From the NCBI GenBank assembly GCA_030690945.1, contig JAUYFM010000017.1, positions 1 through 39,384 of the forward strand: a DNA stretch of 39,384 nucleotides, read 5' to 3'. Each line of letters opens with the position of its first letter. Within the stretch, counting starts at the first letter, position 1. The notes beneath the pieces are model-generated. The model saw only the letters and a program-made list of their open reading frames with translations. It had not been told where the DNA came from and did not search any database. This DNA is from Smithellaceae bacterium. GTDB taxonomy: Bacteria > Desulfobacterota > Syntrophia > Syntrophales > Smithellaceae. The position numbers and the translations under genes are program-made. Shown piece by piece: positions 1 to 39,384 of the stretch.

Positions 1-30
1 CCTTCCCTGAAATATTCTTCGGGAAGGTTT
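1..30. terminator. Hairpin with short T run at window edge
   Basis: CCTTCCC (1-7) pairs with GGGAAGG (21-27) and is followed by TTT. It looks like a weak intrinsic terminator, either for a gene to the left of the window or for the minus-strand gene that ends at 158. The T run is short, so the assignment is tentative. Confidence 0.4.
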
Positions 31-157
31 ACAGATTCCGCTATGCGTTTTCAAGTCGAAGACAAACATAAATTGCATCTTTCGTGAAATATGTTAACCT
101 TTTACAAATCTTAATTGTCGGTTATTCCGGACAGTAGTGAAATAGAGTATTGATTTT

Positions 158-1273
158 TTACAGTGACCCCATCGCTATCAGTTCTTTAACATCGATATGA
201 CGGGATTCATCAATAGAGAGCCCCTCTCGGATCAGTTCCAGAACGAGTTGTTTTTCTTCTGGAAATTTATAGCCCTCATAATCCTGAGAGAAGAGCAGAC
301 CGCCGTTTTTATTGGTCCAGGAATTCATATTGTGGTCAAAACATACCCGCGAGGTCACGTTGAGGTTCTCAATCATCACCTGTAATTCTTCCAGCCGCTC
401 ATGAGGCGAAGAAACATGCAGACGTCCCTGTTCGTAATCATTAAATATCTCCGTGCCCTGTCTGGGAACAAAAGGACGCGAACGGATATAGCTTGGGTTG
501 ATTGCATTTAAGACCCTCGCTGTATTTTCCGCGTGCTGCCGCCAGCGCTCCCGGCCGCCCAGGTCGGGCATCCAATATTCGGAAAGCTGAAATCCCGCAG
601 CCATCGCCTTTTTGCCGCCTTCGATCTGCTCGGCGCTGGTCACGCCTTTGCGCACAATCTTTAACAGCTCGTCGTCGCCGGTTTCAAGGCCGACGTGAAC
701 GCGATCCAATCCCGCTTCGTGAATTGCTTGCAAATCTTCGATTTTTCTCTGCGACAGCGTTTTCGAACGGGTATAGGAGGTTACTCGTGTCAGAGTTGGA
801 AGCGTCTTTCGCAAATGCTTCAGTACTTCGATCAATTCTAGCGGCCTCATAATCATGCTATCCGCGTCCTGAAGAAAGGCCGTCTTGCCTCCGTAATAAA
901 GCCAACTGAACACTGTGGAAAAACAATGGTTGTCGTTAAGATAAGGATCAACGCTCAAGAGTGCCCTTAGCACATCTCTGTTAATCTTGCCTTCCTGTCC
1001 AATCTTCCCTGCAACTTCCCGTATTTCATCAATCATCAGTCTTACCGTATCGATATCGGCTTTAATATTCTCGACGGAACGATAAACAAAGGGTTGCCCC
1101 TTGTACATTTCGCAAAATGTGCATTTATTCCACGGACAATTTTCCGTTATCCGTAATAATATTGAAGCACTCCCCCCTTCACTGGGCGGACGATACACGC
1201 CCACGGCAAAAGATAATTTGCTGATTTTTTCAACATTTTCTCTGTAAGAATTGTTTTTTGCACCCGATGCCAT
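158..1273 (-). CDS. Radical SAM protein with CX4CX2C cluster motif
   Basis: This is a 371-residue protein. The cluster motif is NCPWNKCTFC, with Cys46, Cys51 and Cys54. That gives CX4CX2C rather than the classical CX3CX2C; from memory this variant occurs in a subgroup of COG1032-like radical SAM proteins. Downstream there is a barrel-like region with AGLDRVHVGLETGDDELL (about residue 190), the usual Gly-Glu-type SAM contact segment of this superfamily. No second Cys cluster and no B12-binding domain is seen. The ATG at 1273 is preceded by AAGGAG with 5-base spacing. It is transcribed alone, away from the formate dehydrogenase gene. The reaction and substrate cannot be assigned from sequence. 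Confidence 0.85.
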   Translation of the reverse strand: MASGAKNNSYRENVEKISKLSFAVGVYRPPSEGGSASILLRITENCPWNKCTFCEMYKGQPFVYRSVENIKADIDTVRLMIDEIREVAGKIGQEGKINRDVLRALLSVDPYLNDNHCFSTVFSWLYYGGKTAFLQDADSMIMRPLELIEVLKHLRKTLPTLTRVTSYTRSKTLSQRKIEDLQAIHEAGLDRVHVGLETGDDELLKIVRKGVTSAEQIEGGKKAMAAGFQLSEYWMPDLGGRERWRQHAENTARVLNAINPSYIRSRPFVPRQGTEIFNDYEQGRLHVSSPHERLEELQVMIENLNVTSRVCFDHNMNSWTNKNGGLLFSQDYEGYKFPEEKQLVLELIREGLSIDESRHIDVKELIAMGSL

Positions 1274-1360
1274 AAATACTCCTTTTTCAAATATTCGAGG
1301 TTATAATATAATACTTCCCTGCCATTTGACAACATCAGTCTCTCCATTTTTCAGCGCCTC

Positions 1361-1422
1361 CCCCTGAAAACACAGGGGACATTATTGACATAGTCATTAT
1401 GACATTATTGACATAATTGACA
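1361..1422. repeat. Hairpin followed by 15-bp direct repeat
   Basis: CCCCTG (1361-1366) pairs with CAGGGG (1373-1378). GACATTATTGACATA then occurs at 1378-1392 and again at 1401-1415, a 23-base period, with a partial third ATTGACA at 1416-1422. It lies in the spacer between the divergent radical SAM and formate dehydrogenase genes, so it may be a regulator-binding array or a decayed repeat element. Confidence 0.5.
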
Positions 1423-1527
1423 AAACAACCGGTTGCGCCTGTAAGTTTTACGTTAAATTAATATAACTTTTCCGAGCTTTTTAGCAACAGCATCGGATAT
1501 TTACCTTTATAAAATTGGAGAAGATAA

Positions 1528-4227
1528 ATGGAAAAAAAGATTACGATTACCATTGACGGGCAGGAAGTTTCGGCTAAGCCGGGACAAACCGTTCTGGAAT
1601 GCGCCAAGAGCATCGGTATTTTCATACCGACCCTCTGCCACTATCAAAACACAACCAATGTGGGCGCCTGCCGCGTTTGTGTTGTGGAAGTGGAAAATGC
1701 ACGCAGTTTGGTTGCTTCCTGCTGCATGCCGATCAGTCCCGGCATGGTCGTCCGAACCAATACACCGGCAGTTCGCGCCGCCCAGAAGATGATTGTCGAA
1801 TTATTATGGTCATCCGGCGATCATAATTGTCTGACCTGTGAGCAAAACGGCCAGTGCGAATTGCAGAATCTGGTTTACTGGCTGAAAATTGATAAACCGC
1901 GTTTCAATATCGAACCTCCGGGTTATGCGCCGGATAACAGCAACACGATGATCCATCGCGATCTGAACAAGTGCGTCCTTTGCGGCCGCTGCATTCGCGC
2001 CTGCAATGAAATCCAGGTTAACGAGGTTTTGGATTTCGCCATGCGCGGCTCCTACGCCAAAGTCGGCCCCGCTTTCGATGCAGATTATATTGACTCAGCC
2101 TGTGTATTCTGCGGTGAATGCCTCCAGGTGTGTCCAACGGGCGCGATCACATTCAAACAGGCCAAGTTCGGCGGCCGCCCCTGGGAATTGGACAAAGTCC
2201 GCACGACTTGCACCTATTGCGGCGTTGGCTGCCAGATGGATCTTTTTATCAAAGACAATAAAATCGTCAAAGTCATGGGCAACCGCGAATACGGTCAACC
2301 CAATGACGGCAGTCTTTGTGTGAAAGGCCGCTTCGGCATGGATTTCTTATCCCATCCCGACCGCCTGAAAAAACCGTTGATCCGTTATAAGAAAAACGAA
2401 GACTTAAAAGAAGTCACCTGGGATGAAGCTTATACGTTCATCGCCGATAAACTCTCCGCCATCAAACACGCAAACGGTCCGGATAGCATTGCCGGTCTCG
2501 CTTCTGCGCGTTGCTCCAATGAAGAAAATTATCTCTTTCAGAAATTTATGCGCGCGGTCATCGGCACCAACAATGTCGATCACTGCGCCCGTCTCTGACA
2601 CTCCGTAACGGTGACCGGTCTGGCCGCCACATTCGGCAGTGGAGCAATGACCAATTCGATTGATGAACTGGAATTCACGGATTTGATTCTGGCAACGGGA
2701 ACCAACACGACGGAAAATCATCCGGTCATCGGCATGAAAATCAAGCGGGCGGTCAAACAGCACGGAACCAAGCTGATCGTCATCGACCCGCGGGAAATTG
2801 ATTTAGTCAAATACGCCAGCATCTGGCTGAGACAAAAACCGGGAACGGACGTAGCGGTTTTCAACGGCCTGCTGAATGTGATCATCGCAGAAGGCCTTTA
2901 TGCCAAAGAATATGTAGTTGAACGAACCGAAGGATTCGATGCCCTCAAAGCGGTTGTGGCCAAATATACGCCGGAATATGTCGAAAACATTTCCGGCGTG
3001 CCGGCGGAAGATTTGAAGAAGGCCGCCCGGATGTATGCCAAAGCCAACCGCGCAAGCATCATTTACGCCATGGGGATCACCCAACACATCAGTGGTACGG
3101 ATAATGTGAAGAGCACTGCCAATCTGGCGATGCTCTGCGGCAACGTCGGCATTGAAGGCGGCGGTGTCAATCCCCTGCGCGGCCAGAATAACGTTCAAGG
3201 GGCCTGCGATATGGGCGCTCTGCCCAATGTTTATCCGGCCTACCAACAGGTCGCCAATGCAGATGCCCACAAGAAATTTGAAGCAACCTGGGGCGCGACA
3301 CTTTCCCTCAAACCCGGATTGACCTTGATGGAAATCATGGCCGGCGCCGGCAGCGGCGCGATCAAGGCGGTTTATGTCATGGGTGAAAATCCGCTGCTTT
3401 CCGATCCCGATCTGCATCATGTAAAAAAAGAGCTTCAGAATCTGGATTTACTGATTGTTCAAGACATCTTCCTGACCGAAACGGCGCAAATCGCCGATGT
3501 CATACTGCCGGTAGCGAGCTTTGCTGAAAAAGACGGCACCTTTACCAACACCGAACGACGCGTTCAGCGCGTGCGCAAAGCGATTGAACCGCCTGGGGAG
3601 GCTAAAACAGACTGGGAGGTCATCGCCGGCCTATCCAATAAAATGGGTTATCCAATGCACTATACTTCGGCGAAAGAAATTTTTGAAGAAGTCACCACTG
3701 TCACCCCCAGTTACGCAGGCATCACGTATAAGCGCATTGAAAAAGAAGGTTTGCAATGGCCCTGCCCCACGCATGACCACAAGGGCACAAAGTTTCTCCA
3801 TAAAGACCGATTCTCCAGGGGTCTGGGCCTGTTTACGGCCATTGAATTCATACCACCCAATGAACTGCCGGATAAGGATTATCCCTTCTTCCTTTCCACG
3901 GGACGCGTTCTGTATCATTATCACACAGGCACGATGACGACACGCACGCAGGGCCTCTCCGAGCGCTGTCCCGAAAGTCTGGTTGAAATCAATCCGATCG
4001 ATGCCCAAAATTCCGGCATTGCCGATGGTCAAATGGTCAAGGTCACGTCCAGACGCGGTACAGTGGAAGCCAAAGCCCACATTACACAAAAGAGCGCACC
4101 GGGCACCATTTTTATGAACTTTCATTTTGCGGCTGCACCGGTCAACCTTCTGACCAATCCGGTTTTGGACCCGACAGGCAAGATACCGGAATATAAAGTC
4201 TGCGCGGTAAAATTAGCGGCGGCATAA
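1528..4227 (+). CDS. fdhA: Formate dehydrogenase catalytic subunit, selenocysteine-containing
   Basis: The gene reads through an in-frame TGA at 2596-2598 (residue 357), giving 899 residues. It should catalyse formate/CO2 interconversion at a molybdenum or tungsten bis-pyranopterin centre. Domains in order: a [2Fe-2S] domain (Cys37, 48, 51, 65); an NuoG-like His/Cys cluster segment (GDHNCLTCEQNGQCELQ); two [4Fe-4S] motifs starting at Cys149 and Cys192; the catalytic-domain cluster CTYCGVGC from Cys228; the active site HCARL-Sec-HS; and a C-terminal molybdopterin-dinucleotide-binding domain. Length and architecture match NAD-/ferredoxin-linked clostridial and deltaproteobacterial FdhA. No FdhB/NuoF-like partner is adjacent, so the electron acceptor is unknown. 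A conventional gene caller would split it at 2598. The start ATG follows GGAGAAGATAA. Confidence 0.93.
2599..2637 (+). promoter_or_regulatory. bSECIS selenocysteine insertion element
   Basis: Immediately after the TGA, GGTGACC (2610-2616) pairs with GGCCGCC (2622-2628), with one mismatch and one G-U pair, around the loop GGTCT (2617-2621). The loop starts 18 bases after the UGA codon. As recalled, E. coli fdhF has the same loop sequence at the same distance. This would bind SelB and recode UGA as selenocysteine. Confidence 0.85.
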
Positions 4228-4251
4228 CCACCAAGGGTCAATCAACCACCT

Positions 4252-4298
4252 CGCGAGCAAGCTCGCGGAGAATGAACGCTCGTCCCGCTTAAGCGGGA
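4252..4298. repeat. Two perfect short palindromes in the fdhA-MFS spacer
   Basis: CGCGAGC/GCTCGCG (4252-4267, AA loop) is followed by TCCCGCTTAAGCGGGA (4283-4298). The paired-hairpin design resembles the interiors of the two inverted-repeat elements near 31.6 and 37.1 kb, but I found no matching terminal repeats here. Confidence 0.5.
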
Positions 4299-4335
4299 TT
4301 GAAACACTATGGTAAATAAAACATAATGAAAAACC

Positions 4336-4367
4336 GAATATGCCCATTGCCAGGGGCATATTCTTTA
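4336..4367 (+). terminator. Intrinsic terminator after fdhA
   Basis: GAATATGCCC (4336-4345) pairs perfectly with GGGCATATTC (4354-4363) around an 8-base loop, and a short T-rich run follows. It closes the fdhA transcript before the MFS gene. Confidence 0.65.
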
Positions 4368-4499
4368 TGTATAAGACGCAGGTCATTTAGTTGTTTTCGA
4401 CACGATAAAAAACCATTTGTCTCAAAACACGGATGTTTTCTTAAAGTGTCACCAAATACATTTTTAGCCTTTCATGAAAGGCAAGGGAGGAATTAAAAT

Positions 4500-5741
4500 A
4501 TGGCTAATGAAAATTTGGAGAGTAAGCGATGGGCGCTTGCTGCAGCCGGTATCGTCATCATGTTGATTCTGGGCACCGTTTACGCCTGGTCAGTTTTGTC
4601 AGACCCATTGCGGCCCTGCATGGCTGGGAAGTAAAGGTAGTATCGCGTGTCTTTATGTTAATCATCGGTGTCATCGGTATTTCCGCGGCATTCGGCGGTA
4701 TGCTGGTGGATAAGAAGGGTCCCAAGTTTGTTGCGACGCTCGGCGCATGCTTGTACGGCATCGGCGTTTTGCTGGGCGGTGTGGCTCTGTATTCAGGAAA
4801 CTTCTGGTTTCTTCTCTTTGGGTACGGCGTGATTGCCGGTATAGGCAACGGTTTGACTTATGTTGTGCCTATCGCTACGCTGATCCGCTGGTTCCCGGAC
4901 AAGCGCGGTCTGATCACGGGTCTGGCTGTCATGGGATTCGGTTTCGGCGCGTTCTTTATCGGTATGATTTATCCCCGGCCTCATCGTTAAAGCCGGTGTT
5001 GCCAATGCGTTTCTTATCCTGGGTGCTGTTTATCTGGTTCTTTGTGTTCTTGCGGCTCTGACTCTGAGAAACCCGCCTGCAGGCTGGCTCCCCAAGGGTT
5101 TTAAGCCTTCGGCGACAACGGTCAGTGCGGCGGATTCCTTCGGTTGGGCCGAAGCAAAGAAAACCCGCCAGTGGTACATGCTCTGGTGCATGCTTTTCTT
5201 AAACGTCACCGCAGGCATGGGGCTTTTGTCCAAACTCTCACCCATGGCACAGGAAGTCATCAAAATCGCGCAGGGCATCGATGACCCCGCAAAACTGGCT
5301 GTTCTAGGCGGCGGTGTTCTGGCGACTGCCTCCATCTTCAACGGTCTGGGCCGCCTTTTCTGGGCCGCCGTATCCGACAAAATCGGCAGGAAAGGCACTT
5401 ATATGACCATGTTCCTGACCCAGGCAATTCTTTATATTCTTCTTCCTCAGGTCACCAGCGTGCTCATCTTCACAATCATCGCCTCCTATCTTCTCGCGTG
5501 CCTGGGCGGCGGTTTTGCCGTCATGCCGTCTTTTGCGGCCGACTCCTTTGGTCCGACTAACATCGGCAAAGTTTATGGTTTCCTGCTGACGGCATGGGGC
5601 GCTGCAGGTGTCGTGGGCGGTTTTGTGTTCGCCGAATTCAACAAACAGCAGTCGTTATACGCAGCAGCCGGATGTCTGATTATCGGCTTTGTCATTGCCC
5701 TGTTGTTTAGCCGTCCGAAACACGTGTCTGAGTATAAATAA
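4500..5741 (+). pseudogene. OFA-family MFS transporter (oxalate/formate antiporter-like), two frameshifts
   Basis: The ATG at 4500 follows GGGAGGAATT. Frame 1 encodes an N-terminus ending ILGTVYAWSV, typical of oxalate/formate antiporter-family MFS proteins. The frame is then lost at a T run (4594-4597), where one extra T would give VYAWSVFVRPIAALHGW. It is lost again at a C run (4973-4976), where one fewer C would give IYPGLIVKAGVANAF. The two changes compensate, and the last frame runs to 5741, so the intact protein would be about 413 residues with about 12 membrane segments and a DKKGPK loop. Both lesions are single-base homopolymer changes, which fits sequencing error or a young pseudogene. 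Position after fdhA suggests formate or another small carboxylate as substrate; this is inference only. Confidence 0.8.
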
Positions 5742-5767
5742 TAAGATGACCACGTTTTTCACACATT

Positions 5768-5806
5768 GGTTCAAGAGCGCCGGTGTTTCACCGGCGCTCT
5801 TGAACC
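5768..5806. terminator. Bidirectional terminator, MFS gene / uppP
   Basis: An 18-bp perfect stem (core AGAGCGCCGGTG) with a TTT loop sits between the convergent MFS gene and uppP. Three copies of ACCAACAT follow (near 5803, 5812 and 5826). Confidence 0.75.
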
Positions 5807-5841
5807 AACATAGACCAACATCAGCATGAACCAACATTTGT

Positions 5842-6639
5842 TTATGCCGCGTATCCAAAACAAGCAACAACAATGACGACCGCACCTAGGATAAAACGAT
5901 ACAAAACAAAAGGCAGAAACGTTTTCGTCTGCACGTAGCGCAGCAGCAATCCGATGCTGGCCAAGCCTGCGATACACGCCACCGCCATGCCCGTGAGGAA
6001 ACTCGCATCAATCATAGCCGGATTGGCAATCACTTTAGGCATTTTGACCAACGCCGCGCCCAGAATAATAGGGGCAGAAAGTAAAAAAGAAAAACGCGCC
6101 GCACCTTCCCGTGTCATACCCAGCGCCAGCGCCGTTGTCATGGTCACGCCGGAGCGCGACACACCGGGGATAATGGCTAAAGCCTGCGACAGACCAATCA
6201 GAAAACTGGTTTTCAGTGAGATATGTTCCACATCAATTTGTTTTTTGCCTTTGCGGTCAACCACGAAAAGAATAAGGCCAAGAAGAATCAACATACAGGC
6301 AATCAGGACGGGATTGCGGAAAACAGTCTCGGCAATATGCTCAAACAGAAACCCGATAAGAGCGCCCGGGATTGTGGCCAGCACCAGATACCAGAAGAGC
6401 TTCCCTTCCCTTTCCTTGGGTTTTGTCAGGCCTTTGCTCAAAAGTTTAAGCCAGTCTTTCCAGAAATAAACAACGACGGCGATCAGCGTGCCGACATGCA
6501 GGGCGATGTCAAAAGTGAGGCCGGGATCCGCCCAGTTCATCAACCAGGGCACCAGCACCAGATGCGCCGAACTGGATATCGGCAGAAATTCTCCCAATCC
6601 CTGCACCAGTCCGAGAACAATAGCCTGTGTCACATCCAT
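5842..6639 (-). CDS. uppP: Undecaprenyl-diphosphatase (UppP/BacA)
   Basis: This is a 265-residue polytopic membrane protein that dephosphorylates undecaprenyl pyrophosphate, recycling the lipid carrier for peptidoglycan and O-antigen synthesis; overexpression is linked to bacitracin resistance in other bacteria. Both family signatures are present: GLGEFLPISSSAHL near residue 15 (the E-x-PISSS active-site motif) and GVSRSGVTM near residue 160. There are about eight hydrophobic segments and the length is normal. The ribosome-binding site before the ATG at 6639 is weak. It is convergent with the MFS gene and divergent from the Fur-family gene at 6824, and is probably monocistronic. Confidence 0.95.
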   Translation of the reverse strand: MDVTQAIVLGLVQGLGEFLPISSSAHLVLVPWLMNWADPGLTFDIALHVGTLIAVVVYFWKDWLKLLSKGLTKPKEREGKLFWYLVLATIPGALIGFLFEHIAETVFRNPVLIACMLILLGLILFVVDRKGKKQIDVEHISLKTSFLIGLSQALAIIPGVSRSGVTMTTALALGMTREGAARFSFLLSAPIILGAALVKMPKVIANPAMIDASFLTGMAVACIAGLASIGLLLRYVQTKTFLPFVLYRFILGAVVIVVACFGYAA

Positions 6640-6768
6640 TTTTCATATTTCCTTATCTGATTTATAAAATAGTTGGGTAGCCTTACATGATAAATCCGAT
6701 TTTGTCCACATTCGACGTAAATCAAACCACAGCGGTCAGATGCAAAATATTACTGTTCATAGATTATC

Positions 6769-6797
6769 TTGACAGACGTAGCCGTCGAGGTTATTTA
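6769..6797 (+). promoter_or_regulatory. Sigma70-type promoter for the Fur/PerR-like gene
   Basis: TTGACA (6769-6774) and TATTTA (6792-6797) are separated by 17 bases, upstream of the ATG at 6824. GGAATGATTCT (6810-6820), just downstream, contains a GAATnATTC core like a PerR/Fur box and could serve autoregulation; that part is weaker. Confidence 0.6.
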
Positions 6798-6823
6798 AGC
6801 TTATAAACTGGAATGATTCTGAA

Positions 6824-7234
6824 ATGAGAAGAATTAAAAAAGAAGACCTGATCGGTCAGTTAAAGGAAAAAGGCCTCAAGATCACGCCGCAGCGTCTGGC
6901 GATTATTGACGCACTGGTGGAAATTCGCGAGATGCATCCCGGCGCTACGCTGATATTTAATGAGGCACGCAAAAAAGCCAAACGCGTCAGCCTGTCCACG
7001 GTTTACGCGACGCTTAAAGAATTTTCCGAAAACGGTCTGATCAAGCAACTGGAGTTTGACCGGATGGAAAACCGTTATGACGGCAATCTGTCTGAACATA
7101 TCAATCTCATCTGCAAACGGTGCGGGAAAATTATCGACTACCACATTCCTGCGACTCTTGAACCGAAAGACATCCCCCGAAAATCGGGTTTTCTCGTCAC
7201 GGATACCCCCACGGGTATTGCCGGGACTGCCTGA
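6824..7234 (+). CDS. Fur/PerR-family metalloregulator, C-terminus frameshifted
   Basis: The first 120 or so residues are a standard Fur-family repressor: a winged-helix DNA-binding domain (KITPQRLAIIDALVE; VSLSTVYATLKEFSENGLI), then a dimerisation domain with the first structural zinc pair in HINLICKRCGKII. As read, the protein ends in an atypical tail after VTDT (136 residues). In the next frame the DNA encodes GYCRDCLKRPE with a stop at 7246-7248, the expected second CXXC pair and C-terminus. A single-base indel near 7201-7210 therefore probably disrupts the gene or the read. Its place just upstream of katG in the same direction argues for a PerR-type peroxide sensor rather than an iron sensor. 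No strong ribosome-binding site precedes the ATG. Confidence 0.85.
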   Translation: MRRIKKEDLIGQLKEKGLKITPQRLAIIDALVEIREMHPGATLIFNEARKKAKRVSLSTVYATLKEFSENGLIKQLEFDRMENRYDGNLSEHINLICKRCGKIIDYHIPATLEPKDIPRKSGFLVTDTPTGIAGTA

Positions 7235-7366
7235 AGCGCCCCGAGTAATCTTCTGATCGGGTAGCCTCGCGCATATAAACTGATGATCAAAGAAGCACAT
7301 ATGCGGCTTTTATTTTTAATCTTGAACAGTTCCAACTTAGAGAAGGCAAAGCAAAGCAACCATTAA

Positions 7367-9586
<2,220 letters not shown>

Positions 9587-9720
9587 TTCTAACATGACCG
9601 TCTTTAGATGGTTTCGGACAAAATCGTAAAAGATCGGTCACCGGGCCGAAGGCCGGTTACAGCGGACGGCGTATCGCCGCCGCTGAACCGGAACATTATG
9701 CGGCAAATGGCTGAACATAA
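9587..9720. repeat. GC-rich inverted repeats in the katG-catalase remnant spacer
   Basis: An ACCGGGCC/GGCCGGT hairpin lies near 9640-9657, and AGCGGACGGCG (9661-9671) pairs imperfectly with CGCCGCCGCT (9675-9684). Together they look like a REP-type palindromic unit next to the catalase fragment. Nothing else was recognised here. Confidence 0.4.
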
Positions 9721-9831
9721 CAGCTTTCCTCTGTTCGCCCCATCGACAACTGCTACAAGACCGGTCCGGCCTATGGCGAAGGCATAGCCAAAGCCTGCGG
9801 CATCAGCCTCGGTGAAATCCCCAAAAAGTAA
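9721..9831 (+). pseudogene. C-terminal remnant of a monofunctional catalase (probable)
   Basis: A 36-residue open frame without a start encodes DNCYKTGPAYGEGIAKACGI and ends GEIPKK before a TAA at 9829. The Asn-Cys-x-Lys-x-x-Pro-x-Tyr-Gly-x-Gly-Val/Ile-Ala pattern resembles the C-terminal end of small-subunit (clade 3) heme catalases as I recall them. In-frame stops occur just upstream, so only the tail of the gene survives. It lies directly behind katG, suggesting that katG arrival or a deletion removed an older catalase gene. The identification rests on a short segment and is uncertain. Confidence 0.45.
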
Positions 9832-9850
9832 ATTGCCCAAATATTGAAAT

Positions 9851-9889
9851 AAAAATGGGCTGCGCAAAAAACCGCGCAGCCCATTTTTA
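9851..9889. terminator. Bidirectional terminator between katG region and ohr
   Basis: AAAAATGGGCTGCGC (9851-9865) pairs with GCGCAGCCCATTTTT (9874-9888). With the A and T runs on each side it can act for both the rightward katG region and the leftward ohr gene. Confidence 0.85.
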
Positions 9890-9917
9890 TTTGCTGATCA
9901 TGACCGAAGCAGAGAGG

Positions 9918-10349
9918 TTAGACAGGCACAACCTTGATATTGACGTCAACGTTCCCTTTAATGGCGTTCGAATACGGGCAGGCTTTGTGCCCTGCCGCAA
10001 CCACCTTCTCGGCGTCTTCCTGACTAAGACCTGCGACTTTAGCCTCCAAATCGACCGTCAGGCCGAAGCCGCCTTCATCATTCGCCCCAATTCCCACCGC
10101 ACATTTCACTTCTATGGATTTCGGAATGAGCTTAAGCATGCGAGACATAAATTCGCAGGCGCTTCCGAAACAGGCGGCGTATCCTGCCGCAAACAAATGT
10201 TCCGGAGTTGTCGCACCCTCTCTTCCTGGGCCTCCCATTGCTTTCGGAATCGATAAATTCACGCTGACCAGCCCGTCATCCGATTGCGTATGACCGTTTC
10301 GGCCTCCTGTCGCCACAGCATTGGCTGTGTATAGAACCTTTATTGCCAT
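9918..10349 (-). CDS. ohr: Organic hydroperoxide resistance protein (Ohr, OsmC superfamily)
   Basis: This is a thiol peroxidase that reduces organic and lipid hydroperoxides, usually with lipoyl proteins as reductant. At 143 residues it matches the family. The catalytic set is visible: Arg17, Glu50, the peroxidatic Cys60 in AAGYAACFGSA, and the resolving Cys in HKACPYSNA near residue 124. The ATG at 10349 has GAAGGAGGTAGG upstream. It is the last of a leftward series ohrR, damaged gpx, ohr; the matching regulator OhrR lies about 430 bases upstream, so peroxide-responsive control is expected. Confidence 0.95.
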   Translation of the reverse strand: MAIKVLYTANAVATGGRNGHTQSDDGLVSVNLSIPKAMGGPGREGATTPEHLFAAGYAACFGSACEFMSRMLKLIPKSIEVKCAVGIGANDEGGFGLTVDLEAKVAGLSQEDAEKVVAAGHKACPYSNAIKGNVDVNIKVVPV

Positions 10350-10404
10350 TGATTCCTACCTCCTTCTTATTTTTTTATTGTATCAATCACATAACGCTAT
10401 GCTG

Positions 10405-10729
10405 CTAAAGCAGCTTCTCTATATCTTTTACCAGCTTTTCCGGTTTTGTCGCAGGAGCAAACCTTTTGACGATTTTCCCGTTTTTATCAATCAGAAATTT
10501 TATAAAATTCCAGTCTATGCTTTTGCCCAGCAAGCCCGGTACCTGTTCTTTTAAAAACATAAACAAAGGTTCAGCATCTTTTCCATTAACATCAGTTTTG
10601 GCCATGATCGGGAAAGAAACATTGTAGCGCAGAGAACACAATTAAAACGACCTTGTCTTTCAACTGATTCAAATCATAATTCTTGTTCTTCTCATTTTTC
10701 ACTCTGAAATCGTAAATACTTTTACCCAC
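10405..10729 (-). pseudogene. Glutathione peroxidase family gene with internal deletion
   Basis: A GTG at 10729, preceded by GGAGG, starts a typical N-terminus ending LKDKVVLIV. The DNA then jumps directly, and one frame off, to the C-terminal part beginning CSLRYNVSFPIMAKTDVNG and ending KLVKDIEKLL (stop at 10405). In intact GPx/BtuE-type proteins about 50 residues lie between these points, including the peroxidatic Cys/Sec motif (NVASKCG) and the GFPCNQF segment. The catalytic residue is therefore absent and the two halves cannot be joined in frame. The N-terminal frame stops at 10592. The downstream half could at most start from TTG 10641. A deletion of about 150 bases, real or from assembly, explains this. 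Confidence 0.8.
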
Positions 10730-10778
10730 TTTTTTCTAACCTCCAAACATTTACCAAGGGACCATCTACCGGGCCAAA

Positions 10779-11264
10779 TTACCCGGCAGTGGGGTCCGTA
10801 ATATCTTCACAATTATTTTCTTTATTCGCGTCCACACTCATCCGCTCCAACAGAACCGTGACATTTTGTTTGATGGAGCGGAATTCCTCAACCGTCAGAC
10901 CACTGCGGCAAAAGAGCTCCATAGGTACACTGGCCGCCTGCTTTTTCAGGGCGATCCCTTGCTCTGTGAGCGCAACCATCACCTTGCGCTCATCCGTTGA
11001 CAGGCGCGTTCGGGTAATCAGTCCCGACGCCTCCAGCCTTTTGAGCAAAGGAGTGAGAGTGCCTGAATCGAGATACAGACGCGTCCCGATGTCACTGACA
11101 CTCAACGTGCCATGCTCCCACAACACCAGCATGACCAGGTATTGGGGATAAGTAATATTGAGCTTCGCCAGAAATGGCCCGTAGAGCTTGGTCAGCACAC
11201 GGGATGCGGCATAAAGCACGAAGCACAACTGATTATCCAGTTTCAGAAATTCATCTTCTTTCAT
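10779..11264 (-). CDS. ohrR: MarR-family organic peroxide sensor (OhrR-like)
   Basis: This 161-residue winged-helix repressor aligns with OhrR. The N-terminal DNQLCFVLYAASR carries Cys14, at the position of the reactive sensing Cys of OhrR (Cys15 in Bacillus). The DNA-binding wing is LYLDSGTLTPLLKRLEASGLITRTRLSTDERKV-like. Organic hydroperoxides should oxidise Cys14 and release DNA, inducing ohr. The start codon overlaps the stop of the PAS gene upstream (ATGA at 11261-11264), so the two are translationally coupled. The short Asp/Thr-rich tail has no clear role. Confidence 0.9.
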   Translation of the reverse strand: MKEDEFLKLDNQLCFVLYAASRVLTKLYGPFLAKLNITYPQYLVMLVLWEHGTLSVSDIGTRLYLDSGTLTPLLKRLEASGLITRTRLSTDERKVMVALTEQGIALKKQAASVPMELFCRSGLTVEEFRSIKQNVTVLLERMSVDANKENNCEDITDPTAG

Positions 11265-11650
11265 AACATTTTACCCTGTTCCTGAATCATCGCATCAGGA
11301 AAATCCATGACGAAATGAAGATACAGATCATCTTGTAGCAACTTCAAGGGTATCCAATAAGTAGCCAATAGTTTGTTCCCCTGACGGCTGATAATTTGTT
11401 CCGTCACACCGGAAGCCAGCGCTTTATCCGCCAGACAGTGATTTTTGCACTTTTCCGGGTAAGGAGAAATGTCGCGGCATTTCACACCGGCGGGCACCCC
11501 CAGATCGCGAGCCAGCTTGTTGGAATCGACAATTGTTCGGTTTTTTTGTAATAGCAATACCGGATGTGGGAAAGTATCCCACATCAACCGAAATGATTTT
11601 GAGACATCCGGCGGCACCTCATTTTGCTTTTCATGACTGTTTTCATTCAT
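11261..11650 (-). CDS. Small PAS-domain protein with Cys cluster
   Basis: This 129-residue protein is essentially a single PAS-like domain: MWDTFPHPVLLLQKNRTIVDSN is the usual PAS opening and the end is beta-rich. A cysteine group, CRDISPYPEKCKNHC (C-x10-C-x3-C), sits in the middle and could bind a metal, heme or Fe-S cluster, or form a redox disulfide. No output domain is present. It is the first gene of the leftward operon, and its stop overlaps the ohrR start, so it may modulate OhrR or sense redox in parallel. RBS GGAGAAGG lies before the ATG at 11650. The function is inferred from context. Confidence 0.75.
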   Translation of the reverse strand: MNENSHEKQNEVPPDVSKSFRLMWDTFPHPVLLLQKNRTIVDSNKLARDLGVPAGVKCRDISPYPEKCKNHCLADKALASGVTEQIISRQGNKLLATYWIPLKLLQDDLYLHFVMDFPDAMIQEQGKML

Positions 11651-11789
11651 TATCCTTCTCCTTTTTTCTAAATTGAATTATGCTTTGTTTGAATTTTAAT
11701 GGTGCACAATACAATTATTTACAATTTATATCAAGCGGAATTTTATTCCTACTGTCAAAAAAGAAACACACCATATCAAATAATAATTC

Positions 11790-11817
11790 TTGACAAACAA
11801 GCACTGCCTCCTATATT
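11790..11817 (+). promoter_or_regulatory. Promoter of fur
   Basis: TTGACA (11790-11795) and TATATT (11812-11817) have a 16-base spacer. The Fur box at 11830-11848 lies just downstream, where bound Fur would block initiation. Confidence 0.65.
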
Positions 11818-11829
11818 AAACGCCATATT

Positions 11830-11848
11830 GATAATGATAATCATTAGC
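11830..11848 (+). promoter_or_regulatory. Fur box upstream of fur
   Basis: GATAATGATAATCATTAGC matches the 19-base consensus GATAATGATAATCATTATC at 18 positions, 17 bases before the fur ATG. It indicates iron-dependent autoregulation. Confidence 0.9.
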
Positions 11849-11864
11849 AACGTGAAAGGGTGAA

Positions 11865-12305
11865 ATGAAGAGCGAAAGAGAGTTTTTTGAAAATTATCTG
11901 ATTAAGAAGAATTTGAGGGAGACGCCGCAGCGCGGGATGATTCTCGATGCTTTCCTAAAACGCGAGGAGCATATCACCGCTGAGCAGCTTTACGACATCG
12001 TCAAAAAGTGCGATCCGTCCATTGGGCAGGCTACCGTTTACCGGGTACTAAGGCTTATTGTTGAGTCTGGTCTCGCCCGCGAAGTGGATTTTAGCGACGG
12101 GGTGATGCGCTACGAACATTGCTACAATCATCCGCATCATGATCACCTGGTCTGCAAAGGCTGCGGCAAAACGGTAGAAGTGGTGGATTCTGTCATTGAA
12201 GAATTACAGAAACGGGTGGCGGAAAGCTTCGGCTTTGAGCTGACGGATCATGAGATGTATCTTTACGGGAATTGCGCGGATTGCAGAAAGAAGTTACAGG
12301 GGTAA
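11865..12305 (+). CDS. fur: Ferric uptake regulator Fur
   Basis: This 146-residue protein is a complete Fur repressor: winged helix (LRETPQRGMILDAFLKREEH; QATVYRVLRLIVESGLA), then a metal-binding dimerisation domain with YEHCYNHPHHDHLVCKGCGK and the second zinc pair CADC near the end. With Fe(II) it represses iron uptake genes. A near-perfect Fur box precedes it and another precedes the feo genes downstream, making it the likely regulator of both. Unlike the Fur-family gene at 6824 it is intact. The ATG at 11865 follows GAAAGGGTGAA. Confidence 0.95.
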   Translation: MKSEREFFENYLIKKNLRETPQRGMILDAFLKREEHITAEQLYDIVKKCDPSIGQATVYRVLRLIVESGLAREVDFSDGVMRYEHCYNHPHHDHLVCKGCGKTVEVVDSVIEELQKRVAESFGFELTDHEMYLYGNCADCRKKLQG

Positions 12306-12347
12306 ACAGTATGCTCAGATAATGGGACAATATTAAAATCCCACTGA

Positions 12348-12370
12348 ATCCCCCTTTAAACAAGGGGGAT
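12348..12370. terminator. Terminator-like hairpin between fur and feoA
   Basis: ATCCCCCTT pairs perfectly with AAGGGGGAT around a 5-base loop. There is no strong T tract, so it may instead be a dispersed palindrome. It separates fur from the feo operon. Confidence 0.55.
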
Positions 12371-12445
12371 AAATTAAGGCTCAAGCATATCCTGATTTGG
12401 ATTCACGGCTGATTGAATGATCAGCATTTTTTTAACCCTATAACT

Positions 12446-12464
12446 GATAATGATTATCATTTTC
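12446..12464 (+). promoter_or_regulatory. Fur box upstream of the feo operon
   Basis: GATAATGATTATCATTTTC matches the Fur consensus at 17 of 19 positions, 30 bases before the first feoA ATG, so feo expression should be iron-repressed. Confidence 0.88.
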
Positions 12465-12493
12465 AATAAGATCATGAAGAAGGAGAATACCCG

Positions 12494-12844
12494 ATGTCAC
12501 CACTGGCATTACTTAAAGAAGGAGAGATGGCGGAAATTGTCGAACAACATGCAGGACTGGCGAACGAAGATCAACAGAAATACAGGCATCAACACGGACA
12601 TACGCACGTTCACAGTCACGGTCAAAAGATCTGTTGCGGGCAATGCGATAATTACACCTGCCCCGGCCCAGCACAGAGCCAGGCTTCGGATCATCTGATG
12701 AATATGGGATTGAGGCCGGGCAAGCTCATCGAAATGATTACCAACAGCGGAACAGGCCCGCTGGTTCTGAAACTGGATGAGTCCCGGATAGCGCTGAGCA
12801 GGGGCATGGCAATGAAAATTTATGTGCGGAGGAACCAAGCATGA
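12494..12844 (+). CDS. feoA: FeoA-family protein with His/Cys-rich insertion
   Basis: This 116-residue protein reads as an FeoA SH3-like domain interrupted by about 45 residues. Residues 1-20 (SPLALLKEGEMAEIVEQ) and about 67-116 (HLMNMGLRPGKLIEM...GMAMKIYVRR) are the FeoA halves. Between them lies RHQHGHTHVHSHGQ followed by ICCGQCDNYTCPG, with six His and four Cys. Such a loop could bind Fe(II), Zn or another metal. FeoA proteins usually support FeoB GTPase/transport at the cytoplasmic face. The gene overlaps the next feoA by four bases (ATGA) and follows a Fur box. Its metal-binding role is inference. Confidence 0.85.
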   Translation: MSPLALLKEGEMAEIVEQHAGLANEDQQKYRHQHGHTHVHSHGQKICCGQCDNYTCPGPAQSQASDHLMNMGLRPGKLIEMITNSGTGPLVLKLDESRIALSRGMAMKIYVRRNQA

Positions 12845-13074
12845 CACTTGCGGATTTAAGACCCGGTCAATCTGGGGAAATATTAAAAATTAATATAGCA
12901 GGCGCGCTCAAGCGCAGGCTGATGGATATGGGTGTTGTGTCCGGCACTAACGTGCGCGTGGAAAAAGTCGCGCCGCTGGGCGATCCCATCGAGGTTCGGA
13001 TCAAAAGCTATTCTCTCTCGCTGCGCCGGGGCGAAGCGAAGAATATTGAATTGGAGGCGACGCTATTACCATGA
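12841..13074 (+). CDS. feoA: FeoA, ferrous iron transport accessory protein
   Basis: This 77-residue protein is a standard FeoA: MTLADLRPGQSGEILKI, the ALKRRLMDMGVVSGTNVRV core, and IEVRIKSYSLSLRRGEAKNIEL at the end. It is predicted to be a cytoplasmic SH3-like partner of FeoB. It overlaps the upstream feoA and the downstream feoB by four bases each, so all three should be translated from one transcript. There is no sign of damage. Confidence 0.95.
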   Translation: MTLADLRPGQSGEILKINIAGALKRRLMDMGVVSGTNVRVEKVAPLGDPIEVRIKSYSLSLRRGEAKNIELEATLLP

Positions 13075-15257
13075 CCAAAGAACACGACTCAGGAAATCAG
13101 AACAATAAGGCGACAAGGAAAACCTTGACGATCGTGGTCGCGGGTAATCCCAACGCGGGCAAATCCACGCTGATCAACGCCATTGCTGGCGCAAGGCTCC
13201 ATGTCGGCAACTGGCCGGGCGTAACGGTTGAGAAAAAATCAGCCGATTTTGAATATCAGGGACGGCGCATTACGCTGGTCGATCTGCCCGGCACTTATAG
13301 CCTCAGTCCCTACACACAAGAAGAAGTGATTGCCCGCGATTATCTGGTGCATGAAAAACCCGACATGATCATCAACGTCGTCGATGCCACCAATTTGGAG
13401 CGCAATCTCTACTTCACGTTTCAACTGTTGGAGTTGGGAATTCCTCTGGTGATGGCGCTCAACATGCACGATGAGGCCATACAAAAAGGATTTCGCATCG
13501 ATACGGAAAAGATGGAATCCATCCTCGGCAGCGCGGTTATTCCGACTGTGGCGACCAAACATGAAGGCATTGACCGGCTGATTGAAACCGCCATCGCCTT
13601 TGCCGATGATCCCGACCGACACGCGCCCTGCGCCATCCGTTACGGAGAGGATATCGAAGCGGCGGTTAAGACGGTTCTTGGGGTTTTGCAGGAGTATCCC
13701 CAAAACAATTCCAACCGTCTGCCAAAGCGCTGGCTTACTCTCAAATTAATGGAGGGAGATGAACTGGTGGTGAAAGAAAGCGGGATTCCGGCTGACGCGC
13801 CTTTTCTGATGAAGGCGACCCGACATCTGAGACAGGCACACGGCGAGGACATCGAGGCTCTCATGGCGGATGAACGATACGGATTGGCGGCGGGATTGAC
13901 CCGCGAGGCGCTCCAAAAACCCGAGAAAAGGAAAAGGGAATTGACTGAGCGGATCGACGCCGTCTTCCTCAACCGGTTTTGCGGCATGCCCCTGTTTCTG
14001 GTGTTGATGTATCTGGTTTTCGCCCTGACCTTTACTCTCGGAGAGCCGCCCATGGGGTGGATAGAAAAAATTTTCGGGTGGTCAGGCAGCATCATTGCGG
14101 GCTTATGGCCGGAAGGATCGGAAAGCCTGCTGAAATCTCTTCTGGTTGACGGCATCATCGGCGGTGTCGGCGGTGTCATCGTCTTCCTGCCGAACATTCT
14201 CCTCTTGTTTCTGGCTATCGCCATTCTGGAGGATTCCGGCTACATGGCCCGGGTCGCTTTCATCATGGACCGCCTGATGCACAAAATCGGCCTGCACGGC
14301 AAGAGCTTCATCCCCATGTTGATCGGGTTCGGATGCTCCGTTCCTGCGATCATGGCTACCCGCACGCTGGAGAACCGGCGCGACAGGCTGACAACCATGC
14401 TCGTGACCCCGCTGATGAGCTGCGGGGCCCGGCTGCCCATCTACCTGCTTATCATTCCGGCCTTCTTTCCCCCGGCCTGGCATGCGCCAATGCTCTGGAT
14501 CATATACGTCATCGGCATTCTCCTGGCGGTGGTCACTGCGAAACTTCTGCGCAGCACCCTCTTTAAAGGCGAATCCGTGCCGTTTGTCATGGAGTTGCCG
14601 CCGTATCGGATACCGACGCCCAAAGGCGTACTGATCCACATGTGGGAACGGGGATGGTTATACCTGAAAAAAGCGGGGACCATCATTCTCGGCATCTCGA
14701 TCCTCATGTGGGCCATGACCACTTTCCCCGGACTTCCCGACAGCGACGCCACACGTTTTGAAAAGGAGCGGCAGGCCCTCCAAGCCGAAGTCACAGACAA
14801 GGAAGAAAAAGATAAAAAGCTTACCTCCATTGACAATCAGGCGGGGGAAGAAGCGCTTCGCTACAGCATCACAGGCCGCATCGGACAGGCCATTGAACCT
14901 GTTCTCAAGCCGCTGGGTTTTGATTGGAAGATCGGCACTGCGCTGATCGGAGCATTTGCGGCCAAAGAAGTCTTTGTTGCTCAGATGGGAATTATCTACT
15001 CCGTGGGAAAAGCGAACGAGGAGTCCGAAACGCTCAGGGAGAAACTCAAGAGTACGTATACCCCATTGATCGGCTTTTGCATCATGCTTTTCTGCCTGAT
15101 CAGCGCTCCCTGCATGGCGACTATCGCTGTTACGGGAAGAGAAAGCGGCTCATGGAAGTGGGCAATGTTGCAGCTTGGAGGGCTTACACTCTTAGCCTAC
15201 GCGTTAACTTTCATTGTATTTCAAACCGGCAGCCTGCTTGGTGTCGGCATCAGATAA
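13071..15257 (+). CDS. feoB: Ferrous iron transporter FeoB
   Basis: This 728-residue inner-membrane Fe(II) transporter has an N-terminal G domain. G1 is GNPNAGKST (Gly25-Thr33), the switch region is GVTVEKK, G3 is DLPGTYSL and G4 is NMHD. A linker leads to the polytopic core, with the two Gate-type segments carrying conserved Cys (IGFGCSVPAIMATRT and TPLMSCGARLPIY) and a late segment GAFAAKEVFVAQMGIIY. The length is within the usual FeoB range. It should work with the two FeoA proteins and is presumably derepressed under low iron through the Fur box at 12446. Confidence 0.97.
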   Translation: MTKEHDSGNQNNKATRKTLTIVVAGNPNAGKSTLINAIAGARLHVGNWPGVTVEKKSADFEYQGRRITLVDLPGTYSLSPYTQEEVIARDYLVHEKPDMIINVVDATNLERNLYFTFQLLELGIPLVMALNMHDEAIQKGFRIDTEKMESILGSAVIPTVATKHEGIDRLIETAIAFADDPDRHAPCAIRYGEDIEAAVKTVLGVLQEYPQNNSNRLPKRWLTLKLMEGDELVVKESGIPADAPFLMKATRHLRQAHGEDIEALMADERYGLAAGLTREALQKPEKRKRELTERIDAVFLNRFCGMPLFLVLMYLVFALTFTLGEPPMGWIEKIFGWSGSIIAGLWPEGSESLLKSLLVDGIIGGVGGVIVFLPNILLLFLAIAILEDSGYMARVAFIMDRLMHKIGLHGKSFIPMLIGFGCSVPAIMATRTLENRRDRLTTMLVTPLMSCGARLPIYLLIIPAFFPPAWHAPMLWIIYVIGILLAVVTAKLLRSTLFKGESVPFVMELPPYRIPTPKGVLIHMWERGWLYLKKAGTIILGISILMWAMTTFPGLPDSDATRFEKERQALQAEVTDKEEKDKKLTSIDNQAGEEALRYSITGRIGQAIEPVLKPLGFDWKIGTALIGAFAAKEVFVAQMGIIYSVGKANEESETLREKLKSTYTPLIGFCIMLFCLISAPCMATIAVTGRESGSWKWAMLQLGGLTLLAYALTFIVFQTGSLLGVGIR

Positions 15258-15265
15258 GAGGCTTT

Positions 15266-15439
15266 ATGCTTGAAACAATCGTTGTTGTTGCCATCGTGAT
15301 GGTTGTCCTGATTCTGGCGGGAAGATCATTCTACCGGACCGTGACAGGCAAGAAAGAAGGACCGTGCTGCGGATGCGACCCGGGCAAGTGCGGAAAGAAT
15401 GAAGATAAGGGGAAAGACCGGCTGGTCCGGTTTTCCTGA
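15266..15439 (+). CDS. FeoB-associated Cys-rich membrane protein
   Basis: This 57-residue protein has one N-terminal membrane helix (ETIVVVAIVMVVLILAG) followed by a basic stretch and the short Cys motif CCGCDPGKCG. That matches the small FeoB-associated Cys-rich proteins commonly encoded right after feoB. It starts 8 bases after the feoB stop. A role in iron handover or FeoB assembly is plausible but unproven. The start is the only ATG giving the membrane helix. Confidence 0.85.
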   Translation: MLETIVVVAIVMVVLILAGRSFYRTVTGKKEGPCCGCDPGKCGKNEDKGKDRLVRFS

Positions 15440-15496
15440 AAATAAATATTGCGGGAATTGAATCGCTCTACTATTAAAAGAGAAAAGGAGAAAAGA

Positions 15497-16270
15497 ATGA
15501 AGTGTTTAGTTTTATCGTTCATAGGATTTTTTCTAATGACAAGTATTGCAGTAGCGGGCCATCCGCTGGTTACGGACGATGCGGGCACGCAGGGGAAAGG
15601 CAAAGGCCAGGTGGAAGTCGGCTTTTCCTTCTTCAACGACAAGAACAAAGTCAATGAATCAACAACATTTAAGGCCGAAGGCGGCGAAGCGACCGTCGGT
15701 GTTACGGTGGGCCTGCTCGACAATCTGGACATCGTCCTGATTGTGCCGTATGCTTGGTACACCATCGATGGAAACAATGCCCGCGTTGCGCGCGCCGACG
15801 GGATTTCAGACATCGTCTTCGATGTCAAATGGCGTTTCTTTGAAAAGGACGGCTGGGCGCTGGCCATGAAACCCGGCATCAGCCTGCCGTCGGGTGACGA
15901 AGATAAAGGGCTTGGCGCGGGACGCTCCACTTACCGAATGTTTTTAATCGGAACCAAAGAATTTGAACCGGTTGCGTTCCATGCCAATGTAGGCTACATC
16001 CGCAACGAAAACAACATGGAGGCACGCAAAGATCTCTGGCATGCGTCCGTGGCCGCTCAAGTGAAAGTCATCAAAGGCCTGAAGCTTCTGGCCAATGTCG
16101 GGATGGAGAGAAATCACGATCCGGCAAGTGACAACCATCCGGCGTTTGCTCTGGGCGGAATTGGTTATGACGTCTCGGAACGTATTACGGTTGATGCAGG
16201 TGTCAAGTATGGTCTGACATCCCCGGAAACTGACTGGATGTATCTAACTGGTTTGACGATAAAATTTTAA
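15497..16270 (+). CDS. Outer-membrane beta-barrel protein (phenol-degradation MetA-like / transporter family)
   Basis: This is a 257-residue protein. A signal peptide (MKCLVLSFIGFFLMTSIAVA) is followed by HPLVTDDAGTQGKGKGQVEVG, the characteristic opening of the MetA-pathway/transporter-like outer-membrane family, and then alternating amphipathic strands ending in a C-terminal Phe (LTGLTIKF). It is probably a barrel of about 12 strands. The substrate is unknown; its position after feo is suggestive but may be incidental. The ATG at 15497 follows AAAAGGAGAA. Confidence 0.8.
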   Translation: MKCLVLSFIGFFLMTSIAVAGHPLVTDDAGTQGKGKGQVEVGFSFFNDKNKVNESTTFKAEGGEATVGVTVGLLDNLDIVLIVPYAWYTIDGNNARVARADGISDIVFDVKWRFFEKDGWALAMKPGISLPSGDEDKGLGAGRSTYRMFLIGTKEFEPVAFHANVGYIRNENNMEARKDLWHASVAAQVKVIKGLKLLANVGMERNHDPASDNHPAFALGGIGYDVSERITVDAGVKYGLTSPETDWMYLTGLTIKF

Positions 16271-16344
16271 AATGGCAGATAGCAGGTTTGAAGTTCTTTC
16301 AGAACAGATCCTGCCGCCTGACCGTATCTTTTTCAACCTTCCTG

Positions 16345-16377
16345 CCCAAGGTGCTGAACACACCCAAGGTGCTGAAC
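16345..16377 (+). repeat. 15-bp tandem repeat upstream of sppA promoter
   Basis: CCCAAGGTGCTGAAC occurs at 16345-16359 and 16363-16377, an 18-base period, ending exactly where the -35 box begins. It may be an activator-binding site or replication slippage. Confidence 0.6.
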
Positions 16378-16406
16378 TTGACACAACGTGTTATTGCACT
16401 TATAGT
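16378..16406 (+). promoter_or_regulatory. Strong sigma70 promoter for sppA
   Basis: TTGACA (16378-16383), a 17-base spacer and TATAGT (16401-16406) lie 31 bases before the sppA ATG. Confidence 0.8.
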
Positions 16407-16437
16407 AAGTGCGCACGATTTGAGAAAGGAAACCTCT

Positions 16438-17418
16438 ATGAAGAAATTTTTTTTCCTGACAGCCCTGTGTTCATTATTTTTATTGAGCGCCTGTTCAGCG
16501 CCCCGACTCAACATTTTTGACACGACTCCCAACCCCCTCCGGGAATTTACGCTGGAAGGAAAAGGACAAAATAAAATCCTGATCATCCCCATCAACGGGA
16601 TGATTTCCGATTCGCCAAAACAGGGTCTGTTCGACACAGCGCCCAGCCTTGTGGAACAAGTTGTCGTTCAGCTTAACAAAGCCCAGAATGACTCTTCGAT
16701 CAAAGCTGTTTTATTGAAAGTCAATTCGTCCGGCGGAACCATTACGGCCAGTGATCTCTTATATCATGAAATCGTATCCTATAAGGCGAAGACCGGCAAC
16801 AAAATCGGCGTGATTATGATGGACCTCGCCGCCTCCGGGGCTTATTATATTTCGCTGCCGGCGGACTTCATCATGGCGCACCCCACAACGATTACCGGTT
16901 CCGTCGGTGTTATTTTCATGCGTCCGAAAGTCGTCGGACTGATGGGTAAAGTCGGTCTGGGGGTTGAAGTCAGCAAATCCGGCAAAAACAAGGATATGGG
17001 TTCGCCTTTCCGCGAATCAAATGACGAAGAAAATATGCTGATGCAGAAAACCGTCGACGTATTCGCCGGCCGGTTCACCAATCTGGTGCAAAAGCACCGC
17101 AAACTGGATGATGCATCGCTGAAAGAAGTTTCCACCGCCCGCGTTTTTGTTGCCGATGATGCCCTGCGTCTGAAGCTGATCGATAAAATCGGTTATATAC
17201 GCGATGCGGTCAAGGAAACCAGAACCATTGCGGGGCTTGCTGACAACGCGCGTGTCGTGGTGTACCGGCGCAACGATATTCCCGAAGATAATTATTACCG
17301 GGCTTTGGCCCCGGATGCATCGGCAAATGTTGCTCTGATCAATATCGGTCTGCCCGAAATACTGAAAGCCCGAGCCGGCTTTTATTATCTCTGGCCCGGC
17401 GCAATAAATTTTGAATGA
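16438..17418 (+). CDS. sppA: Lipoprotein signal peptide peptidase SppA (S49 family)
   Basis: This 326-residue protein has a lipoprotein signal (MKKFFFLTALCSLFLLSAC) with lipobox LSAC, then a single S49 peptidase domain. Motifs are VNSSGGT (about residue 100), MDLAASGAYYIS with the catalytic Ser, GSVGV, and SKSGKNKDMGSP with the general-base Lys. It should be a membrane-anchored serine/lysine protease degrading cleaved signal peptides or envelope peptides. The ATG at 16438 is used rather than the longer upstream frame, because only it yields a signal peptide and sits correctly behind the promoter and GAGAAAGGAA. The ABC transporter follows 27 bases after the stop. Confidence 0.93.
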   Translation: MKKFFFLTALCSLFLLSACSAPRLNIFDTTPNPLREFTLEGKGQNKILIIPINGMISDSPKQGLFDTAPSLVEQVVVQLNKAQNDSSIKAVLLKVNSSGGTITASDLLYHEIVSYKAKTGNKIGVIMMDLAASGAYYISLPADFIMAHPTTITGSVGVIFMRPKVVGLMGKVGLGVEVSKSGKNKDMGSPFRESNDEENMLMQKTVDVFAGRFTNLVQKHRKLDDASLKEVSTARVFVADDALRLKLIDKIGYIRDAVKETRTIAGLADNARVVVYRRNDIPEDNYYRALAPDASANVALINIGLPEILKARAGFYYLWPGAINFE

Positions 17419-17445
17419 TTGGAATCACGGGATTATTGACATCAT

Positions 17446-18423
17446 ATGGTTATCATCGAAACCCATTCACTGACGAAAACGTTCGGCAAAATTCAAGCTG
17501 TGCGCGGTATTGATCTGAATATCGAAAAAGGCGAAATCTTCGGACTGCTGGGCCCTAATGGCGCAGGGAAGACTACGACCATCGGGATGCTCTGCACCAT
17601 CGTTCGCCCCACATCCGGCCAAGGTCTTATCGCGGGTTTTGACATCGCGAAACATCCGACGCAGGTTCGACGCCAGATCGGCATTGTCTTCCAGGACCCG
17701 ACTCTGGACACGATCCTCACCGGCCGCGAAAACCTCCAGTTGCACGCCCGTCTCTATGGAATTCCGTCATCCGTCCGTAATCTCTGGATTGCAGAAATGC
17801 TGGAACTGGTTGACCTCAGAGAACGCGCCGATGATCTGACCAAAACGTATTCCGGCGGAATGAAGCGAAGACTGGAACTGGCGCGCGGCCTTTTGCACCG
17901 TCCCGCCGTTTTGTTTTTGGATGAACCGACACTGGGGCTTGACCCGCAGACCCGCGCCCGCACCTGGGAATACATCCGCAAAATGGCGCAAAAAGAAGAA
18001 ACCACCGTTGTGCTCACCACTCACTACATGGAAGAGGCTGAAGCGATGTGCAACCGCATCGGCATCATTGACGCAGGCCGGATCATCGCGCTCGACACAC
18101 CCGAAAATATGATCAATACGATGGGCGGCGACATCGTTGCGATTGCCACACCTGAGCCGCCGCTGGATAAAATCCGCTCACTTCCTTATGTGTCACAGGT
18201 AAAGAAAGCGGGTGATACGATAGAAATTACGATGAAATCGGCTCATCTACACCTGGCTGAACTGCTGTCTTTGATTCCCGCTGTTATCAGCGTAGAAATG
18301 AGAAAACCGACACTCAGCGACGTCTTTATCAAACTCACAGGTCGCGATATCCAAGTGGATGCCATCGAAAATGGCGAAAGCTGGGTGGACTCCGTTGCCC
18401 GCTATCGTCAGAGAGGAAAATGA
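17446..18423 (+). CDS. ABC-2 type exporter ATP-binding protein (DrrA-like)
   Basis: This 325-residue ATPase has Walker A GPNGAGKTT, Q-loop VFQDPTLD, signature YSGGMKRRLELARGL, Walker B VLFLDEPTLGLDP and H-loop TTHYMEEAE. The C-terminal extension of about 90 residues, common in DrrA/NodI-type exporters, is present. It is followed 4 bases later by its permease. The substrate could be a drug, a lipid or a polysaccharide; nothing in the sequence decides. It is possibly co-transcribed with sppA. Confidence 0.93.
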   Translation: MVIIETHSLTKTFGKIQAVRGIDLNIEKGEIFGLLGPNGAGKTTTIGMLCTIVRPTSGQGLIAGFDIAKHPTQVRRQIGIVFQDPTLDTILTGRENLQLHARLYGIPSSVRNLWIAEMLELVDLRERADDLTKTYSGGMKRRLELARGLLHRPAVLFLDEPTLGLDPQTRARTWEYIRKMAQKEETTVVLTTHYMEEAEAMCNRIGIIDAGRIIALDTPENMINTMGGDIVAIATPEPPLDKIRSLPYVSQVKKAGDTIEITMKSAHLHLAELLSLIPAVISVEMRKPTLSDVFIKLTGRDIQVDAIENGESWVDSVARYRQRGK

Positions 18424-18427
18424 ACCA

Positions 18428-19192
18428 ATGAATTCCGATTTTATTCAGAGAGAACTCCTGGGCATTTCCGCCATTTGGTGGCGGGAGTTTAAAGTCTTTT
18501 GGCGCGAAAAAAGCAGAATCGTTTCCAGTTTCGTTCAACCGATGATGTGGCTGTTTTTGTTCGGCAGCGGCATTGGCGCAAGCATTTCCGTAGGCGACGT
18601 CAACTATCGGGACTACATTTATCCGGGCATCTTGACCATGTCGGTCATTTTCGGTTCCGTTTTTTTTGGACTCTACATCATCTGGGACCGCAAGCTCGAT
18701 GTGCTCAAAGCCGTTCTGGTCGCGCCTGTGACGCGCATCAGCATCTTTTTTGGAAAAGTGATTGGCGGCTGCACCGATGTCCTTTTGCAGGTTTTGATCC
18801 TTTTTGCTTTCTCGTTTCTTTTCCCCTCGGTAAATCCCTGGGGTATCCCGCTGGCCCTATTGATTTTATTCATCACCTCGATTGCTCTGGTTTCGCTGGG
18901 ACTGGCGCTGGGTTCTCTTCTGGAGAGCCTGGAAGGATTTCAGGTCATCTCAACCTTTCTGATTTTTCCTCTTTTTTTCTTGTCTGGCGCACTTTTTCCG
19001 GTGGACGACAAACTTCCCGTCTGGCTGCATGGACTAATGAAACTCAATCCCCTCAGCTACACTGTGGATGGCGTCCGTGGCGCACTCCTCGGCATTCACA
19101 CGTATCCGTTCTATGTTGACATAGGAATCATCACCCTCTTTGCCGCAATCATGCTGGTTCTGGGGAGCTTTCTTTTCAGCCGGATGAAGTGA
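18428..19192 (+). CDS. ABC-2 type exporter permease (DrrB/NodJ-like)
   Basis: This 254-residue membrane protein has about six hydrophobic segments. The N-terminal WWREFKVFWREKSRIVSSFVQPMMWLFLFG and the later LSGALFPVDDKLPVWLHGLMKLNPLSY are characteristic of ABC-2 permeases. It forms the exporter with the ATPase immediately upstream. The start at 18428 is preferred over the in-frame ATG at 18359, which lies inside the ATPase gene. Confidence 0.92.
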   Translation: MNSDFIQRELLGISAIWWREFKVFWREKSRIVSSFVQPMMWLFLFGSGIGASISVGDVNYRDYIYPGILTMSVIFGSVFFGLYIIWDRKLDVLKAVLVAPVTRISIFFGKVIGGCTDVLLQVLILFAFSFLFPSVNPWGIPLALLILFITSIALVSLGLALGSLLESLEGFQVISTFLIFPLFFLSGALFPVDDKLPVWLHGLMKLNPLSYTVDGVRGALLGIHTYPFYVDIGIITLFAAIMLVLGSFLFSRMK

Positions 19193-19220
19193 TCGTTACT
19201 AGAACAATTAAAGGGTGATT

Positions 19221-19925
19221 ATGAAAAACACTGTACTAAAAATATTCGTCGTTTTGGGACTACTGCTCGCAAGTTCACCAGGTCATGCCTGGCATGACCA
19301 GACCCATTTGGTCGTGGCCAAAGTCGCGGGACTCAGATCATGGTACAACGCCGCGGGACCCGATCTGGCTAAGATCAAAACCGGCAATATCGAATCTTAC
19401 AACCACTGGTTCAACAACAATGCCGAAGCGGAAGTGACACCCCGTATGGTGTTTGAGCAAATTGAGCGATACAATGAGAGGAATAAGTTACTCGATTCGG
19501 AAGGTCATATCTATGGCGCGATTATCGCGTCGCTGCGCGCTTATGAAAAGGACCTTCGCGCGGGCAAATATGCCAAATACCATCTGGCCTACTGCGCGCA
19601 CTACATTGCCGATCTTTCTCAACCGCTGCATAATATTCCCTATGACAATTTCAACCAAAAGGTTCACGACATCAATGACGGCATTGTTGAGGAAACAATC
19701 CTTAATGAACCTCAGAAAATTATACAGCACATGTATGTCATCAAATTACACCAGGATAATTTTGAAGAAGATCTCGCCCGGGAAATTGCACGCATTGCGA
19801 ATATCAGCCGCAAACTGGGCTACAAACTGCGCGCTGAAAATCGAAGCATCACCAAAGAAGAAGCCTACGTGCAATTAGGGCACAGTGCTTCTCTGTTCAA
19901 GGCCGTGTTGCAGCATCATCAGTAA
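19221..19925 (+). CDS. Secreted S1/P1 nuclease / zinc phospholipase C-like protein
   Basis: This is a 234-residue protein. A signal peptide ends SSPGHA, so mature protein starts Trp-His-Asp (WHDQTHLVVAKVAG). An N-terminal Trp followed by a zinc-liganding His is the hallmark of the P1 nuclease/phospholipase C fold. HLAYCAHYIADLSQPLHNIPYDNFNQKVHDIND supplies the expected His and Asp metal ligands. It should be a periplasmic or secreted tri-zinc phosphodiesterase; nuclease and lipase cannot be told apart. The ATG at 19221 follows AAAGGGTGATT. A GTG six bases earlier is less likely. Confidence 0.82.
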   Translation: MKNTVLKIFVVLGLLLASSPGHAWHDQTHLVVAKVAGLRSWYNAAGPDLAKIKTGNIESYNHWFNNNAEAEVTPRMVFEQIERYNERNKLLDSEGHIYGAIIASLRAYEKDLRAGKYAKYHLAYCAHYIADLSQPLHNIPYDNFNQKVHDINDGIVEETILNEPQKIIQHMYVIKLHQDNFEEDLAREIARIANISRKLGYKLRAENRSITKEEAYVQLGHSASLFKAVLQHHQ

Positions 19926-19969
19926 CTCAATCCGACAGATGTGCAGCAAATAGGTCCGCTCAAGAAGGA

Positions 19970-20869
19970 TCATTGCCAACGCCGGCGCAGATCAAGCCAC
20001 ATGATATAAATTATCATAATAATACTATAGACTGCGGATGGCAGCGCCGCTTCCTTCTCAAACAACGCAATGGCCAGACCTCCGGCAATGCCCTGATTTT
20101 TCAAAGTGCCCAGAAGCACCAAGCTGAGTATATTCTTTTTATCTACCTTGGCCAAAACGCCGACCTTTTCAATCGCAAATCCCAGGACAAACGTAGCGAC
20201 AATCACAACCAGTGCTATCGGCGCGATCAGCAGCGGCTGACTGAAAATTAAATCTCTGTTTACACCGATCATCGAATACAGGACAATAAAAAAACCCCAA
20301 TCGGTAAGCAACCCGCGAATCGGCGCTATCCGGTCTTGCAGATTAAAGTAAAGAATAATCCGCGACAGGATCAGCGGCAGAACAATCAGCAACAACATAA
20401 TCCGAATAAGTTTAAAGGGATCGGGGAAACTTGTTCCGATAAATATCCAGAACATGAGCGGCATGATCAGCAAAGCAGCCAGGTAAGAGGCCACGGTTCC
20501 CGATAGCGCATAAGAGACATTGCCCTCCAGAATGGCAGAAAAAGGAATAACAGCCACAGCCGGAGGCACAGCCGCAATCAATACAAAGCCAATCCACATG
20601 TTGTGATCGGAAATCAGCAAAGCGGAAGCCGTTAGAATTACGCCTCCCAAAAGGACATAAGTCATGAGGATACCAAATAGTGACGGCATCAGGATTGTAC
20701 GCGGTTTCAGGAAATAGTCGTTTTGCACATTGATCGTCGCGAGCGTCATGACCAACGCCAGTGCGGGCATCATTAATACCTGAGTCCAGATGGCCGGTTG
20801 CGGAAAGACAAGCCCAAACGAAATAGACAGAAGAAAAATAAAATTACGGTTACTCAAAAGTCGAATCAT
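19970..20869 (-). CDS. Bile acid:sodium symporter (BASS) family transporter
   Basis: This 299-residue protein has nine or ten hydrophobic helices. The family feel comes from the AAVPPAVAVIPFSAILEGNVSYALSGT segment, where unwound-helix polar residues sit in BASS transporters, and from LLGTLKNQGIAGGLAIALFEKEAALPSAVYSI near the C-terminus. It is probably a Na+-coupled importer of an organic acid; the specific substrate is unknown. It diverges from the giant activase gene. The stop lies 45 bases from the convergent nuclease gene. Confidence 0.75.
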   Translation of the reverse strand: MIRLLSNRNFIFLLSISFGLVFPQPAIWTQVLMMPALALVMTLATINVQNDYFLKPRTILMPSLFGILMTYVLLGGVILTASALLISDHNMWIGFVLIAAVPPAVAVIPFSAILEGNVSYALSGTVASYLAALLIMPLMFWIFIGTSFPDPFKLIRIMLLLIVLPLILSRIILYFNLQDRIAPIRGLLTDWGFFIVLYSMIGVNRDLIFSQPLLIAPIALVVIVATFVLGFAIEKVGVLAKVDKKNILSLVLLGTLKNQGIAGGLAIALFEKEAALPSAVYSIIMIIYIMWLDLRRRWQ

Positions 20870-21019
20870 TTTTGACCATCAATAAAGTGGCATAATTTAC
20901 ACTGATAATTTGATAAACCTATGCTAAAGTCCGCAGCCAAAGTCAACAAGATAGTCGGGAAGACCGCATTTAATGTGAATAAATTCGTTGATAAATAAAT
21001 ATAGTATAGCAGGAGCTTT

Positions 21020-24000
21020 ATGTTACAGATTGTTGGAATAGATATTGGATCCGTCGCACTGTCCGTTGTCGTTATTGATGAAAAAGGCACAGTCATTAAT
21101 TCATCCTATCAGTTTCATCGGGGGGCCATCGCCGACACGTTGCGGCAAACGCTGGCCGGCCTTGACATTTCTCAAATCGGCGGCATCGCCATGACCGAGT
21201 CCGGGCCGGATATTCTTGAAGACGTGCCGCGTTATGATACCCAGATCGCCATGATTGCCGCCGTTAAAAAATATCATGCCGAAGTTGGCAGCATTTTATT
21301 TGTCGGCGGTGAAAACTTCGGCCTGATTACGTTTAACGAAAAGGGCGATTATGAACGATTCCGTTCCAATTCATCCTGCGCCGCGGGAACCGGCAGCTTT
21401 CTGGACCAGCAGGCCAAGCGTCTCAATCTAAAGAGCATTGAAGCGCTCAGCACCGTCGCGTTTTGCAACCAAAGCAACACACCGAAGATCGCCACGCGCT
21501 GCGCCGTGTTTGCCAAAACCGACCTGATTCACGCCCAGCAGGAAGGCTATTCCGTGGGCCAGATCAGCGATGGGCTTTGTGAAGGCCTGGCTAAAAACGT
21601 CATCGACACCCTTATTCCCGATTGGAATATCCGCACACCGCTTATTCTGGCGGGTGGTGTCTCGATGAATTCCGCCGTGGTCAAGCATTTCCGCAATCTT
21701 TTGCAGGCCGAGCCCATCATCGGCGAACACAGTCGTCTCTATGGCGCAATCGGCGCGACCCTGCTCTACCTGGAAGAAACGGCTCCCGCTCCACTTAGCG
21801 TCAAAAATTGGGATGATCTTTTCATCAAAGAGATCAAAGAAAAGACATACGGCTATCCCCCGCTGAAACTTTCTCTTTCGACCTATCCGGCATTTGTTAC
21901 CAACGCCAGTTATCTGTATAAACCCGGCAACAACGCCGCCCCCATTGAGGTGGATATTTACCAGCCCCTGCAAAATAAAGAGGAAGTCTATCTGGGCATC
22001 GACATCGGATCGACTAGCACCAAGGCGGTTTTGATCAACAGTCGCAATGACGTGCTGATCGGCCTTTACACGCAAACCGCAGGCCAGCCCGTCAAAGCGA
22101 TCCAGGCGCTTTTCGAGGCCATTGAAAACATCACCCAAAAACAGGCCTGTGAATTTATTTTTAACGGAGTCGGGACCACCGGATCAGGCCGCAAATTCAT
22201 CGGCCGCATCATCAACGCCGATTTGATTATCGACGAAATCACCGCGCATGCGCGCGCCGCCTATGAACTCAACAGCGAAGCGGATACAATCATCGAGATC
22301 GGCGGCCAAGACGCCAAATTCACCACCATGCAAAACGGTATGGTCACCTCCTCGGTTATGAACAATGTCTGCGCCGCAGGCACCGGCAGCTTCATTGAAG
22401 AACAGGCTGTCAAGCTCGGTGTGAGCCTTGCCGACTATACCGGACGCGCCCTGAATACCCCCTCGCCTATTTCCAGCGACCGTTGCACCGTTTTCATGGA
22501 ACGCGACATCAATAACTATCTGACGGAAGGATATTCCGTTGATGAAGTGCTGGCGAGCGTCCTGCATTCCGTATGCGAAAATTATCTGGCCAAAGTCGCC
22601 GTGGAAGGCAACATCGGGCAAAATGTTTGCTTTCAAGGCGCCACCGCCCGCAACCAGGCGCTGGTTGCGGCCTTTGAGCACCGCCTGAACAAACCCATCT
22701 TTGTATCCAAATTCTGTCACCTGACCGGCGCGCTGGGCAGCGCACTCATTCTGGTGGAAAACGCCCTTCGGAATTCCGCTTTCCGGGGGCTCGCGCTTTG
22801 TCGCGAAAATATTCCCGTGGAAAATGAAGTCTGCGAGCTGTGTCACAACAACTGTAAGATTAACAAAGTCACCGTCCAGAGAGAAATCGTGGCCTTTGGA
22901 TTTCTGTGTGGACGCGACTACGATACCAAACATTATGTCGGCACAACCATAAAGCACTATGATCTGATCAAGGAACGAATCAAGGTGTTTCCGCTGGCTA
23001 AAAAACCCGCCAAGTTCAAGAAATCCGTTCGGATCGGCATTCCCAATGCCCTTTACCTGGCTGAAGAAATGCCCCTGTGGAAACATTTTTTCGCCACACT
23101 CGGTGTGGAAACCGTCACGTCTGAAAATCTCAAGAACGCCATTAAAACAGGCAAGAAACTGGCCGGCGCGGAATTCTGCGCGCCCATGAATGCCTTCTTC
23201 GGCCATGTGCAGCATCTGGTTGACAAGTGCGACTACATTTTTTTGCCTGTATATCTGGAAGCCGAAAAACAGAAAGATGAGATTTACCGCTACTACTGCT
23301 ATTATACTCAATTTGCGTCTACACTCTCGGCGGGCACGAAAAGCCTGCGCCTGAAAAACAAAACACTCATGCCGGTCATCGACCATCGCTCATTTCAATC
23401 GCGCATTGAACTCTTTTCCACCCTTAAATCGATTTTGAATACCGGCTACTGGGAAATTTATAACGCCTATGAAGCGGCGCTTTCCTTTTATGACGACGGC
23501 CGCAATAACCTGCTCAATGTCTATGAGAGAGAAAAACCCGGCACAGACAAGATCAGTGTGACGCTTTTGGGCCGGCCCTACTCCATCATGCAAAACTCAA
23601 TGAATAAAGGCATACCGGATATCTTCAGCGCGCTCCATACCAAGACTTTTTATCAGGACATGCTGCCTGTGGCTGAGGAGGATTTGTCAGAGATAGATCC
23701 TCTGCTCAAAAGAATGCACTGGAATTACGCCGCGAAGATTTTGAAAGCGGCGCTCTATATCGCCCGCACACCCGGTCTTTATCCGGTTTATGTCACCTCC
23801 TTCAAGTGTAGTCCCGATTCTTTCTGTCTGGAATATTTTAAACGCATCATGGACAAATACAGCAAACCTTATTTGATCCTCGAACTCGACGAACACGATT
23901 CCAATGTCGGTTATGAAACACGCATCGAAGCAGCCGTACGCTCTTTTAACAACCATCACGAGAACAAAGAACTTCGCCTGATTTCGTCGCGTGCGTTACC

Positions 24001-25237
24001 GCTCAATTCCGAAGGCATCTCCAAGATCAAAGACAAAACACTGCTCATCCCCTGTTTTGATCCCATCAACGCCAAACTGCTGGAAGCGGTATTTATCAAA
24101 GAAGGCATCGACGCGCGCCTGGTGCCACTGACGGAAAAAACTATTCAGCGCGGTCTGCGCACCAATACCGGACAATGTCTGCCGGTCAACCTGATGGCGC
24201 AAAGCTACATGGACTACATTGAAGATAACCTTCTGGACCCGGCTCAGACTGCCGGATGGTGCTTTGACAGCCACGTGGCCTGTAATATCCGGTTGTATCC
24301 GCAATTGATCAAAGGCATCATGGAAGTAAGCGGCAAGGGTATGGAGAAAGTGGACGTGTATATCGGCAACCTGTCGCTTAGCGACATTTCCATGCAGGCC
24401 TCCATTGAGGCCTACTTCGCTCACATGTTCGGCGGGATGCTGCGCAAAGTCGGTTGCAAGATTCGTCCCTATGAAAAAGAAAAAGGCATGACGGACAAGC
24501 TGATCACCGAATCTGTGAACATTCTTTACAACACGCTTCTGGGCGGCAGGAACAAAGATGACGATCTGACCCGCGTGATCAATCTTTTCAAGAAAATCGA
24601 GACCGTCCCCGGCCACCGCCCGAAAGTCGCCATTTTCGGCGACATGTATGCCCGCGACAATGATGTGTTTAATCAGGATTTGATTCACTGCATCGAGGAA
24701 TACGGCGGCGAAGTCATCACCACCCCATTTAATGAATTCGCTAAACTGATTGCCAATCCCTATATGCGGCGCTGGTTTCTGGAAGGAGAGTTCATGGACG
24801 TTCTCTTCACCAAAACGCTCATCGCTCTGGTCAACCAGTTGGAGAAAAGCTACTATAGAATATTTAATGAATTACTGAATGAACCCTCATTTGGCGCCGC
24901 CATTGATTACAAAATAATCTACGACAAGTTTGATGTGACCGTGCAGCATTTTGGCGAGTCCACGGACAACCTGCTGAAAATTTCCGCGCTGATGCAGCAT
25001 TATCCCGACATATCGCTTTTTGTACAGACCAACCCCGCTTTCTGCTGCGCAGGCCTGGTCACCGAAGCAATGACCTCGCGCATCGAGGAATACACAGGCG
25101 TTCCTATTGTCACCCTCAATTATGACGGCACCGGGAAGAATATTAATTCCAAGATCAGCCCGTATATAAAATTCCCGCGCCGGAATAATGAAAAGAAAAT
25201 GCAACAGATGCAGACAATCACTAATGTTATATTTTAA
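21020..25237 (+). CDS. Giant 2-hydroxyacyl-CoA dehydratase activase / HgdB-like fusion
   Basis: This 1405-residue protein appears to join three parts. Two BadF/BcrAD/HgdC-type ASKHA ATPase domains come first. The first begins GIDIGSVALS near residue 5, with Cys120 (CAAGTGSF) and Cys161 (RCAVFAKTD); the second begins GIDIGSTSTKA near 327, with Cys451 and Cys489 in equivalent positions. A linker with CELCHNNC (Cys605, 608, 612) leads to a DUF2229-like region from about 670 and an HgdB-like region with GAEFCAPMNAFFGH, NTGQCLPVNL and NPAFCCAGLVTEAM. Activases bind a [4Fe-4S] cluster between monomers and use ATP to fire low-potential electrons; HgdB/double-cubane proteins accept them. One chain may contain both donor and acceptor. 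The ATG at 21020 follows GCAGGAGC. No separate dehydratase genes adjoin it. Confidence 0.88.
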   Translation: MLQIVGIDIGSVALSVVVIDEKGTVINSSYQFHRGAIADTLRQTLAGLDISQIGGIAMTESGPDILEDVPRYDTQIAMIAAVKKYHAEVGSILFVGGENFGLITFNEKGDYERFRSNSSCAAGTGSFLDQQAKRLNLKSIEALSTVAFCNQSNTPKIATRCAVFAKTDLIHAQQEGYSVGQISDGLCEGLAKNVIDTLIPDWNIRTPLILAGGVSMNSAVVKHFRNLLQAEPIIGEHSRLYGAIGATLLYLEETAPAPLSVKNWDDLFIKEIKEKTYGYPPLKLSLSTYPAFVTNASYLYKPGNNAAPIEVDIYQPLQNKEEVYLGIDIGSTSTKAVLINSRNDVLIGLYTQTAGQPVKAIQALFEAIENITQKQACEFIFNGVGTTGSGRKFIGRIINADLIIDEITAHARAAYELNSEADTIIEIGGQDAKFTTMQNGMVTSSVMNNVCAAGTGSFIEEQAVKLGVSLADYTGRALNTPSPISSDRCTVFMERDINNYLTEGYSVDEVLASVLHSVCENYLAKVAVEGNIGQNVCFQGATARNQALVAAFEHRLNKPIFVSKFCHLTGALGSALILVENALRNSAFRGLALCRENIPVENEVCELCHNNCKINKVTVQREIVAFGFLCGRDYDTKHYVGTTIKHYDLIKERIKVFPLAKKPAKFKKSVRIGIPNALYLAEEMPLWKHFFATLGVETVTSENLKNAIKTGKKLAGAEFCAPMNAFFGHVQHLVDKCDYIFLPVYLEAEKQKDEIYRYYCYYTQFASTLSAGTKSLRLKNKTLMPVIDHRSFQSRIELFSTLKSILNTGYWEIYNAYEAALSFYDDGRNNLLNVYEREKPGTDKISVTLLGRPYSIMQNSMNKGIPDIFSALHTKTFYQDMLPVAEEDLSEIDPLLKRMHWNYAAKILKAALYIARTPGLYPVYVTSFKCSPDSFCLEYFKRIMDKYSKPYLILELDEHDSNVGYETRIEAAVRSFNNHHENKELRLISSRALPLNSEGISKIKDKTLLIPCFDPINAKLLEAVFIKEGIDARLVPLTEKTIQRGLRTNTGQCLPVNLMAQSYMDYIEDNLLDPAQTAGWCFDSHVACNIRLYPQLIKGIMEVSGKGMEKVDVYIGNLSLSDISMQASIEAYFAHMFGGMLRKVGCKIRPYEKEKGMTDKLITESVNILYNTLLGGRNKDDDLTRVINLFKKIETVPGHRPKVAIFGDMYARDNDVFNQDLIHCIEEYGGEVITTPFNEFAKLIANPYMRRWFLEGEFMDVLFTKTLIALVNQLEKSYYRIFNELLNEPSFGAAIDYKIIYDKFDVTVQHFGESTDNLLKISALMQHYPDISLFVQTNPAFCCAGLVTEAMTSRIEEYTGVPIVTLNYDGTGKNINSKISPYIKFPRRNNEKKMQQMQTITNVIF

Positions 25238-25323
25238 GCCGTGCGCCAAATACGGTGGAAGGATGCCCAGGCTGTTTATGAAAATAACAAAATACCCCCG
25301 CGACCCTTATCAAGGAGGAATCT

Positions 25324-26061
25324 ATGAGTGAGTTCAGTGGCAAAGTTGCCATCGTTACCGGATCGTCAAGCGGCATCGGCGAAGCAATCGTTCGACGACT
25401 GGCAAGCCTTGGCGCATCTGTGGTGGTGAACTCGGCAACATCTGTTGAGGCCGGCAAGCGCATTACAGCAGACCTTGGCTCGAATGCGGTGTACGTGCAG
25501 GCCGACATCAGCAACAAGGTGTCGGGTGAGAACTTGATCGCCCAGACCATAGAGCGTTTCGGCAAGCTTGACATCCTCATTAACAACGCAGGCTGGACAA
25601 CGCCCGTTCCACATCAAAATTTGGAGGCACTCACCGACAACATCTTCACTCGCACGTTTGAAGTAAATGTGACAGGCACATGGCTGCTGACCAAGGCTGC
25701 AATGCCCTATCTTAAACTCAGTGACGATGGCAACGTGGTGAACATTACCTCTATTGCCGGCGTTCGCCCGGTGGGAAGTTCGATTGCATACGCTATGACA
25801 AAAGCAGCGCTCAATCACATGACTCTGCTGCTTGCCAAGTCGTGCGGCCCCGTGCGCGTGAACGCTGTTGCACCCGGCCTGGTGGAAACGCCATGGACCA
25901 AGGACTGGCAGGCACAGCACGATGGCGTTAAAGCAATGGCGCCCCTCAAGCGCTCAGCAACACCCGATGATTGTGTTGAGGCAACCCTCGGGCTCCTGCG
26001 CACCCGCTACGCCACAGGTCATATCTTCGTGGTCGACGGCGGCCTGACACTCTCTATGTAG
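25324..26061 (+). CDS. Short-chain dehydrogenase/reductase
   Basis: This 245-residue classical SDR has a cofactor loop TGSSSGIG near residue 12, NNAGW near 90, the catalytic Ser in the VVNITSIAG segment, and YAMTK (Tyr-x-x-x-Lys) near residue 157. It most resembles 3-oxoacyl-ACP/CoA reductase or glucose-dehydrogenase-type SDRs; the substrate cannot be set. The C-terminal TGHIFVVDGGLTLSM is normal. RBS AAGGAGGAATCT precedes the ATG. It is in line with the activase gene 86 bases earlier, but codon usage looks less AT-biased. Confidence 0.9.
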   Translation: MSEFSGKVAIVTGSSSGIGEAIVRRLASLGASVVVNSATSVEAGKRITADLGSNAVYVQADISNKVSGENLIAQTIERFGKLDILINNAGWTTPVPHQNLEALTDNIFTRTFEVNVTGTWLLTKAAMPYLKLSDDGNVVNITSIAGVRPVGSSIAYAMTKAALNHMTLLLAKSCGPVRVNAVAPGLVETPWTKDWQAQHDGVKAMAPLKRSATPDDCVEATLGLLRTRYATGHIFVVDGGLTLSM

Positions 26062-26149
26062 CAAATCGGCACTTCAGTATCAGAAACCGTAAGTTGCGCC
26101 GATTGCCGGCGTGCGAGTCTTTAATCAACTCGAAGATTTGTTACCGATG

Positions 26150-26179
26150 CCAAGGGCCAGGCTTTAACCCGGCCCTTGG
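26150..26179. terminator. Hairpin between SDR and OYE-type reductase
   Basis: CCAAGGGCC (26150-26158) pairs with GGCCCTTGG (26171-26179). It sits between convergent genes. No T run follows, so terminator activity is uncertain. Confidence 0.45.
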
Positions 26180-26275
26180 ACTGTGAGATTCAGAATGGGG
26201 ATAAGCAGCGCTTCGTGACAAGTCATCCGTGCGCTGATCTGCAGATTGCTCTTGAAGCTTCTTTTTAATCAATCA

Positions 26276-28213
26276 TCATAACGCCCAGGCCGCTCGCGCC
26301 CCTTCTTCCGTGGCTTCCAGGATCCGCCTGCATTTGCGGGCATCGCCGACGATAGTAAAGGGGATCTTGAGGTTCGAAAGAACGCCTTTCAGCTTATCCG
26401 TCGGTTTCATGCCGGCGGCGACAATGACCTGATCCACGGAGGTAATGGTTTTCTTTTCTCCCGCCAGATCGACGTCCACGCTGCCGTCGCCGATAGCCTT
26501 GACTTCCGCGCCGAAGAGCATGTCACAGTTCTTTTCGCGCAGACGCTTGTGCAGCATATAGCCGTGGGAGGTGATTTTTAGGACGGGAGAACGCTTCAGC
26601 ATTTCCACGACGGTCACTTTAACGCCTTTCTCGCTCAGAAAGTCGGCTGTTTCCATGCCGATAAGCGCGCCACCGATGATGACGACATTTTCTTTGGGAG
26701 CGACCCGGCCATCAAGGATTTGCCAGGCATCACAGACAAACGGTTGATCAATGCCCGCAACCGGGGGTACAACTTTCTGCCCGCCGGTGGCCAGAATTAC
26801 GTAATCGGGCTTCCCTTCGCGCAGCAGAGATTCGGTTACTTCTGTGTTATTTTTTATTTCTACTTTGGACTTCCTGACCTGGCCGATCTGCCAGTCGATC
26901 CATTCGCCGTAGATTTCCTTATGCGGCGGAACCTGGGCATAGCGGATTTGGCCTCCCAGAATATTATTCTTCTCGAAAAGGGTTACCTTATGCCCCAGGC
27001 GAGAGGCCTCGGCGGCTGCGGTAAGACCGGCAGGCCCTGCTCCCACAACCCACACGTTTTTTGGCTTTGCCGCCGGCCCTTCGGGATAGATTGATTCCTG
27101 TCCCGTTTCCGGATTGATGGAACAGCGGATGTTTCCTTCTCCAAGCATTTCCCGTTCGATGCATCCCTGATTGCAGGCAATACATAGCCGGATGTCTTCA
27201 GGCCGGCCTGCTTTGGCCTTGATAAGAAAATCGGGGTCCGACAAAAACTGTCTGCCGAAGGCAACAAGATCTGCGTCACCCCGGGCGATTACCTCGTCGG
27301 CGCACGAAGGATCCGTAAAGCGTCCGACGGCGATAACAGGGACATCGACAACATCCTTCACTTTTCGCGCCAGCCAGGCATTGAAGCCGGGAACGTATTC
27401 GGCGGGCGCCTGGGTGATGCCTCCGGGACTTCCGTGTGTGCCGAAGGAGGCGTGGATAATATCGGCTCCGGCTTTCACCATATCCGGCAGAATAGTCTGC
27501 ATATCGTCGGCGCTGTAGCCGCCTTTGATAAATTCTTCCGCTGATATTCTGATCGAGATGGGGTAGTCGGGGCCCACCTGCCGCCGGATTTCTTCGATGA
27601 CTTCCAGAACAAAGCGTGACCGCTCTTTCAAAGTTGCTCCGCCGTATTCGTCCGTCCGTTGATTGGAGAGGGCCGACAAAAACTGTGTTAAAAGATAGCC
27701 ATGGGCGCAATGGATTTCCACGGCGTCGAAGCCGGCCTCACGAGCCCGTCTGGCTGCCGATCCGAAGGCGGCAACAATTTCCTTAATTTCCGCTGTGGTC
27801 ATCTCGCGTGGCGTTCCCCGAAAAACAATGCTCGGTATTGCCGACGGCGCCACTGCCTTTCCTTTACCCAGCATATAAAGACTTTCCCGACCACTGTGAT
27901 GAATCTGCAAGGCAATCTTGCAGCCGGCTTCATGGGCTACCTCGGCCATTTGGCGGAGTCCCGGGATAAAGCGGTCGTCATAAGCGGCAAGCTGGTTGGG
28001 GCTGACTATGCCGTCCGGGTGAACACCGGTGATTTCCGTAATGATCAATCCAGGTTGTCCTTTGGCCCGACGCTTCAGGTAAGCAATGTTCTCGGCGCTG
28101 ACGGTTCCGTCGGCATTCCCCAGATTCGTCCCCATCGGAGGCATGACCACCCGGTTAGGCAATTCCATTGATTTGATTTTAAGCGGTGATAAAATGTGGC
28201 TTAATGTACCCAT
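26276..28213 (-). CDS. NADH:flavin oxidoreductase, 2,4-dienoyl-CoA reductase type (OYE family)
   Basis: This is a 645-residue iron-sulfur flavoprotein. Residues 1-340 form an FMN TIM barrel (MELPNRVVMPPMGTNLG; HCAHGYLLTQFLSALSNQR). The cluster motif CIACNQGC plus a later Cys (NIRCSINP) follows, then an FAD/NAD(P)H module with WVVGAGPAGLTAAAEASRLG and a second Rossmann motif VVIIGGALIGMETADFL. This is the FadH/trimethylamine-dehydrogenase/BaiCD architecture, reducing enoate or dienoyl-CoA double bonds. I use the ATG at 28213 because GGAGG lies 9 bases before it; the ATG at 28219 is only 3 bases away. The substrate is unknown. It diverges from an acyl-CoA ligase, which hints at acyl-CoA chemistry. 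Confidence 0.92.
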   Translation of the reverse strand: MGTLSHILSPLKIKSMELPNRVVMPPMGTNLGNADGTVSAENIAYLKRRAKGQPGLIITEITGVHPDGIVSPNQLAAYDDRFIPGLRQMAEVAHEAGCKIALQIHHSGRESLYMLGKGKAVAPSAIPSIVFRGTPREMTTAEIKEIVAAFGSAARRAREAGFDAVEIHCAHGYLLTQFLSALSNQRTDEYGGATLKERSRFVLEVIEEIRRQVGPDYPISIRISAEEFIKGGYSADDMQTILPDMVKAGADIIHASFGTHGSPGGITQAPAEYVPGFNAWLARKVKDVVDVPVIAVGRFTDPSCADEVIARGDADLVAFGRQFLSDPDFLIKAKAGRPEDIRLCIACNQGCIEREMLGEGNIRCSINPETGQESIYPEGPAAKPKNVWVVGAGPAGLTAAAEASRLGHKVTLFEKNNILGGQIRYAQVPPHKEIYGEWIDWQIGQVRKSKVEIKNNTEVTESLLREGKPDYVILATGGQKVVPPVAGIDQPFVCDAWQILDGRVAPKENVVIIGGALIGMETADFLSEKGVKVTVVEMLKRSPVLKITSHGYMLHKRLREKNCDMLFGAEVKAIGDGSVDVDLAGEKKTITSVDQVIVAAGMKPTDKLKGVLSNLKIPFTIVGDARKCRRILEATEEGARAAWAL

Positions 28214-28375
28214 GTTCATTTTCCTCCAATTTAATATTCCGCAAGTTGTCTATCACATGTTAAACAGGAATTCTGCCATTTTTTAACAGACCAGTGACGA
28301 TCGGGAAATACATGCGTTTCTTCCCCATAAGCACTCTTCGGAAAATAAAGTTCTTATCAAAACCGATAAATGTTT

Positions 28376-28404
28376 TTGACTTATGAAACAGCTTGCCCTA
28401 TAGT
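28376..28404 (+). promoter_or_regulatory. Sigma70 promoter for the acyl-CoA ligase gene
   Basis: TTGACT (28376-28381), a 17-base spacer and TATAGT (28399-28404) lie 50 bases upstream of the ATG. Confidence 0.75.
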
Positions 28405-28453
28405 GCCCAAGTTCTTTCAAATCAAATTTTAATTCAAATATCAGGAGGAAAAA

Positions 28454-30124
28454 ATGGAAACAAAACCATGGCATCGTCATTACGATTACAATGTCCCAAC
28501 AACCATCCGTTATCCGCGTCTGGCCATTCACAATCTTGTTGAACTACCGGCCAACACCTACCCGGATAAAACCGCCCTGAACTATTTCGGCACAGAAATC
28601 ACTTTCTGGGAACTGCGTACCCAGATCCTGCGATTTGCCAATGCTCTCGGAGTGTTGGGGATTAAAAAAGGGGATCGGGTCGGAATGCATCTCCCAAACT
28701 GCCCCCAGTACCCGATCGCTTATTATGCGGCCTTGTCCCTAGGCGCCATCATCGTCAACCTCAATCCCCTGTATACGCCTGATGAATTGACAATGATGGC
28801 GAATACCTCAGGACTAACAACATTGGTCACCTTCGACATGGCCCTTCCGGCGATCCGTACGTTATGCAAAAACGTCAGGATACCCCGGGTCATCGTCACC
28901 GCGGTGACGGATTACATCAAGGGATTCCCGGTAAGCTCCGCCAAAAGTCTCGATCTAGAAGAGGGGTGGCTTCATTTTTCGGAACTCCTTGATAAATCGA
29001 CGTCAACCAAGCGATCCAGGGTAGAGGTAAGCCCTAACGATCCGGCCTTGATCCAATTCACGGGCGGTACGACGGGCGTTCCCAAGGGCGCCGTCCTGAC
29101 CCATGGAAACGTTATCGCGGCAGTCCTGGCCAGCGCCTTATGGGGAAATCCGACAATCAGCCTGACCTCGCCGGAGAGGCGCAGTGTCCTGGCGGTTCTG
29201 CCCTATTTCCATGTCTATGGCAATATCGTCGTCATGAACTGGGCCATGTTTTCATGCGCAACTCAGATACAGGTCCCCCGCTTCAACATTGACGAAATGA
29301 TGGGGCTTCTGGCCAATTTTAACGAGATTACTTTCTTCCCGACGGTTCCTACCTTGATCACCGCCCTGATCAACCACCCCAAAGCGGAAGAGTTAAATCT
29401 TGCCAAAAAAATCGGCTTGCTGAATTCCGGTGCAGCACCTATGGCCACGGAACTCATCGAGAAGGTCAAGGACATGGGTATTTATTTCAGCGAGGGCTAC
29501 GGCCTTTCCGAATCCACATCCGTCGGCATCTGCAATCCGATTCTGGGACTCAAGAAGGCGGGAAGCATTGGTGTTCCAATCCCCGATAACGATGTCAAAC
29601 TTATGGATATCGAAGACGGCAAGACAGAGGTTCCCCAGGGACAGCCGGGCGAGATCATCATGAAAGGTCCTGTCATCATGCAGGGATATTGGAACAATCC
29701 GGAAGAAACGGCAGGACAGCTCAAAGACGGCTGGCTCTACACGGGCGACATCGCCATCCGCGACGAAGAAGGCTATATCTTTATCGTGGACAGGAAGAAG
29801 GACATGATCATCGCGGGCGGATTCAACATCTATCCCCGGGATATCGATGAAGTGCTGTTCCAGCATCCCAAAATAGCTGAGGCGGTATCTCTGGGCGTCA
29901 AAGACGAGTACCGCGGCGAGACGGTCAAGGCTTTCGTTGTTCTGAAGCCGGGAGAAACGTGTACACCGGAAGAAATCATCAAATTCTGTAAGGAAAAACT
30001 GGCCCCCTACAAAGTGCCGAAACTGATTGAGTTCAGGGACTCGATTCCCAAGTCTGCTGTTGGCAAGATCCTCCGCAAAACTCTCCGTGAGGAAGAAGAC
30101 GCGAAGGCAAAACAGAAAAAATAG
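28454..30124 (+). CDS. Long-chain-fatty-acid-CoA ligase (AMP-forming)
   Basis: This 556-residue member of the ANL superfamily activates a fatty acid with ATP and CoA through an acyl-adenylate. The P-loop motif FTGGTTGVPKGAVLTHGN lies near residue 205, SEGYGLSES near 343, the adenylate-binding GWLYTGDIA near 430, the hinge DRKKDMIIAGGFNIYPRDIDE, and the catalytic Lys in KSAVGKILRKTLRE near the C-terminus. It looks like FadD; chain length is not predictable. RBS CAGGAGGAAAAA precedes the ATG. It diverges from the OYE-type reductase and ends in a strong terminator. Confidence 0.94.
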   Translation: METKPWHRHYDYNVPTTIRYPRLAIHNLVELPANTYPDKTALNYFGTEITFWELRTQILRFANALGVLGIKKGDRVGMHLPNCPQYPIAYYAALSLGAIIVNLNPLYTPDELTMMANTSGLTTLVTFDMALPAIRTLCKNVRIPRVIVTAVTDYIKGFPVSSAKSLDLEEGWLHFSELLDKSTSTKRSRVEVSPNDPALIQFTGGTTGVPKGAVLTHGNVIAAVLASALWGNPTISLTSPERRSVLAVLPYFHVYGNIVVMNWAMFSCATQIQVPRFNIDEMMGLLANFNEITFFPTVPTLITALINHPKAEELNLAKKIGLLNSGAAPMATELIEKVKDMGIYFSEGYGLSESTSVGICNPILGLKKAGSIGVPIPDNDVKLMDIEDGKTEVPQGQPGEIIMKGPVIMQGYWNNPEETAGQLKDGWLYTGDIAIRDEEGYIFIVDRKKDMIIAGGFNIYPRDIDEVLFQHPKIAEAVSLGVKDEYRGETVKAFVVLKPGETCTPEEIIKFCKEKLAPYKVPKLIEFRDSIPKSAVGKILRKTLREEEDAKAKQKK

Positions 30125-30205
30125 GGATGGAGTCCGAAATATTTGGACTTATGAAAGATTTGTCCCTGCAGAAAACTATCCAGATGCAGGGATCGCGGAT
30201 AACCG

Positions 30206-30245
30206 AATGCGGGGTGCCGGTTTGTTAACCGGGCCCCGCATTTTT
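30206..30245 (+). terminator. Intrinsic terminator after the acyl-CoA ligase
   Basis: AATGCGGGG-tg-CCGGT pairs with ACCGGGCCCCGCATT around a short loop, followed by TTTT. It is a GC-rich stem with a U tract. Confidence 0.85.
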
Positions 30246-30319
30246 AGCAACCAGCAAGTTGCTACATTAGCTGAATGATCAAGAAATAGTAACATGCCTT
30301 TACTTAAGAGAAGCGTTTC

Positions 30320-31504
30320 ATGAAAAAAGTTATATTTCTAGTTGACATGAATGCTTTTTTTATAAGTTGTGAAATGACCCGGAATGATTCTCTTGTGGGA
30401 ACTCCAGCCGCTGTTGCCGGTGATCCGAAGAAGCGTTCAGGCATCATTCTTGCCGCAAACTATGAGGCAAGATCATGTGGTGTCAAGACTACCATGGTTC
30501 TTCATGAAGCTTTAAAACTTTGTCCTAAATTAACTTTAGTACCGCCGGATCATCATTTCTATCAGCAGAAATCAAAAGAAGTTATGGATTTGCTGTCGAA
30601 CTATACTCCCCTTCTGGAACAAAACAGCATTGATGAGGCCTGGCTTGATATGACAGGATGCGAAGGACTTTTTGGCAATCCTCTCACGGCTGCAAAAGGT
30701 ATCATGGCTGAAATCAAAGGCAGTCTCGGGCTTTGGTGCTCCATTGGAATCGCCGAAAACAAGTTCCTTGCAAAAATGGCAGCTGAGATGAAGAAGCCCC
30801 TCGGCATTACCGAATTATGGGAAGCTGATATTCCAATAAAACTCTGGCCCCTCCCCGTGCAAGAAATGCATGGCATTGGCGCTAAAACAGCTGAAAAGCT
30901 GAACCGCATGGGAATCAAGACGATAGGTAATCTGGCAACGTTTGATGTCAACCTCATCATCAAAACTTTCGGAAAAGGCGGGAATGAAGTTTATCTGCGT
31001 GCCAATGGAATAGACCATTCCCCCGTTCTCGCTCGCACGGCTGATGATATGAAGTCAATCGGGCGCTCAACAACACTGCCGGAAGATATATCCGACATCG
31101 AGAAAGCAAAACTGGTTCTCATGGAGCTTGCCGATGATATTGGCATGACGGCAAGAAGGCATAACAAAAAAGGTCGCACAGTTCATATCACCCTAAAATA
31201 TTCCGATTTTCGAGTGGTCACGAAACAGACAACCATTCCTGCAACCTGTACCACCAAGGAAATATACCAGGCTGGTTGCCGTCTGCTTGAACAAAATTGG
31301 GATAGTTTCCATCCCGTACGATTAATTGGAATAAGCCTCTCGGGCTTTCACGAAGATTGCTCTTTGGATCAGCTGTCGCTTTTTGATCAAAGGGAAGATA
31401 CTGTAATAAACGATAAAAATAAACAAATTGACAAAGCTATGGACAAAATAAGAAACAAACATGGCTCTGAAACGATAACCTTTGCCGCATTGGTTAAGAA
31501 ATAA
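30320..31504 (+). CDS. dinB: DNA polymerase IV, Y family (DinB)
   Basis: This 394-residue translesion polymerase has a palm with FLVDMNAFFISCE near the start, supplying the first catalytic Asp, and SIDEAWLDMTG near residue 102 with the Asp-Glu pair. The fingers hold AANYEARSCGVKT. The helix-hairpin-helix thumb is MHGIGAKTAEKLNRMGIKTIGNLA, and the little-finger domain runs to about 350. It ends without a clear beta-clamp motif, though LDQLSLFDQ near residue 355 fits the QxxL/F clamp-binding pattern. No SOS box was recognised upstream. Base composition is more AT-rich than its neighbours. Confidence 0.93.
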   Translation: MKKVIFLVDMNAFFISCEMTRNDSLVGTPAAVAGDPKKRSGIILAANYEARSCGVKTTMVLHEALKLCPKLTLVPPDHHFYQQKSKEVMDLLSNYTPLLEQNSIDEAWLDMTGCEGLFGNPLTAAKGIMAEIKGSLGLWCSIGIAENKFLAKMAAEMKKPLGITELWEADIPIKLWPLPVQEMHGIGAKTAEKLNRMGIKTIGNLATFDVNLIIKTFGKGGNEVYLRANGIDHSPVLARTADDMKSIGRSTTLPEDISDIEKAKLVLMELADDIGMTARRHNKKGRTVHITLKYSDFRVVTKQTTIPATCTTKEIYQAGCRLLEQNWDSFHPVRLIGISLSGFHEDCSLDQLSLFDQREDTVINDKNKQIDKAMDKIRNKHGSETITFAALVKK

Positions 31505-31508
31505 AGTG

Positions 31509-31544
31509 AGGCGCCTCTTCCCATATCTCGGGGAAGAGGCGCCT
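31509..31544. terminator. Perfect hairpin after dinB
   Basis: AGGCGCCTCTTCCC pairs perfectly with GGGAAGAGGCGCCT around an 8-base loop, directly after the dinB stop. Only a weak T run (GTCTTT) follows. Confidence 0.75.
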
Positions 31545-31582
31545 GTCTTTCAGTCTGCAAACATTAAAATAGACATCTTGTC

Positions 31583-31727
31583 ATACCAAGTTGCATTCAA
31601 AAGATAACAATTCGGCAATGAGGCGGCAAGTAGGGAACGGTCGCGACCGTTCCCCACAAATACATTGAGAAAGCTGATCCCGATTTATCGGGACCAACAA
31701 AGTTATCCAAAGAATGCGACTTGGTGT
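31583..31727. mobile_element. MITE-like element, copy 1 (145 bp)
   Basis: The left end ATACCAAGTTGCATTC is matched by the inverted right end, reading ACACCAAGTCGCATTC on the other strand, and similarity continues through a GATAAC segment. Inside are a perfect 22-bp palindrome (31633-31654) and CCCGAT/ATCGGG (31679-31692). It contains no ORF. The same terminal repeats bound the element at 37043-37156. Confidence 0.7.
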
Positions 31728-31731
31728 CACC

Positions 31732-33183
31732 TCACGCTTTACTGCCCCGGGGGATGATGCCTGCGGCTCCCATCGCCATAGCCTCGTAACGCTTCAGGGG
31801 CGATTCTGCGAGGATCATCATCTTCTGGGCTGCCATGGACCCTTCTGCATGAACGGTTGTGACCTCATGGAAGGCCGATTCATGAGAGCAGACATGCCGC
31901 ATCGTCTCGTGAATCATCATGAGCCGATCCAGCGTGCTGTATTTTTCCGATCCGCCCAGATAGTGGTCCAGGTAATCGTGGATGTCCGGATTCTCCCAAT
32001 CTTTTTTATCGGGCGCCGTTGCCAGGATGCCGCCACCGATATCCTGAACCAGCTCCAGGAAATTGTGGTATTTGCTGGCAAAATGGAGTTTTGCCATATT
32101 GCAGATCAGAGGGTTTGGCACGGCGATGTCGCCGTACATGACAGGGTCTTGAGCCGCTGCATTGGCAAGAGCGCGCAGCGTCTCCACGTATGCGGCGATA
32201 TCCGCCAGTTTATCCTGGATGTGGCTTACTTTATAAAGCCCATTATACTTGGCCATAGCGACGGCACAGCCCGCCATAACCTCCACGGCGGGGACCTTGT
32301 AACTGATGGCTGTAAAGCGGTGGAAGGTGGCGAACGTGTAAGCGAGGAGCATGGAGAACTGCCATTCTCCGCACATGAAGACCCGCTCCCAGGGTACAAA
32401 AACATTGTCAAAGACGATCATGGCTTCCGTCAACTCACGGACCGGCCGGTCGGCATGAAACTCGTGATCCGACCATTTGCCACGCCCGCTGCGACAAATA
32501 AAGGTGATACCCGGGGTGTTGGCCGGGATAGCGAAACTTAAGGCATAATCCGCCTCGTCTTCACGCATCTGCCGGGTAGGTACGACAATGATTTCGTTTG
32601 CTGCCGGGGCGCTGGTAATATGAATCTTAGCCCCCTTCACCACGATGCCGTCCTTGTTCTTATCCACGACGTGAAGATAATAATCGGGATGCTTCTGTTT
32701 GGAAGGTTCTTTCCCCCGGTCCCCCTTGACGCAGGTGACGGCGCCACAGGTATGGAGATCGTTCTTCCGCAAGTGCTCCAGGAAATTCAGGGCATTATCC
32801 TGATACTGCTTTTTCCCCATCTGACCGGCAACGACAAAAGCGGCATTAAGACAATCGGTTCCGATATCCTTCCCGAAGGGGAGGCCACCGATCATTTCGA
32901 TGGATCGCTGGATCATCTTGGTGCGATTCATCAGATCTTCCTTGTTTCGCGGCGTAATGAAGTAGCGGTTGACCGGTTCGCCCGTTTTTGGATGAGGGGC
33001 GACAAAGATGTCCCGCAACGCCGGATCCGGCAATGAAGTCAGTTCATATCCTGCGGCGATGGTGTCGCAAGTGATGCCCAGGATCGGGTGTTTGGTGATA
33101 TCTCCCACTTTTTCCCCCCGGATGTAAACGCGCCGGCCGTCACGCAGGCTCTCCTTGTATTGCTCAACCGTACGGATTCCCAT
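31732..33183 (-). CDS. HpaB / 4-hydroxybutyryl-CoA dehydratase family flavoprotein
   Basis: This 483-residue protein has the acyl-CoA-dehydrogenase-like fold family of 4-hydroxyphenylacetate 3-monooxygenase (HpaB) and 4-hydroxybutyryl-CoA dehydratase/vinylacetyl-CoA isomerase (AbfD): N-terminal RTVEQYKESLRDGRRVYIRGEKV, then VTCVKGDRG, the flavin-region RPVRELTEAMIVFDNVFVPWERVF, and TFHRFTAISYK. In AbfD the [4Fe-4S] ligands are Cys99, Cys103, His292 and Cys299. By eye the positions of Cys99 and Cys103 hold Pro and Asp here (GLPFGKDIGTDCLNA), and Cys299 is Tyr (HRFTAISY); only the His remains. Automated annotation as 4-hydroxybutyryl-CoA dehydratase would probably be wrong. RBS AAAGGAGGAAGT precedes the ATG. 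The substrate is unknown; a flavin-only acyl-CoA or aromatic reaction is possible. Confidence 0.85.
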   Translation of the reverse strand: MGIRTVEQYKESLRDGRRVYIRGEKVGDITKHPILGITCDTIAAGYELTSLPDPALRDIFVAPHPKTGEPVNRYFITPRNKEDLMNRTKMIQRSIEMIGGLPFGKDIGTDCLNAAFVVAGQMGKKQYQDNALNFLEHLRKNDLHTCGAVTCVKGDRGKEPSKQKHPDYYLHVVDKNKDGIVVKGAKIHITSAPAANEIIVVPTRQMREDEADYALSFAIPANTPGITFICRSGRGKWSDHEFHADRPVRELTEAMIVFDNVFVPWERVFMCGEWQFSMLLAYTFATFHRFTAISYKVPAVEVMAGCAVAMAKYNGLYKVSHIQDKLADIAAYVETLRALANAAAQDPVMYGDIAVPNPLICNMAKLHFASKYHNFLELVQDIGGGILATAPDKKDWENPDIHDYLDHYLGGSEKYSTLDRLMMIHETMRHVCSHESAFHEVTTVHAEGSMAAQKMMILAESPLKRYEAMAMGAAGIIPRGSKA

Positions 33184-33308
33184 AATTACTTCCTCCTTTA
33201 TTTTTAGATTATTTTATTGTGCGCTACTTGCTGGACATGGCTTTCTTTGATAAGAATTTTTTTTGTGGGAAGGAGCATAAATTGAGGATGATGTCCCCCG
33301 AATCCAAC

Positions 33309-34208
33309 TCAATGAGGTTTGCGGCCTTCCTGTTTCATTTTGATCATCTCTTCCATGAGCTTGCTATAGTCCTCACTGGGAATTTGATTGGGTTCTTCCA
33401 GGAGTGAGGCATCAAACATCAACGCCAACTTTTTGAGCTGCTCCATGGCTGTCTGGTTCTGGCTGAAGTATCTGTCCATCCGCTCCACCAACCCCTCCCC
33501 TGCTTGCTTAAGGTCACTCAGTTCGATATCCAGGCGGGTGAGGGCAAGGACGTTCTTCAATAGGTCGTAGCAGGTCTTGGCGTTATAATCCTGAATGTAT
33601 AGCGGTACCCTGGCTGTGATTCCTGCGGCTTCGATCCCTTGCTCACCGGCAAGAGACAACAGCATGGTCGTGAAACTGCACGGCCCTTCATAATTGAGGA
33701 AAGAGGCAAAGGTCTTGATCTCATCTTTCAACTGCGGATGACTCACGACAGCAAAGAATCTTGTTTCCCTGGTGTGAGGCACCTGGTCAAATACGCCGCC
33801 CAAAACATAGATCCTGCTGGCCTGGAAGCGACGAGCCACGTCGAGGATGGCTTGGGCATACTCGGGCCACTGCAAATTCGGCTCAACACCGGAGAAGAGA
33901 ATCAGATCGTGGCCGGCACCGCTCTTCCAGAAGAAGAACTCATCTTGCGCCACGTCGAGCCTCTTGATGACCCCTTCTTCAATTCTGGCATGAGGCCGCA
34001 GGCTCTGCTCCGGACTGGAGCTTGGAATCTGATAAATACGGAAGTCACGTGACTCTATATGTGCAAATTTACGCGCATGTAACTTGCGACACAAATAGTC
34101 GATACTGCCTGTGGAAACCTCGCCCGCATTCAGCCAGCCCCGGAAGCCAACCACAATATATGGAGACAAAAGTTCAGGCTGATTTTGCATTACAAGACGA
34201 CTGTCCAT
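33309..34208 (-). CDS. PAC2 family protein
   Basis: This 299-residue protein carries the PAC2 (proteasome assembly chaperone 2-like) fold: LLSPYIVVGFRGWLNAGEVSTGSIDYL at the N-terminus, DLILFSGVEPNLQWPEYAQAILDVARRF, YVLGGVFDQVPHTRE, and EGPCSFTTMLLSLAGEQGIEAAGI. Bacterial members are of unknown function; archaeal relatives and ATP-grasp-linked versions are known. The final third is charged and helical. It is in the same direction as the HpaB-like gene 125 bases away, so possibly one operon. No functional role can be assigned. Confidence 0.82.
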   Translation of the reverse strand: MDSRLVMQNQPELLSPYIVVGFRGWLNAGEVSTGSIDYLCRKLHARKFAHIESRDFRIYQIPSSSPEQSLRPHARIEEGVIKRLDVAQDEFFFWKSGAGHDLILFSGVEPNLQWPEYAQAILDVARRFQASRIYVLGGVFDQVPHTRETRFFAVVSHPQLKDEIKTFASFLNYEGPCSFTTMLLSLAGEQGIEAAGITARVPLYIQDYNAKTCYDLLKNVLALTRLDIELSDLKQAGEGLVERMDRYFSQNQTAMEQLKKLALMFDASLLEEPNQIPSEDYSKLMEEMIKMKQEGRKPH

Positions 34209-34291
34209 CCTTTTTTTCCCTTTCGGAGTAAGTCTGGCAACCTATTTTCCCAGACACGGCAGGTTGATATTTGGTTTCTCTGTTTGTGTCG

Positions 34292-35074
34292 TCAGGATTC
34301 CAACGTGACTGCCTTGAGCGTGACACCGCCATCGACGACAATCGTTATGCCTACAACATAGTCTCCGGCTCGGGATGCCAGATAGACCGCTGCCCCGGCC
34401 ATGTCCTCATCGCGCCCGATGCGTTTTGCTGGAATACTTGCAGCGACCAGATCCGAGTGGTCACGAGCGAGCTTGTTCATTTCCGATGCAAATGCCCCCG
34501 GCGCGATTCCACTGACAACGATATTGTCTTTGATCAAGCGAAGAGCCATCCGACGGGTCAAATGGATCAAACCTGCTTTACTTGCGGCATAAGAATAAGT
34601 CTCCATAGGATTGACAATGACGCCATCGATCGAGGAAATATTGATGATTTTTGCCGGATGGCCTTCAGCCGCTTTACGCAATGGCTTGATGAGGGCTTTG
34701 CTCAAAAAGAACGGCGCCTTCATATTAAGGTCAACGACCTTATCCCACCCTTTTTCCGAATGATCATCGAAAGCTTCCCCCCATGCAGCTCCCGCATTGT
34801 TCACAAGGATATCGAGCTTTTCTTCCCGCGAGGTAAACTTTCTGGCAAGGGCCTTTACTCCCTCTACCGAAGAAACATCGGCCGGTAGCGAAATACACGT
34901 ACCCAAGGCTGAGAGTTCTGCGGCTGTCTTATCGCAAGCATCAGCCTTGCGCGATGATATATAGACACGCGCGCCTTGTTCGAGAAATCCCGCTGCGATC
35001 ATACGGCCAATCCCGCGCGAACCACCCGTTATGAGTGCTGTGCGCCCCTTGAGAGAAAATAATTCATTCATCAT
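34292..35074 (-). CDS. Short-chain dehydrogenase/reductase
   Basis: This 260-residue classical SDR has TGGSRGIG near residue 17, NNAGAAWGEAF near 90, catalytic Ser in IINISSIDG, YAASKAG (Tyr-x-x-x-Lys) near 160, and C-terminal VVGITIVVDGG. It is probably NADP-dependent and resembles 3-oxoacyl reductases acting on acyl-CoA/ACP or steroid-like ketones. I start at the ATG 35074 (MMNELFSLKGRTALITGG) because GGAGGA precedes it by 7 bases; the ATG at 35089 overlaps that site. It is the first gene of a leftward cluster with PAC2 and the HpaB-like gene. Confidence 0.9.
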   Translation of the reverse strand: MMNELFSLKGRTALITGGSRGIGRMIAAGFLEQGARVYISSRKADACDKTAAELSALGTCISLPADVSSVEGVKALARKFTSREEKLDILVNNAGAAWGEAFDDHSEKGWDKVVDLNMKAPFFLSKALIKPLRKAAEGHPAKIINISSIDGVIVNPMETYSYAASKAGLIHLTRRMALRLIKDNIVVSGIAPGAFASEMNKLARDHSDLVAASIPAKRIGRDEDMAGAAVYLASRAGDYVVGITIVVDGGVTLKAVTLES

Positions 35075-35175
35075 CCGAGCTTCCTCCATGTGGTTAATTA
35101 ATTGCTTCTTCTTACAGCATGGTTATGCAAAACAGCATTGTATGTCAATGAAATAATGATCACATGTTTTTTTGA

Positions 35176-35204
35176 TTGACTTGCATCTCGTTTGTCTCTA
35201 TTAT
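35176..35204 (+). promoter_or_regulatory. Sigma70 promoter for nrfHA
   Basis: TTGACT (35176-35181), a 17-base spacer and TATTAT (35199-35204) lie 67 bases before the nrfH ATG. Confidence 0.75.
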
Positions 35205-35270
35205 TTCAACAAAGTTAATTCATTGCATAAACGTTAGCCCAACTTTTTAATCAAACACGGTGCAACCATT

Positions 35271-35747
35271 ATGCTCCTTAAACGCGGCACCAAAAGTTCC
35301 ATTTTCAAAATTATCATTCTTGGTATGATCATCGGTATCGTGGCCACGGCCGTTGCCGTTCTCGCCTATCATCAATCCGGCGACGCGAAATTTTGCGGAT
35401 CCTGCCACAGCATGAAACCCGTGTATCACCAGTGGAGCGCATCCAACCATCATCAGTTTACCTGCACGGAATGTCATCTGCCGGACACGCACATTGTTGG
35501 CAAAGTCACCTATAAAACCCGCGCCGGCCTGAATGATCTTGTCCATGAAACGGCGCGAGATTATCAGGTAAGCATCGGCCTGTCCCCTCACAGCCGTCAA
35601 ATCGTCAATGGAAACTGCATTCGCTGTCATGCTTCAACCATCGCCCAAACACCGATGGCCCAGGACGGCGCTAATTGCTTGAAGTGTCACCGTTATCTAG
35701 TTCACGGCAGAGGACAAGACGAAGGAGGAATTAAAGTTGAAAAGTAA
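35271..35747 (+). CDS. nrfH: Cytochrome c nitrite reductase small subunit NrfH (tetraheme)
   Basis: This 158-residue NapC/NirT-family quinol oxidase anchors and feeds electrons to NrfA. There is one N-terminal membrane helix (IIILGMIIGIVATAVAVLA), then four CXXCH heme sites: CGSCH, CTECH, CIRCH and CLKCH. The CGSCHSMKP segment holds the Met-containing heme-1 environment seen in NrfH. The C-terminus overlaps the nrfA start by 11 bases. It should take electrons from menaquinol at the outer face of the inner membrane. Confidence 0.95.
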   Translation: MLLKRGTKSSIFKIIILGMIIGIVATAVAVLAYHQSGDAKFCGSCHSMKPVYHQWSASNHHQFTCTECHLPDTHIVGKVTYKTRAGLNDLVHETARDYQVSIGLSPHSRQIVNGNCIRCHASTIAQTPMAQDGANCLKCHRYLVHGRGQDEGGIKVEK

Positions 35748-37017
35748 GAATGTTCTCTTAAAAATCCTACTGGCCATTGTTCTGGTTGTTTTGATCATCA
35801 TATTGGTAAGGGTGTTTCTTCTGTCGCCGCCCTCCGCGGTAAGACTTGCCGCCATACCGGATACGGAATATGATCCTGCCGTTTGGGGCAAGCAATATCC
35901 TCTGGAATACAACAGTTATTTGAAAAATAAAGAAATGGCGCCTTCGCCCACCGGATTCGGCGGCTCCGTTAAGGATCAGAAATCCGTCAAGGAACCGGAG
36001 ATCTTGATGAACTTCAAAGGCATGGCCTTCAGCAAGGATTATACAGAAGACCGTGGGCATCCTTATGCGATGGACGATTTAAAAGAAACAAAGCGCATCG
36101 GACCCACAACGCCCGGTTCGTGCATGACCTGCAAAACGGCCAACCTGATTGATATTTACAAGGAAATGGGCTGGAATTATGCCAAGACGCCTCTTGCCGA
36201 GTTGCTGCCGCGGATTAAGCATCCCATTGTTTGTGCCAATTGCCATCAACCTCAAAACATGAAACTGCGCGTCATCAACCCTGCTTTTATTGAGGCCATT
36301 CAAAAACGCGGCATCGACTTAGCTAAAGCTTCACGTGAGGATATGCGCACCTTTGTGTGCGCGCAGTGTCACGTGGAATACTACTTCGAACCGAAATCGA
36401 AGCGCGTAATTCTTCCTTGGGATAAAGGTTTGAAGCCGCAGGATATATACACCTATTACAAGGACGTTCCGTTTGGATTTGACATGGATTGGCAGCATCC
36501 CGATTCCGGCGCGAAAATGCTCAAAGCGCAGCATCCTGATTACGAACTGGCAAGCAGCGGCGTCCATGGGAAATCGGGTGTCTCCTGCGCAGACTGCCAT
36601 ATGCCTTATATGCGGGAAGGCGGGCGCAAATACACGTCGCACTGGGTAACCAGTCCAATGAAGCATATTCAGGCCTCCTGCCGCACCTGTCACGCGCAGG
36701 ATGAAAAGTGGCTTTTAGAACGCGTTCAAACAACGCAGAACAATGTTTTCCAGTTGCAGCGGATAGCGGGGCAGACGATCGCACGGGCACATGAAGTCAT
36801 CGGTAAGGCGAGCGCGGCAACGAAAGTCAATCAAACTGGGCTTAGCAAGGCTCGAGAGCTAATCCGTAATGCTCAGTGGTTCTGGGATTTCATCGCAGCG
36901 GAGAACTCCATGGGCTTTCATAATCCCGATCAGGCCTTGAACACGTTGGGGCAGTCCATTGATCTGGCACATCAGGCGATTGCCACGGCCAACCTAGCAG
37001 CGGGCACACAATACTAA
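35737..37017 (+). CDS. nrfA: Cytochrome c nitrite reductase catalytic subunit NrfA (pentaheme)
   Basis: This 426-residue periplasmic enzyme performs six-electron reduction of nitrite to ammonia. Five heme motifs are present: the catalytic CMTCK (Lys-ligated), then CANCH, CAQCH, CADCH and CRTCH. The active-site Tyr is in CAQCHVEYYF and the His in GVHGKSGVSCADCHMP. An N-terminal hydrophobic segment (LLAIVLVVLIIILVRVFLL) is a signal anchor or signal peptide. The start is a TTG at 35737 behind AAGGAGGAA, inside the end of nrfH. It provides nitrite respiration or detoxification in this anaerobe. Confidence 0.96.
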   Translation: MKSKNVLLKILLAIVLVVLIIILVRVFLLSPPSAVRLAAIPDTEYDPAVWGKQYPLEYNSYLKNKEMAPSPTGFGGSVKDQKSVKEPEILMNFKGMAFSKDYTEDRGHPYAMDDLKETKRIGPTTPGSCMTCKTANLIDIYKEMGWNYAKTPLAELLPRIKHPIVCANCHQPQNMKLRVINPAFIEAIQKRGIDLAKASREDMRTFVCAQCHVEYYFEPKSKRVILPWDKGLKPQDIYTYYKDVPFGFDMDWQHPDSGAKMLKAQHPDYELASSGVHGKSGVSCADCHMPYMREGGRKYTSHWVTSPMKHIQASCRTCHAQDEKWLLERVQTTQNNVFQLQRIAGQTIARAHEVIGKASAATKVNQTGLSKARELIRNAQWFWDFIAAENSMGFHNPDQALNTLGQSIDLAHQAIATANLAAGTQY

Positions 37018-37042
37018 TTTCGAAGTTCTTGTATTAATTGTT

Positions 37043-37156
37043 ATACCAAGTTGCATTCAAAGGGTAACAAACCAATGTAGTCCGAACCTTTAGGTTCGCG
37101 TGTTTAACGGGTCTAAAGACCCATACTACTGTTGACTTTTGACGGCGACTTGGTAT
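37043..37156. mobile_element. MITE-like element, copy 2 (114 bp)
   Basis: Ends ATACCAAGTTGC and, on the opposite strand, ATACCAAGTCGC form terminal inverted repeats, with similarity extending about 28 bases. Inside, CGAACCT/AGGTTCG (37083-37098) and GGGTCT/AGACCC (37109-37122) form hairpins, flanked by GTAGT and ACTAC that can also pair. It contains no ORF. It shares its termini with the element at 31583-31727. Confidence 0.7.
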
Positions 37157-37256
37157 TAAAAGGCTTTTAGGCATTTTGATGAGCGTAAATTGATGTTGCC
37201 TAATAGTTGTTGAAATTACTTTTTGGAACTTACACGTGGAAGGTAAAAACAGAAAG

Positions 37257-37364
37257 ATGAAAATAAGAAAATTTTATTTAACCCTTCTGATTGTATTTAT
37301 ATTAATAACTCTTGGTTCACCTCTTGAAGGTGCTATACGTAACAAAATGATGATTGCAACTTAG
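37257..37364 (+). CDS. Short signal-peptide-like ORF or truncated gene
   Basis: This 35-residue frame, MKIRKFYLTLLIVFILITLG followed by SPLEGAIRNKMMIAT, looks like a lysine-led signal peptide with little mature protein. AAAGATG context gives only a weak ribosome-binding site. It could be a small secreted peptide, or the 5' stub of an exported protein cut off by the recombinase genes that start 60 bases later. The rest of 37157-37423 shows nothing recognisable. Confidence 0.35.
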   Translation: MKIRKFYLTLLIVFILITLGSPLEGAIRNKMMIAT

Positions 37365-37423
37365 GCAACACAGGTTCATCATCTATCGGTATTTCCTATT
37401 GATTTACAGGAAAGGAGATAGTG

Positions 37424-38578
37424 ATGGACCAAATAGCCGCAGAAAAGCACATTATCAAATCCACAAAAGAATCCCTGGCATTTTATGGCGACATGGATCA
37501 AGACGAGTGTCGTCGTTCCGCCAAAGTTTTCGAGAAAAGCATTCCTGAAAAATTAGAGAGCCCCGCGTACGAGCAGGAAGCAAAGGCGATGCGATGGGCA
37601 TTAAAGCGCCTTGCTGGCTGGGACCTGCCGGGCAAAGAGCATGTGGAAAACTATTTCCGGCACATGTATCGGCGGAACTTCAGGCCAAAGACTTACGTCA
37701 GCAACCTGACAGCGATTCAAGTTTTTCTCACCGTTGTCAAGGATTCGGGGAAAAACCGCCTGGAAGAAATCACCAAACAGGATATTGAAACTTTTATTGA
37801 GCACGAACAGGATCGTGGCTTGATGCTGTCAACGGTGCGGACAAGGCTTCACTGTGCCAATGCCTTTTTAGGCTATTTGATTGAAATCGGAGTTGTCAGC
37901 GCCGACGTTCTGGCACGAAGGATTCGCCTGAAAAAACCGGAGGCATTGCCCCGGGCCATGGACCCGGATGACATTAATAAACTGCTCTGTGTAATTGACA
38001 ATACAAAAGACCGGGCCATGATCACCATGCTTCTGCGGACGGGGATGAGAATCGGCGAATTGCTTGGCACGAAGATGAGGGATCTTCACCTGAAGGATCG
38101 CCGGATTGATATTTACGAAGGGGAAAAGAACCGGATCGGGCGAGTGGTTTATCTTAGTGATGACGCAATGGCCGCCTTGAAAGCATGGCTTAGGATAAGA
38201 GAGGTTGATCATGAGTTTCTTTTTTATGCCCGGGGCAGTAGAACCATGTGCTACAGTACTGCCCATCTTATCTTCTCACGGTGTCTAAAGAAAGCCGACC
38301 TTGCGCACAAGGGGTATTCCCTGCATGCGCTGCGGCATACGTTTGCCAGCGAGCTTCTCAATGCCGGCATGCGGATCGAGTGTCTTCAACCGCTAATGGG
38401 GCATACATCTCTGGACGTGACGCGCCGCTATGCAAGACTCACGGACAAGACACGGGAAGAAGAATACTTCCGAGCGATGACGATTATAGAAAGGGGGGAG
38501 ATTGATGGCCATTACAGACTCGATCATCAGGTACAGGCGTTTCTTGAAGAGAAAGAACGTCTCACCGAATACCGTTAA
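37424..38578 (+). CDS. Tyrosine recombinase/integrase (probable RIT element gene A)
   Basis: This 384-residue protein has an N-terminal SAM-like core-binding domain (residues about 60-160) followed by a catalytic domain. The catalytic set is Arg in LLRTGMRIGELLGTK, HALRHTFASEL (His-x-x-Arg), LMGHTSLDVTRRYARLT with His/Arg and the nucleophilic Tyr. The extra N-terminal 60 residues are unlike XerC/D. The ATG at 37424 follows AAAGGAGATAGTG. Its last 74 bases overlap the next recombinase in a different frame, a feature of recombinase-in-trio elements and Tn554-like modules. Confidence 0.92.
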   Translation: MDQIAAEKHIIKSTKESLAFYGDMDQDECRRSAKVFEKSIPEKLESPAYEQEAKAMRWALKRLAGWDLPGKEHVENYFRHMYRRNFRPKTYVSNLTAIQVFLTVVKDSGKNRLEEITKQDIETFIEHEQDRGLMLSTVRTRLHCANAFLGYLIEIGVVSADVLARRIRLKKPEALPRAMDPDDINKLLCVIDNTKDRAMITMLLRTGMRIGELLGTKMRDLHLKDRRIDIYEGEKNRIGRVVYLSDDAMAALKAWLRIREVDHEFLFYARGSRTMCYSTAHLIFSRCLKKADLAHKGYSLHALRHTFASELLNAGMRIECLQPLMGHTSLDVTRRYARLTDKTREEEYFRAMTIIERGEIDGHYRLDHQVQAFLEEKERLTEYR

Positions 38579-39384
38579 GAACTATTTGCACGGTCTGAAG
38601 CATTTCATTTTATGGCTTGACGTGCCGCTTGAAATGGTTACGCACCGGAAGGTGAATGCTTATATCGATTATCTGATGGGTCAGCGGTTAAAGCCCAAGA
38701 CGATCAACTGCTATCTCAACAGTATCTGCCAGTTTTACCACTACCTCTCAGATGAGGAGGGAATCCAGATAATCAACCCTGTGAAGAAACCCAATATCAT
38801 GAAGCTGCCGAGGGGACTTCCCAAACATCTGAAAGACGAGCAGATAGAGATCCTCTTCCATCATCTGAAAGGATATCGGGACCGGGCCATGTTCATGGTT
38901 ATGCTTCGTTGTGGATTGCGGGTAGAAGAAGTGGCCCATCTTTCTCTTGCTGACATTGATCTTAAACGCAGAATGTTGCTCATCCAGGATGGCAAGGGCG
39001 CCAAGGATCGGATCGTTTATGTCAGCAACGATGCCCTTTATGCACTGCTGGACTATCTTAATGTGAGGCCAACAAGCAAAGTAAAGAAAGTTTTTCTGAT
39101 AGAGAAAGGGCCGCTTACCGGGCAATCCATCTCCATTCGAGGCATTCAGAAACGAATGGAATATTATGCACGCAAAACAAATCTGAAGATCTCCTGTCAT
39201 CATCTTCGCCATACGATGGCCACACAGATGTTGAATGCGGACACGGATCTCTCTACGATCCAGGATCTTTTGGGGCATAACTCTATCAGGACGACGCAAC
39301 GGTATTGTCGGGTATCCAACATCAAAGTGCAGAGGGATTACTACAAAGCTATGGAGGTGATCATGCAAAGAACGGCTTGCAACC
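38505..39384 (+). CDS. Second tyrosine recombinase, incomplete at window end (probable RIT gene B)
   Basis: The frame opens at ATG 38505, behind GGGGGGAG inside the first recombinase, and stays open to the window end (at least 293 residues). It has an N-terminal SAM-like domain (SPNTVKNYLHGLKHFILWL), Arg in LRCGLRVEEVAHLSLADID, Lys in DGKGAKDRIVYV, the His-Leu-Arg-His box SCHHLRHTMATQML, and LLGHNSIRTTQRYCRVS with the nucleophile Tyr. It is related to but clearly distinct from the first recombinase. The stop and any third recombinase lie beyond the window. Confidence 0.9.
   Translation, partial: MAITDSIIRYRRFLKRKNVSPNTVKNYLHGLKHFILWLDVPLEMVTHRKVNAYIDYLMGQRLKPKTINCYLNSICQFYHYLSDEEGIQIINPVKKPNIMKLPRGLPKHLKDEQIEILFHHLKGYRDRAMFMVMLRCGLRVEEVAHLSLADIDLKRRMLLIQDGKGAKDRIVYVSNDALYALLDYLNVRPTSKVKKVFLIEKGPLTGQSISIRGIQKRMEYYARKTNLKISCHHLRHTMATQMLNADTDLSTIQDLLGHNSIRTTQRYCRVSNIKVQRDYYKAMEVIMQRTACN

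Follow-up and report, generated by a model that had tools for sequence, protein, structure and literature searches.

The window analyzed here is a stretch of 39,384 nucleotides from a Smithellaceae bacterium, and it carries one long open reading frame that encodes an activase and a reductase-like protein on a single chain (Table 1). The protein matched the Pfam family BcrAD_BadFG (PF01869) with 216.9 bits (cut-off, 31.5) and the NCBIfam model TIGR00241 with 255.9 bits (cut-off, 125.4), each in two stretches, which confirmed the original prediction of two ASKHA activase domains (ASKHA1 and ASKHA2) in one chain. DUF2229 (PF09989) was identified C-terminal to the two BcrAD_BadFG stretches with 136.5 bits (cut-off, 29.4). 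The protein is a large DUF2229 activase protein, in which PF01869 occurs twice and is followed by PF09989. Its scores were below the cut-offs of the class I benzoyl-CoA reductase equivalog models bzdQ (111.8 bits versus 380.2), bcrA, and bcrD.

Table 1. Features of the fused activase gene, in positions of the window.
Feature	Position	Strand	Remarks
Shine-Dalgarno-like AGGAG	21011..21015	+	ATG four bases further on; read from sequence
Whole ORF, 1405 aa	21020..25237	+	ATG start; activase and reductase-like protein on a single chain
ASKHA activase domain 1, residues 2-258	21023..21793	+	Pfam BcrAD_BadFG, 5.8e-26; nucleotide motifs degenerate in the window's clade
Cys120	21377..21379	+	Predicted cluster ligand; 78/78 rows
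Cys161	21500..21502	+	Predicted cluster ligand; 78/78 rows
ASKHA activase domain 2, residues 322-582	21983..22765	+	TIGR00241 and PDB matches; motifs intact
Cys451	22370..22372	+	Predicted cluster ligand; 78/78 rows
Cys489	22484..22486	+	Predicted cluster ligand; 78/78 rows
Four-Cys linker, C605-x2-C608-x3-C612-x17-C630	22817..22939	+	78/78 rows; candidate metal Fe-S or Zn
HGD-like module 1, residues 660-990	22997..23989	+	Contains DUF2229; Cys720, 760, 930
HGD-like module 2, residues 1000-1390	24017..25189	+	Cys1053, 1088, 1342; hhalign to module 1

To describe conservation, 80 ORFs were selected and an alignment of 78 related, unweighted rows was obtained once L063 (877 aa) and L133 (972 aa), both shorter than 1000 aa, had been removed; three partial loci from a scan of viral contigs were left out of the analysis. 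All 14 cysteines of the activase domains, linker, and modules were present in the 73 full-length rows (73/73), and any other cysteine of the window protein was found in at most 46 of them. Cysteines 120, 161, 451, and 489 were located as originally predicted, and their presence in every row, the window included, is not a matter of chance. Judging from its sequence, the protein is a member of the BcrAD/BadFG activase family (archerases), with two predicted cluster cysteines per domain.

The two activase domains matched each other in hhalign with a probability of 99.6%. The fold matches of ASKHA2, namely MbdQ (Z 27.8), HadI (26.7), HgdC (25.8), and DCCP-R (23.4), stood far above the next folds, and its GxDxGS, Glu406, and GGQDxK were kept in 78 of 78 rows. 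In contrast, in ASKHA1 of the window's clade, Gly60 was found in none of 17 readable rows, and Asp99 and Lys101 were each found in none of 19. Hence, the two domains are not equal: ASKHA1 is degenerate in this clade and ASKHA2 is intact. Outside the clade, GGQD of ASKHA1 was observed in 8 of 59 rows and its Asp was missing in 11 of 59; since ASKHA1 is not fully canonical there either, the motif loss in the clade is a matter of degree. As most nucleotide-motif residues of ASKHA1 are absent from the window's clade, its members probably have a single working ATP site, that of ASKHA2. An AlphaFold2 model of residues 2-990, with 17 close sequences as input, had a mean pLDDT of 66.6 and a pTM of 0.43, with the cluster loops below 50.

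For the four-Cys linker, neither a Pfam scan nor a PDB profile search with the window's own linker gave a credible match, and scans of 20 members yielded no agreed family: Stomagen was matched by five (best 1.9e-4) and Fer4_16, a 4Fe-4S domain, by two (best 3.4e-4). From its motif, the linker might be a molybdopterin-type Fe4S4 domain, but such a domain was not named by Pfam.

The HgdB-like acceptor that the original prediction placed behind the activases is real as an HGD-like part, but it consists of two modules preceded by the invariant linker, not of one module. Modules 1 and 2 matched each other in hhalign (97.4%, E 1.6e-11) with their three cysteines aligned. Against a profile of 10 of the 11 HGD-D matches in the same genome, module 1 gave 95.9% (E 5.1e-9) and module 2 gave 56% (E 1.1e-4), the latter being weak alone; the aligned regions lay toward the C-terminal end of each module, outside the stretch with the first two cysteines. 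As controls, none of 22 unrelated neighbour families exceeded 3.7%, and neither ASKHA profile exceeded 1.8%. Pfam HGD-D (PF06050) did not match the window protein at 1e-3, and DUF2229 was the only family that Pfam detected behind the activases. Module 2 of the window alone matched no Pfam family at E ≤1, and PDB-sequence profile searches with both modules gave nothing up to E 1. Among 25 module-2 sequences, DUF2229 was matched by 13 at E ≤1 (best 4.2e-7) and HGD-D by two (best 0.0055), and one relative, L107, passed Pfam HGD-D at module 2 (38.6 bits; cut-off, 28.4). Because the window protein is below the PF06050 cut-off, we term the modules HGD-like rather than members of HGD-D. Cys720, 760, and 930 were conserved in 78/78 rows, Cys1053 in 75/78, and Cys1088 and Cys1342 in 73/78; the module-2 cysteines absent from some rows were gaps from split or cut-off genes. 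The 10 HGD-D matches of the genome likewise have three invariant cysteines each. These comparisons indicate at the sequence level that module 1 is distantly homologous to HGD-D, and module 2 less firmly so. A second AlphaFold2 model, of the C-terminal half and again from 17 close sequences, had a pLDDT of 43.9, and a Foldseek search with it gave no match at E ≤0.001; a DCCP chain came third at E 0.055 and was not counted. In the domain search, ASKHA2 took nearly the whole list of matches, so that the missing HGD folds there are uninformative. A double-cubane reading of the modules was rejected, as each has three invariant cysteines versus the six described for one [8Fe-9S] cluster in PMC11971306.

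The arrangement of module 2 was also compared in five shorter relatives, chosen from more than five candidates among the matches listed. In four of them (L132, L134-L136), module 2 was a separate adjacent gene, and a search for it around the fifth, L133, found none. A shallow profile of three split-off genes matched module 2 with 100%, module 1 with 1.3%, and HGD-D with 5.3%, and these genes were missed by the HGD-D profile at 1e-3. In a FastTree tree of ASKHA2 and module 1, which was used for clade unity only, the window's clade had a support of 100 and was joined by L130 through long branches. DUF2229 was found in 192 of the 247 genomes sampled from the phylum, and the fused architecture is not rare; DUF2229 also occurs in Lactococcus lactis. 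A split version has been in print since 2024 (PMC11362221). Among the titles listed in a literature search, which did not extend to the main DCCP papers, none was that of a study on the function of the fused protein.

The genome encodes a paralog of the window protein (L117, C2:61007-65203) of about 1436 aa with the same part order and all 14 cysteines; it shares 28% identity and lies on a different branch of the tree. Its ASKHA1 retains Lys15, Gly60, and GGED, but Asp8 is replaced by Asn and residue 101 is Val.

The 11 HGD-D matches of the genome are distributed over six other contigs and none is on the window's contig (C52), consistent with the earlier statement that dehydratase A/B genes are not nearby. 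We ascribe this to the fusion of two dehydratase-like halves onto the activase chain. A separate gene detectable by the HGD-D profile was found in 0 of 80 neighbourhoods, several of them short contigs; a constant placement of orthologs beside conventional dehydratase subunits, which would have spoken against the original prediction, was thus not observed. Across 19 related loci, several of which are short contigs with little flank, no flanking family was kept in more than four. An ABC transporter pair was located 1.5-2.6 kb upstream in four loci (L046, L050, L060, and L061), and a Na/bile-acid-symporter-like gene occurred at varying distance in four (L046, L052, L056, and L061). A xanthine/uracil-type permease was directly downstream in four loci (Pfam run on two), an aldehyde dehydrogenase occurred in four and was adjacent in three (Pfam run on two), and a Na/H-exchanger-like gene was directly upstream in three (two confirmed by Pfam). 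Of the genes in the window, those for an SDR, an old-yellow-enzyme-like protein, and an acyl-CoA ligase recurred only in L046, L047, and L061. Owing to this low recurrence, no pathway was inferred from the bile-acid-like names near the gene.

The part list of the protein resembles those of several known systems. MbdONPQ and the class I benzoyl-CoA reductases BzdNOPQ and BcrCBAD likewise have two activase and two HGD-type parts, and the Mbd activase pair is also asymmetric, with GGQT in MbdP versus GGQD in MbdQ, the best fold match for ASKHA2. These systems are built from four separate subunits, whereas the window protein is one chain with an additional four-Cys linker and no adjoining aromatic-pathway operon; according to PMC11971306, BzdN has a six-Cys double cubane, unlike the three invariant cysteines per module here. 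HadI-HadBC and HgdC-HgdAB have in common with the window protein the activase motif set of ASKHA2 and two HGD-type parts lacking the six-Cys pattern, but they comprise one small activase, which is a homodimer, plus a dehydratase made of two separate subunits, while the window protein has everything in one chain and a degenerate first activase domain. DCCP and DCCP-R (6eno, 7yyl) also combine an ATP-driven activase with an HGD-type acceptor; DCCP, which has acetylene, azide, and hydrazine as substrates, forms a homodimer of its own in which each subunit carries a double cubane (PMC11971306), and the window protein lacks the six-Cys pattern. In Ruminococcus MAGs, a large "two YjiL ATPase plus DUF2229" protein adjoins an Hgd-D-like gene, in the same part order as in the four split relatives, and the authors also liken it to BcrCBAD (PMC11362221). 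In those MAGs a gene of its own encodes the second HGD-like part, which is fused in the window protein, and both forms are known from sequence.

Taken together, the best reading of the sequence comparisons is that the protein is a one-chain counterpart of the four-subunit class I benzoyl-CoA reductase and 2-hydroxyacyl-CoA dehydratase systems. We consider it fairly probable that it acts as a self-contained, ATP-driven, very-low-potential reductase. By analogy with the activase families, ASKHA1 and ASKHA2 would form a pseudo-dimer that binds one [4Fe-4S] cluster through Cys120, 161, 451, and 489, and this cluster would be loaded by reduced ferredoxin or a similar donor. ATP turnover, in the window's clade probably by ASKHA2 alone, would drive electrons singly, perhaps via the four-Cys linker, to putative clusters in the two HGD-like modules, each held by three cysteines. 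One of these clusters may have an open-site iron that passes the electron to the substrate, as in HadB and BzdO; three invariant cysteines per module fit the [4Fe-4S]-OH2 site reported for both in PMC11971306. As no pathway gene travels along, a role in one fixed catabolic pathway seems less likely than a free-standing redox task, which would act on a CoA thioester or some other small molecule.

The clusters may instead lie between chains, in ASKHA2-ASKHA2 and ASKHA1-ASKHA1 pairs, so that the protein would be a conventional homodimer with long tails. Known HAD activases are homodimers (PMC11574389), and the model, with its low pTM, did not place the two domains credibly relative to each other. 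However, pairs of an intact and an altered activase exist, such as MbdQ/MbdP and the pair on C8 of the same genome, where HGD-HGD-ASKHA-ASKHA occur as four genes, and they resemble the fused pair; moreover, since ASKHA1 has lost ATP motif residues throughout the clade, two ASKHA1 domains paired with each other would have no functional ATP site. We regard this arrangement as rather unlikely.

The chain could also be an activase only, that is, an ATP-driven donor whose rear part docks on, or relays electrons to, a separate protein such as one of the other HGD-D proteins. A separate activase reduces the dehydratase in known HAD systems (PMC11574389), candidate partners are encoded elsewhere in the genome, and module 2 by itself matches HGD-D weakly. 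Against this, the rear part comprises two modules with three invariant cysteines each, like the HGD-D proteins of the genome, none of the surveyed neighbourhoods had a separate HGD-D gene, and on C8, C20, and C35 the HGD-D pair has its own activases next to it; we judge a donor-only role unlikely. Far less probable is a non-catalytic protein with zinc in the linker, such as a sensor of redox state or nucleotides or a scaffold for cluster repair. Such a role would agree with the linker of no agreed family, the lack of a kept pathway neighbour, and similarly annotated genes, likened by annotation alone, among Rex-motif genes of Lactobacillus oligofermentans (PMC4972977) and in work on manganese transport in Streptococcus mutans (PMC6952196), whereas the 10 ASKHA and HGD-module cysteines and the GxDxGS, Glu406, and GGQDxK of ASKHA2 are kept in the full-length rows, as would be expected for a working pump.

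The one-chain reductase can be taken further to a complete class I reductase-type machine in one polypeptide, which in the Syntrophaceae clade would be asymmetric: of the two ATP sites flanking a single intramolecular cluster, one would be dead and the other live, and electrons would pass to two catalytic modules of that polypeptide. Such a protein would be a minimal single-gene system working below the usual biological potential limit and outside aromatic catabolism; we hold this full version to be possible though doubtful. The halves of an electron pump, and halves like those of the enzyme that it feeds, appear to be joined in one protein here, whereas they are separate proteins in well-studied anaerobic reductases. 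Such ATP-driven pumps may reach potentials near -1 V and serve reactions of which few other enzymes are capable (PMC11971306). The characterized pumps named in our comparison are multi-subunit; a widespread single-gene form that unites the pump with the putative catalytic parts would, if true, simplify expression, mutagenesis, and structural studies, and the ATP used per electron would become directly testable in a clade where one ATP site is dead, if this holds. If correct, this reading would also help to assign a function to DUF2229, which is widespread in the sampled genomes of the phylum.

The window gene encodes a protein in which Pfam identified BcrAD_BadFG in two stretches (termed ASKHA1 and ASKHA2) and DUF2229 at residues 671-882; the NCBIfam model TIGR00241 also matched in two stretches. 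These matches confirmed the original prediction of two activase domains on one chain, and Cys120, Cys161, Cys451, and Cys489 were found at the predicted positions. Its interpretation, a cluster that could form intramolecularly and a possible HgdB-like acceptor fused behind, was partly supported and is extended here to two HGD-like modules and a four-Cys linker behind the activase domains. In an alignment of 78 rows (the window protein, 18 of its near clade, and 59 others), 14 of the 28 Cys of the window protein were kept in all 73 full-length rows, and the remaining 14 were each present in at most 46 of them. One family member of 1839 aa carries approximately 360 extra residues ahead of the first activase domain.

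Positions of the features of the window protein (residue numbers) and of the genes described in the text (L, loci or ORFs of family or related neighbourhoods; C, contigs of the window's own genome)
Feature	Position or loci	Remark
Window gene, 1405 aa	21020-25237 (+)	
Invariant Cys, activase domains	2 + 2 (120, 161; 451, 489)	73/73 full-length rows
Invariant Cys, linker	4: C605-x2-C608-x3-C612-x17-C630	73/73 full-length rows
Invariant Cys, module 1	3: 720, 760, 930	73/73 full-length rows
Invariant Cys, module 2	3: 1053, 1088, 1342	73/73 full-length rows
1839-aa family member	L104:5385-10901	
Four-gene cluster, own genome	C8:116256-121006	L004, L006, L008, L016
Formate-dehydrogenase-like gene	1528-4227 (+)	one in-frame TGA, codon 357
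MFS transporter, separate ORFs	4529-4990 and 5178-5741 (+)	
ABC transporter pair	17446-19192 (+)	
BaiCD-like old yellow enzyme, SDR, acyl-CoA ligase (named as group)	26276-28219 (-); 25324-26061, 28454-30124 (+)	
ATP synthase A-chain gene ahead of other paralog	L117, L140, L142, L144, L153, L155, L156	Pfam for L140 only
~310-aa neighbour gene	L107, L123, L126, L131, L134, L135, L136	

In profile comparison, module 1 (residues 660-990) matched module 2 (residues 1000-1390) at 97.4% (E = 1.6e-11) with the three Cys of each aligned; judged from sequence, the two Cys triplets mark two homologous modules. For comparison with HGD-D, the Pfam family of HgdA/HgdB, HadB/C, and BzdN/O, a profile of the own-genome members was used, which retrieved HadBC, DCCP, BzdNO, and MbdNO among solved structures; three Cys were invariant in the aligned 10 of the 11 own-genome matches. 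Module 1 scored 95.9% (E = 5.1e-9) and module 2 scored 56% (E = 1.1e-4) against this profile, each over its C-terminal part, while control profiles of 22 unrelated neighbour families and of the two activase domains gave at most 3.7% and 1.8%, respectively. A 23rd neighbour family consisted of split-off module-2 genes and scored 100% to module 2. Module 2 of L107, a relative with two DUF2229 stretches, was above the Pfam cut-off for HGD-D; no covering Pfam family was found for the window's own module 2, and a PDB sequence search with the two module profiles yielded no match for either. Profile similarity indicates that both rear modules are HGD-like; those two negative results count against this, as do the low scores of a shallow profile built from three of the split-off module-2 genes (1.3% to module 1 and 5.3% to HGD-D).

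Each of five shorter relatives fetched (L132-L136, approximately 1030 aa) ends after module 1, which follows the activase pair and the linker; in four of them, module 2 is encoded by an adjacent gene (L132, L134, L135, and L136, not L133; E = 2.1e-80 or better). An HGD-D profile search at 1e-3 of 80 neighbourhoods (the window, 19 and 60 loci) detected two control loci and no separate HGD-D gene; its only other matches were 15 long ORFs themselves, and it missed the four split-off module-2 genes. By this profile, orthologs were beside conventional dehydratase subunits in 0/80 neighbourhoods, several of which are on short contigs. The claim that no dehydratase A/B genes lie nearby holds for separate genes detected by profile, but dehydratase-like halves are present on the same chain. 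Such genes are missing near the window gene because these halves are fused on, module 2 being an adjacent gene in four of the shorter relatives. The own genome also contains HGD-HGD-ASKHA-ASKHA as four genes on contig C8, which reached none of the benzoyl-CoA reductase and double-cubane equivalog cut-offs.

The two activase domains are unequally preserved in the window clade. In ASKHA2, GxDxGS, Glu406, and GGQDxK were intact in 78/78 rows. In the clade of near relatives, ASKHA1 positions 12, 13, and 15 were V, A or S, and S (18 rows with letters), and the Gly of the TG motif, present in 59/59 rows outside the clade, was lost in 17/17 readable clade rows. Asp99 (48/59 outside) was replaced by Asn in 18/19 and Thr in 1/19 clade rows, and residue 101, Lys in 37/59 outside rows, was Gly in 19/19. 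Which of these residues are taken as ATP-binding follows the activase literature. The cluster Cys of ASKHA1 were retained in the clade despite the motif losses. Outside the clade, ASKHA1 showed GGQD in only 8/59 rows and Lys15, Gly60, Asp99, and Lys101 together in 22/59, and L130, the closest row beyond the clade, has GGGS; the contrast is a matter of degree. The first ATP site of the clade is probably dead. Activase asymmetry has precedents: MbdP, the delta subunit of 3-methylbenzoyl-CoA reductase, has GGQT, and in the C8 cluster the second activase has GGQF in place of GGQD. By analogy, the fused pair would work like a heterodimeric activase.

Two AlphaFold2 predictions used an alignment of 17 close sequences: residues 2-990 gave pLDDT 66.6 and pTM 0.43, and the model of residues 592-1405 failed (pLDDT 43.9). 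The predicted ASKHA2 fold matched MbdQ (Z 27.8), HadI (26.7), HgdC (25.8), and DCCP-R (23.4), followed after the activases by Kae1 and kinases (Z 18.7 and below).

As described in PMC11971306, BzdO holds a [4Fe-4S] cluster by three Cys with one iron water-bound, and the BzdN double cubane has six Cys ligands. With three Cys per module, the comparison favours the HAD/BzdO type over a double cubane. The four-Cys linker, for which family searches gave no agreed family, may bind an additional [4Fe-4S] cluster or zinc.

The 19 related loci showed 52 to 97% identity and derived mostly from Syntrophaceae, Smithella, or deltaproteobacterial MAGs. Among the matches listed, close orthologs (at least 72% identity) occurred in 17/24 searched family genomes, own included, some counted from contig-end pieces only, and short pieces in 1/16 genomes outside the family. 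In a quick tree, a branch with support 100 separated the window clade from the remaining sequences. DUF2229 was present in 192/247 genomes of the phylum and in 4/14 control genomes, including Thermotoga maritima and Lactococcus lactis; among the matches listed, its ORFs were often approximately 1380-1580 or 1010-1110 aa. A second long paralog in the own genome shared 28% identity. In 7/18 loci on the branch of the other long Syntrophales paralog, an ATP synthase A-chain gene precedes that paralog by approximately 200-250 bases, and a gene of approximately 310 aa, radical SAM by Pfam at L123, adjoins 7/25 members of another family group.

No flanking gene family was kept in more than 4 of the 19 related loci. 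The adjoining SDR, acyl-CoA ligase, and BaiCD-like old yellow enzyme, the last of which scored below the equivalog cut-off, were kept in only 3/19. The upstream ABC transporter pair, an ATPase with an ABC-2 membrane protein, recurs in 4/19, two of these with orthologs at 79-84% identity. Farther upstream, the TGA of the formate-dehydrogenase-like molybdopterin oxidoreductase likely encodes selenocysteine; the L055 gene is split at the same place, and an Rfam scan of the window at gathering scores found no RNA element. The MFS transporter copy looks broken, since its L055 relative (416 aa) is uninterrupted.

Overall, the window protein is most likely an ATP-driven reductase of the BCR/HAD kind that has all its parts on one chain and whose two activase domains are asymmetric. 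This kind is already known by annotation, and its split form is described once in the literature found (PMC11362221); full fusion, together with a first ATP site that is probably dead, makes the window protein a variant.
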